NCBI GenBank assembly: GCA_012519655.1
Contig: JAAYPS010000198.1
Span: 1 to 46,694, forward strand
Reading direction: 5' to 3'
DNA length: 46,694 nucleotides
Source of the DNA: Clostridiaceae bacterium
GTDB lineage: Bacteria; Bacillota; Clostridia; DSM-8532
The notes beneath the pieces were generated by a model. The model was not told where the DNA came from and ran no database searches. It saw only the letters and a list, made by a program, of their open reading frames with translations. Positions 1 to 46,694 of the stretch are shown here, piece after piece; positions within the stretch are counted from its first letter, which is position 1, and the number at the start of each line of letters is the position of its first letter. Both the position numbers and the translations under genes were made by a program.

Positions 1-46
1 CCTTGTGTTCTTGTGTCCCTCTGTGTTATTGTGTTATTGTGTTTTT
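1..46. repeat. edge copy of an AACACA-rich short repeat
   Basis: Read on the minus strand this stretch contains tandem AACACAAT units followed by AACACAGAGGGAC and further ACACAAG units. The same AACACAGAGGGAC core occurs at 30831-30843, behind mutS2. The copy lies directly after the cysK stop and is cut by the window edge, so its full extent is unknown. That it belongs to the same family as the 30.8-kb repeat is inferred from the shared core. Confidence 0.55.
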
Positions 47-952
47 TTATAGGAGTTCTGTACTAAAGTATCGCTCAGCTCTGTCACAAAGAATAGTTGA
101 TATATTAACACCTTCACCGTATTTTTTAGCAAGTTGAATTGCAGCCCATACATTGCAGCCCGATGAAATGCCAACTAATAAACCTTGTTTTTTAGCTAAA
201 ACCCTTGAAGTATTTATAGCGTCCTCATCTGTAACCTCAATAACCGAGTCAATTAATGATGTATCCAATACAGGTGGAACAAACCCATCTCCAATTCCCT
301 GTATTTTATGAAATCCCGGATCCTGCCCTAATAATGCCGAGACGTTTTTTGGCTCTGCTGCAACAATTTTTACATTGGGGTTTTGCTCTTTTAAGAACTT
401 GCCTATTCCACCAATAGTACCACCGCTGCCAACCCCTGAGACAAAAATATCCACATTTTTATCTAACTGTTTCCATATCTCAGGTCCGGTTGTAAGGTAG
501 TGTATCTTCGGGTTGTTAGGGTTCTCAAACTGCATGGGAATGTACACTAATGGGTCCTCACGTTTTATTTTCTCAGCTTCCCTTATAGCTCCTTCGACAT
601 TTTCTTCTGCAGGTGTTAAAACGAGCTTAGCACCAAGAGCTTGCATAATTTTTTTTCGTTCTTCACTCATATTTGAGGGCATAACAATAATTACTTCATA
701 ACCTTTTTGGACACCTACTAATGCAAGTCCAATTCCTGTGTTACCTGAAGTAGGCTCGACAATCTTCATGCCTCTTTTTAGCTCTCCTGAGGCTTCAGCC
801 TGTTCGATCATATATTTTGCGATACGGTCCTTAATACTACCACCAGGGTTTAGGAATTCTGCTTTTCCATATATGTTATACCCTGTTGCCTTTTTAAGAC
901 TAATCATACATGTATTGCCTATTAAGTCTAAAACATTATATGCTTTCACCAT
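47..952 (-). CDS. cysK: cysteine synthase (O-acetylserine sulfhydrylase)
   Basis: This is a PLP enzyme that makes L-cysteine from O-acetylserine and sulfide in the cytoplasm. The N-terminal VLDLIGNT, the PLP-lysine region NPGGSIKDRIA, the substrate loop EPTSGNTGIGLA, the phosphate-binding GSGGTIGG and the end ERYFSTELL are all typical of the CysK/CBS fold-type II family. About 301 residues is the usual length. The frame is open upstream to 1018, but the only ribosome site (AGAGG, 957-961) precedes ATG 955, ATG 952 and GTG 949. ATG 952 or GTG 949 has the better spacing, so the exact start is uncertain by two codons. No other sulfur gene is adjacent. Confidence 0.93.
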   Translation of the reverse strand: MVKAYNVLDLIGNTCMISLKKATGYNIYGKAEFLNPGGSIKDRIAKYMIEQAEASGELKRGMKIVEPTSGNTGIGLALVGVQKGYEVIIVMPSNMSEERKKIMQALGAKLVLTPAEENVEGAIREAEKIKREDPLVYIPMQFENPNNPKIHYLTTGPEIWKQLDKNVDIFVSGVGSGGTIGGIGKFLKEQNPNVKIVAAEPKNVSALLGQDPGFHKIQGIGDGFVPPVLDTSLIDSVIEVTDEDAINTSRVLAKKQGLLVGISSGCNVWAAIQLAKKYGEGVNISTILCDRAERYFSTELL

Positions 953-1326
953 CATCCCTCTGTTCTTATGAATATTTATTTTATTAACTATATTACCATA
1001 CAATAGCCAATTTAGCACAATAGTACAATAGTAAATTATGATTTCGAAAAATAATTGTTACAAAATGCTTGTAAGTAGGAAGAAAATGTGCTAAATATAT
1101 TTAATATGCCAGTAAAAATTATGTAACATTATTACATTGAATGTATATGATTAATAAAATATAATGCAAGTACCATTATTATTTTCTACATCTTTAGTCA
1201 AGACAATTCGAGCTCATTATTTATTTGAGATTATTTTTTATATTAGATATATTTGGTGTTTATAGAACAGTAAACTACTAACCATAAACGCGTACATGCG
1301 TATTGTTTTCGGGGGCAAATTGGCTT
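953..1326. other. divergent intergenic region cysK / histidine kinase
   Basis: This AT-rich spacer separates two divergent genes. It contains three ACAATAG units near 1000-1035 and an imperfect palindrome ACGC-GTACAT-GCGT at 1288-1301, just before the kinase. No promoter with both boxes could be placed with confidence, and no riboswitch or T-box signature was recognised. Confidence 0.4.
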
Positions 1327-2988
1327 ATGATCTGTAGTGGCAAATTACAAATGAAAAAAAATGAAGTAATATGTTATAATACTATTAGTCAACTACTATT
1401 GAATAGTCCTTTCGGGATAGCAATTTTCAGTGCACCTGACCTTTTTCTAATAGATGCAAATCAAGTATGGTTAAAGAGGCTGGAGGAGCCGTACGACAAT
1501 ATAGCTTGTTCCGCCGGAAAACCCATTAGTGAAATTATTACAGGGTGGAAAGGAAGCCCGTTTGAAAGATTGTGGGAAACGGCATTACAAACAAAAGAAG
1601 GGGTTAGGTTACATGAATGTAGTTTTTTTAGAATGAAAAGAAGTAATATTTCTTATTGGGACATCTCCATAACTCCAATATTCAAAGGTGAAGAAGTTGC
1701 ATTTTTTATTGAGACAGTAGTTGAGGTTACAGAAGATGAATTAAGCCGAAATAATAACAGTTATCGGTCCAATAACCTGTGTAAAAACATTCAAAACATT
1801 GAGACTATTTTTGAACACATGTCAGATGGCTTTTTTGTAGTTTATCCTGATTACAGCATAGTAGCTTTAAACAGTGAAGCTCATATTATTAAGCATTATT
1901 TTAATAGCTTTAAGTATAACGACATTCCAGCTAACATAAAGTACTACACATCCACAAATGATGAAATTCCCTACAATGATTTACCGGTATTTAAGATTAT
2001 ACAAGGAGATACATTCAACGCTTATATAGTTACTGTTGTAACCAATGAAGATACACATCATTTTAGTGTTAGTGGTAGGCCCATATACGATAGCACAAGC
2101 AATATATATATATCTTTTATTCGTATAGTTGATGTTACAAAGCAAGTAAATGCAGATTACGATTTGAAGATTGAAAAACAAAAGATGGAATATCTTGAAA
2201 AAAGAATCGAGGAGAAAGACAATTTCCTTTCATTGATCTCTCATGAGTTTAAAACGCCACTGACGGTTATTATGGCTGCAATTCAGGCTTTAGAGCGTTG
2301 TAGTTATGAGTTAAGTGATAAGGCAAATTGGTACATAAATACAATTAGACATAATACATTGCGACAATTCAGGCTTGTTAGAAATCTTTTGGATATTACA
2401 TCCAGAATAACTGATAAGTCGGAGTTAAGTGGAAGGAATGTTGATATAGTATTATTAACCAAATTTATATCGGAAGAAGCAAGACTTTATTCTATGAGGA
2501 AAGAACTAAATATATATTTTGTTTGTGATATAGAAGAGAAGATTATTTTTATTGATGATGAAAAATATAAGCGTGTTTTACTAAATCTTTTATCTAATGC
2601 AATAAAGTTCACACCTAAAGGTAAGAATGTGTATATTGAACTGTTCTTTAGAAATGGCTTTTTAAATTTGATAGTTAAGGATGAAGGTGTTGGTATTCCA
2701 GAGGATAAGATTGGCGTCATATTTGAACGATTCGGTCAAGTCGATAAAAGTCTTTCTCGTCTTGCCGAGGGAAGTGGAATAGGTCTATTTTTGTCAAAAT
2801 TATTCGTTGAGGAATTAGGAGGAACCATATCTGTTACAAGTAAAATTGATGAAGGTACAACTTTCAAGGTAATCATCCCTACAACACCTAATGTTAATGG
2901 CATGTGTGATATCAAGTATGAGAATGAAAATAGAAAAATATTAGAGATGCTAGATATTGAGTTTTCTGATATTTATTTCTCCAGATAA
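1327..2988 (+). CDS. PAS-domain sensor histidine kinase (soluble, orphan)
   Basis: The protein has two PAS-like segments (about residues 12-135 and 150-280), then a HisKA dimerisation helix with the phospho-acceptor in LISHEFKTPL (His about 306). A HATPase_c domain follows with the N-box NLLSNAIKFTP, the G1 box DEGVGIPE, the F-box FERFGQ and the G2 box GSGIGLFLSK. No membrane segment is seen, so it probably senses a cytoplasmic signal or ligand. No response regulator is next to it. The frame extends to a TTG at 1303. ATG 1327 was chosen because a GGGGG run at 1311-1315 precedes it, although the spacing is long; ATG 1351 is a further alternative. The signal and the partner are unknown. Confidence 0.85.
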   Translation: MICSGKLQMKKNEVICYNTISQLLLNSPFGIAIFSAPDLFLIDANQVWLKRLEEPYDNIACSAGKPISEIITGWKGSPFERLWETALQTKEGVRLHECSFFRMKRSNISYWDISITPIFKGEEVAFFIETVVEVTEDELSRNNNSYRSNNLCKNIQNIETIFEHMSDGFFVVYPDYSIVALNSEAHIIKHYFNSFKYNDIPANIKYYTSTNDEIPYNDLPVFKIIQGDTFNAYIVTVVTNEDTHHFSVSGRPIYDSTSNIYISFIRIVDVTKQVNADYDLKIEKQKMEYLEKRIEEKDNFLSLISHEFKTPLTVIMAAIQALERCSYELSDKANWYINTIRHNTLRQFRLVRNLLDITSRITDKSELSGRNVDIVLLTKFISEEARLYSMRKELNIYFVCDIEEKIIFIDDEKYKRVLLNLLSNAIKFTPKGKNVYIELFFRNGFLNLIVKDEGVGIPEDKIGVIFERFGQVDKSLSRLAEGSGIGLFLSKLFVEELGGTISVTSKIDEGTTFKVIIPTTPNVNGMCDIKYENENRKILEMLDIEFSDIYFSR

Positions 2989-3159
2989 CTTAAACTTGCT
3001 GAACTTATTACGTATCACGTCACAGGCTTAAAAAATGAGAAGAATGTAAGTCTACACAGAACTATTAATATCATCGAAAAGTGTTTAATTAAAGTTGGAA
3101 TTAGCGCCAATAAAGGAACTTGCCGTTTTGCTTTAAATAATGTAAGTTTTTGTGTATAA
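2989..3159 (+). pseudogene. possible gene remnant, in frame behind the kinase stop
   Basis: The 56 codons after the kinase TAA stay open in the same frame up to TAA 3157-3159. The stretch contains no ATG, GTG or TTG in frame, so it cannot start by itself. The stretch ILIKVG-type LIKVGISANKGTCRFAL loosely resembles the VGVPAHxKGYxYLREAI helix region of the Spo0A C-terminal domain, but this is a weak impression by eye. It may be a decayed fragment or simply a chance open stretch. Confidence 0.25.
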
Positions 3160-3336
3160 TATGATATAGCAGAAAATATAATATATATTTTTTAACAAAC
3201 AGTGTTATTAAATTGTACTTAGATATATAAAGGAAATAAAACATAAAAACGTATTTTCAACAAGCAGTGTTTTGAAATACATGTAGATTGTAGGCATTTA
3301 TAGCAACATTATATTAATTTAATAGCGGGTATACAT
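2989..3336. other. intergenic region with two spaced dyads before ydcF-like gene
   Basis: Besides the open stretch at its left end, this region holds two closely similar 13-bp elements, AACAAACAGTGTT at 3194-3206 and AACAAGCAGTGTT at 3259-3271. Each is a dyad AACA-N5-TGTT, and they are 65 bp apart. The flanks also match partly (GTACTTAGAT and CATGTAGAT follow them). The elements are candidate operators for the downstream membrane protein gene. A TATAAT at 3155-3160 has no convincing -35 box. Confidence 0.45.
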
Positions 3337-4104
3337 ATGAAAAGGAACATAGAAATTCGTCAAATTATTTTATTTATCATAGGCATTTTAGGAATTCTTG
3401 ATACTATTATTGTTAGAGCTTACGTACAAGGAATGGATCTGGGGGCATTTCTACCTGCAATAATTGGTATAGCATGCATAATTCTTTCACTAAAGCCACT
3501 ATATGAGAGGCATATAAGTAGAATTCATCCAATAATACGCCGCTTTGTATATTGGTCTTTCATGTTATTTCTTTTTGTCTTTATATTATTAGAAAGTTGT
3601 ATAATTTTTGGCGGTATTTATCAGCCGAGCACGGATACAGAACCTGAATATCTTGTAGTTCTTGGATGTGGAATTAAGCCTGATGGAAGTCCCACTCTTG
3701 CTCTTAAAAATCGGCTTGATTTAAGCATGGAATATGCAAAAGAGCATCCGGATACATATATTGTTATGTCAGGAGGTCAAGGGCCCAATGAACCGATGCC
3801 AGAGGCTCACGCCATGGCTTATTATCTTATTGACAGGGGCATAAATCCAGAGAGAATTATTATAGAAGACAGATCTAGCAGCACCATGGAGAATTTCAAG
3901 TATACAAAACAAATATTAGGCGAAAATGATGAAATAGCATTTATAACTAACAATTTTCATGTATTTCGCTCAAATATCCTAGCAAAACGCAACGGCTTTA
4001 CTGCATATGGATATGGGGCACCTACTCCAGGTATTGTACTTATAAACAGCTACCTTCGAGAGTTTTTTGCAATTGTTAAATCCTTAATATTCGATCATCC
4101 ATAG
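3337..4104 (+). CDS. YdcF/SanA-like membrane protein (DUF218)
   Basis: The first 95 residues form three membrane segments (about 8-28, 35-55 and 68-93). The remainder is a DUF218 domain: EYLVVLGCG at its start, then a core with VMSGGQGPNEPMPEAHAMAYYL, PERIIIEDRSSSTMEN and ITNNFHVFRS. Relatives such as SanA, ElyC and YdcF are linked to envelope integrity, but their biochemical activity is not well defined. The length of 255 residues is normal for the three-TM Firmicutes form. Two candidate operators lie upstream. It is a single gene, with a minus-strand neighbour downstream. Confidence 0.8.
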   Translation: MKRNIEIRQIILFIIGILGILDTIIVRAYVQGMDLGAFLPAIIGIACIILSLKPLYERHISRIHPIIRRFVYWSFMLFLFVFILLESCIIFGGIYQPSTDTEPEYLVVLGCGIKPDGSPTLALKNRLDLSMEYAKEHPDTYIVMSGGQGPNEPMPEAHAMAYYLIDRGINPERIIIEDRSSSTMENFKYTKQILGENDEIAFITNNFHVFRSNILAKRNGFTAYGYGAPTPGIVLINSYLREFFAIVKSLIFDHP

Positions 4105-4198
4105 GCTCTTTGAACATCCATAGGTTATCTTATTGCTCATGGGACATTCGATCATTTGTTAGACGATTAAGGAAAGCTAAAGGATAATAAATATCTGA

Positions 4199-4765
4199 TT
4201 ACCCATAGGATATCTGGTCATCCATGAGTTCCTCTTGATTTTTTCTGTCTTGAATCATAGTCTCAAGTATTTCCAAGTATATTTCATGTGGTGATTCAAT
4301 CCAATTTTTGCATATATTTCGTGCATCGTTTTTTGTTCCAGCTGCAATTTTAACTTCTAATAATGAAAAATCACTTTCCCGTATTTTACACAACACACTA
4401 TATCCGTCACCTTCGGGCACATAATCGGCAGTAATCATTGTTTCGGTGTGGATATTCTTTTTAATCTCACCGACACTATCCTTGAGACGTTTTTTTAAGC
4501 CGGCAGGAAGAATCGATTCAAACATATTTAATATATCCATGCCTTTTTCACTTATAAGATAATAGGAGATATCTTCATTTTTTTCTACTTGAACTAACTC
4601 TTCTTCAATAAGTTCGCTTAGATATTGTTGCATATAGAAGTAGTTCATGAGCTTATTTTCAAGCATTATTCTAACGAATTGAATGCTACCGATAGGCATG
4701 TCTAAAATTTTAAGAAAGTACAGAATCAAAATTTTTTTTTCAGCGATATCCGAATGTTCATTCAT
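4199..4765 (-). CDS. DUF4364 family protein
   Basis: This is a 188-residue cytoplasmic protein of the clostridial DUF4364 family, recognised by the N-terminal winged-helix-like segment (AEKKILILYFLKILDMPIGS, then LSELIEEELVQVEKN and YYLISEKGMDIL). A beta-rich C-terminal half contains TADYVPEGDGYSVLCKI. The N-terminal half looks like a PadR/MarR-type DNA-binding fold, so a regulatory role is possible but unproven. ATG 4765 is chosen because AAAGGGTGG precedes it at proper distance; the upstream GTG 4777 lies inside that ribosome site. Confidence 0.75.
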   Translation of the reverse strand: MNEHSDIAEKKILILYFLKILDMPIGSIQFVRIMLENKLMNYFYMQQYLSELIEEELVQVEKNEDISYYLISEKGMDILNMFESILPAGLKKRLKDSVGEIKKNIHTETMITADYVPEGDGYSVLCKIRESDFSLLEVKIAAGTKNDARNICKNWIESPHEIYLEILETMIQDRKNQEELMDDQISYG

Positions 4766-5022
4766 CAGGTAAACCACCCTTTAATCTTTATAATTGTACA
4801 TGATTGCTGTTATAATATTTTTCTAGATATTCTCATTCATTATACATATTTTATAGGTTTAAAACAACGCTTTGAATTTTTATGACATATATACGATGAG
4901 TTTTTGTTACTGTTCACGGCTATCTCTCAAGTATATTGAGTGTCGACTGTAACGAGTTTGTTAAGACATTTGTTCAATGAAATAATTACATAAACAAAAC
5001 ATTATAATAATAAAGCCGAGTT

Positions 5023-5112
5023 ATCAACTTACCACACCCATGTTTCAAATTATTTGCATATTAGAATTTATTTGAAAAATCATCAGTTTAGTACGCCCAT
5101 GTTCGACTATTA
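5023..5112. promoter_or_regulatory. paired direct repeat upstream of acn promoter
   Basis: Two copies start at 5023 and 5082, 59 bp apart. Over the first 22 bases 17 are identical, with the shared core CCCATGTT. Both lie upstream of the -35 box at 5128, a usual position for activator or repressor sites. The cognate regulator is not identifiable here. Confidence 0.4.
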
Positions 5113-5127
5113 ATACCCTCACTTTAC

Positions 5128-5155
5128 TTGACATGAACCCTTATTCATTTATAAT
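5128..5155 (+). promoter_or_regulatory. sigma-A promoter of acn-icd
   Basis: A perfect TTGACA (5128-5133) is separated by 16 bp from a perfect TATAAT (5150-5155). Transcription should start near 5162, giving a leader of about 190 nt before the aconitase ATG. Confidence 0.8.
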
Positions 5156-5350
5156 AATTAATGACAAGGTAACAAGTGACTACAATCTCGTATAGATAGG
5201 TGGAGAGTCTAATTTTTACGAAGTTCTTCATATTCGATAATAATCTTCTGAAGCAGAAAAAACAAATGATTAAAAGCTTGAAATTTGAATAGCCCCCATA
5301 TTATTAATTGAGAGAATGAAAATTTAAGAAATAGAAAGCAGGTGCTATGT

Positions 5351-7291
5351 ATGGCAGGTACAATAACCGAAAAAATACTTAATAAGCATATAGTCGAAGG
5401 TGAAAAAAAAGCAGGAGCTGAGGTTGCATTAAGAATAGACAACACGCTTACACAGGACGCGACAGGAACTATGGCATATCTGCAGTTTGAAGCTATTGGT
5501 ATAGATAGAGCAAAAACTGAATTCTCTGTCAGTTTTGTTGATCATAATACTTTACAGACCGACTTTAAAAATGCTGATGATCATCTTTTCTTACAGTCTA
5601 TTGCTCAGCGTTATGGGCTATATTTTTCAAGACCAGGAAACGGGATCTGTCACCAGGTATTCCTTGAACGTTTTGCAAAACCTGGAAACACTTTAATAGG
5701 ATCCGATAGTCATACTCCAACTGCTGGTGGTATTGGTTGCTTTGCTATGGGAGCAGGCGGTTTAGATATAGCATGTGCTATGGCCGGGGCACCATTTAGA
5801 ATAAAGTATCCCAAAATAGTAGGGGTACATCTAACAGGACAGTTATCTCCATGGGTATCCGCAAAGGATGTTATTTTAGAAGTGTTGCGTAGAATCGATG
5901 TTAAAGGCGGAGTTGGAAAGGTTTTAGAGTATTTTGGAGAAGGAGTAAAAACACTGAGCGTTACAGACAGGGCCACAATAACAAATATGGGAACAGAAAC
6001 TGGTTGTACAACAAGCATATTCCCAAGTGATGAAGTTACAAAGTCTTTTCTTGAAAAACAAGGAAGGCAAGAACAATGGATAGAACTCTTGCCCGATGAT
6101 AATGCAGAATATGATGAAATAATTGAAATTGACTTATCTTCTCTAGAACCCATGGTGGCATTACCACACAGTCCTGGTAATGTTTCTACGGTTAGAGAGG
6201 TTGGTAAAATAAAGGTGGATCAGGTTGCAATAGGCTCCTGTACAAATTCATCATTAAGAGATTTAAAAATGGTGGCTAATGCGTTGAAAGGAAGAACAAT
6301 TGCGAGCAATCTTCACGCGACGGTAAGCCCAGGTTCCAGACAAGTTGTTGAGCATTTAATTGACAGCGGTGAATATCGGGATATGGTCCGAGCAGGAGTA
6401 AGAATACTGGAAAATGCCTGCGGACCCTGTATAGGTATGGGTTCTGCCCCTAAATCAGGTGCAGTATCTGTTAGAACATTTAACAGAAATTTTAAAGGCA
6501 GAAGTGGAACAGCTGACGCCGATGTTTATCTTGTAAGTCCTGAAACAGCAGTTGCTACAGCGATAACAGGGTATTTAACGGATCCCAGGACACTAGGAGA
6601 TTTACCCGAACTTAAAATGCCAGATAAGTTTTTTGTTAATGACAATATGATATTGAAACCATTACCTGTTGAGGAAGCGAAAGAAGTTGAAATCATTAGA
6701 GGTCCTAATATCGCACCATTACCGAAATTTGAAGCTATTGGTAATAGTCTTTCGGGGAAAGTGCTAATCAAGGTTGAAGATAATATTACAACAGACCATA
6801 TTATGCCTGCGGGTGCACGCATTCTTCCTCTAAGGAGCAATATACCTGAAATATCAAAATATGTGTTCGAAGCTATAGATTGTGATTTTCATAGAAAGGC
6901 AAAAGAAAACGACGGTGGCTTCATTATTGCTGGCGACAACTATGGTCAAGGTTCCAGCCGTGAACATGCAGCGTTAGCGCCTAAATATCTGGGTGTAAAA
7001 GCTGTTATTGTAAAATCTTTTGCAAGAATACACTTGGCAAACCTAATTAATTTCGGTATCGTTCCTCTAACATTTGTCAATCCAGATGATTATAGTAATA
7101 TTGACGAGATGGATGAGCTGGAGATTAATATTGGCGATTTACAAGGAGAATGTGTTCTTCATAATAAAACAAAAGGAAACAAAATTAAACTAACGCATTC
7201 ACTATCCAGACTTGACGCTGAGATATTAAAGGCAGGCGGAAAGCTTCCTTGGATAAAAAAGAGCATGGGAAAGGAAATGAAAAATGAGTAA
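5351..7291 (+). CDS. aconitate hydratase (monofunctional, short form)
   Basis: The enzyme interconverts citrate and isocitrate through a [4Fe-4S] cluster. The three cluster cysteines are visible: SCTNSS (Cys about 297) and [10 protein letters not shown] (Cys about 357 and 360). The early motifs [13 protein letters not shown] and DRATITNMG and the C-terminal swivel domain ([17 protein letters not shown], then [16 protein letters not shown]) are intact. At 646 residues it matches the shorter aconitase type found in Clostridia and Thermotogae rather than the 850-900-residue AcnA/AcnB. ATG 5351 follows AGGTG at 6 nt; a GTG at 5342 overlaps that site. The gene overlaps icd by 8 nt (ATGAGTAA), so the two are probably translationally coupled. 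Confidence 0.92.
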
Positions 7292-8492
7292 AATAGTAAT
7301 GAAAACGCCCCTTGTTGAGATGGATGGCGACGAAATGACCCGTATCATATGGGAATATGTTAAGGACGAGCTAATACATCCCTTCGTAGACCTAAAAACG
7401 GAGTACTATGATTTGGGGCTGGCTTATCGTGATGAAACTGATGATCAGGTAACCATTGATTCTGCTGAAGCTACAAAGAAATATGGTGTAGCCGTCAAAT
7501 GCGCAACTATAACTCCTAATGCTGAAAGAGTTAAAGAATATAATTTAAAAAGCATGTGGAAAAGTCCTAATGGTACTATTCGTGCTATTTTGGATGGGAC
7601 AGTATTTAGGACACCAATAGCTGTTAAAGGCATTGAGCCTCTAGTTAGGACATGGAAAAAGCCTATTTGCATCGCACGTCATGCATATGGCGATGTTTAT
7701 AAAAATACTGAAATGCGCATTGATAAACCAGGAAAAGCAGAGCTGGTATTTACCGGTGAAGATGGCAATGAGAGCAGGAGTTTAATACATTCCTTCGATT
7801 CTGAAGGTATTATCATGGGAATGCATAATACAGATAAATCCATACAAAGCTTTGCAAGATCATGTTTCAATTATGCTCTTGACCAGAAACTGGATTTATG
7901 GTTTTCAACTAAGGATACAATTTCTAAAGTGTATGACCATCATTTTAAGGATGTATTTCAAGAGATATTTGAAAAAGAGTATGCTGACAAGTTCAAAGAT
8001 GCTGGAATTGAATATTTCTACACATTGATAGATGATGCAGTGGCTCGCGTAATCCGTTCCGAAGGCGGTTATGTATGGGCATGTAAGAATTACGATGGTG
8101 ATGTTATGTCCGACATGGTTGCAACAGCCTTTGGTAGTCTTGCGATGATGACCTCAGTACTGGTATCACCCGATGGTCATTATGAGTATGAAGCAGCACA
8201 TGGTACGGTTCAAAGGCACTATTACAAACACCTAAAAGGGTTGCCCACATCAACAAATTCTGTAGCAACAATATTTGCATGGTCTGGTGCTTTGAGAAAA
8301 CGAGGCGAATTGGACGGTTTGAATGATCTGGTCCTTTTTGCAGATAAGCTGGAAAGTGCCGTTACGCAAACAATTGAAGATGGTGTAATGACTGGTGATT
8401 TAGCAGCCATTTCACAGTTACCAAACAAGAGAGCCGTTGACACTCTAGGTTTTATTCAGGAAATTAGAAAGAGGCTTGCTGCTAGTATGTGA
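7284..8492 (+). CDS. icd: NADP-dependent isocitrate dehydrogenase
   Basis: The enzyme oxidises isocitrate to 2-oxoglutarate, chiefly for glutamate synthesis in an anaerobe. The sequence is of the eukaryotic-type homodimeric class (about 402 residues): [11 protein letters not shown] at the start, [17 protein letters not shown] at the substrate site, [20 protein letters not shown] around the metal-binding aspartates, and [11 protein letters not shown] at the cofactor site. It is the second gene of the acn-icd operon. No citrate synthase gene is in the window. A strong terminator follows. Confidence 0.93.
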
Positions 8493-8542
8493 TGAACATT
8501 TTGATAAATCATAACAGAAAATATTTAAGGTTACGATTCTTC

Positions 8543-8579
8543 CAACTATCTTGTTTCTTCAGGATAGTTGTTTTTTTTT
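8543..8579 (+). terminator. terminator of acn-icd
   Basis: An 8-bp stem (CAACTATC / GATAGTTG) encloses a 12-nt loop and is followed by nine T residues. This is a clear rho-independent terminator. Confidence 0.88.
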
Positions 8580-8588
8580 CTCTTGATC

Positions 8589-8616
8589 TTGCAGCTAGAA
8601 CGCAATGTGTTATAAT
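8589..8616 (+). promoter_or_regulatory. probable promoter of the rluB-like gene
   Basis: TTGCAG (8589-8594) and TATAAT (8611-8616) are separated by 16 bp, directly behind the icd terminator. Confidence 0.6.
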
Positions 8617-8726
8617 TGTGAAAGGCATTTAGTGAATTAAAGTAGCTAATTGTTGGGTACAATTAATGTAGTAACAAGTGTAAAAACAAAAATTGACCTA
8701 TAAAGGCGGTAATTAAATCGAAAAAT

Positions 8727-9434
8727 ATGCGACTTCAAAAGGCTTTAGCCCATAGTGGCGTGGCATCACGTAGAAGGGCAGAAGAATATATTCGTGAAGG
8801 TAGAGTTAAAGTAAATGGACAGGTTGTAAACGAGATGGGTGTAGTGGTTACAGCTAATGATAATATTGAAGTTGATGGCAAGCCTATAAAGCTTGAGAGT
8901 AAGAAAGTTTATATCCTTTTGCATAAACCTAAAGGATATATTACATCGGTCAGTGATCCTAAAGGAAGAAAAACCGTTATTGACCTTATTGACGGAATCG
9001 AAGAACGTATTTATCCTGTAGGACGTTTAGATTATGATAGCTCTGGCCTACTTTTCTTGACGAATGATGGCCAGTTTGCAAATTTTTTAATGCATCCTAA
9101 ACATGAAATACTTAAAACATACATTGTTACAGTGAAGGGGAAACCATCTGAAAATGCAATCCAAAGCCTGAGAAAAGGCATTAAGATTGAGAATTACATT
9201 ACTGCCCCTGCTTATGTAAATGTGTTGAGTATTTACGAAAATAAAACAAAACTAGAGATTACCATTCATGAAGGCCGCAACAGACAAGTAAGAAAAATGT
9301 GTGAAAAAATAGGTAATCCAGTAATTAGACTTAAAAGAGTTGCGTACGGTGGTGTTCAGTTGGGTAACTTAAAACCAGGTGAATGGAGATATCTCACAGA
9401 GAGTGAAAAAAAACGATTGATGGAGAAGATGTAG
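8727..9434 (+). CDS. rRNA pseudouridine synthase, RsuA/RluB family
   Basis: The protein converts a uridine of ribosomal RNA to pseudouridine. An N-terminal S4 RNA-binding domain (MRLQKALAHSGVASRRRAEE to about residue 60) is followed by the catalytic domain with GRLDYDSSGLLFLTNDG (catalytic Asp about 102), KTYIVTVKG and the family end IHEGRNRQVRKMCEKIG. At 235 residues the RluB type (23S rRNA) is most likely. The AAAGGCGGT site lies 16 nt before ATG, which is unusually far. No other standard start exists between them. The next gene starts 5 nt after the stop. Confidence 0.88.
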   Translation: MRLQKALAHSGVASRRRAEEYIREGRVKVNGQVVNEMGVVVTANDNIEVDGKPIKLESKKVYILLHKPKGYITSVSDPKGRKTVIDLIDGIEERIYPVGRLDYDSSGLLFLTNDGQFANFLMHPKHEILKTYIVTVKGKPSENAIQSLRKGIKIENYITAPAYVNVLSIYENKTKLEITIHEGRNRQVRKMCEKIGNPVIRLKRVAYGGVQLGNLKPGEWRYLTESEKKRLMEKM

Positions 9435-9439
9435 ATAAT

Positions 9440-10330
9440 ATGCGACCGAGAAAGATAAAACATTATACATATTACTTTCGAAGAATGATGAAGTTTTACG
9501 ACTTAAAGGCTAATGCTGTACCGCAAGTGCTCTTCGTTCTATTATTGGCAATTTCATTTGGATTTAGGGTTTTAGTACAGCCGCTCATGATGGATTATTT
9601 TATATATTCTCAGCAAATATATAATACCCTACCAGATGTTCTAGCAACTGAAAACCTTAGTACTCAGCTTCATACTATGATCGAGTTTCAAAACTCAGAG
9701 GTTTTCCTGAGCTTTATTACTATTTTACTAAAAATTGTTGGGATACTAACTCTGCAGAAAATATTAATGGCGTTGTTATTATTTTTCTATCTCGGAGGAT
9801 ACCTTGTTGATCTTGAGGGCCCAAGTTCCTCCTTTGCAGTTTACGCGAATAAATTTTTTAAAGCATTGCCAAGGTATTTACTGTTCAATATTATTTTTTA
9901 TGTTGCATTGTTAATAATAGTTTTGATTGTAGTATTCATTATGTCCTTTGCAATGTTAGTATTTCCGATGTTTGCTTTTGCTTCTAGTTTTATAGTTGCT
10001 TTAATACCTTTAGCTTGGTTTATTATACAGGTTGTATTTATATTTAAAGATATTACCTTTCTTGATACTGGTGTAAGTGTATGGCGAAATTTCAAAACTT
10101 CAATACAATTGTCAAAAGGGTATGGATTTTTTATTGGAAGGAACATTATTTTTATCTATTTTTTAAGTCTGCTAATTAATATGTTTACAATTGAGTCACA
10201 GCTGGTTTCAATGTTTATTATATCTTTCTTTGAAGTTATCATTCTTCAAATTAGACAAAGACTTGTAGCGTTGATGTATATTAGCAGAACAAGAAAGCCA
10301 AAAGAAGACATCGAATTGAATAAAGCCTAA
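9440..10330 (+). CDS. conserved membrane protein of unknown function
   Basis: This 296-residue integral membrane protein is not assigned to a family. A basic N-terminus is followed by about six hydrophobic segments (near residues 28-50, 90-125, 145-180, 183-205, 232-250 and 258-275) and a charged C-terminal tail. Aromatic and branched residues dominate, and no transporter motif is recognised. It begins 5 nt behind the pseudouridine synthase and ends 45 nt before glyA, so it is probably co-transcribed with both. Confidence 0.7.
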   Translation: MRPRKIKHYTYYFRRMMKFYDLKANAVPQVLFVLLLAISFGFRVLVQPLMMDYFIYSQQIYNTLPDVLATENLSTQLHTMIEFQNSEVFLSFITILLKIVGILTLQKILMALLLFFYLGGYLVDLEGPSSSFAVYANKFFKALPRYLLFNIIFYVALLIIVLIVVFIMSFAMLVFPMFAFASSFIVALIPLAWFIIQVVFIFKDITFLDTGVSVWRNFKTSIQLSKGYGFFIGRNIIFIYFLSLLINMFTIESQLVSMFIISFFEVIILQIRQRLVALMYISRTRKPKEDIELNKA

Positions 10331-10375
10331 AGTTAAGATCACTAAGTTATTTTAAATAAATGGAGGACAAAAAAT

Positions 10376-11614
10376 ATGAGATTTGAGAATATTGAGAAAA
10401 TTGATCCTCAAGTAGCAAAAGCTATTTACGATGAAGTTGATAGGCAAAACAATAATATTGAACTTATTGCTTCTGAGAACTTTGTAAGTAAAGCTATTAT
10501 TGAGGCTATGGGAACACCATTGACAAACAAATATGCTGAAGGATACCCAGGGAAGAGGTACTATGGTGGTTGTGAGCATGTTGACGTTGTTGAAGACCTT
10601 GCAATAGAACGTGCAAAGGAACTTTTCGGAGCTGAGCATGCGAATGTTCAGCCTCATTCGGGTGCCCAAGCTAATATGGCAGTATTTTTTGCAATGTTAA
10701 ATCCTGGGGATACTTTCATGGGTATGAATCTATCCCATGGTGGGCATCTTAGTCATGGCATGAAGATTAATATGTCAGGTAAATATTTTAATGTGGTGCC
10801 TTATGGTGTAAGAGAAGATACATGTCTAATTGATTATGACCAATTAAGGCAGATTGCAGTTGAAAACAAACCTAAGATGATCATTGCTGGCGCTAGTGCA
10901 TACTCAAGAGAAATTGACTTTAAAAAATTCAGAGATATTTGTGATGAGGTTGGAGCATATCTTATGGTAGATATGGCACATATTGCAGGATTAGTAGCTG
11001 CGGGACTCCATCAGAGTCCTGTCCCATATGCTGATTTTATTACCACAACCACTCATAAAACTCTTCGTGGACCAAGAGGTGGAATGATCCTTTGTAAGGA
11101 AGAATATGCCAGAGATATTGATCGCGCTGTTTTCCCCGGTATTCAGGGCGGACCGCTAATGCATATTATTGCCGCAAAGGCAGTTGCTTTTAAAGAAGCT
11201 TTGTTACCCGAGTTCAAGCAATATCAAAAACAAATAGCAGACAATGCTAAAGCTTTAGCACAATCAATGCAAGAGCATGGTTTCGATATTGTATCGGGTG
11301 GGACGGATACCCATTTAATGCTTGTAGATTTAACAAGTAAGAATATTACTGGTAAAGATGCACAGCAACTTCTTGACGAGGTGCATATTACTGCAAACAA
11401 AAATGGTATACCCTTTGATACACAAAAACCAGCTATTACCAGTGGTATAAGGTTAGGCACGCCCGCTGTGACCACAAGAGGTATGAAAGAGCCAGAAATG
11501 GGAGAAATCGCAAAGTTAATTTCAATGACATTAGCAGATTTTGATAAGAATAAAGAGACAGTCATTAAAGCAGTAAGGGATTTAACTTCAAGATTCCCGC
11601 TATATAATAAATAA
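10376..11614 (+). CDS. glyA: serine hydroxymethyltransferase
   Basis: A cytoplasmic PLP enzyme that transfers the serine hydroxymethyl group to tetrahydrofolate, giving glycine and methylene-THF. Family motifs are complete: [56 protein letters not shown] and the PLP-lysine site [14 protein letters not shown] (Lys about 228). The length of 412 residues is normal. A GGAGG site precedes ATG 10376. Confidence 0.97.
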
Positions 11615-11711
11615 AACAGCCAAGTACAGCCGTGTTTCTATATCTTATTATTAATTTAACTTTTTTACATGGCTTACGCTATGTAGTGTAGAAATTGCTG
11701 TGCATAGGTCG

Positions 11712-11740
11712 TTGACAAAAGACAACACAGTGTTTATAAT
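11712..11740 (+). promoter_or_regulatory. consensus sigma-A promoter of yceD-rpmF
   Basis: Perfect TTGACA (11712-11717) and perfect TATAAT (11735-11740) boxes are 17 bp apart, 37 bp before the yceD start. This is the strongest promoter seen in the window, as expected for a ribosomal-protein transcript. Confidence 0.88.
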
Positions 11741-11776
11741 GAAGTTTGTTGAATTTTTGCAGGCCGGAGGAAAGAT

Positions 11777-12301
11777 ATGAAAGTTGATATATCTGAAGTT
11801 ATTATGACTGTCGGTGAACAGTTAAATATTGATAAGTCCGGCATTGTAGAAGGTTTGTCGGATATTTATGGTTTGATATCCATTGACCGACCTGTGGATT
11901 TTAAAGGTGTTCTTACCAATCTTAATGGATTGTTACATCTTGAAGGTACAGCAAGTTGTACTTATAGTACACGTTGCGATTCCTGTGGCGAACCTATTTC
12001 TAAAAAGCTAAGAGTTAACATTAGCGAAGATATAGTGCAGGAGCAACAAGATGTGGAAGACGATGAGCTCTTTACTTATAACGGATATTGGCTTGACCTT
12101 AATAAAATCCTAGCTGACAATATTACATTAGCCATGCCAATGAGTCACAGGTGCAGTGGAGATTGTAAAATAGTTTGTCCAAAATGCGGAAAACCCATCA
12201 TGGGTGAAGAATGTTCTTGTGATGAAGAATTACAGATTGACCCGCGGTTAGCCGCTTTAAAAGATTTATTTGATAAGGAGCATTCCGAGAAGGCAGATTA
12301 G
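11777..12301 (+). CDS. yceD: YceD/DUF177 family protein
   Basis: A 174-residue cytoplasmic protein that is nearly always encoded directly before rpmF. The DUF177 pattern is seen in TASCTYSTRCDSCGEP, DLNKILADNITLAMPMSHRC and the C-terminal CPKCGKPIMGEECSC. The Cys pairs suggest zinc binding. In plants and bacteria members are linked to 23S rRNA accumulation, and the precise role is unsettled. GGAGG precedes the ATG, and the strong promoter is upstream. rpmF follows after 29 nt. Confidence 0.88.
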   Translation: MKVDISEVIMTVGEQLNIDKSGIVEGLSDIYGLISIDRPVDFKGVLTNLNGLLHLEGTASCTYSTRCDSCGEPISKKLRVNISEDIVQEQQDVEDDELFTYNGYWLDLNKILADNITLAMPMSHRCSGDCKIVCPKCGKPIMGEECSCDEELQIDPRLAALKDLFDKEHSEKAD

Positions 12302-12330
12302 TGCCGAAAACCGGAACGGAGGTGTTATAA

Positions 12331-12510
12331 ATGGCAGTACCAAAGCGTAAAGTATCTAAACAACGTAGAAATAAAAGAAGGACACATTATAAACTTAATG
12401 CGCCAGAATTGGTTCCATGTCCACAGTGTCATAGCTTAAGAGCGCCACATAGAGTTTGTAAAGAGTGCGGATATTATAAAGGCGTAGAAGTCATTAAAAT
12501 GGAAGCATAA
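12331..12510 (+). CDS. rpmF: 50S ribosomal protein L32
   Basis: This 59-residue basic protein begins MAVPKRKVSKQRRNKRR. It has the zinc-ribbon cysteines CPQC (30, 33) and CKEC (43, 46), so it is the zinc-binding C+ paralogue. A strong AACGGAGGTG site precedes ATG 12331. The yceD-rpmF order is conserved in bacteria. The usual fapR/plsX lipid genes do not follow here. Confidence 0.96.
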   Translation: MAVPKRKVSKQRRNKRRTHYKLNAPELVPCPQCHSLRAPHRVCKECGYYKGVEVIKMEA

Positions 12511-12534
12511 AATATGAAGTAATTTGTGTTGAAT

Positions 12535-12620
12535 TAGCAGCTACTAAGAACGCTTTAAGATGTATCTATGAGTAAGATTTTTATTTATAAGGCATTTTAT
12601 TGTGTGATTTTCAGCTGCTA
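12535..12620. other. long-range inverted repeat behind rpmF
   Basis: TAGCAGCT at 12535-12542 and AGCTGCTA at 12613-12620 form an 8-bp inverted repeat with a loop of about 70 nt, followed by TTATTTTA. It may act as a weak terminator for yceD-rpmF. It is poor compared with the other terminators in the window. Confidence 0.25.
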
Positions 12621-12665
12621 TTATTTTACAAAAATTAACATGTACCTTGAATTCATGGGGGAGTA

Positions 12666-13979
12666 ATGAGCAATCTAATAATTTCTGAAGTATATAAAGG
12701 AAGTATTGCAGAAGAAGCTGGAATAGAAGCTGGTGACAGCCTGATATCTATAAATGGAAGTAACATTGTAGATGTTTTTGATTATCGTTTCATGATATCC
12801 GAAGAAGCATTACTACTTGAAATACAAAAAAAAGATGGTAGCATCCTCAGGGTGGATATTGAAAAGGATGAAAGCGAAGATATTGGTCTTTGTTTTGAAA
12901 ACCCTTTGCTTGACGAAGAAAAAAGCTGTAGGAACAAATGTGTTTTCTGTTTTATAGATCAATTACCATCCGGGATGAGGCAGACACTATATTATAAGGA
13001 TGATGATGCTCGACTGTCCTTTTTATTTGGCAACTACGTAACAATGACAAACATGGGACAGGATGACATTGATAGAATAATTAAATATCATATGTCCCCT
13101 GTGAATGTATCGGTGCATACTACAAATCCCGAGCTCAGAGTGAAAATGCTTAACAACAGATTTGCTGGTGATATACTCGCTAAAATGAAGGCTTTTTCAG
13201 ATAGTGGTATAATACTGAATGCACAAATTGTTTTGTGTAAAGGCATTAATGATGGTGAAGAGCTAGAACGTACATTGACGGATTTATCTACACTTATGCC
13301 TATGCTAAACAGTATATCTATTGTTCCCGTGGGCCTTACAAGATATAGGGATGGACTTCCTGTTTTAGCTCCTATTGATAGTGTTTCAGCTATGGAAGTT
13401 ATTCTACAGGTAGAAAAATGGCAGCAATATTTCTTAGAAAAGACCGGGAGCCGTAGAGTATACCTTTCTGATGAATGGTATTTAATGTCGGGTACACCAT
13501 TACCTGATTACAATCATTATGAAGATTTCCCACAGATAGAGAATGGTGTTGGTATGACAGCTATGTTTGTTGACGAGTTTAAACAAGCACTATCATCAGA
13601 AGAAACTCGCCCAGTTAATAGAGTGGTCAGCGTTGCAACAGGAGCTCTTGCTGCAGGTTTTATTTCAAATCTAGCACAGCTGGCAGAGAGTCATTTTCCT
13701 GGCTTAAAAATCATAATTCATAATATAGAAAACCTATTTTTTGGTAACACCGTTACTGTTACAGGTCTTTTGACGGGTAATGATATTAAGAACCAGTTGT
13801 TAGGGAAACATATTGGAGAGGTTTTACTTCTGCCTTCGAACATGTTTAGAGCTGGTACCGATATTTTCTTAGATGATATGGAACTTAGAGAGCTTGAAGC
13901 AGCTTTGCAAGTTCAGGTATTAAAAGTTGAAACCGATGGCAGTGAGTTCCTGAAGGCTTTATTAGCAGCCGGAAATTAG
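12666..13979 (+). CDS. DUF512 protein: PDZ plus radical-SAM-like domains
   Basis: The N-terminus is a PDZ-like segment (VYKGSIAEEAGIEAGDSLISING, about residues 8-65). It is followed by a cysteine cluster CRNKCVFC (Cys 88, 92, 95) of C-x3-C-x2-C type, as in radical SAM enzymes. The DUF512 body has NYVTMTNMGQDDIDRI, SVHTTNPELR, LNAQIVLCKGINDG and SIVPVGLTRYR. The conserved C-terminal part contains VATGALAAGF and LLPSNMFRAGTDIFLDD. The reaction is not known. The family is widespread in Clostridia, often near der (EngA), which is absent here. GGGGGAG precedes the ATG. Confidence 0.85.
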   Translation: MSNLIISEVYKGSIAEEAGIEAGDSLISINGSNIVDVFDYRFMISEEALLLEIQKKDGSILRVDIEKDESEDIGLCFENPLLDEEKSCRNKCVFCFIDQLPSGMRQTLYYKDDDARLSFLFGNYVTMTNMGQDDIDRIIKYHMSPVNVSVHTTNPELRVKMLNNRFAGDILAKMKAFSDSGIILNAQIVLCKGINDGEELERTLTDLSTLMPMLNSISIVPVGLTRYRDGLPVLAPIDSVSAMEVILQVEKWQQYFLEKTGSRRVYLSDEWYLMSGTPLPDYNHYEDFPQIENGVGMTAMFVDEFKQALSSEETRPVNRVVSVATGALAAGFISNLAQLAESHFPGLKIIIHNIENLFFGNTVTVTGLLTGNDIKNQLLGKHIGEVLLLPSNMFRAGTDIFLDDMELRELEAALQVQVLKVETDGSEFLKALLAAGN

Positions 13980-14107
13980 CTTTGACGTGTTAACTCATGA
14001 TATAATAAGTAAAAACAGACAATTTAATAAAAGGAACGTAAATAGAGTGTAAACCATCATAAAATAGTTCATTTAATTTAGGATCATTTTTTGACAGGAG
14101 GCATGGA

Positions 14108-15301
14108 GTGTATATGGACAAGAAGCTTGTAGTTGGACAGTTTAATGATTCTTTTGTTCCTGTTATGGATGGGGTTACCAATGTAGTGAAAAATTATGCA
14201 TACTGGCTTGATAAGAAATACGGAGAATGTTATGTAGCTACTCCCGCATATCCTGGATACGGGGATAGAGAAGATTTCCCAGTACTTCGTTATTACTCAA
14301 TTCCTTTAAAGCAGAGAGAACCGTATCGCATTGGGCTAGATCTTTTAGATATCAATTTTCGTAGTGCTATAAAGAGTATTCCGTTTGATATAGTACATGC
14401 CCATTGTCCTTTTACTTCTGGTGCTGTCGCACAGCAAATTGCAAGGAAAAACAATATACCAATTGTTGCAACATTCCACTCAAAGTTTTATGATGACTTT
14501 AAACAAGTACTTAAAATAGATGCGTTTGCTAAGATATGCACTCGTATTGTTATTGATTTTTTCAATCGGGTTGATCAAGTTTGGACGGTAAGCAAAGGTG
14601 CAGCCGATACTCTTCATGAATATGGATATAAGGGCAGTATAGAAGTCGTGAGCAATGGGACTGATTTTGTTGTGCCTGAAAATATTAATGACATAATTAA
14701 GAAAACAGAGCAGAAACTGAATATTAAAGAGAATGAACTGGTATTTTTATTTGTAGGCCAGCATATATGGCAAAAAAATATTAAGATGATTGTTGAAGCA
14801 TTGAAATTAGTGGACGACAGAAACATTCCATTTCGCATGTTTTTTGTTGGAGACGGATATGCAAAAGAGGAACTAAAAGAGTATGTGAATGAGTTAGGTC
14901 TTGATGATAAAATAACCTTGCTTGGCAAAATACTCGATCGTGACTATTTGCGCTCGCTATTTGCAAGGGCGGATTTATTTTTATTTCCTTCTGTTTATGA
15001 CAATGCTCCCATTGTAATACGAGAAGCAGCAGCAGTGGCAACGCCCTCTGTCGTTATTGCTAACAGCAATGCAGCAGAAGGCATTGAGGATAATGTAAAT
15101 GGTTTTTTAAGCGAAAATACTGCACAATCATATGCAAATAGGATACTGGAAGTAACTAAGGACAGAGATTTAATTATAAGAGCTGGCCAAAGAGCAAAAG
15201 TTACTATATATAGGAATTGGGAAGATATTGTTGATGAGGTTTATCAAAGGTATATTGAAATAATTAAAACATACAATAAACTACATGTAACAGGTGGATA
15301 A
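14108..15301 (+). CDS. GT4-family glycosyltransferase
   Basis: A GT-B fold enzyme with two Rossmann domains: the acceptor part contains FVPVMDGVTNVVKNYAYWL and DIVHAHCPFTSGAVAQQIA, and the nucleotide-sugar part contains FLFVGQHIWQKN and LFLFPSVYDNAPIVIREAAA. It resembles diacylglycerol or phosphatidylinositol-type glycosyltransferases that build membrane glycolipids, but the acceptor cannot be read from the sequence. GTG 14108 lies 6 nt behind AGGAGG; ATG 14114 is the alternative start. Confidence 0.82.
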   Translation: MYMDKKLVVGQFNDSFVPVMDGVTNVVKNYAYWLDKKYGECYVATPAYPGYGDREDFPVLRYYSIPLKQREPYRIGLDLLDINFRSAIKSIPFDIVHAHCPFTSGAVAQQIARKNNIPIVATFHSKFYDDFKQVLKIDAFAKICTRIVIDFFNRVDQVWTVSKGAADTLHEYGYKGSIEVVSNGTDFVVPENINDIIKKTEQKLNIKENELVFLFVGQHIWQKNIKMIVEALKLVDDRNIPFRMFFVGDGYAKEELKEYVNELGLDDKITLLGKILDRDYLRSLFARADLFLFPSVYDNAPIVIREAAAVATPSVVIANSNAAEGIEDNVNGFLSENTAQSYANRILEVTKDRDLIIRAGQRAKVTIYRNWEDIVDEVYQRYIEIIKTYNKLHVTGG

Positions 15302-15409
15302 GTTTAGTTTATTATTTGTGGCAAAAATAGTCTTGATATATTCTCGCCAATGTTTTAATATGAATAATCAGCGGACAAAGAGTAAAATAAGAAATATTGG
15401 TGATTATAT

Positions 15410-15967
15410 ATGGACTATTCTTTTATTATAGCACTTGCATTAGGACTTGCCATGGATGCTTTCGCGGTATCTATTTCATGTGGGGTATGTGTTGTTAAGA
15501 ATCGCTACTGGAATGCCATTCGTGTAGCACTTTTTTTTGGAATTTTTCAATGGGGAATGTTTTCATTGGGCTGGTTAGCAGGATCTGCATTCAGAACTTT
15601 TATTGAGCCTGTTGACCATTGGATAGCGTTTGTATTATTGGCGTTTATCGGAGCAAAAATGTGGAAAGAATCCTTTGACGAGGATTCAAAACCTTTGGAT
15701 CTGACGAGCTGCAAACTCATGTTAGTACTTTCTATTGCAACAAGTATAGATGCATTTGCTGCAGGAATAACCATAACTGCTTTAGGTTATCTTTTAATGA
15801 TTCCGTCGATTTTCGTAGGTGTTATAACATTTTGTCTGTCATTTTGCGGTGTATACCTTGGTTGCTGGATGTCCAATCAAACAAAAATGAAGAAATATTT
15901 CACTCGTTTAGGAGCTGTTATTTTAATTGGCATTGGAGTAAAAATATTGATAGAGCATTTAATATAA
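15410..15967 (+). CDS. mntP: manganese efflux pump MntP
   Basis: A six-helix inner-membrane protein of 185 residues with the two repeated DUF204 signatures GLAMDAFAVS (Asp 16) and SIATSIDAFAAG (Asp 114) on paired half-repeats. These intramembrane acidic residues are needed for Mn(II) export in the family. The 108-bp upstream gap shows no recognisable yybP-ykoY manganese riboswitch, so regulation is unclear. The gene is monocistronic and convergent with apbE. Confidence 0.92.
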   Translation: MDYSFIIALALGLAMDAFAVSISCGVCVVKNRYWNAIRVALFFGIFQWGMFSLGWLAGSAFRTFIEPVDHWIAFVLLAFIGAKMWKESFDEDSKPLDLTSCKLMLVLSIATSIDAFAAGITITALGYLLMIPSIFVGVITFCLSFCGVYLGCWMSNQTKMKKYFTRLGAVILIGIGVKILIEHLI

Positions 15968-16119
15968 CCCTAATATGATCAATATATGGCACAGATTTTC
16001 ATGCATAACTGAACAATGATACTGCCCACATTAAACGTATACAATATGTAGTTATGAAATTTCATTTTTATCACAATAATTGTACGGCACGGCTTAAGCA
16101 TATAACATAGTAAAAAGCT

Positions 16120-17139
16120 CTATTTATTTATTAATGTATATTCGTCGTTAGTTAGTTTAAAATGTATTGCTCCATTCTTTATTCCATTGGATACATAAAC
16201 CTTTTTGTCCTTTGTAACCATTATAGTTTCCACGTCTTCTAGCTGTTCTATTAGTTCCATACCTTTATCTAAACCAAGAAGAAAACAGGTTGTGGACAAG
16301 CCATCACATTTTGTTGAGCTTGGTGAAATAATGGATATGGATGCTAGTTCATTATCTGCTGGATAACCTGTTTCTGGATTTAAAATATGATGGAACCTTT
16401 TTTGGTCTACTTCGAAATAACGCTCGTAAATTCCTGATGTTACAACCGACATATCTCTTACCGAAATGGTTCCGAGATAATCACCCTGTGAGCCGAAGGG
16501 ATCTCTAATACCCAACGTCCATAAAGAACCATCAGGTTTAGAGCTATATAGATAAAGGTTTCCACCCAGGTTTAAAAGTGCTGAATCAGCGTTTCCCTCT
16601 TGTAAAATGTATACTAATTTATCAGTAATGAAACCTTTAGCAATTGCGCCAGTATCAATGGACATACCCTCTGCAACCGAAATAGTGTGATTTTGGCTGT
16701 CCATTGAAATATTACGATAATCAACTCTTGATTTGGCTAAGTCAATATCAGACTGGAGAGGAATTTGCGGATTTTGTTCGCCTATAGCCCACAAATCAAC
16801 CAGTGGTCCTATACTAATATCAAATAGACCGTCAGAAATTGTAGCATAATAGATACCTTGTTGGATTAAGTCAAAGGTATCTTCTGAAACAGGTACCGGT
16901 ATTCCTGGGTTGCTATTTACATTATATATTTCACTATCTGCTATATATCTGCTATATTTGTTCTCCATATATTGCATTTCTTGAAATAACTCATTAATAA
17001 GTTTTTCTGATTTTCTACCATATACCGTTATTTCAACTACTGTATTCAAAAGAAATCGGGATTGTTTTGTAGTTGTTGGGCCACATCCCGTCATAATGAA
17101 CAATATAAGGCACAAACCCAATAGTATTGTTTTTTTCAA
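16120..17139 (-). CDS. apbE: FAD:protein FMN transferase (lipoprotein)
   Basis: The enzyme attaches FMN covalently to threonine or serine of extracytosolic redox proteins. A lipoprotein signal (KKTILLGLCLILFIMTGC, lipid Cys about 19) places it on the outer face of the membrane. ApbE motifs follow: FDISIGPLVDLWAIG, DTGAIAKGFITDK, LNLGGNLYLY, HILNPETGYP and the metal-site region KCDGLSTTCFLLG. TTG 17139 is selected because AAGGAGC sits 6 nt upstream. Longer in-frame starts would bury the signal peptide. The flavinylation target is not identified in the window. Confidence 0.9.
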   Translation of the reverse strand: MKKTILLGLCLILFIMTGCGPTTTKQSRFLLNTVVEITVYGRKSEKLINELFQEMQYMENKYSRYIADSEIYNVNSNPGIPVPVSEDTFDLIQQGIYYATISDGLFDISIGPLVDLWAIGEQNPQIPLQSDIDLAKSRVDYRNISMDSQNHTISVAEGMSIDTGAIAKGFITDKLVYILQEGNADSALLNLGGNLYLYSSKPDGSLWTLGIRDPFGSQGDYLGTISVRDMSVVTSGIYERYFEVDQKRFHHILNPETGYPADNELASISIISPSSTKCDGLSTTCFLLGLDKGMELIEQLEDVETIMVTKDKKVYVSNGIKNGAIHFKLTNDEYTLINK

Positions 17140-17277
17140 ATCAATGCTCCTTGGTCCTATAATTTTAGATAAAATAATTATAGCATAGTATTGTCTAATA
17201 TCTACCAACATTGTTGTCTAATAAGGGGATGGTAAGGAGTTTATGTTACGCATTTTGTTTGTACTATAACAGTTTTA

Positions 17278-17306
17278 TTGTTAAAATAAAAGTTGTAAAT
17301 TATATT
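17278..17306 (+). promoter_or_regulatory. probable promoter of the NusG-II/HepI pair
   Basis: TTGTTA (17278-17283) and TATATT (17301-17306) are 17 bp apart and lie 22 bp before the NusG-domain gene, in the divergent gap with apbE. Confidence 0.5.
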
Positions 17307-17327
17307 GATTAAGGTAAAATTGACTGT

Positions 17328-17693
17328 ATGAAAAAACTAGACGTTATACTAATAGCATTTTTTTTATTGATCGCGATGGTCTTAATATTGTGGATAAATG
17401 CGTCATCGAATGAGGCAGGAGAGATTATTATTTATAAGGATGGTCAAGAATTTGCATCAGCTCCTTTGAATGTAGAAAAGACAGTGATTGTTGAAGACCA
17501 AAATGGTGGCAGAAATGTTGTACGCATTGAAAACGGCCAAGTTCAGGTAATTGAAGCCAATTGTAAAGACCAAATATGCGTTCACTCACGACCTGCCAAA
17601 AAAAATGGTCAGGCAATAATATGTCTTCCAAATAAAGTGGTGATAGAAGTTAGAAGCACTAAAATTAACGAGATTGATGGAGTTTCAGAATGA
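17328..17693 (+). CDS. NusG domain II-containing membrane-anchored protein
   Basis: A 121-residue protein with one N-terminal membrane anchor (about residues 5-24) and an extracytosolic NusG domain II (EIIIYKDGQ to the C-terminus). It carries the typical CKDQICVHS pair (Cys 79 and 84) and IICLPNKVVIEV (Cys 99). This family is not a transcription factor. It clusters with ApbE and Rnf/Nqr-like or EET-type systems. It overlaps the next gene by 4 nt (ATGA), which implies coupled translation. Confidence 0.86.
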   Translation: MKKLDVILIAFFLLIAMVLILWINASSNEAGEIIIYKDGQEFASAPLNVEKTVIVEDQNGGRNVVRIENGQVQVIEANCKDQICVHSRPAKKNGQAIICLPNKVVIEVRSTKINEIDGVSE

Positions 17694-18208
17694 TGAACCA
17701 TAATGGAATAAAGAAAATGGTCTTATTTGCAATACTGGCAGCGACAGCAATAGCACTGCATTTTGTAGAGGGTTTGTTTCCTTTACCCGTTCCTATACCG
17801 GGAATTAAACTAGGTTTGGCAAACATAGTTTCAATTGTAGCACTATATTTATTCGGACCAGTGGCAGCACTTACAATATTAATTCTTAGGGTTTTAATGA
17901 CTTCATTTTTATATAGCGGTTTTTCAAGTTTAATTTATAGTCTGGCAGGAGGACTATTAAGTGTTTTAGGTATGAGTTGTATATGGAAACTCAGAGAAAA
18001 AGGTTTTAGCATAATTAGTGCAGGTGTTGTTGGTGGAGTGTTTCATAATATTGGTCAGATAATTGCCGCAGCATTTGTATTACGAACATCATCGGTCTTT
18101 GTATATTCACCTGTGCTTATCATAACTGGAATCATAACAGGTGTTTTAACCGGAATCCTTTCTAACATTATTGTATCCCGTCTAAGCACTGTATTACATA
18201 TGTATTGA
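17690..18208 (+). CDS. Gx transporter family / HepI-like membrane protein
   Basis: A 172-residue protein with about five membrane helices. The segment PLPVPIPGIKLGLANIVSIV is the hallmark of the family annotated as heptaprenyl diphosphate synthase component I or Gx transporter, an ECF-S-like fold. Members next to NusG-II and ApbE, such as EetB-like proteins, are thought to serve quinone or flavin-linked extracellular electron transfer; this is inference from context. The gene starts inside the stop of the NusG-II gene. Confidence 0.83.
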   Translation: MMNHNGIKKMVLFAILAATAIALHFVEGLFPLPVPIPGIKLGLANIVSIVALYLFGPVAALTILILRVLMTSFLYSGFSSLIYSLAGGLLSVLGMSCIWKLREKGFSIISAGVVGGVFHNIGQIIAAAFVLRTSSVFVYSPVLIITGIITGVLTGILSNIIVSRLSTVLHMY

Positions 18209-18222
18209 TAATTGCATACATT
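18197..18222 (+). promoter_or_regulatory. sigma-E-like element before spoVM
   Basis: CATACATT (18215-18222) matches the sporulation sigma-E -10 consensus. An ACATATG element lies 12 bp upstream, slightly closer than usual for the -35. spoVM of Bacillus is sigma-E dependent, which fits, but the spacing makes this tentative. Confidence 0.35.
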
Positions 18223-18341
18223 CTTTAATAATGTCTTCAGAAAACGCTGACCTCTATACTCAGGTATTATATTCTAATTTCACACATTCTTTTCTTAAGA
18301 ATATACTGGTAGTATCAACAATATCCTTGGGGGTGCCTTTT

Positions 18342-18413
18342 GTGAAAATAATCGTTCTGAAAATGCCACGTTTCTTAGGGGGATTGCTAAAAAGAGTATT
18401 TAATATTCATTAA
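18342..18413 (+). CDS. spoVM: stage V sporulation protein SpoVM (23 residues)
   Basis: This tiny gene starts with GTG 18342, 7 nt behind a GGGGGTG site, and encodes a 23-residue amphipathic peptide. Its core KMPRFLGGLLKRVF parallels the Bacillus SpoVM core KLPKFLGGFVRAML. SpoVM binds the convex outer forespore membrane and anchors SpoIVA for coat assembly. Synteny agrees: in Bacillus spoVM is followed by rpmB and, further on, recG, the same neighbours as here. A longer frame from 18231 exists but has no ribosome site and no matching N-terminus. Confidence 0.87.
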   Translation: MKIIVLKMPRFLGGLLKRVFNIH

Positions 18414-18456
18414 TACATATGAGGACGGACTACCCTAAGAGGTAAGCACAGCAAAA

Positions 18457-18484
18457 CCCCTCGGTTAAATACCCGAGGGGAATG
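18457..18484. terminator. bidirectional terminator spoVM / rpmB
   Basis: CCCCTCGG (18457-18464) pairs with CCGAGGGG (18473-18480) around an 8-nt loop. On the minus strand it is followed by TTTT, on the plus strand by AATGTTTT. It lies between convergent spoVM and rpmB and can serve both. Confidence 0.78.
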
Positions 18485-18544
18485 TTTTACATAATTCAAT
18501 TTTTGTTGTTTTAAGATATACAAATAGGAAATAAAGTTAATAAA

Positions 18545-18727
18545 TTAAACGGTTTTCTTGCTAGAACGTATGCAGTTTGTACATACATTCCTTCTTTTTG
18601 TAACTCCGTTAATATCCATTTTAACTTTTTTAATGTTAGGTTTCCAAACTCTATTGGATCTTCTGTGTGAATGGCTGACTTGAATACCAAAACTCTGCCC
18701 TTTACCACAAATTTCACATTTTGCCAT
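18545..18727 (-). CDS. rpmB: 50S ribosomal protein L28
   Basis: A 60-residue basic ribosomal protein starting MAKCEICGKGQSFG, with HSHRRSNRVWKPNIKKV and a C-terminal CTNCIRSSKK. The two Cys pairs mark the zinc-binding form. An AAGGAGGTG site stands just before the ATG on the minus strand. The gene lies opposite to spoVM and recG, whereas in Bacillus rpmB is reported between the same neighbours. Confidence 0.95.
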   Translation of the reverse strand: MAKCEICGKGQSFGIQVSHSHRRSNRVWKPNIKKVKMDINGVTKRRNVCTNCIRSSKKTV

Positions 18728-18968
18728 TTCAACACACCTCCTTAAAAATAATTATATCATTAACTTTTGTTCTTGTTTTAATGGAGCAAAAGCTTATTAC
18801 ATAAACTCTTTTAATAACGTATTCCACATTAAAAGCAAATATCATTCTAACACAAGCACAACAATAAATGCAAGTGAAACATTGCATTTTATTGAAAAAT
18901 GGGATAGACTTTTTTTAAAGAAATCTAAAAAGTAGGCTCCACCTCTAAGAGGAAAGGATAGAAATTCA

Positions 18969-21044
18969 TTGGATAATGCGAAGTTGAATTCAATACTATA
19001 TTCAAGTATTCAATCTGTTAAACAAGTTGGTACAGCAACAGCTAAAAAACTAAATAAGCTGGGTATAGAAACAATTGGGGATCTTATCACATATTATCCA
19101 AGAGATTATGAGGACAGGAATAAGGAAAAGAAGGTTTTTGAACTGCAAGATGGCGATGAATGCGCTATTATTCTTAGGATTTTGAACGGTGTTACGTTTA
19201 GTAGACCAAGACGAAATTTACGAATATATAAAACCGTTGCAGGAGATGAAAGTGGACAAATTACATTAACTTGGTTTAACCAGGACTATATTAAAGGTAA
19301 GATCTCTAAGGGTAACGAATACGTTTTTTTCGGAAAGGTTAAGAAAATAGGCCCCCATATTGAAATGGTAAACCCAATATATGAAGAAGTTAATTCTGAA
19401 AGAAAAAAAACTACGGGTATCCAACCCATTTATTCTTTAACTGCAGGGATTACTCAAGCCTATCTTAGAATGATACAACGAAATGCTCTTGATATTGTTA
19501 TTGGAAAATTAACAGACATACTACCAAATGAGTTAAGGAAAAAATATTCGTTATCAGAATATAATTTTGCTTTGGAAAACATTCATTTTCCAAAAAATTT
19601 CGAGCAAAAAGAAAAAGCACGTAAAAGGCTTGTTTTTGAAGAATTGTTAATACTGCAGCTTGGACTTTTGCAACTGAAAAACAGCCAAATTGTTGTATCT
19701 GGAATAAAAATGCAGTATAAACCTGCGATAGATAAATTTATATCTCAATTACCCTATCAATTAACAAATGCGCAGCAGAAGGTATTTAAAGAGATTGTAA
19801 ATGATATGACTAGTGAAAACCAGATGAACAGACTCATTCAAGGTGATGTAGGATCGGGGAAAACCATTGTGGCACTAATGGCAATATTACTGACCATACT
19901 CAACGGTTATCAGGCAGTTTTCATGGTGCCTACCGGAATACTTGCAGAACAGCATTATCAAACAATAAAAGTGGCGCTTGAAAGTTATGACGTTGTCATT
20001 GAGTTGTTGACAGGCAGTGTCACAAAAAAGGAGAAAGAAAGGATAAAGCAGGATATAAAAAATAATGAATGTCAGTTGGTAATTGGAACCCATGCCTTGC
20101 TGGAGGAAAATGTAGAATTTGCTAAATTGGGTCTTGTAGTTACAGATGAGCAACATCGATTTGGAGTGAAACAAAGAGCCGTTTTGCCCTCTAAATCCAA
20201 TCCGCATATTATTGTAATGACGGCAACTCCTATTCCAAGAACACTATCACTAATATTGTACGGTGATTTAGATATATCCATAATTGATGAGCTTCCACCC
20301 AACCGTAAACCAATAAAAACATACTCAGTCAATGATTCTATGAGAAACAGGGTGTATCAATTTATTCGCAAGATTGTAAATGAAGGACGCCAGGCTTACA
20401 TAATTTGCCCCTTGGTAGAGGAATCAGAAGAAGTTGAAGCAGAGGCTGCAATGTCTCTTGCCAAAAGGATATCTGAAAACGATTTAAAGGGACTATCAAT
20501 AGGACTTGTCCATGGAAAGATGAAAGCCATAGAAAAAGATCAGGTCATGGCTGGATTTGCAGCAGGTAATATTCAGGTTCTTGTGTCTACAACGGTAGTA
20601 GAAGTGGGAGTAAATGTTCCAAATGCAAGCCTTATGGTTGTTGAAAATGCAGAACGGTTTGGTCTTGCGCAGCTGCATCAATTAAGAGGTAGAGTTGGAA
20701 GAGGAGAGTATCAATCATATTGTATTTTGTTTTGCCAAAGCAAGAGTGAAATAGCAAGAAAACGTATGGAGATAATGACTAAATATAGTGATGGCTTTAT
20801 GATATCTGAAAAAGATATGGAACTTAGAGGACCTGGCGATATATTCGGGACCCGTCAGCATGGTTTACCTGAGTTTAAGATAGCCAATTTATATGAAGAT
20901 ATCGAAATATTAAAAGAGGTACAAAAAACCGCCAGTGATATTGTAAAGCATCAAATGCTTGAGGGCAGGGAAGATTATAATATACTTCAAGAGCATTTAC
21001 TTTCATTATTTGAGGATAAAATGAATGAAGTGGCTTTGAATTAA
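18969..21044 (+). CDS. recG: ATP-dependent DNA helicase RecG
   Basis: A branch-migration helicase that remodels stalled replication forks. The N-terminal wedge/OB domain (about residues 60-160) is followed by two RecA-like domains with Walker A GDVGSGKT (292-299), DEQH box (393-396), MTATPIPRTL, VATTVIEVGV-like STTVVEVGVNVPNA, and QLRGRVGRG with the C-terminal MELRGPGDIFGTRQHG. The length of 691 residues is standard. Translation starts at TTG 18969 behind AAAGGA. An ATG at 18975 is out of frame. Confidence 0.96.
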   Translation: MDNAKLNSILYSSIQSVKQVGTATAKKLNKLGIETIGDLITYYPRDYEDRNKEKKVFELQDGDECAIILRILNGVTFSRPRRNLRIYKTVAGDESGQITLTWFNQDYIKGKISKGNEYVFFGKVKKIGPHIEMVNPIYEEVNSERKKTTGIQPIYSLTAGITQAYLRMIQRNALDIVIGKLTDILPNELRKKYSLSEYNFALENIHFPKNFEQKEKARKRLVFEELLILQLGLLQLKNSQIVVSGIKMQYKPAIDKFISQLPYQLTNAQQKVFKEIVNDMTSENQMNRLIQGDVGSGKTIVALMAILLTILNGYQAVFMVPTGILAEQHYQTIKVALESYDVVIELLTGSVTKKEKERIKQDIKNNECQLVIGTHALLEENVEFAKLGLVVTDEQHRFGVKQRAVLPSKSNPHIIVMTATPIPRTLSLILYGDLDISIIDELPPNRKPIKTYSVNDSMRNRVYQFIRKIVNEGRQAYIICPLVEESEEVEAEAAMSLAKRISENDLKGLSIGLVHGKMKAIEKDQVMAGFAAGNIQVLVSTTVVEVGVNVPNASLMVVENAERFGLAQLHQLRGRVGRGEYQSYCILFCQSKSEIARKRMEIMTKYSDGFMISEKDMELRGPGDIFGTRQHGLPEFKIANLYEDIEILKEVQKTASDIVKHQMLEGREDYNILQEHLLSLFEDKMNEVALN

Positions 21045-21158
21045 ACTATTAAACGTAAAGCACTTTAATTAGTACCTAAGTAAAATCATGCAAAATATGC
21101 TTGGAAAGCAGATTAAAGCAGTATTAGCAATTTAAACATACAAGAGGGGGAATCTGAT

Positions 21159-21719
21159 ATAATAAGGGTTATCGGCGGAACCGCAAGAGGTACAAAGCTA
21201 AAAACTCCTAAGGGGGTCAATACACGTCCGACTGCTGATAGTGTTAAGGAGTCGGTTTTTAATATATTAAATCCAGATATACCGGATAGCATTGTGCTGG
21301 ACTTATTTGCAGGAACGGGAGCATTGGCAATAGAAGCATTAAGCAGAGGCGCTAAACAAGCTTACCTTGTAGAACAAAACAAAAATTGCTGCGCTATAAT
21401 ACGGGACAATCTTAGACATACAAAATTTACTGAAAATAGCTTCGTCTACTGCCAAAAGGCTAGCTCCTTTATTAAGAGTATTATGAAAAAGGGTGTAAAA
21501 TTTGACATAGTTTTTATGGATCCACCCTATTCTAAGAATTTTATACAGGAAACACTTCAACTTTTAGTCGAAAATGGTATAATGAAAAATGAAGGAATTG
21601 TTGTAGTGGAACACCATAAAGAAGATATTATTCCACATAGTTTAGGGACACTTATTAGTAAAAGGGTTGAACATTATGGAGATACTAATGTCACCTTTTT
21701 AGTAAACTATATAGATTAA
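21159..21719 (+). CDS. rsmD: 16S rRNA m2G966 methyltransferase RsmD with ATA start
   Basis: A SAM-dependent methyltransferase acting on 16S rRNA in the small subunit. The frame reads RVIGGTARGTKLKTP, RPTADSVKESVFNIL, LDLFAGTGALAIEALSRGA and the catalytic FMDPPYSK, a complete RsmD of about 185 residues. The expected initiator codon is replaced by ATA: two in-frame ATA codons (21159 and 21162) lie 8 and 11 nt behind AGAGGGGG. No ATG, GTG or TTG occurs in frame between the upstream stop (21114) and GTG 21294, which would delete the whole N-terminal region. coaD follows, as in many Firmicutes. Confidence 0.88.
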   Translation: MIRVIGGTARGTKLKTPKGVNTRPTADSVKESVFNILNPDIPDSIVLDLFAGTGALAIEALSRGAKQAYLVEQNKNCCAIIRDNLRHTKFTENSFVYCQKASSFIKSIMKKGVKFDIVFMDPPYSKNFIQETLQLLVENGIMKNEGIVVVEHHKEDIIPHSLGTLISKRVEHYGDTNVTFLVNYID

Positions 21720-21809
21720 GTATGAAATGCGTATGTAGTCAGCAAACGCAAAGGAAGAGATAATCATAGCCTGCGGATGCTATAATTACAAAATGAGAGG
21801 AGCACTATT

Positions 21810-22292
21810 TTGAATATATTTGTATATCCGGGAAGTTTTGATCCTGTTACAAACGGGCATTTAGACATTATCGACAGAGCTGCTAAGCTTTGTGATAAGC
21901 TAATTGTGGCTGTTTTAATAAACCGTACCAAAACCCCGGCTTTTACCATAGAAGAGCGCGCTTCATTTATTGAAGAAGTATTGGTTGGAAGGGATAATAT
22001 TGAGGTTATTCCTTTTTCGGGTCTACTTGTAGATTTTATGAAGAAACATAATGCTACAACAGTTGTAAAGGGTTTAAGAGCTGTATCGGATTTTGAGTAC
22101 GAATTTCAAATGGCTCTTCTTAACAAGAAGCTATACCCAAGTATCGAAACTCTTTTTATGATGACCAACGTTGAGTATTCGTACCTTAGTTCCAGTGCGG
22201 TAAGAGAACTTGCAAGTTATGGTGGTAATATAAAGGATTTAGTTCCCGATATAATTATTGATAGGGTTTATGGCAAGTACAAAAACAAATGA
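21810..22292 (+). CDS. coaD: phosphopantetheine adenylyltransferase
   Basis: The fourth step of coenzyme A synthesis: it joins AMP from ATP to 4'-phosphopantetheine. The nucleotidyltransferase motifs [16 protein letters not shown] and [16 protein letters not shown], plus [18 protein letters not shown], identify it. The 160-residue length is normal. TTG 21810 follows GAGAGGAGC at 6 nt. The rsmD-coaD-ylbJ neighbourhood is conserved in spore formers. Confidence 0.96.
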
Positions 22293-22337
22293 TTTAAAAA
22301 CTTGTTGTAATTCACACTTGAATTTGTAGGTGTAATT

Positions 22338-22814
22338 TTGGAAAGGATAAATGATTTTATGCCAGAAGAAAGAAGAATGGAGATTCTATCTGTTTTAGAA
22401 GCATTGGAGGATTTAATTGATAGTGGTGTTTCAGTACCTTTTACCGGTAAATGTGTAGTAAATAGGGATGAGATTTTGGATATTATCCAAGATATTCGTC
22501 TAAAACTACCTGATGACCTTAAGCAAGCTCAGTGGATTAAAGAGGAGCGGGAACGCATTTTGGCAGAAGCGCAGCAAGAAGCTGATAACATTGTTAAGAA
22601 TGCCGAGGGTACTATAGCTGCTATGGTGGATGAACATGAAATTAGTCGCAGAGCTTATGAACAGGCTGATGCAATTATATTCAATGCGAAAAAGAATGCA
22701 AGAGAGATTCGCCTTGGAACAAGAGAATATGCGGATGATGTTCTTAATAAGGTTGAAGAAATCCTTGAAGATACACTTGAAGTTATTAAATCAAACAGGG
22801 ATGAATTAAAGTAA
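22338..22814 (+). CDS. conserved clostridial coiled-coil protein behind coaD
   Basis: A 158-residue soluble protein, often annotated ATPase or V-type H+-ATPase subunit H-like on the basis of its coiled coil. No ATP-binding motif is present. The first 60 residues (EERRMEILSVLEALEDLI, VNRDEILDIIQDIRLKLP) form helical pairs. Residues about 65-150 form a long charged coiled coil rich in Glu, Ala and Arg, similar to DivIVA or F0-b stalks. Its place between coaD and ylbJ suggests an envelope or division role, unproven. TTG 22338 is used; ATG 22359 is an alternative. Confidence 0.75.
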   Translation: MERINDFMPEERRMEILSVLEALEDLIDSGVSVPFTGKCVVNRDEILDIIQDIRLKLPDDLKQAQWIKEERERILAEAQQEADNIVKNAEGTIAAMVDEHEISRRAYEQADAIIFNAKKNAREIRLGTREYADDVLNKVEEILEDTLEVIKSNRDELK

Positions 22815-22839
22815 ATATACATAGGAATATTGATGTTAC

Positions 22840-23973
22840 TTAACATTTAGTTTTTTTGGATATCCCAACTTTGATTAAGTAAGAAATTAAGAAAAGCAAT
22901 AGAAGAATATAGACTATACTAATTATCTTTGGAAAATCAGTACTATATATTTCATAAGAATATTTCATGGTGGGAATTGAACGGTTCTGCAAAAACAGTA
23001 ATGTGTAGATCGAAGAAAAGAATCCATGCAGCAACTTTCCAAATATGTATTTTTTTAATTTAATTGTTTTAGGACACAAACCTGCAACTTGTGTAAGAAC
23101 AGAAATACCACCAAATCCGCAAAGAAACGATGTAAGCAATATTTTAACATTTGTAGGTATTAATAGGGAACGACTAAGAATAAATAAGCCATATGTTATT
23201 TCGAATCCACCTGCAGTTAGTATTCTTAAATAGTTCGAGGTATCGGACTTTGTTATGAGACCAACTAATTTACTAAGGCCAGTAAAAATGCCAGCCGTTT
23301 CAAGAGTCTGTACAAGAACAGCAAAAAAGATGATTGTACCGCATATTTGTAAGAGAACATTTATCGAATCCATTATACTATCTGTTAACATATGACTTGA
23401 AAAAGTTACTTTATTTTTCTGTTCTGTTGTTCGCAATTTTTCTGGTTGCAATTTATCTGCAAAAATGAAGCGTTGGGTTATGCCTACTGTGAAACTGCCT
23501 AGTATATGACATATAAGCAGAATGGTCCCAAGTTCGGGACTGTTAAAGTAGCCAGTTCCAATAGCCCCTACAATAAACAGCGGGCCTGAGTTATTACAAA
23601 AGGAAAGAAGTCTTTCTGCTTGGGGTTTTGTTAACAAGCGTTTGTTATATAGATCCGCAGTGTATTTTGCACCTGCAGGATAGCCACTGAACCAGCCTGC
23701 GATTATTGGAAAAGCTGCAGTACCTGGGAGATTAAACAAAGGTTTAATAATGGGTTCAAATATACGACTTATGATATGGATCGCTCCTGTGTTGAAAATT
23801 AATCTTGATAGAATGAAAAATGGAAGCAATGATGGAATTATTACTTTTAGACATAGGTCAATCGCTTTCTGTCCTGTAGATAACACATTATCAGTATCTA
23901 TGATCAATAAAATAAAAAAACCAATCAATAAAGCTACCATTAAATAATCTCGAAGACTTATTTCTTTTCTCAA
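22840..23973 (-). CDS. ylbJ: sporulation integral membrane protein YlbJ
   Basis: A polytopic protein of 377 residues with about eight to ten membrane helices and the nucleoside-recognition Gate motif. Family marks are IIPSLLPFFILSRL, AGWFSGYPAGAKYTADLY and CNNSGPLFIVGAIGTG. YlbJ of Bacillus is needed for spore heat resistance and is expressed under sigma-E; a sigma-E-like promoter is seen upstream. TTG 23973 follows GGAGGGT. It is convergent with the coaD-side gene, whereas Bacillus has them collinear. Confidence 0.9.
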   Translation of the reverse strand: MRKEISLRDYLMVALLIGFFILLIIDTDNVLSTGQKAIDLCLKVIIPSLLPFFILSRLIFNTGAIHIISRIFEPIIKPLFNLPGTAAFPIIAGWFSGYPAGAKYTADLYNKRLLTKPQAERLLSFCNNSGPLFIVGAIGTGYFNSPELGTILLICHILGSFTVGITQRFIFADKLQPEKLRTTEQKNKVTFSSHMLTDSIMDSINVLLQICGTIIFFAVLVQTLETAGIFTGLSKLVGLITKSDTSNYLRILTAGGFEITYGLFILSRSLLIPTNVKILLTSFLCGFGGISVLTQVAGLCPKTIKLKKYIFGKLLHGFFSSIYTLLFLQNRSIPTMKYSYEIYSTDFPKIISIVYILLLLFLISYLIKVGISKKTKC

Positions 23974-24011
23974 TGGTACCCTCCGATTATATAATGCTTC
24001 TTAATAATATT

Positions 24012-24041
24012 ACTATATGGTCAAGCATAAAATATAATGAC
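24012..24041 (-). promoter_or_regulatory. sigma-E-like promoter of ylbJ
   Basis: On the minus strand GTCATTAT (24034-24041) is separated by 14 bp from CATATAGT (24012-24019), close to the sigma-E consensus. It lies 39 bp before the ylbJ start, and ylbJ is a known sigma-E gene in Bacillus. Confidence 0.45.
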
Positions 24042-24142
24042 TTTATAGAAAACTTTTTGGGTTTTTAACCGTAATATAATTGAAGGATAAAAGGTTTTCA
24101 TTTTAACTTGGCAGTCTTGACGAATTAGTCTTAAATCTGTGG

Positions 24143-24171
24143 TTTGCAGCTTTGGTGGTATATGGTATAAT
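24143..24171 (+). promoter_or_regulatory. promoter of the Asp23/DUF5685/J-domain cluster
   Basis: TTTGCA (24143-24148) and TATAAT (24166-24171) are 17 bp apart, 60 bp before the Asp23 gene. Confidence 0.6.
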
Positions 24172-24231
24172 AGGTAATGCTTTAGATGTAACTTACATGA
24201 ATTTATTTAATTATAATGGAGAGGTGAAAAA

Positions 24232-24735
24232 ATGATTGATAAAAAAGATAAAGATTTAGAACAGGCACAGTGCGCAGAACAACCAATTTCAACCGAAAAT
24301 GAAGGATTAGGGGAAATTCGAATCTCAAGTGATGTAGTTACTATTATTGCTAGTAATGCTGCTACTCAGGTTAAAGGAGTTGCAAGCCTCACTGGTGGGA
24401 TTGGCGGAAACTTATCCCAGGTACTAGGAAGAAAAAGTCCTTTTAAGGGTTTAAAAGTTGAAGTGACAGATAATCGTGAGGTAAATATTGATCTTCATAT
24501 TATTGTTGAGTATGGGGTTCGCATACCCGACGTAGCATGGAGACTACAAGAAGCTATAAAACAAAGTGTAGAAACAATGACTGGACTTAACGTCAACGAA
24601 ATTAATATACATGTCCAAGGTGTAAGTTTTGAAAAAGAGTCTAAAAAGGAAGAAAAGGCAAGTGAAGAGACAGCTCTGGAAGAATCAACAGAAGAAGAGC
24701 CTAATACAGTAGAAAACGAAAAGGATGAAAAATAA
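24232..24735 (+). CDS. Asp23/Gls24 family protein
   Basis: A 167-residue cytoplasmic protein. The Asp23 core runs from about residue 26 to 125 (GEIRISSDVVTIIASNAA, KGVASLTGG, VNIDLHIIVEYGVRIPDVAW, and NINVQGV-like INIHVQGVSFEKE). It ends in a strongly acidic, Glu-rich tail of about 40 residues. The family is abundant in Firmicutes and linked to envelope homeostasis. Its first-gene position in front of DUF5685 and a J-domain protein suggests a shared function. GGAGAGGTG precedes the ATG. Confidence 0.85.
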   Translation: MIDKKDKDLEQAQCAEQPISTENEGLGEIRISSDVVTIIASNAATQVKGVASLTGGIGGNLSQVLGRKSPFKGLKVEVTDNREVNIDLHIIVEYGVRIPDVAWRLQEAIKQSVETMTGLNVNEINIHVQGVSFEKESKKEEKASEETALEESTEEEPNTVENEKDEK

Positions 24736-24740
24736 CTTAT

Positions 24741-25622
24741 ATGTTTGGATATATCACACCAGACAAACCGGACTTGAGAATATGTGAGTTCGAGGTTTTC
24801 CGAGGGTATTACTGTAGTGTTTGCAAGAGTATTGGAAAACAAGCCGGGCATAGGGGGAGAATTATCCTAACTTATGATTGCGCATTTTTGGCGTTACTTC
24901 TTGATTCACTAAGTCAAACCCCTACTGCAGGCGAAAAGAAAAGATGTATGATACATCCTATAAACAAAAGGTATATAGTGGATAGTAATTCTGCTATTGA
25001 ATATTCATCAGACATAAATATCCTCCTTGCGTATTATAATCTGAAAGATAAGTGGCAGGATGAAAAAAAAATTTTTGGTCCTGCAGGCATGTTAGTTTTA
25101 AGAAGAGGTTATAAGCGGGTTAAGAAGAGATATCCTGATCTTGTTAAAAATATTGAAGAACAGTTAAATACTCTTTTTGAACTGGAGCAGCAAAATTGTG
25201 AGAGTATTGATGAAGCTAGCGAACCTTTTGCCAATATATTGAAAATAATATTCAAATTTGCAATGAATTATGATAGTGCGGGTGAGACTCTGGGCTGGAT
25301 AGGTTATAATCTTGGAAAATGGATTTATTTGCTGGATGCTTATGATGATATTGAAGATAATATTAAAAGTGGCTCATATAACCCAATAACCGCACAATAT
25401 AAATACAATGAAAAAGAAGGATTACAATCTTTTAGGAAAAGGACAAGGGAAAAAGTGGAGTTTGTTCTTATTTATTGTTTAAGTGAGGCAGAAAAGGCAT
25501 TTTCCCTGTTGGATATTCAAAAAAATAAGAGTATTTTAGAAAATATTATTTACCGTGGGTTATTGACTAGAACTCGCGCTGTATTGCAGATAGGAGCAAG
25601 TAGTAATGAAAAATCCGTATGA
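24741..25622 (+). CDS. DUF5685 family protein
   Basis: A 293-residue protein beginning [14 protein letters not shown], with three early cysteines (15, 25, 28) in [18 protein letters not shown] followed by [19 protein letters not shown]. The rest is helical, with an acidic patch [16 protein letters not shown] recalling the Asp-rich region of isoprenoid synthase-like all-alpha proteins. That likeness is an impression only. The function is unknown. It starts 5 nt after the Asp23 gene and overlaps the J-domain gene by 17 nt, so the three genes form an operon. Confidence 0.8.
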
Positions 25623-26271
25623 AGTTTTGGGAATAAAAGAGGGCGCAAGCATAGATGAAATAAAAAAAGCGTATAGGGAACTTGTGAAGAAATACCATCC
25701 CGATAGGTATATGGATAATCCTCTTTCGGGTCTGGCAGAAGAGAAGCTCCGCGAAATAAATGAAGCGTATGATTATTTAATGAAAAATGCGAACAATAAT
25801 AATCAACGTAACCAGCAGTACCAACGCCAGCAGCAGTATCAACGTCAACAGCAACAGCAAAGAAATACAGGTTATTATGGCAGTGGTTTTGCAAATGATA
25901 GTCAATTTGTAAATCAGGTAAAGATGATGATTCAAAATGGCAATTTAGCGCAAGCACAGCGAATGGTGGACTCTATGCCAAACCGCGATGCTACATGGAA
26001 CTATCTTCAAGGATTACTTTTTTTAAGACGCGGTTGGTATGACAGAGCAAATGCTCATTTACAAAGGGCTGTACAGATGGAACCTAGTAACATCGAGTAT
26101 CGTGATGCTTTGAGCCGTATAAACAATCAGTATACTGGTTACCGTCAGAATCAACATTACTACAGAGGTGGTTATAATACAAGCCCTGACATGTGCAACC
26201 TTTGTACAACTCTTTGGTGTGCAGATACAATGTGTGAATGTTGTGGTGGAGATTTGATAGCTTGCTGTTAG
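25606..26271 (+). CDS. J-domain protein with Q-rich linker, TPR and Cys-rich tail
   Basis: The protein is built of an N-terminal J domain ([23 protein letters not shown] at 31-33, which stimulates DnaK) and a Gln/Asn-rich linker (about 63-88). A TPR-like pair of helices with [20 protein letters not shown] follows (about 105-170). The last 25 residues contain eight cysteines, ending [11 protein letters not shown]. It is not DnaJ, since the zinc-finger and substrate domains are missing. The Cys tail may bind metal or be lipidated or disulfide-linked; this is inference. The start lies inside the DUF5685 gene. Confidence 0.85.
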
Positions 26272-26321
26272 TTTCGAATTTGTATTATCGAGTTTGATTT
26301 TTATTTAACAAACTGTTAAGG

Positions 26322-26876
26322 ATGACGGAATATATGGATAGATCTAGATCATTTAATGCAAAAAAAATAGCGCTTGCAGGAATATTGACAGCAATAGCTT
26401 CTGCAGCGTTATTATTGGAAAATATTGTACCTACAGGGAAATTGGGATTTTACGTATTTTCAGCTTTTTTGCTTTCAATAGTCATTATGGAGTGTGGACT
26501 AACATCTGGTTGGGTCAGCTATTTTGCCGTTTCAATAATTGCTTTTATTATTGTACCAGAGAAGACAGCTGTTTTACCCTACGTAATGTTCTTTGGTATA
26601 TATTCTCTTGTTAAAAGTCATATTGAAAGACTTGACAAAATTATTCTTGAATGGATATTGAAATATGCTTTTTTTAATATTTCCCTATACTTTATGTGGA
26701 ATATTGCAGTTAATGTATTGCAGTTAATCCCGGGTAGTCTATTCGAAGTTCTCCCTGTATTTATCATTGTTATAATAATTCAGATTCTTTTCTTCCTATT
26801 TGATTGGATTTTTACCCTTTGGACAAATTATTATATCGAGCAAATTCAGCCCAAGGTACGCAGATTAAATTTGTAA
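26322..26876 (+). CDS. small conserved membrane protein
   Basis: A 184-residue protein with about five membrane segments (near residues 15-35, 40-58, 62-85, 108-130 and 140-165). The first helix region KKIALAGILTAIASAALLLE resembles the start of ECF-S-like or DUF2232-type proteins. No catalytic motif is seen. It follows the J-domain gene by 50 bp and is followed by a terminator, so it is likely the last gene of that cluster. ATG 26322 or ATG 26334 may be the start. Confidence 0.68.
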   Translation: MTEYMDRSRSFNAKKIALAGILTAIASAALLLENIVPTGKLGFYVFSAFLLSIVIMECGLTSGWVSYFAVSIIAFIIVPEKTAVLPYVMFFGIYSLVKSHIERLDKIILEWILKYAFFNISLYFMWNIAVNVLQLIPGSLFEVLPVFIIVIIIQILFFLFDWIFTLWTNYYIEQIQPKVRRLNL

Positions 26877-26949
26877 TGATACAAAGTCAAATATTACATT
26901 TCATTATCATCTTGATGCTAAGTATTTATCTTTTCTTACAATTGGCTGA

Positions 26950-26974
26950 CTTCTCTTGTATGAGAGGTTTTTTT
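26950..26974 (+). terminator. terminator of the J-domain cluster
   Basis: A 6-bp stem (CTTCTC / GAGAGG, one G-U pair) with loop TTGTAT is followed by seven T residues. Confidence 0.78.
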
Positions 26975-27143
26975 ATGTAAACTTATATATAGCTCAATTT
27001 TCTTTTGTGAATTTTTGTTATGAAAATCACTGACAATTTGCAATTGCGGTGAAATAGTGCCTTTGTTTTGGCCTTCTTACATAGGCGCTTATGCTAACAA
27101 AAAAAGGACTTTGAGAGTAAACCTTACATTGGAGGTCAAATTG

Positions 27144-28187
27144 GTGCTGAAAAAGGTTATTGCTTCATTTCTTGTTTTTATTTTATGTTTTGGAGTGCTT
27201 CAAGTTTCAGCCCAGGGAAAAAGTGAGTATTACTCATATGCTGCAGACCTTTGGATTGACAACCAGCTGATTGGAAATGAATTTTTCTATCACAACGGCA
27301 ATATGTTGGTACCTTTACATGTGGTTGAATTGTTAGGTGCTACATACGAATTTGAGCCTGAGACATGGCGAATTAGAATACAATCAGAAAGTCAAAGCTT
27401 AACTATGCACATTGCTAATTACCAATGTGCAAACCAAGCTAAACTTGAGAAAATGCCCGCTAAACCTACATTTTATAATAATACGGTTATGATACCTATC
27501 AGATATGTGGCTGAAAGCTTAGGAATGTCGGTATCATGGGACGGGAAAACAGACTCGGTTTATGTTTCGACTACTGGAAATATTCCAGAGGAATTCATTG
27601 ATTTGAGGCGGGATGATGTGGAAAATGGATTGCTAACAAACAAGATTATTATTGTGGATCCAGGTCATGGTGGAAGTGACCCCGGGGCAGTTGCTGGAAA
27701 TATCAAAGAGAAGGATTTAAATCTTCAGGTAGCAAAGATATTAACAGATATGCTCAAGGAGGCTGGGGCCAATGTTTACATGACAAGGAAAGACGATAGG
27801 TATGTTGGACTTTATACGAGGGCTGCTATTGCCAATAACCTTAATGCAGACTTGTTTATTAGTATTCATCACAATGCATCCTCTAATTCCGCTGCTAAAG
27901 GAGTAATGACACTTTTTTATCCATCATCTAAGAAACAAAAGATGAATGGGCAGAAATTCGCCCAGATTGTACAAAAGAACATGGTTAATGACTTAAATGC
28001 ACCTGATTGGGGTATTATTGCAAGGCCCAATCTTGTTGTAACAAGAGAGACCAGAATGCCAGCAGCTCTAGCAGAATTGGGTTTTATGTCCACTAAGAGT
28101 GAGCTTGAAAGGCTAGTTACATATGAATTTCAGGAGCAGGCAGCGAAATCACTATATAAAAGTATAATTGAAGCACTTAAAGAATAG
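27144..28187 (+). CDS. N-acetylmuramoyl-L-alanine amidase (Amidase_3)
   Basis: A secreted zinc amidase that cleaves the peptide from muramic acid in peptidoglycan. A signal peptide (KKVIASFLVFILCFGVLQVSA) precedes a copper-amine-oxidase-N-like stalk domain (about residues 30-145; VPLHVVELLGATYEF and IPIRYVAESLGMSVSWDG). The Amidase_3 domain follows, with zinc ligands DPGHGG (His 175), KEKDLN (Glu 189) and SIHHNAS (His 242) and the catalytic Glu 311 in ALAELGFM. GTG 27144 stands 7 nt behind GGAGGT. The longer frame from 27057 would mask the signal peptide. Confidence 0.91.
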   Translation: MLKKVIASFLVFILCFGVLQVSAQGKSEYYSYAADLWIDNQLIGNEFFYHNGNMLVPLHVVELLGATYEFEPETWRIRIQSESQSLTMHIANYQCANQAKLEKMPAKPTFYNNTVMIPIRYVAESLGMSVSWDGKTDSVYVSTTGNIPEEFIDLRRDDVENGLLTNKIIIVDPGHGGSDPGAVAGNIKEKDLNLQVAKILTDMLKEAGANVYMTRKDDRYVGLYTRAAIANNLNADLFISIHHNASSNSAAKGVMTLFYPSSKKQKMNGQKFAQIVQKNMVNDLNAPDWGIIARPNLVVTRETRMPAALAELGFMSTKSELERLVTYEFQEQAAKSLYKSIIEALKE

Positions 28188-28210
28188 ACGGGGAAACCCG
28201 TCTTTTTTTT
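28186..28210 (+). terminator. terminator of the amidase gene
   Basis: The perfect 7-bp stem AGACGGG / CCCGTCT with a GAAA tetraloop and seven T residues begins inside the amidase stop codon. Confidence 0.92.
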
Positions 28211-28255
28211 GCTTAGCTTGTTTTATTTAGTTTAGCGCAACGTATATACAATGGG

Positions 28256-28283
28256 TTGAAGCTACTGTTCTGTGTGATATAAT
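28256..28283 (+). promoter_or_regulatory. probable promoter of mutS2
   Basis: TTGAAG (28256-28261) and TATAAT (28278-28283) are 16 bp apart, leaving a leader of about 145 nt before mutS2. Confidence 0.5.
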
Positions 28284-28434
28284 TATTGTACTTAGCAAAT
28301 GTACAGCGAAAATTACATAGCTAAACATTATTAAGTCTAGATGGCAAAAGCATTTACTGTAAGAGACAAACAAAGTTTAGCAAATATATACTATGACTAG
28401 TACATCATACAGATAATTCGGGAAGGGTTATGAG

Positions 28435-30813
28435 ATGAACGATAGAGCTATAAAAGTATTAGAATACGAAAAAATAATCAAAAAACTAAAAGATCGCGCC
28501 TCAAGTATGTTAGGGAAGGGTTTGGCAGGACAACTAAAACCATTTACTAACTACGAAGAGGTAATACAAGCTCAGAGTGAAACCACAGATGCTGTAACCT
28601 GTATATTAAGAAAAGGTTCGCCACCATTGGGTGGAATTCACGAGATTAGATCATTTATTCGTCGCGCGCAAACAGGAGGTATGCTAAATCCTGGCGAATT
28701 ATTAATGATAGCAGATGTACTTCGTGCATCAAGGAAACTAAAGGGATATATTTCTCAAGATAAGGTAGAGTTAAATGACACAAATCATATATATATTCTA
28801 TGCAGTAATTTAGGTACGAATAAAGCGCTTGAAGATCGACTGAATCAATCAATAGAATCTGAGGATAGGTTGTCTGATTACGCAAGTTCAGCTCTTGCGT
28901 CGATACGAAGAAATATCCGTCGCACGCAGGATTCGATAAAAGATAAGCTAAACAGTATTATCCGTTCATCTCAAAATAAAAAATATATGCAAGATGCCGT
29001 TGTTACATTAAGAGGTGACCGTTATGTTATTCCGGTGAAACAGGAGTATCGCAGTCAGTTCCCAGGACTTGTCCACGATATGTCCTCAAGTGGAGCAACA
29101 TTATTTGTTGAACCCATGGCAGTGGTTGAAGCAAATAATGAGATTCGCCAATTACAAAACAAAGAAGAACAGGAAGTAGAACGCATTCTGTTAGAACTAA
29201 CGGGTGAAGTAGCGAATATTGGCGATATGCTATTGGAAAATGTTCAATTGCTAGGACATATAGATTTTGCTTTCGCAAAGGCACGATTAAGCCTTGATAT
29301 GGACGCTGTTGAGCCTGTTATAAATAAAGAACGCCGCATTGTTATAAAAAAAGGAAGACATCCACTTATTGATCCGAAAGAAGTAGTGGCCGTTGACATT
29401 AGCCTTGGAGAAGATTTTTCAACAATGGTAATTACAGGTCCGAATACTGGTGGTAAAACAGTAACATTAAAAACCACAGGACTATTCGTACTTATGGCTC
29501 AGGCAGGACTTCATATACCAGCAGCTGAGCGTAGTGAAATGTGTGTTTTTCACAAAGTTTTCGCAGATATTGGTGATGAGCAAAGCATTGAGCAAAGCCT
29601 TAGTACTTTTTCCTCACATATGAAGAATATTGTTAGCATCTTAAAAGAAGTAGATGATAATTCACTTGTTTTATTTGATGAACTTGGGGCGGGGACTGAT
29701 CCTACAGAAGGAGCAGCTCTTGCAACTGCAATACTGGAACGACTCACAAATCAGGGAATTAGAACAATGGCAACTACTCATTACAGTGAGTTGAAGCTTT
29801 ATGCCATGACAACGCCCGGTGTTCAGAATGCGTGCTGTGAATTTGATGTTGAGACATTACGTCCAACATATAGACTTCTTGTGGGGATACCCGGGAAGAG
29901 TAATGCCTTTGCTATATCAAAAAGGCTTGGTCTTGATGAAGGTATTATTGAAGAAGCGAAAAACTTGTTGACAGGTGAGGATATTCAATTTGAGGAAGTG
30001 TTGTCCGATATAGAAAAAAAGCGTATAGAAACCGAAAGAGAGCTTGAACATGCTTCAAGAGCAAAACAGGAGATTGAAAGAATTAAAGAAGCATCTCGGA
30101 TGCAAAAGAATAGATTAGAAAATGAGAAGAACAAAATCCTTGACCAGGCCAGAAAAGAGGCAAGAAATATCCTTTTAGATGCCAGACGGGAAGCTGATGA
30201 AATCATGGAAAGGCTCAGGGAACTTGAAAAAGCTCAACAACAAAGTATTCTTGATACAGAGATAATGCAGCTTAAGCATGACATGCGTCAAAAGATTAAT
30301 AAACTAGATGAGCGTATGGCTGAATCGGTACTTCCTCGTAAAGGATATGCAAAGCCTCCTGAGAATCTAAAAGCCGGTGATTCGGTAATGATCATTAATT
30401 TGAACCGAAAGGGTACGATTTTAGAAGCTCCGGATAAGGATGGAAATGTTCTTATTCAGGTTGGAATAATGAAAGTAAACATGCATATTACGCAGTTAAG
30501 GCTTATTGATGAGCAAAAGGAGTTAGTGGACAATATTCAAATTACTAGGGTCTCAGGCGCGAAATCTAGTAATGTTGGACTAGAATTAGATATACGTGGA
30601 TGTAGTATAGAAGAAGCGAGGGAAAGGGTTAATAAGTATATCGATGATGCTACAATCGCGGGATTACACGAGGTAACAATTATTCATGGTAAAGGTACAG
30701 GAGTTTTAAGAAGAGGTGTTCACGAAATCCTAAAAAGCAATTCCCATGTAAAATCATTTAGACTAGGTAAATATGGCGAGGGAGAAACAGGTGTCACTGT
30801 AGTCTCTATCTAA
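28435..30813 (+). CDS. mutS2: endonuclease MutS2 / RqcU
   Basis: A 792-residue MutS-like ATPase without mismatch-binding domain. The core (MRYTQDSIK-type RRTQDSIKDKLNSIIRS, TLRGDRYVIPVKQEYR, HDMSSSGATLFVEP) is followed by Walker A GPNTGGKT (335-342), the FSSHMKNI signature and Walker B LFDELGAGTDPTEGA. A long coiled coil lies at about 510-625, and the C-terminal Smr nuclease domain has LDIRGCSIEEARE and IIHGKGTGVLRRGV. In Bacillus MutS2 splits collided ribosomes and also affects recombination. It is followed immediately by the short repeat cluster. Confidence 0.95.
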   Translation: MNDRAIKVLEYEKIIKKLKDRASSMLGKGLAGQLKPFTNYEEVIQAQSETTDAVTCILRKGSPPLGGIHEIRSFIRRAQTGGMLNPGELLMIADVLRASRKLKGYISQDKVELNDTNHIYILCSNLGTNKALEDRLNQSIESEDRLSDYASSALASIRRNIRRTQDSIKDKLNSIIRSSQNKKYMQDAVVTLRGDRYVIPVKQEYRSQFPGLVHDMSSSGATLFVEPMAVVEANNEIRQLQNKEEQEVERILLELTGEVANIGDMLLENVQLLGHIDFAFAKARLSLDMDAVEPVINKERRIVIKKGRHPLIDPKEVVAVDISLGEDFSTMVITGPNTGGKTVTLKTTGLFVLMAQAGLHIPAAERSEMCVFHKVFADIGDEQSIEQSLSTFSSHMKNIVSILKEVDDNSLVLFDELGAGTDPTEGAALATAILERLTNQGIRTMATTHYSELKLYAMTTPGVQNACCEFDVETLRPTYRLLVGIPGKSNAFAISKRLGLDEGIIEEAKNLLTGEDIQFEEVLSDIEKKRIETERELEHASRAKQEIERIKEASRMQKNRLENEKNKILDQARKEARNILLDARREADEIMERLRELEKAQQQSILDTEIMQLKHDMRQKINKLDERMAESVLPRKGYAKPPENLKAGDSVMIINLNRKGTILEAPDKDGNVLIQVGIMKVNMHITQLRLIDEQKELVDNIQITRVSGAKSSNVGLELDIRGCSIEEARERVNKYIDDATIAGLHEVTIIHGKGTGVLRRGVHEILKSNSHVKSFRLGKYGEGETGVTVVSI

Positions 30814-30927
30814 CACAGGTAACACAGAGTAACACAGAGGGACGGTTCTTTTGTGTTATTTAGCACAGGGGGACGGTTCTTTTGTGTTCTGAAACAGAAA
30901 ACAACACAAAAGAACCGTCCCCCTGTG
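30811..30927. repeat. short-repeat cluster with perfect 25-bp inverted pair
   Basis: Copies lie at 30833-30857 (plus, one mismatch), 30864-30888 (plus) and 30903-30927 (minus, exact reverse complement of the second). The core is GGGACGGTTCTTTTGTGTT. The second and third copies form a 25-bp stem whose 14-nt loop contains a nested TTCTG-AAA-CAGAA hairpin. Three AACACAG units lead in from the mutS2 stop. A related edge copy lies at 1-46. Such elements in Firmicutes resemble REP-type repeats mobilised by Y1 transposases. No transposase gene is in the window. The hairpin may also end mutS2 transcription. Confidence 0.85.
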
Positions 30928-31314
30928 TTGTGTTTATTTTTTCTATTTACATACACATTTATTAATGTATAATATAATATTAAGGTTAGTTTAGTTCGTT
31001 ACAAAACAGAATAATAATTGTATAATGTGTAATATGGTTTTATGGGTGTAATCAATTAAACTTAACTAAGCTCAATCTAGCTAAATATGTTGTTCATTAG
31101 CATATTTCGAATTTCAAGAAAGAGCTAAGTTAAATGAAAAGTAGAGTAGAATGGAATAGTACGGAAGACTCTTTCAATCTCGATTCTTCTACCTATTAGC
31201 ATACTGAAATTAAACTAAAGAATAATGATGGCATCGTATTATACTCAAAATTTGGCATATAACATGTTGTTGGGTTTATTATTTATACAAGTATTAGTGA
31301 GGAGAGAATAGAAT
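30928..31314. other. intergenic region and leader of iorAB-paaK
   Basis: This 387-bp gap contains a promoter (30946-30973) and then a transcribed leader of roughly 340 nt. The leader includes at least two large stem-loops. One is 31062-31133 (TTAACTAAGCTC with GAGCTAAGTTAA, 11 of 12 paired), with a nested perfect AAATATG / CATATTT stem. The other is 31141-31192 (GTAGA-AGAAT with ATTCT-TCTAC around a 2-nt bulge). No T-box motif or known riboswitch core was recognised. Confidence 0.5.
30946..30973 (+). promoter_or_regulatory. probable promoter of iorAB-paaK
   Basis: TTTACA (30946-30951) and TATAAT (30968-30973) are 16 bp apart, directly behind the repeat cluster. Confidence 0.55.
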
Positions 31315-33054
31315 ATGAAAAAATTAATGCTTGGAAATGAAGCAATTGCTCGGGGTGCTTATGAAGCAGGCGTAAGCGTTGCTACAGCTTATCCAGGCAC
31401 ACCAAGTACCGAGATTACCGAAGCTATTGCAAAGTACGATGAAGTATACTCAGAATGGTCTCCTAATGAAAAGGTTGCTTTGGAAGTAGCAATAGGAGCA
31501 TCCGTTGCAGGTGGTCGTGCTATATGTTCAATGAAGCATGTAGGTCTTAATGTAGCAACAGATCCATTATTTACAGTTTCATACACAGGGGTCAATGGAG
31601 GTCTCGTAATATGTGTTGCAGATGATCCTGGAATGCACAGTTCACAGAACGAACAAGATAGCAGAAATTATGCAAAAGCTGCTAAAATTCCAATGCTAGA
31701 ACCTTCAGATAGTCAGGAATGCAAAGATTTCATTATAAGAGCGTTTGAACTTAGTGAAAAGTTTGATACACCTTTTATTATTAGATTAACTACACGAATC
31801 TCCCATTCGCAAAGTTTTGTAGAATTAGGAGAACGTTTTGAAGTACCGACAAAACCATATAATAAAGATTTTAATAAATATGTTATGATGCCCGGAATGG
31901 CGAAAAAGCGACGTGTAATCGTAGAAGAACGTATGAATAAATTGAATTTGTTCGCTAACGAAACTGACCTAAACCAAATTATTTGGGGTTCCAATAAAGA
32001 TATAGGTATTATTACAAGTGGTATAGCTTTTCAGTATTCTAAGGAAGCCTTTGGTGATGTATCATATCTAAAACTCGGGATGGTTTATCCATTGCCCGAA
32101 AAGCTTATCTTAGAGTTTGCATCAAAAGTAAAAACGCTATATGTTATTGAGGAATTGGATCCATTCATAGAAGAATTTTTGAAGCAAAATGGAATTCAGT
32201 GTATAGGAAAAGAGAAGCTTCCCGTTATGGGAGAGTACTGTGCAAGTTTATTGCGCGAACAATTACTTGGCATAAAAGAAGATAATATTACGAGTGTTGA
32301 GGAGAATGTTCCTGGACGACCACCAGTGCTTTGCCCGGGATGTCCTCATCGAGGTGTGTTTTATACATTGAAGAAAAATAAGCTGACTGTAACAGGTGAC
32401 ATAGGTTGTTACACTTTAGGTGCGCTGCCACCACTTGAATCAATGGATACATGTGTATGTATGGGTGCAAGTATTGGTATGGCACATGGTATGGAGAAAG
32501 TAAGGGGAAACGAACAAAAAAGAGTTGCAGTTATTGGAGATTCCACGTTTATTCACTCTGGCATAACTGGACTTATTGATGTAGTTTACAATAAGGGTAC
32601 ATCAACAGTTATTATCTTAGACAACTCAATAACTGGCATGACGGGCCACCAACACAACCCAGCAACAGGTTACACGATAAAGGGTGAAAAAACACGGCAG
32701 GTTGATTTGGTACAACTATGTAAAGCCATAGGAGTTGACAGAGTAACAGTATGTGATCCGTTTGAACTGGATGAGTTTGAAAAGATTATAAAAGAAGAAA
32801 CGGCTATTAATGAACCATCGGTTATTATAGCTCAACGCCCATGTGCTCTGTTAAAAACAGTAAACTACAAGGGCAAAGTAAGAGTGAATGACAAATGTAA
32901 ATATTGCAAGGTTTGTATGAGACTTGGATGCCCTGCTATTGTAGATACTGGCGATAGTATTGTAATAAATGAGGCATTATGCGTTGGTTGTGATTTGTGT
33001 ATGGAAGTATGTAAATTCGGCGCTTTTGAAAAGGTGGGTGACACAAATGAGTAA
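31315..33054 (+). CDS. iorA: indolepyruvate:ferredoxin oxidoreductase, alpha subunit
   Basis: The large subunit oxidises aryl pyruvates, made by transamination of aromatic amino acids, to aryl-acetyl-CoA with reduction of ferredoxin. A pyrimidine-binding half (GNEAIARGAYEAGVSVATAY, PGTPSTEIT, WSPNEKVALEVAIGAS) and a TPP-binding half (CPGCPHRG, GDIGCYTLGALPPLESMDTC, GDSTFIHSGI) are followed by a C-terminal ferredoxin domain. That domain has two cluster motifs: C-x2-C-x2-C-x4-CP (CKYCKVCMRLGCP) and C-x2-C-x2-C-x3-C (CVGCDLCMEVC). At 579 residues it is a full IorA. It overlaps iorB by 8 nt. Confidence 0.95.
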   Translation: MKKLMLGNEAIARGAYEAGVSVATAYPGTPSTEITEAIAKYDEVYSEWSPNEKVALEVAIGASVAGGRAICSMKHVGLNVATDPLFTVSYTGVNGGLVICVADDPGMHSSQNEQDSRNYAKAAKIPMLEPSDSQECKDFIIRAFELSEKFDTPFIIRLTTRISHSQSFVELGERFEVPTKPYNKDFNKYVMMPGMAKKRRVIVEERMNKLNLFANETDLNQIIWGSNKDIGIITSGIAFQYSKEAFGDVSYLKLGMVYPLPEKLILEFASKVKTLYVIEELDPFIEEFLKQNGIQCIGKEKLPVMGEYCASLLREQLLGIKEDNITSVEENVPGRPPVLCPGCPHRGVFYTLKKNKLTVTGDIGCYTLGALPPLESMDTCVCMGASIGMAHGMEKVRGNEQKRVAVIGDSTFIHSGITGLIDVVYNKGTSTVIILDNSITGMTGHQHNPATGYTIKGEKTRQVDLVQLCKAIGVDRVTVCDPFELDEFEKIIKEETAINEPSVIIAQRPCALLKTVNYKGKVRVNDKCKYCKVCMRLGCPAIVDTGDSIVINEALCVGCDLCMEVCKFGAFEKVGDTNE

Positions 33055-33637
33055 TATATCAATTATGATAGCTGGAGTAGGCGGACAGGGCACACTTTTA
33101 ACCAGCCGTGTGCTAGGAACAGCAGCAATAAAGGCTGGATACGATGTAAAAATGTCAGAAGTTCATGGCATGGCCCAACGAGGCGGAAGTGTCATTACCT
33201 ATGTAAAATTAGGTGATAAAGTGGATTCACCTGTAATAGAAAAGGGTGAAGCAGATATCCTGCTTTGCTTCGAGAAACTTGAAGCTCTAAGATACATCGA
33301 TTATGCCCGAAAGGATGGCATAATCATTGTTAATGACCAAAGAATTGATCCTATGCCAGTTATTATTGGTAAGCAGAACTATCCAGATGATATTACATCA
33401 AAAATATCATCAAACAATTCAAATGTTTATATAATTGATGCGCTTGAAGTTGCAGCTAATCTAGGGAACATAAGAGTTCTTAACATAGTTATGGTTGGTT
33501 TTTTAGCAAAAAGTACTGGTATCAAAAAGGAATTATGGTATGAGGCCATTCGTGAAACTGTGAAGGAGAAGTTTATTGACATAAATATTAAAGCCTTCGA
33601 TGAAGGATATAGAATGGCTGAAAACTACAGCAGATAG
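33047..33637 (+). CDS. iorB: indolepyruvate:ferredoxin oxidoreductase, beta subunit
   Basis: The gamma-domain-type subunit that pairs with IorA: GVGGQGTLLTSRVLG near the N-terminus, SEVHGMAQRGGSVITYVKLG, and EADILLCFEKLEALRY are the family marks. About 196 residues is normal. ATG 33047 is preceded by AAGGTGGGTG inside iorA and overlaps its stop as ATGAGTAA. The same 8-nt overlap is used by acn-icd. An upstream in-frame extension inside iorA is not credible. Confidence 0.94.
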   Translation: MSNISIMIAGVGGQGTLLTSRVLGTAAIKAGYDVKMSEVHGMAQRGGSVITYVKLGDKVDSPVIEKGEADILLCFEKLEALRYIDYARKDGIIIVNDQRIDPMPVIIGKQNYPDDITSKISSNNSNVYIIDALEVAANLGNIRVLNIVMVGFLAKSTGIKKELWYEAIRETVKEKFIDINIKAFDEGYRMAENYSR

Positions 33638-33702
33638 AGTAGTTGGATTAGAAAAATGTAACAGGGTCGAGGATATTATCAGTAAGGATTGGGGGAAAAA
33701 AG

Positions 33703-35010
33703 ATGAGTATTTGGAATGCCAAATATGAATGCATGGAAAGAGAACAGCTTTTGGAGCTGCAAAGCCATAGACTTTGCGATACAGTCCAGAGAGTATATTC
33801 AAATGTTCCGCACTATAGGAGAAAAATGAAAGCTAAAGGTGTGGAGCCTGGAGATATTAAATCTGTACAGGACCTCCATAAGCTTCCATTTACCTACAAA
33901 CAAGATCTAAGGGATACATATCCTTATGATTTTTTCGCTGCGCCTATGGATGATGTAGTAAGAATTCACGCATCCACGGGGACGACGGGAAAAAGGACGG
34001 TAGTTGGTTATACAGCTAAGGATATAGATAACTGGGCTGAACTAATCGCAAGATGCCTTGTGTCAGCTGGTGCAAACAAATCATCATTTGTTCATGTTGC
34101 ATACGGATACGGACTGTTTACCGGAGGTCTTGGAGTTCATTATGGTGCCGAAAAAATTGGTGCTACTGTAATACCTGTTTCTGGTGGTAATACAAAGCGA
34201 CAAATTGAAATCATGCAAGATTTTGGTTCCACAATTTTAACTTGCACCCCTTCTTATGCATTATATCTTGCTGAAACAATGAGAGAGATGGGAATAGATC
34301 CCAAAAGAGATTTGAAACTAAAAGCTGGGATATTCGGAGCAGAACCATGGACAGATGCAATGCGTAAAGAAATAGAAAGTCAAATGGGGGTATTAGCACT
34401 TGACATATATGGTCTTTCAGAAGTGATGGGCCCGGGTGTGTCTATGGAATGTGAGTATCAGGATGGCATGCATATCCAAGAGGATCATTTCATTGTTGAG
34501 GTTATAGATCCAGTAACTGAAGAAATCCTTCCAATAGGTTCTGAAGGTGAGCTTGTTTTTACATGTATTACAAAGGAAGCTCTTCCGCTTATAAGGTATC
34601 GCACAAGGGATATTGCAAAAATAAACTATGAAAAATGCCAATGCGGTAGAACTCAAGCACGCATGAGTAAAGTGACAGGAAGAAGCGATGACATGTTAAT
34701 TATTCGCGGAGTTAATGTATTTCCTTCGCAGATTGAAACTGTACTTTTGGATGTAGGCCTTTCAGCGCCATATTACCAATTAGTCGTGGGTAGAGTTGGA
34801 ACACTTGACAATCTTGAGGTTCAAGTGGAAATGTCACCAGAAATGTTCTCTGACAAAATTAAGAATATTGAAGCCTCTGAGAAAAAAATAAGAGAAAATA
34901 TTGAGAGCGCTTTGGGGCTTACTTGTAAGGTTAGATTAGTCGAGCCTAAGAGTATAGAACGAACTGAAGGCAAGGCGAAAAGAGTTATAGATAAAAGAAC
35001 GATGGGGTAA
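33703..35010 (+). CDS. paaK: phenylacetate-CoA ligase family protein
   Basis: An acyl-adenylate-forming enzyme linking aryl acetates and CoA. The P-loop [11 protein letters not shown], the A5-type [24 protein letters not shown], and the hinge region [21 protein letters not shown] are present. At 435 residues it is a standard PaaK. In anaerobes, PaaK beside iorAB is common and may work in the direction of ATP formation from aryl-acetyl-CoA, or activate aryl acetates; the direction is inferred. It follows iorB by 65 nt. A hairpin at 35069-35107 lies downstream. Confidence 0.92.
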
Positions 35011-35068
35011 ATGGTAGCCACTTGCCCTGATTTTAGATTTTATATCGCATTTAGAAATTTAGAAATAA

Positions 35069-35107
35069 ATATCCCTGAAACTTTAATTATAGATGTTTTA
35101 GGGATAT
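35069..35107 (+). terminator. probable terminator of iorAB-paaK
   Basis: ATATCCCTGAAAC (35069-35081) pairs with GTTTTAGGGATAT (35095-35107) over 13 bp with one G-U. The following T-tract (TGTTATAT) is poor, so termination strength is uncertain. Confidence 0.6.
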
Positions 35108-35152
35108 TGTTATATCTATAACTTTATATTTGAATCCGGAACAATATAATTG

Positions 35153-35283
35153 TTTAAATTAGACTCGTATGTTTGTAAGACCTTTATAAATGTATTTATT
35201 GAAATGACATTTGAAAAGTATAAATTAGACTCCCTGATTTCCGAGACTAAATTAGACCAAAATTGAAATAGGGGTCTAATTTA
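35153..35283. repeat. AAATTAGAC repeat family with hairpin
   Basis: AAATTAGACTC occurs at 35156-35166 and 35222-35232. A third copy TAAATTAGACC (35248-35258) is repeated in inverted form as GGTCTAATTTA (35273-35283), giving a perfect 11-bp stem with a 14-nt loop. The cluster lies between the paaK terminator and the tRNA promoter and encodes nothing recognisable. It may be the remnant of a small mobile element. Confidence 0.6.
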
Positions 35284-35333
35284 CTTTAATAATTGAGTGT
35301 TAAGAATTAATACATATTTTCTTAAAATTTCGC

Positions 35334-35362
35334 TTGACCAAATTACATTTCGACAGTATAAT
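35334..35362 (+). promoter_or_regulatory. promoter of the tRNA pair
   Basis: TTGACC (35334-35339) and TATAAT (35357-35362) are 17 bp apart, about 24 bp before tRNA-Asn. This is a near-consensus stable-RNA promoter. Confidence 0.8.
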
Positions 35363-35385
35363 ATTACTTGCGCTATAAAAAACGT

Positions 35386-35461
35386 TCCTCAATAGCTCAG
35401 TCGGTAGAGCATGCGGCTGTTAACCGCAGGGTCGTTGGTTCGAGTCCAACTTGAGGAGCCA
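35386..35461 (+). tRNA. tRNA-Asn (anticodon GTT)
   Basis: The 76-nt cloverleaf has an acceptor stem TCCTCAA / TTGAGGA, a D-arm TAGCTCAGTCGGTAGAGC, anticodon stem TGCGG / CCGCA with GTT at 35419-35421, and a T-arm GTTGG-TTCGAGT-CCAAC. CCA is encoded. Confidence 0.96.
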
Positions 35462-35466
35462 TACGA

Positions 35467-35543
35467 GGGCCTTTAGCTCAGTTGGTTAGAGCAACCGGCT
35501 CATAACCGGTCGGTCCGGGGTTCGAGTCCCTGAAGGCCCACCA
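35467..35543 (+). tRNA. tRNA with CAT anticodon, probably tRNA-Ile2
   Basis: The 77-nt cloverleaf has acceptor stem GGGCCTT / AAGGCCC, CAT at 35501-35503 and an encoded CCA. The body (CCTTTAGCTCAGTTGGTTAG, then CGGCTCATAACCG) matches the known Firmicutes tRNA-Ile2 pattern. C4-G69 and C5-G68 fit the TilS identity pairs, so C34 should become lysidine. An elongator tRNA-Met is the alternative reading; initiator features are absent. Confidence 0.85.
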
Positions 35544-35547
35544 AAAG

Positions 35548-35586
35548 CGAGTCAGAAGAACATCAATCGTTCAACTGACTCGTTTT
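35548..35586 (+). terminator. terminator of the tRNA pair
   Basis: CGAGTCAG (35548-35555) pairs perfectly with CTGACTCG (35575-35582). An inner GAAC / GTTC extends the stem, and TTTT follows. Confidence 0.82.
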
Positions 35587-35798
35587 CATATAAACATCGT
35601 TAGCTCATACTATCTCAGGTTATTTCAATATAAATTGGTGTTGAATTATAACAAAAACGTAAACAATAGATATGGAATAATTAACAGATACCCATCTTTG
35701 AAAGTATACTTGAATTAGCGTTAATCAGTAAGTGCAATATTTTGTACTAATTATTATGCGCAATAGTGAACTATAAATTATAGATACAGGGGAGAAAT

Positions 35799-36494
35799 AT
35801 GATTAACATTAGAGGCAGGTTACTCACAATAGCATCAATGGTTGGAAGATGTAAAAAACCTGCGGATGTTGGTACGGATCATGCTTATATTCCCATATAC
35901 CTTGTACAATCAGGTAAATGCGACTATGCAATCGCAACAGATATCAAAAAAGGGCCTTTAAAAAAAGCAGCAAAAAACATTGAAAAATATAAGTTGTCTG
36001 ATAGAATTGAGTTGCGTTTGGGAAATGGAATAGAACCCATACAAAAAGGCGAATGTGATGCATTTATTATTTCGGGCATAGGTGGTGTGGTTATAACTGA
36101 AATAATCAAAACATCAGTTGATGTTTTGAAAGAGGCTAATACTATTATTTTGCAACCCACATATTATGATGAAGTATTGAGAGAGTATCTATTGAATAGT
36201 GGTTTTTGCATTGAAACAGAATCCCTTGTAAGGGATGAGGGAAGATTATATTCGGTTATTAAGGCGAAATATGATGGTGTAGTGCGTAGTGATGATGACT
36301 TATATTATTATATTGGTAGAGCTCTGTTTGAAGAAAAAGATCCTTTGTTAAATGACTTTCTGAAAAGGCGAATCGACATACAAACAAGAATTGTTCACGG
36401 AATAGAAAAGTCAATACAGCGTGATGAAAAAGCATACTTAAAAGAATGCAATCTATTGCGGAAGATGAAAGACTCTTATACACAGTTTCTCTAA
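35799..36494 (+). CDS. trmK: tRNA m1A22 methyltransferase TrmK
   Basis: A SAM-dependent enzyme that methylates adenine 22 of tRNAs. The family pattern is clear: RLLTIASMVGRCKKPADVGTDHAYIPIYLV, IATDIKKGPLKKAAKNI, LRLGNGIEPI and FIISGIGGVVITEII, LQPTYYDEVLREYL. At 231 residues the methyltransferase domain is followed by a C-terminal coiled-coil helix pair. The trmK and Nif3-like gene order is conserved with Bacillus yqfN-yqfO. Confidence 0.92.
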   Translation: MINIRGRLLTIASMVGRCKKPADVGTDHAYIPIYLVQSGKCDYAIATDIKKGPLKKAAKNIEKYKLSDRIELRLGNGIEPIQKGECDAFIISGIGGVVITEIIKTSVDVLKEANTIILQPTYYDEVLREYLLNSGFCIETESLVRDEGRLYSVIKAKYDGVVRSDDDLYYYIGRALFEEKDPLLNDFLKRRIDIQTRIVHGIEKSIQRDEKAYLKECNLLRKMKDSYTQFL

Positions 36495-36588
36495 AGCTCG
36501 CTAACAGGTCATAATCCTCAGAGACAGTAATAAGTTAGTTACGACAAAAATGACTTGCCAAACAAGATGAGCAAGCACCCATTAAATC

Positions 36589-36597
36589 TGATATAAT
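36589..36597 (+). promoter_or_regulatory. extended -10 promoter element before nif3-like gene
   Basis: TGATATAAT is an extended -10 box (TGn plus perfect TATAAT). No good -35 is visible, which is acceptable for extended -10 promoters. Transcription would begin near 36604, so both dyads at 36641-36720 would lie in the leader. Confidence 0.5.
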
Positions 36598-36640
36598 AGT
36601 TATGCCAATAAACAAAATTAAGAATATATGCCCAAATGAG

Positions 36641-36720
36641 TACAATGATTTTTGTATAGACTCAGCAGTTGAAGAAGTTTACCAGGAATTATACCTGAAA
36701 TGAATACAATGCTTTTTGTA
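36641..36720. promoter_or_regulatory. paired TACAA-N6-TTGTA dyads
   Basis: TACAATGATTTTTGTA (36641-36656) and TACAATGCTTTTTGTA (36705-36720) differ by one base and are 64 bp apart. Each is a perfect 5-bp dyad with a 6-nt centre. They may be operator sites or RNA hairpins in the leader of the Nif3-like gene. Confidence 0.5.
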
Positions 36721-36745
36721 AAGGTATGCAGTTTACTATGAGGAT

Positions 36746-37561
36746 GTGATGATTTTGAAATGCAAAGACATTATAAGTCTTATTGAACAGGAAGCTCCTT
36801 TGTTCTTGCAGGAAAGTTACGACAATTCCGGACTTCAATGGGGGAATCCTGAAAATGAGGTTGAAAAAGTACTGGTTTGTCTTGATTTTACCCAAGAAGC
36901 GCTAAAAGCTGCTATTGATAATGGGGTTCAACTGGTTATATCTCACCATCCAATATTGTTTGAACCACTAAAATCAATCAATACAGGTATTGGTAAGGGT
37001 GCTATGCTATTTGACTGCATCCAAAACAATATTACAGTTTATGCTTCTCATACAAACTTTGATGTAGCTGATAATGGGCTGAACCAATATCTTGCAGATG
37101 CTTTTGAGTTGCAAAATATTATTGGTCTAAAAAATTATTATAACCATTACAACAGACAACTTGTAAAACATGAATACAGTTTGGGTAGAGTGGGAAACCT
37201 AAAAGAAAAACTAAAAGTCGATGAGTTTATATCATTAATTAAGCAAAGGCTTGATATCCCGAATGTACGTGTAATAGGAAAAAGAAATAATGATGAAATT
37301 CAGAATGTGGCTGTTTTTTGCGGCAGCTTTGACGGAGATATAGAAGTACTTAAAGAAAAAAAGGTAGACGCGCTGATTACAGGTGATCTAAAGTATCACA
37401 TTGCACTAGCACTTGAAGAAATAGACATTTTAACTGTGGATGCAGGGCATTACCATACCGAAAAACCGTTCATAAAGGTAATTTCTGATATGTTGAAAAG
37501 TAACTTCAAAGATGTTATAATCATTGAGCATTACGGAAATGATATATTTAGCTTTAGGTAA
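36746..37561 (+). CDS. Nif3-like dinuclear metal-centre protein (YqfO)
   Basis: A 271-residue cytoplasmic protein of the Nif3/YqfO family. The metal-binding motifs SHHPILF (His pair), YASHTNFDVADNGLNQYLAD and the C-terminal DAGHYHTEKPFI are present. Two metal ions sit in a toroidal hexamer, often annotated GTP cyclohydrolase I type 2, an activity that is doubtful. No PII-like insert is present in this shorter form. It is conserved behind trmK. ATG 36746 follows GAGGATGTG. Confidence 0.92.
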   Translation: MMILKCKDIISLIEQEAPLFLQESYDNSGLQWGNPENEVEKVLVCLDFTQEALKAAIDNGVQLVISHHPILFEPLKSINTGIGKGAMLFDCIQNNITVYASHTNFDVADNGLNQYLADAFELQNIIGLKNYYNHYNRQLVKHEYSLGRVGNLKEKLKVDEFISLIKQRLDIPNVRVIGKRNNDEIQNVAVFCGSFDGDIEVLKEKKVDALITGDLKYHIALALEEIDILTVDAGHYHTEKPFIKVISDMLKSNFKDVIIIEHYGNDIFSFR

Positions 37562-37580
37562 AGCAAAGACTATATATATT

Positions 37581-37928
37581 GAGTAAGCCAGATGGTCGCG
37601 TGTGCAGCGCCGAAAGGTCGTACACGAGGAAAGTCCGGGCTCCATAGGGCAAGGTGCCGGGTAACTCCCGGTCAAGGTGACTTGAAGGAAAGTGCAACAG
37701 AAATAAACCGCCTTTCGGAGATTCCGTAAGGTAAGGGTGGAAAGGTGAGGTAAAAGCTCACCGATTTCCTGGCGACAGGAAATGCCATGTAAACCCCACC
37801 TGGAGCAACACCGTGAAAGAGGACATATTGGTTGCCCGTCAGTCCTCAAGGGGTGGCTTGAGTTATGTAGAAATACATGACCTAGATAGATGATCATCCA
37901 ATACAGAACCCGGCTTATAGACTTACTC
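37581..37928 (+). ncRNA. rnpB: RNase P RNA, bacterial class A
   Basis: This is the catalytic RNA that matures the 5' end of tRNAs. The P1 arms GAGTAAG (37581-37587) and CTTACTC (37922-37928) close the molecule. The universal cores GAGGAAAGTCCGGGCTCC and AGTGCAACAGAAA, and the end ACAGAACCCGGCTTA, are present. The TTTCCTG-GCGA-CAGGAAA hairpin and general layout suit type A. A minus-strand open frame over 37430-37930 is only its antisense shadow. Confidence 0.96.
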
Positions 37929-38267
37929 ATTAACTTTTAGCTCTGAGAAATCAGGGCTATTATTATGTTTGAAAACGCAATATACGGTATATTGGCTTGC
38001 AATCACTGTGTCCTAAAGACATGATGAGGCTTATTTATGTTTTTATTGAACTAACCACTTTAGCTTATTCACAAACTATATAATCATCCGCAAATAGTGG
38101 GTGCTTTTGATGGTGACGTTCTATTTTGCATTTGTATAATTATTACTGTAAAATAGAATGGATATTAAATGCACCACATAGAATTAAAAAAAGTTAGCAA
38201 ATAAGCAGAATATCGATGAAATTCAGTAATATACTCAACACATAGAGTAAAGGGACGTGGTAATAAA
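37929..38267. other. intergenic region behind rnpB
   Basis: Apart from the rnpB terminator, the region has a perfect 17-bp palindrome CAATATAC-G-GTATATTG at 37978-37994. It also has a 9-bp inverted repeat TTCTATTTT / AAAATAGAA around 38119-38157 that spans a TATAAT at 38135-38140. No convincing -35 box was found, and no gene was recognised. Confidence 0.45.
37938..37965 (+). terminator. terminator of rnpB
   Basis: TAGCTCTGA pairs with TCAGGGCTA around a GAAA tetraloop (9 bp, one G-U), followed by TTATTATT. Confidence 0.7.
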
Positions 38268-39206
38268 ATGGATAGTAACACCTTAAAGGATATAAAAAAC
38301 GAGATTGCAATTCTACCCCTTCTTTGTGAAAGGGCTGATAAGCAGCGTATTCGTATTCGGGATTCAGAACGTGAAGTAAATTCTTTGCTTGAGAAGTACA
38401 AAGAAGAATGTCTTGATGTTGAGCAGCTCAAGGAAAGTTCCTTTTCAACTTTTTTGCTGAAGGTTATTGGGAAATATGAGCGTAGGCTTGAAAAAGAAGA
38501 ACAGGAAATTATAACTGCTAAACTAGAGTATGACAAGGCTTGTCAAGAGGTGCAGGAGCTAAAAGTAGAACTGCATGAGATGGAGACGAGAATTATCGCA
38601 CTAAAAGACAAAGAGAGAGCTTATGAGAATGAGATTAAACGGCGTGAGCAAATGTTACTTGATAAGATGAACCCCGAGCTTTCTGGGAAATATTTAGAGC
38701 TTGAGCACGAGCATGATTTCTTACAAAAGCAGCTTATTGAAACCGATGAAGCCATACGTGCTGCAAATAGGGCCAAAAACATAGCCAAGAATGCGTTGAG
38801 TCATCTTGGCAGTGCAGAAAACTGGGCAACTTACGATGCATGGACCAAGGGTGGAATTATTAGTCATATGGCAAAATACGATCATATAGATCAAGCTGAA
38901 GCTGATTTCAATCGCTTATCTTCGCAGCTAAAAGTTTTAAAGAAAGAGCTTTCGGATATAAACATAAATGACGCACCTGGACTAACAAATATAGATTCCA
39001 CGACTCGTGCAATTGATTATTGGTTTGATAATATTTTCACTGATTTAAACGTTCGAGATAAAATAAGGGGAAATATAGATCAAATAAGGAGTGTTTATGG
39101 AAATATTGACAGAATAATTACAAAGCTTGAAAATAGGAAGAGAGAAGTAAACTCAAGAATTTCAAAGATTGATTATGAGAAAAATGAGCTTATTCTATCA
39201 TTATAA
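38268..39206 (+). CDS. conserved coiled-coil protein of unknown function
   Basis: A 312-residue, highly charged protein that I cannot place in a named family. Residues about 20-60 and 75-185 are predicted coiled coil (many E/K/R with hydrophobic heptads). The C-terminal part contains the less repetitive motif WATYDAWTKGGIISHMAKYD followed by HIDQAEADFNRL, and then an all-helical end. There is no signal peptide, membrane segment or nucleotide-binding motif. The gene stands alone between rnpB and a GNAT gene, with a moderate ribosome site before ATG. Confidence 0.72.
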   Translation: MDSNTLKDIKNEIAILPLLCERADKQRIRIRDSEREVNSLLEKYKEECLDVEQLKESSFSTFLLKVIGKYERRLEKEEQEIITAKLEYDKACQEVQELKVELHEMETRIIALKDKERAYENEIKRREQMLLDKMNPELSGKYLELEHEHDFLQKQLIETDEAIRAANRAKNIAKNALSHLGSAENWATYDAWTKGGIISHMAKYDHIDQAEADFNRLSSQLKVLKKELSDININDAPGLTNIDSTTRAIDYWFDNIFTDLNVRDKIRGNIDQIRSVYGNIDRIITKLENRKREVNSRISKIDYEKNELILSL

Positions 39207-39257
39207 TGCACCTAAAAGTCACGGATAAATGTACTACATGGGAAAAGGAGAATAGCA

Positions 39258-39758
39258 GTGGAGTTTCGAGGGGCAGTTTTTAGCGACATTAATAAGATTA
39301 TGATAATCATAAAACAGGCTCAGGAATATCTAAAGCAGGAAGGAATAGATCAGTGGCAGAACAATTATCCAAATCCTGAAATAATTAAAAATGACATAGA
39401 GAATAAAATTGGTTATGTTCTAGTTTATAATGAAAATATAATTGGCTCTGTAGCAGTTTCTTTTGATGGTGAGAAAACCTACGATTATATTGAGGGTAAT
39501 TGGTTGTCCAACAATGATTATGCGGTTGTACATAGAATTGCAATTAGTTCGGAATATAAAGGACAAGGTTTTGCATCTATCATGCTAAAAAACATCGAAA
39601 GTATGTGTCTGGAAAAGGGTATACACAGCATAAGAGTTGATACCCATGAAGAGAACCTGTCAATGCAAAGATTTATTAAAAAAAGTGGTTTCCAGTACTG
39701 TGGCATTATATATTTACAAGATGGTAGTAAGAGACTGGCGTATGAGAAGTTAATATGA
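39258..39758 (+). CDS. GNAT family N-acetyltransferase
   Basis: A 166-residue acetyl-CoA-dependent transferase. The core fold runs from EFRGAVFSDINKIMIIIKQA through HRIAISSEYKGQGFASIML (the pyrophosphate-binding Q/R-x-x-G-x-G/A loop) to NLSMQRFIKKSGFQYCG. IDQWQNNYPNPEIIKNDI is typical of a subgroup close to RimI-like proteins. The substrate cannot be read. GTG 39258 lies 7 nt behind GGAAAAGGAG. Confidence 0.85.
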   Translation: MEFRGAVFSDINKIMIIIKQAQEYLKQEGIDQWQNNYPNPEIIKNDIENKIGYVLVYNENIIGSVAVSFDGEKTYDYIEGNWLSNNDYAVVHRIAISSEYKGQGFASIMLKNIESMCLEKGIHSIRVDTHEENLSMQRFIKKSGFQYCGIIYLQDGSKRLAYEKLI

Positions 39759-39825
39759 AATAAAAAGAGAAAACAAATTGGCAAATCCATTGACACTAAG
39801 TAGGCATTAATAGGGGAGATATAAA

Positions 39826-40896
39826 ATGAAAGTAATAGTATTGACAGGTGGGGGTACATCAGGTCATGTGACTCCAAATATAGCACTGTTACCAATGCTT
39901 AAGGATAAAGGATACACAATATATTATATTGGGTCAAAAAACGGAATAGAAAAACAACTAATTGAAAAAGAAGGCATTCCATATTATGTAATATCTGCAG
40001 GAAAACTCAGAAGATACCTTGATGTGAAAAATGTCACTGATATGTTTAGAATTGTTGCAGGTTTTGGGCAAGCTCTTTCAGTACTAAGGAAAATAAAACC
40101 TTCTGTTGTTTTCAGTAAGGGTGGTTTCGTATCGTGCCCTGTGGTCTGGGCAGCTTGGGTACTTAGGATTCCCGTTGTTATTCATGAATCGGATATTACA
40201 CCTGGGCTTACCAATAAATTGTCAATACCTTTTGCTAAAAGGATCTGCTACTCTTTCCCTGAGACAAAGGAGCACCTGACTTCTAATAATTCATACTTAA
40301 CTGGACTTCCTGTAAGGCAAGGAATTGTTTTGGGGGATCGTATGAAAGGCTACAAGCTTTGTGGCTTTACTAGCATCAGGCCTGTTCTTATGGTTATTGG
40401 GGGCAGCCAGGGTTCAGAGAATATAAACAACGCTGTTCGTTCAGCGTTAAATGAACTACTGCAGACTTATCAGATAGTACATATATGTGGTAAAGGTAAT
40501 ATAGTTCCCGAGCTTAACAAAACTAAGGGATATAAGCAGTTTGAATACGTAAATGAAGAATTGGCTGACATTTTTGCTTGTGCGGATTTATTGATATCAA
40601 GAGCAGGGGCAACAGTGTTATTTGAAATTCTTGCCCTTAATAAGCCAGCCCTCCTTATACCTTTATCAAAAGCTGCAAGCAGGGGAGATCAGATTTTAAA
40701 TGCAAATTCCTTCAAGAAAAGTGGCTATAGTGATGTGTTACTTGAAGAAAATCTAAGTAAAAACTCCCTAATAGACTCGGTAAACAATACATACAAAAAC
40801 AGGCATACATACACAAAGGCAATGCAGGGTAACAAGATGCAAAATGCAATAGAAATGATTGTTGATATTATTGAAGAAGTATCAAAAACCCAATGA
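39826..40896 (+). CDS. murG: MurG-type glycosyltransferase, stand-alone copy
   Basis: A GT28 enzyme that adds GlcNAc to lipid I to form lipid II. The N-terminal GGGTSGHVTPNIAL, SKGGFVSCPVVWAAW and IHESDITPGLTNKL, and the donor-binding region VIGGSQGSENINNAVR, HICGKGN, SRAGATVLFEI, are conserved over 356 residues. It lies outside any division/cell-wall cluster, so it may be a second MurG or the only one moved. The ATGA at its end overlaps a short downstream open frame. Confidence 0.85.
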   Translation: MKVIVLTGGGTSGHVTPNIALLPMLKDKGYTIYYIGSKNGIEKQLIEKEGIPYYVISAGKLRRYLDVKNVTDMFRIVAGFGQALSVLRKIKPSVVFSKGGFVSCPVVWAAWVLRIPVVIHESDITPGLTNKLSIPFAKRICYSFPETKEHLTSNNSYLTGLPVRQGIVLGDRMKGYKLCGFTSIRPVLMVIGGSQGSENINNAVRSALNELLQTYQIVHICGKGNIVPELNKTKGYKQFEYVNEELADIFACADLLISRAGATVLFEILALNKPALLIPLSKAASRGDQILNANSFKKSGYSDVLLEENLSKNSLIDSVNNTYKNRHTYTKAMQGNKMQNAIEMIVDIIEEVSKTQ

Positions 40897-41225
40897 GCTC
40901 TTTTTCGAAGTACTTATTAACCTTTCTAACACGCAAGTATAGGGAATAATAGTTCAAGAGGTTTCGTTTATGCACTTATCCTTGCTTATACTCAAGCATA
41001 GGGAAAAACAACTCTATGAGTCTTGCATGAATTACTTACCAGAAGGCGACAAGCGTAGATTATTTAGTATCGCTTATTAACTACATTTCTTTTCAGAATA
41101 CTACATTCAAATTCACATAATATAGGTTCTTTTAGCACGGCCTGAAAATCACATATATGATTCATAAGAGGTTATATAAACATTTAAAGGCATAACCAAT
41201 AAGAAATGTTATAGGGTGCGAAGGA
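40897..41225. other. intergenic region with 60-bp imperfect duplication
   Basis: CAAGTATAGGGAA (from 40934) and CAAGCATAGGGAA (from 40993) begin two imperfect copies of a unit of about 60 bp, both ending near ACTTATCC / ACTTACC. Two short open frames fall on it (40893-40949, 40970-41080). No terminator or promoter was placed with confidence. Confidence 0.4.
40970..41080 (+). CDS. possible small protein (36 residues)
   Basis: ATG 40970 stands 7 nt behind AGAGGT and opens a 36-codon frame whose product has a hydrophobic start (MHLSLLILKHREKQLYESC) and a basic end (EGDKRRLFSIAY). A shorter 18-codon frame (40893-40949) starts inside the murG stop and ends FLTRKYRE, which parallels LILKHRE of this frame. 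Both may be coding, or both may be decayed pieces of one gene. No homologue is recognised. Confidence 0.3.
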   Translation: MHLSLLILKHREKQLYESCMNYLPEGDKRRLFSIAY

Positions 41226-41726
41226 ATGAAGTTTAAGTTCTTTGATATTGAAATAACTATTAAAAAAGAATATTTAGTGATTTGCTTTTTGATACTTATC
41301 ATGATACTTGTATTATGGGGTTGGTATTTAAGAGATAATCGGGTTGAGGTTTTTAGAGCTGATGAGAAGAGTTATGAGCCAAAGCAAACGGGTGATAAAA
41401 CAAATAACGAAACTTCAAAGCAAACAGATGTAATTTCATCAGACGCTTCACAAGATATTTCAAGTGAAGCACTTATAAAAGGAACAACAAATATGCCAAT
41501 AAATATAAATACAGCTGATAAAGAGATGCTAATACAGCTCCATGGTATCGGAGAAGTGAAAGCCAATGCTATAATAGAGTTTAGAGAGCAAAAAGGGGCA
41601 TTTAAAAGTATAGAAGAAATTAAGAATGTAAAAGGGATTGGAGATGCAACATTTTTGAAACTAAAAGATAAGATAGTTGTTGGAACAGAAGGTAGAAAGC
41701 CTTTAAAAACTGATTTATTGCAGTGA
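41226..41726 (+). CDS. comEA: ComEA-like helix-hairpin-helix protein
   Basis: A 166-residue protein with one N-terminal membrane helix (about 18-34) and a polar Ser/Thr/Glu linker (about 45-88). A C-terminal ComEA-type double helix-hairpin-helix follows: ININTADKEMLIQLHGIGEV, then IIEFREQKGAFKSIEEI and VKGIGDATFLKLKDKI. Such proteins bind double-stranded DNA at the cell surface during competence. The SLBB domain common in other clostridial ComEA proteins is missing. No comEC is nearby. AGGGTG is 7 nt upstream of the ATG. Confidence 0.85.
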   Translation: MKFKFFDIEITIKKEYLVICFLILIMILVLWGWYLRDNRVEVFRADEKSYEPKQTGDKTNNETSKQTDVISSDASQDISSEALIKGTTNMPININTADKEMLIQLHGIGEVKANAIIEFREQKGAFKSIEEIKNVKGIGDATFLKLKDKIVVGTEGRKPLKTDLLQ

Positions 41727-41813
41727 ACTTTTACCACATATTTTTTCTTAAGCGAACAAAATATAGCTGTAGTAAAATCCGATACCACGAGGGAATACGT
41801 GTGTATTTATGTA

Positions 41814-41844
41814 AGAAAATTTTTCTATAAAAGAAAAATTTTCT
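41814..41844. terminator. hairpin between comEA and ykuS
   Basis: AGAAAATTTTTCT (41814-41826) and AGAAAAATTTTCT (41832-41844) form a perfect 13-bp AT-rich stem with an ATAAA loop between two convergent genes. It is probably a bidirectional terminator. Confidence 0.55.
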
Positions 41845-41866
41845 GTTAGGTATTATCCGGTGAACT

Positions 41867-42121
41867 TTATAAGAATGCCTGTTCTATCTGCTCACAAACT
41901 TCTTCAGGTGTCATACCTGTTGCATCTATGACAGGGGCATCTGTGGCTGTGTCCTCCATACCCAAGAAGTTATTATTCATTCCAGTTAATACAATGGCAT
42001 CGTAGTCTTCATTTTGCGCTCTAGAAAAGGCATCAAAGTCCACAGTTTCCACTTCATAACCTTGTTCCTCAAGATATTCTTGAAAAGGTGTTAAGCCTCG
42101 CTGTACTGCTATTTTTTGCAT
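41867..42121 (-). CDS. ykuS: YkuS family protein (UPF0180)
   Basis: An 84-residue cytoplasmic protein of unknown function of the UPF0180 family: MQKIAVQRGLTPFQEYLEEQ, YDAIVLTGMNNNFLGMED and APVIDATGMTPEEVCEQIE match it over the full length. A GAGGAGGGT site lies before ATG 42121 on the minus strand. It is monocistronic. Confidence 0.9.
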   Translation of the reverse strand: MQKIAVQRGLTPFQEYLEEQGYEVETVDFDAFSRAQNEDYDAIVLTGMNNNFLGMEDTATDAPVIDATGMTPEEVCEQIEQAFL

Positions 42122-42520
42122 AATAACCCTCCTCGTAATGATCTAATATAATCAAATAAGTTATTAATTTATCTTCAACCACCAGTATAACGGTGGTTTC
42201 AAATACTTTCATCACATATTATGCCCATTCAAACGATATACAAACACAACAGATTCAAAAATAAAAGCAGAAGGTTACGGCTTCGTTAGAATTCAGAGGC
42301 ACTCTAAATAAGAGTGAATACTGCGAAAATGCTGTTAAGAGACATGATGACAGAATTAAATTATACTTATGGATCCTTCTTATACTTAATACATATGTAA
42401 CAAAATTGGAAGAATTTCTTTGATATAATATAGTTAGGAAAAATTTACGCGAAGTTTCAAAGATTTACTTTGTGACCTACGAGTCCTTTGTCAAATAAAT
42501 TCTTTATTGGAGGAGAGGGT
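42122..42520. other. divergent intergenic region ykuS / permease
   Basis: The gap contains a small hairpin CACTCT-AAATA-AGAGTG (42300-42316), two TTATACTTA units near 42361-42390 and a TATAAT at 42424-42429 without a matching -35 at normal distance. No gene was recognised. Confidence 0.4.
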
Positions 42521-44098
42521 ATGCAAAAGTCAACCAAAAACAGTTTGCTGGTAGTTGGTGGGAGTTTTGTACTTTTGTTTGCATTAATTCTAAAAGGACT
42601 ACCCATAATTAATGGCATTTTGATTACTTTTAAAAATTATAGTTTACCAATGGGAGTTGTGGATAGTCCATATGTAGGCTTTTCCAATATTAAAAAGGTA
42701 CTGACCTCTTTTCATTTTCCTAATATATTATTTAATACAGTTAGGTTAAATGTTATCTATTTAGTACTTGTTTTAGCAGTTGGCATTTTATTAGCTATTT
42801 CTTTATTACGTGTGAGCAAACTACTGCAAAATGTTTTTCTCACATTGATATTAATACCATTATTTATACCCGCTAATGTTTTTGTGCATATATCTTTTGT
42901 TTGGTTTAAAGGTACATTAGCACTAACAAGAGAACAATTATTTCCATACATATATGCACTTTTATTAACAATTAAAAATGTTGGACTTCCTACCTTGTTT
43001 ATTTTGAAGACATTACAGATGAAAAAAAGGATTATTGAGAATAACGGCTTTAGAAAGATTATGCCAGCAGTTGCATTTATAATGGCTCAGTTAACGTTTA
43101 TTTTAAGTACCGACATGGATATTATAAACAATATAATAAATCCTCTCGTTTACGCAACAGGAGATACATTAGATTATTCAATTTATAGATTGGGCTTTAT
43201 GCAGATGAACAGCGGAGAAGCAATGAGTATTTGGCTTATTCAGCTTGTTTTACAGCTAATAATCGGATTCGTTTCATATTTGCTGCTTTCCGTTATCACA
43301 ACACAATCTTCATCAAAAGCCATCAATGACAATACTACTTTACTAGATGAACAAAGGACTAATCCTGTAGGAGTCATTATTCCGCTTTTATATATACTAT
43401 TTATTGCTTTCTTTGTGTTCAAGCCGCTTGTAGTAGATGGTCTTATAGGTCTTTTCAGTAACACAATGCTATTACAGGGAAGTCTTTTATCGTCTTTTGC
43501 TATGTACATATTAGTATATGGTTTGATTGCTCTTATAACTGTGCCGATTTCTGTTCCAATGGCAAAAAGCATCTTGGCGAATAGAGGTTTTGGAGTGGTT
43601 GCCAGTATAATATTGGTGTTTTTATTTATTGCAGATGGAATGGGAATCCACCAGTATTTATTCATAAGAGATATGGGCCTTATTAATACCATGCTATCTT
43701 TTGTACCTTACTATATTATTCCTATTACAAATAGTCTTGTGCTGGCTGTAATACTTTACTACCATAAATCCAGTACTGGAATTGCAGATGAAAGCTCACA
43801 GCAATTAACCAATGAGACTTTTACTTGGAAAGTAGCATTTACACTTGGAGTAATACAGTTTATCAAAATGTGGAACTCAGAACTGGTTCCGCTGGTTTTT
43901 ATATCACAGCGTGAAAAAATGCCACCAATTTTGCTAAGCAGGATGCTGTCACAAGGAATGAATGCTGGAGGAGTTGATCTGGTAAGTTTAATGGGAATGG
44001 ATTTACTTATTTCAATTATCCCCGTATCTTTGTTCTTAGTGTTCAAAAAATATATTAATGAATGGATTATACTTGCTTATATTAAGAATCGATATTGA
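42521..44098 (+). CDS. ABC-type sugar permease, apparent fusion of two subunits
   Basis: A membrane protein of 525 residues with about twelve helices. The first half (LPIINGILITFKNYSLPMG, YVGFSNIKKVL, LFNTVRLNVIYLVLVLAVG) resembles the first permease of CUT1/LplB-type sugar importers. The second half (RDMGLINTMLSFVPYYIIP and the end WNSELVPLVFISQREKMPP, INEWIILAYIKNRY) resembles the second permease (YtcP type). The usual EAA loop, which docks the ATPase, is not recognised in either half, and no ATPase or binding protein is nearby. ATG 42521 lies behind GGAGGAGAGG; a TTG at 42488 is less likely. Confidence 0.68.
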   Translation: MQKSTKNSLLVVGGSFVLLFALILKGLPIINGILITFKNYSLPMGVVDSPYVGFSNIKKVLTSFHFPNILFNTVRLNVIYLVLVLAVGILLAISLLRVSKLLQNVFLTLILIPLFIPANVFVHISFVWFKGTLALTREQLFPYIYALLLTIKNVGLPTLFILKTLQMKKRIIENNGFRKIMPAVAFIMAQLTFILSTDMDIINNIINPLVYATGDTLDYSIYRLGFMQMNSGEAMSIWLIQLVLQLIIGFVSYLLLSVITTQSSSKAINDNTTLLDEQRTNPVGVIIPLLYILFIAFFVFKPLVVDGLIGLFSNTMLLQGSLLSSFAMYILVYGLIALITVPISVPMAKSILANRGFGVVASIILVFLFIADGMGIHQYLFIRDMGLINTMLSFVPYYIIPITNSLVLAVILYYHKSSTGIADESSQQLTNETFTWKVAFTLGVIQFIKMWNSELVPLVFISQREKMPPILLSRMLSQGMNAGGVDLVSLMGMDLLISIIPVSLFLVFKKYINEWIILAYIKNRY

Positions 44099-44150
44099 AA
44101 TATAATATTGGCTCGCTGATGCGTATAAATGTCTTCAGCTATTGAATAGT

Positions 44151-44189
44151 TTATACTATGAAGGCGGTGATTTTCACCGCCTTGTATAA
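44151..44189. terminator. terminator between permease and HAD gene
   Basis: A perfect 10-bp stem AAGGCGGTGA / TCACCGCCTT with a TTT loop is flanked by an outer TTATAC / GTATAA pairing across a 4-nt bulge. It sits between convergent genes. Confidence 0.7.
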
Positions 44190-44284
44190 TTAAAGATCAA
44201 TCTAAAATACTCATACTGTACTGATAACTTTATTTAAAATGCTCTAAGATATATGTCGCGGAGTATTTTAGCTTTTTGCTTTCT

Positions 44285-45073
44285 TTACAACTCTTTGGCG
44301 ACCTCTTTAAGATTTTCAAATATAAAATCAGGTTTTACATCTGAGTTTTCTACATCTTCTAGTTTAGTTTCGCCTGACAGAACCAACAAGCTCGTTGCCC
44401 CGTGGTTATATGCCGTTGCAATATCGGTATATAGTCTGTCGCCTACAAACACGATATCATCAAGCTCTAAACCTGTTCGATCCAAAATACTATCAACGGT
44501 TTCTCTATTTGGTTTTCCAAGATATTTAGGATTTTTGTCTGTTGATGCAGTAATTAATGCACACATTGCTCCACAATCAGGAATAAATCCATCCTCGGTG
44601 GGACAATTGAAATCAGGATGGGTTGCTATAAAATCACTACCATTTCTAATGAGGGTACAGGCTATTGATAGCTTTTCGTAAGTGAGGCTTGTATCAAAGG
44701 AAATTACAACAGCGTCGGCATTTTCACTTCCGAGTTTTATTCCACTTTCACGAAAACTCTTTTCTACGATATCGGTAGCCACTAAATATATTGTTTTGTC
44801 TTGGTAATATTTCTTAAGATAGTTTATTGTAACATCACCAGAGGTCATTATTTGATCATCCCTAATTTTAAGCCCCATTGACTCAAGCTTTTTAACATAA
44901 AAATCCGATGTTTTTGATGAATTATTCGTAAAGAATAGATACTGTTTCCCGGTGGATTCCAGCTTTTCAATAAAATCCAATGACCCGTCAATTATTTTGT
45001 CACCTAGATAAAAGGTTCCGTCCATGTCTAATACGAATAGCTTACTCTTCTTGAGATTGTTTTCTTTTGCCAC
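44285..45073 (-). CDS. HAD-IIA family phosphatase (NagD/Pho13-like)
   Basis: A cytoplasmic phosphatase of 262 residues. HAD motif I is LDMDGTFYLGD, motif II FFTNNSSKT, motif III has the lysine in KYLGKPNRE, and motif IV is VFVGDRLYTDIATA. The C2-type cap between motifs II and III places it in subclass IIA (NagD, AraL, PgpH-like). The substrate is unknown, likely sugar phosphates. GTG 45073 lies 7 nt behind AGGAGGA. It is downstream of glpP but separated by 240 bp and a hairpin. Confidence 0.9.
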   Translation of the reverse strand: MAKENNLKKSKLFVLDMDGTFYLGDKIIDGSLDFIEKLESTGKQYLFFTNNSSKTSDFYVKKLESMGLKIRDDQIMTSGDVTINYLKKYYQDKTIYLVATDIVEKSFRESGIKLGSENADAVVISFDTSLTYEKLSIACTLIRNGSDFIATHPDFNCPTEDGFIPDCGAMCALITASTDKNPKYLGKPNRETVDSILDRTGLELDDIVFVGDRLYTDIATAYNHGATSLLVLSGETKLEDVENSDVKPDFIFENLKEVAKEL

Positions 45074-45203
45074 TAGTAAATCCTCCTAAGCATTTTAATA
45101 TGATATTAACAGAAACTCCAGTTTGGTAAGTAAATCATTCAACAATATGTATTGTAGCAAATGACCAATTACCTCTTGTAATGAAACCTCTGTTGTTATA
45201 GCA

Positions 45204-45260
45204 ATAAATAAAGAGTCACGCAAAAAGATGTAGAAAACTCTAAATCTAATTATGTGACTC
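45204..45260 (-). terminator. probable terminator of glpP
   Basis: GAGTCAC (45213-45219) and GTGACTC (45254-45260) form a 7-bp stem with a long loop. Read on the minus strand the stem is followed by TTTATTTATT. The long loop lowers confidence. Confidence 0.45.
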
Positions 45261-45316
45261 CAATTCTCCAAGTTATATATATTTGTTAACCTTCATCATA
45301 AATTAGCTCAATAAAA

Positions 45317-45886
45317 CTATAAATCCCAAAGTTCAACCCGACCTGTAGAAGCTGCTAGTGCTCCGGAATTTAATACTTCAATTACGTCTTCTTTGGTTGT
45401 AACCAGACCACCTGCGATAATAGGGATGGGTAATTGATGACTAATACGTTCAAGTATTTTAGGAATAATACCAGGTAAAATTTCAACCATATTTGGTTTT
45501 ATTGAATTTGCTGTTCTAATCGATGTCTCATATGCCATACTATCAATCAAAAAAAACCTCTGGATTGTAAACATTCCTTTGTCGTTTGCATATCTTATGT
45601 TGCTATTTTTTGTGCTAATTATTCCGTCGGGCTTGATAACGTCGCAAATATAATCCACAGCACAGTTATCTCTACCTATGCCCTCGAGAAAATCCAAATG
45701 AATCATGGCACATTTTCCTGACTCTTTTACCCTATCAACCATGGATTTAATATTAAAAATATTTGCATGTAGTAAGAAGATAGTTGATACAGGGGAGGAG
45801 ATGGCTTGCTGTAGTAACTCTTCATTCCTTACTCCTGCAATAATTGGATTTTGCTCTATCTTGCTTATAATCTCTTTGTGATTCAT
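45317..45886 (-). CDS. glpP: glycerol-3-phosphate-responsive antiterminator GlpP
   Basis: A 189-residue regulator that, with glycerol-3-phosphate bound, lets polymerase read through leader terminators of glp mRNAs. The family motifs NPIIAGVRNEELL, STIFLLHANIFNI, MIHLDFLEGIGRDN, GIISTKNSNI, EILPGIIPKI and IIAGGLVTTKEDVIEVLNSG form the TIM-like barrel. Glp target genes are not in the window. AAGGAT precedes ATG 45886. Confidence 0.92.
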   Translation of the reverse strand: MNHKEIISKIEQNPIIAGVRNEELLQQAISSPVSTIFLLHANIFNIKSMVDRVKESGKCAMIHLDFLEGIGRDNCAVDYICDVIKPDGIISTKNSNIRYANDKGMFTIQRFFLIDSMAYETSIRTANSIKPNMVEILPGIIPKILERISHQLPIPIIAGGLVTTKEDVIEVLNSGALAASTGRVELWDL

Positions 45887-45976
45887 TAATTTTATCCTTC
45901 TTTAAAATAGCTTTACTTTATATTACTTCATAATGATAACAGCGTCAATTAAATTTGCAAGAACATAACCCAAGCT

Positions 45977-46522
45977 CTAATTTGATATTTGCATACTGGA
46001 TTTTATTTCTTTAGCGATGTCTTTATCTTTAAGCACCGATACGATTGCAAGGGCAAAATCTAGTGCTGTTCCCGGCCCTTTGGATGTTATAAAATTTTCA
46101 GATATTACTACATTTTCATTTTTAATAGTGGCACCAATCAAATCCTTTTCAAAACCTGGAAAACACACAGCTTCTAGCCCTTTTAAGTATCCCTTTTTAC
46201 CAAGTATCATCGGTGCAGCACAAATTGCTGCAATCCATTTAGTGTTTTTTACTCTAAATGAAAGCCCTTCCTGCAATATATCATTATTGTCGAGATTCGT
46301 CGTTCCTGGCATACCGCCGGGAAGCACAACCATATCTGCATTATTAAGGTCAGCATCAGAAATAAGTATGTCTGAAACTACACTGATTTTGTGTGCACCT
46401 GTTACTGTTTTTGAATCAGAAATTGATACGGTACAAACATCGATATTTGCTCTTCTTAATACATCAACTACTGATAATGCTTCAATTTCTTCAAAACCAT
46501 CTGCTAACATTACATATACCAT
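45977..46522 (-). CDS. DJ-1/PfpI family protein (YajL-like)
   Basis: A 181-residue flavodoxin-fold protein of the DJ-1/ThiJ/PfpI superfamily. The conserved acid is in LADGFEEIEAL, VVLPGGMPGT follows, and the reactive cysteine sits in the nucleophile elbow AAICAAPMILG. Members act as protein deglycases, chaperones or oxidative-stress proteins; the role here is not decided. AAAGGTGGT precedes ATG 46522. It may share a transcript with glpP, 90 bp downstream. Confidence 0.9.
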   Translation of the reverse strand: MVYVMLADGFEEIEALSVVDVLRRANIDVCTVSISDSKTVTGAHKISVVSDILISDADLNNADMVVLPGGMPGTTNLDNNDILQEGLSFRVKNTKWIAAICAAPMILGKKGYLKGLEAVCFPGFEKDLIGATIKNENVVISENFITSKGPGTALDFALAIVSVLKDKDIAKEIKSSMQISN

Positions 46523-46572
46523 TTAAATACCACCTTTCTAAATACTTTTAATACTAAAAAATTAATTAGATT

Positions 46573-46688
46573 GCACGCGCCTAAGTTCCGCCGGAGGCGT
46601 ATAATAGGCTCATTTATGAGGTTCTTATATCATGAATAATTATAATTCATGATATAACTGCGCATGTGCATTTTTGCGATAGCAAAAA
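46573..46688. other. series of hairpins at the window end
   Basis: Four inverted repeats follow one another: CGCCT / AGGCG (around 46578-46599), CTCAT-TT-ATGAG (46609-46620), a 13-bp perfect stem TTATATCATGAAT / ATTCATGATATAA with a 7-nt loop (46625-46657) and TTTTTGC-GATA-GCAAAAA (46671-46688). The window stops here, so the role is open. Confidence 0.5.
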
Positions 46689-46694
46689 GATTGC

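Follow-up and report, generated by a model that had tools for sequence, protein, structure and literature searches.

The window, by which we mean the whole analysed stretch of 46,694 nucleotides, is C94, one of the 198 contigs of a draft genome, and it carries rsmD between recG and coaD with the following features.

18969 to 21044, + strand: recG, TTG start, the upstream neighbour of rsmD
21114 to 21116, + strand: in-frame TAA stop 5' of rsmD, with no ATG, GTG or TTG in frame until 21294
21143 to 21150, + strand: Shine-Dalgarno sequence (SD) AGAGGGGG, spaced 8 nt from ATA 21159 and 11 nt from ATA 21162
21159 to 21161, + strand: codon 0, the AUA at which rsmD is proposed to start; sister genera have ATG here, and 10/10 genomes of the nearest genera ATA, ATC or ATT
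21162 to 21164, + strand: ATA (Ile), the second codon, which differs between relatives (ATA, GTA, GTC, ATT, ATC, TTA, CTC) and is an unlikely start
21159 to 21719, + strand: rsmD, 16S rRNA (guanine966-N2)-methyltransferase, 186 aa, catalytic DPPY
21294 to 21296, + strand: GTG, the first canonical start codon in the rsmD frame, without SD; a start there drops 45 residues including conserved N-terminal motifs
21810 to 22292, + strand: coaD, TTG start, the downstream neighbour of rsmD and a control gene

Between the TAA at 21114 and 21719 the rsmD frame stays open, and its product belongs over its full length to the family of RsmD (YhhF), the 16S rRNA m2G966 methyltransferase. It scores 171.7 bits against TIGR00095 (cut-off 117.5), which meets the membership criterion, and 192 bits against PF03602, matching profile positions 1-181 of 182; the catalytic motif is D121 P122 P123 Y124, and R3, I5 and G7 of the N-terminus are invariant in our alignment (A1). 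The start region reads AAGAGGGGGAATCTGAT-ATA(21159)-ATA(21162)-AGG-GTT-ATC. A preliminary description of this DNA had stated that the frame encodes a full RsmD behind an SD at the right distance, that no ATG, GTG or TTG stands between the stop at 21114 and the GTG at 21294, and that a start at this GTG would cost about 45 conserved residues, and on all of these points our reading agrees. The GTG is codon 45 counted from ATA 21159, and its use is ruled out by the missing SD together with the loss of the conserved N-terminus; no canonical start is able to give the full protein, which is one criterion for a conserved non-canonical AUH start of the infC type, AUH standing for AUA, AUU or AUC. The first canonical codon of recG (18969), of coaD (21810) and of the next gene (22338, 158 aa) is TTG. 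A search for RNA structure at the rsmD start site gave nothing beyond shuffled sequence (z 0.61).

The preliminary description had also placed the initiator at the ATA-ATA pair, with a preference for 21162. An ATA start is upheld, but the comparison favours 21159, since relatives have ATG or AUH at exactly that codon, among them genera g2, g3 and g7 of the same family with ATG, and since the SD lies 7-8 nt upstream of codon 0 at an about constant distance in the g1-g7 relatives. The proposed refuting outcome, an ATG at 21162 on resequencing, thus concerns the wrong codon. Judged by these alignments, rsmD most likely starts at the first ATA (21159), with a predicted product beginning Met-Ile-Arg-Val. 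A start at ATA 21162 is rejected on account of its 11-nt SD spacing and the variability of that codon in relatives, and one at the upstream ATT 21123 or ATA 21138 for the lack of conservation upstream of codon 0. The 3' tail of the 16S rRNA of G001, a genome of the same genus as the window, is GGATCACCTCCTTTCT.

The alignment of rsmD starts in close relatives, which had been proposed as a check, revealed ATA, ATC or ATT at codon 0 in 10/10 readable rsmD genes of g1, g4, g5 and g6, including that of the complete single-contig genome G001, with ATG in g2, g3 and g7. A second clostridial order (that of G170) has an AUH start in 46 of its 56 genomes with rsmD. Within it, family f52 is uniform (13/13) and so is f52 taken together with f64-f76 (36/36), f26 and f61 are mixed, and f77 is canonical; f26 includes the genus of Ruminiclostridium cellobioparum, and the start region of the R. 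cellobioparum locus (L045) is the same as that of G190 and G197. Single AUH cases occur in f16 (ATA) and in f2, whose ATA has a GTG within its SD region, and the rsmD starts of the remaining class sample are canonical (ATG, TTG or GTG). Over the 58 distinct AUH loci, codon 0 is ATT in 36, ATA in 19 and ATC in 3. When 398 genomes of the phylum were searched with a pattern that requires GGAGG, no convincing further AUH rsmD emerged: two of the four matches have a canonical codon beside AUH, one breaks the Arg motif and the one in G352 is not RsmD. Since these matches fail inspection, the trait looks restricted, within the reach of that pattern, to the lineages found.

On this comparative evidence, the AUH start of rsmD is a real, conserved trait of two clostridial orders. 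An error of sequencing or assembly that turned ATG into ATA, or a translation start at GTG 21294, could be invoked because the window belongs to a draft genome in 198 contigs. The same state, however, recurs in about 57 other loci, including those of complete single-contig genomes (G001, G152, G179, G181, G189, G201 and G206), and the GTG has neither an SD nor the conserved N-terminus behind it, so we regard this explanation as hardly credible; for the lineage, an error is refuted by the conservation. In the literature searched we met no previous account of an rsmD with a non-AUG start, and to that extent the conserved AUH start of this gene is undescribed.

Conservation of AUH alone cannot tell a start from an internal isoleucine, because the same codons encode Ile, and translation might begin upstream of a conserved internal Ile at codon 0. 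Some canonical codon does stand in frame upstream in 26-27 of the 58 AUH loci, mostly within or before the SD. In the other 32, the window included, none exists between the upstream stop and codon 0, and there an internal Ile would still need a non-canonical start. The internal position would furthermore put the SD inside the gene, the upstream codons are not conserved, and the sister genera have their ATG exactly there. Conservation of a protein-like kind, with third positions free, sets in at codon 0 to 2; none is seen at codons -5 and beyond. Of 59 AUH-labelled loci (a count that includes L140, excluded from the 58 for an ATG two codons upstream), 46 have an SD spacing of 7-8 nt, and ATG-started rsmD genes peak at 7. 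The missing upstream starts and the SD spacing together argue for codon 0 as the start, and we consider the internal Ile very improbable. A further criterion, an AUH codon conserved in relatives at SD-optimal spacing, is also fulfilled by the window gene. The SD score of a full GGAGG is reached by 97% of AUH loci, against 48% of canonical rsmD genes, or 33% in the same families, figures uncorrected for kinship. The automatic gene caller disagreed or was ambiguous in 5/58 loci (L007, L237, L270, L272 and L283), and in L027, L127 and L130 a GTG lies within the SD region; the AUH status of these eight is less certain.

The evolution of codon 0 was followed on a tree of RsmD proteins whose first two residues had been masked. 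The branch support is modest because RsmD is short, and the root is unknown, so that gain and loss of AUH cannot be distinguished. The state AUH versus canonical requires 8 changes on the tree and the four-state codon label 19, so within AUH the third base must have switched between A, C and T at least 11 times. Transitions between AUH and AUG or GUG occurred in several lineages (f26, f61 and g2/g7/g3), hence the trait is not indispensable. A single third-base change to G would restore AUG, and from this we infer that the AUH start, whose conservation is observed, is an old trait kept by selection.

Homology-free gene calling was applied to 800 kb of the complete congener genome G001, giving 581 genes. 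Strong AUH-start calls without a better canonical start were limited to rsmD, infC and a regulator-like frame at 1156615, the other listed AUH calls having an ATG beside AUH or small margins; rsmD and infC are the two well-supported AUH starts among the 581 genes. The third candidate (contig C1, L303) encodes a regulator-like protein of 230 aa (IKNKWEDVLASSLLFSDIEKEDIGK); its ATA follows a strong SD, and its only upstream canonical codon is an SD-less GTG three codons before the ATA. The infC genes of the window's order have AUU, AUA or AUC behind GGAGGUG in nearly all readable loci, and in the window's own genome (L230) ATC behind GGAGGTG. The neighbour coaD is canonical in 56/56 AUH-rsmD genomes (TTG in 34/56) and AUH in 0/56. 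The gene rsmB, whose product methylates the adjacent C967, starts with ATG in 11/11 readable genomes of the window's order, including the window's own (L346 is left out of this count). AUH starts are thus rare in these genomes, and both clear cases, rsmD and infC, act on the initiating ribosome. Full-length RsmB (>400 bits) is found in g1, g3, g4, g5 and g6 (L346-L375), and g2 and g7, which have ATG rsmD, give only weaker RsmB matches (at most 189 bits, without the N-terminal part) that are probably a paralogue. The coincidence of weak RsmB with ATG rsmD in g2 and g7 would represent at most one or two events and is suggestive only.

The closest known system is infC, which encodes IF3 and is under translational autocontrol from AUU in E. 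coli and many bacteria. Like rsmD, it has a long-conserved AUH start behind a strong SD, and both AUH starts are present in the studied genomes; unlike infC, rsmD encodes an rRNA methyltransferase and not a codon-inspecting factor, so feedback would run via m2G966, and its AUH start is lineage-restricted. Conserved non-canonical starts are also known from ccpN (AUA) and cvfC1 (AUU) of Staphylococcus aureus, pcnB (AUU) of E. coli and sigR (GTC) of Streptomyces. In this group a strong or extended SD precedes a start with reduced expression (PMC13009471, PMC5472188). In S. aureus, ccpN, cvfC1 and citZ reach about 10% of AUG expression from AUU and AUA starts (PMC13009471), and the sigR GTC start is repressed by IF3 (PMC5472188). 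They differ from rsmD in being other genes with other regulatory purposes and in having been tested experimentally. Most sampled clostridial RsmD homologues start at AUG, GUG or UUG, unlike the window gene.

In light of these comparisons, we propose that translation of rsmD begins at AUA 21159 with the normal initiator tRNA and that the strong SD guides it. The position is backed by comparison; that the AUH start would keep RsmD synthesis low is an inference without expression, proteomic or ribosome-profiling data, and so is its putative dependence, as for infC, on the initiation-codon strictness of IF3 and the 30S P site. The preliminary description had suggested a deliberate, infC-like start, and this is supported since AUH is conserved across many families, infC has the same architecture, and the neighbour and partner genes used as controls are canonical; the reduced expression and the regulation remain inferred. 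We hold with good confidence that the start at 21159 is a conserved AUH codon with a strong SD, kept by selection, and that its effect, as inferred, is most likely a low, IF3-dependent supply of RsmD.

Of course, the start could be merely a weak one that is tolerated, giving low constitutive RsmD without any regulation. Few copies are needed of a methyltransferase that acts once per ribosome, for which a poor start behind a strong SD would suffice; the strong SDs could simply compensate, and the tree, with its several changes between AUH and canonical starts, fits as well. What speaks against mere tolerance is the long persistence of the state with repeated exchange of A, C and T and no G in whole clades (10/10 and 36/36 genomes), as well as the use of AUG, UUG or GUG, and not AUH, by nearly all other scanned genes; it stays possible, though not the account we favour. 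An extension of the IF3-dependent explanation is that RsmD autoregulates through its own mark, the AUH start reading the methylation state of G966. Scarcity of RsmD would yield new 30S subunits without m2G966, these would discriminate less strictly against AUA, and more RsmD would be made, an infC-like loop in which the sensed quantity is an rRNA modification rather than an initiation factor. Product feedback is attractive, albeit untested, because the anticodon base on which G966, the RsmD target, stacks is C34, and C34 faces the third codon position, where AUH mismatches. In E. coli, initiation from AUA is reported by Arora et al. (2013) to increase 2-3.6 fold under RsmD deficiency; AUU, the commonest state here, was reportedly not among the codons affected, which weighs against the loop. 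In published work, m2G966 packs beneath anticodon nucleotide 34 (PMC11497404) and absence of RsmB/RsmD relaxes initiator-tRNA selection (PMC7949028).

G966 and its context GAAGCAACGC are present in the 16S rRNA of three AUH genomes (G001, G152 and G189), no 16S rRNA being found in the window's own draft genome, and rsmB, the gene of the adjacent-site enzyme, keeps ATG, both of which are in keeping with such feedback. However, no measurement stands behind the loop, and the same G966 effect would reach any gene translated from an AUH codon, so that specificity would rest on the rarity of such genes. We therefore entertain the feedback only tentatively; since the AUU lineages fit it less well, low expression limited by IF3 is the safer reading for the AUH lineages as a whole.

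Known genes that have kept a non-AUG AUH start through long evolution are very few, and rsmD adds to them. The gene can be expected to be mis-annotated across two clostridial orders, probably including cellulolytic model species. Its product modifies the P-site nucleotide that touches the codon-anticodon pair at the mismatched position, which suggests that start-codon strictness may be sensed via rRNA methylation; this would give m2G966 a testable purpose.
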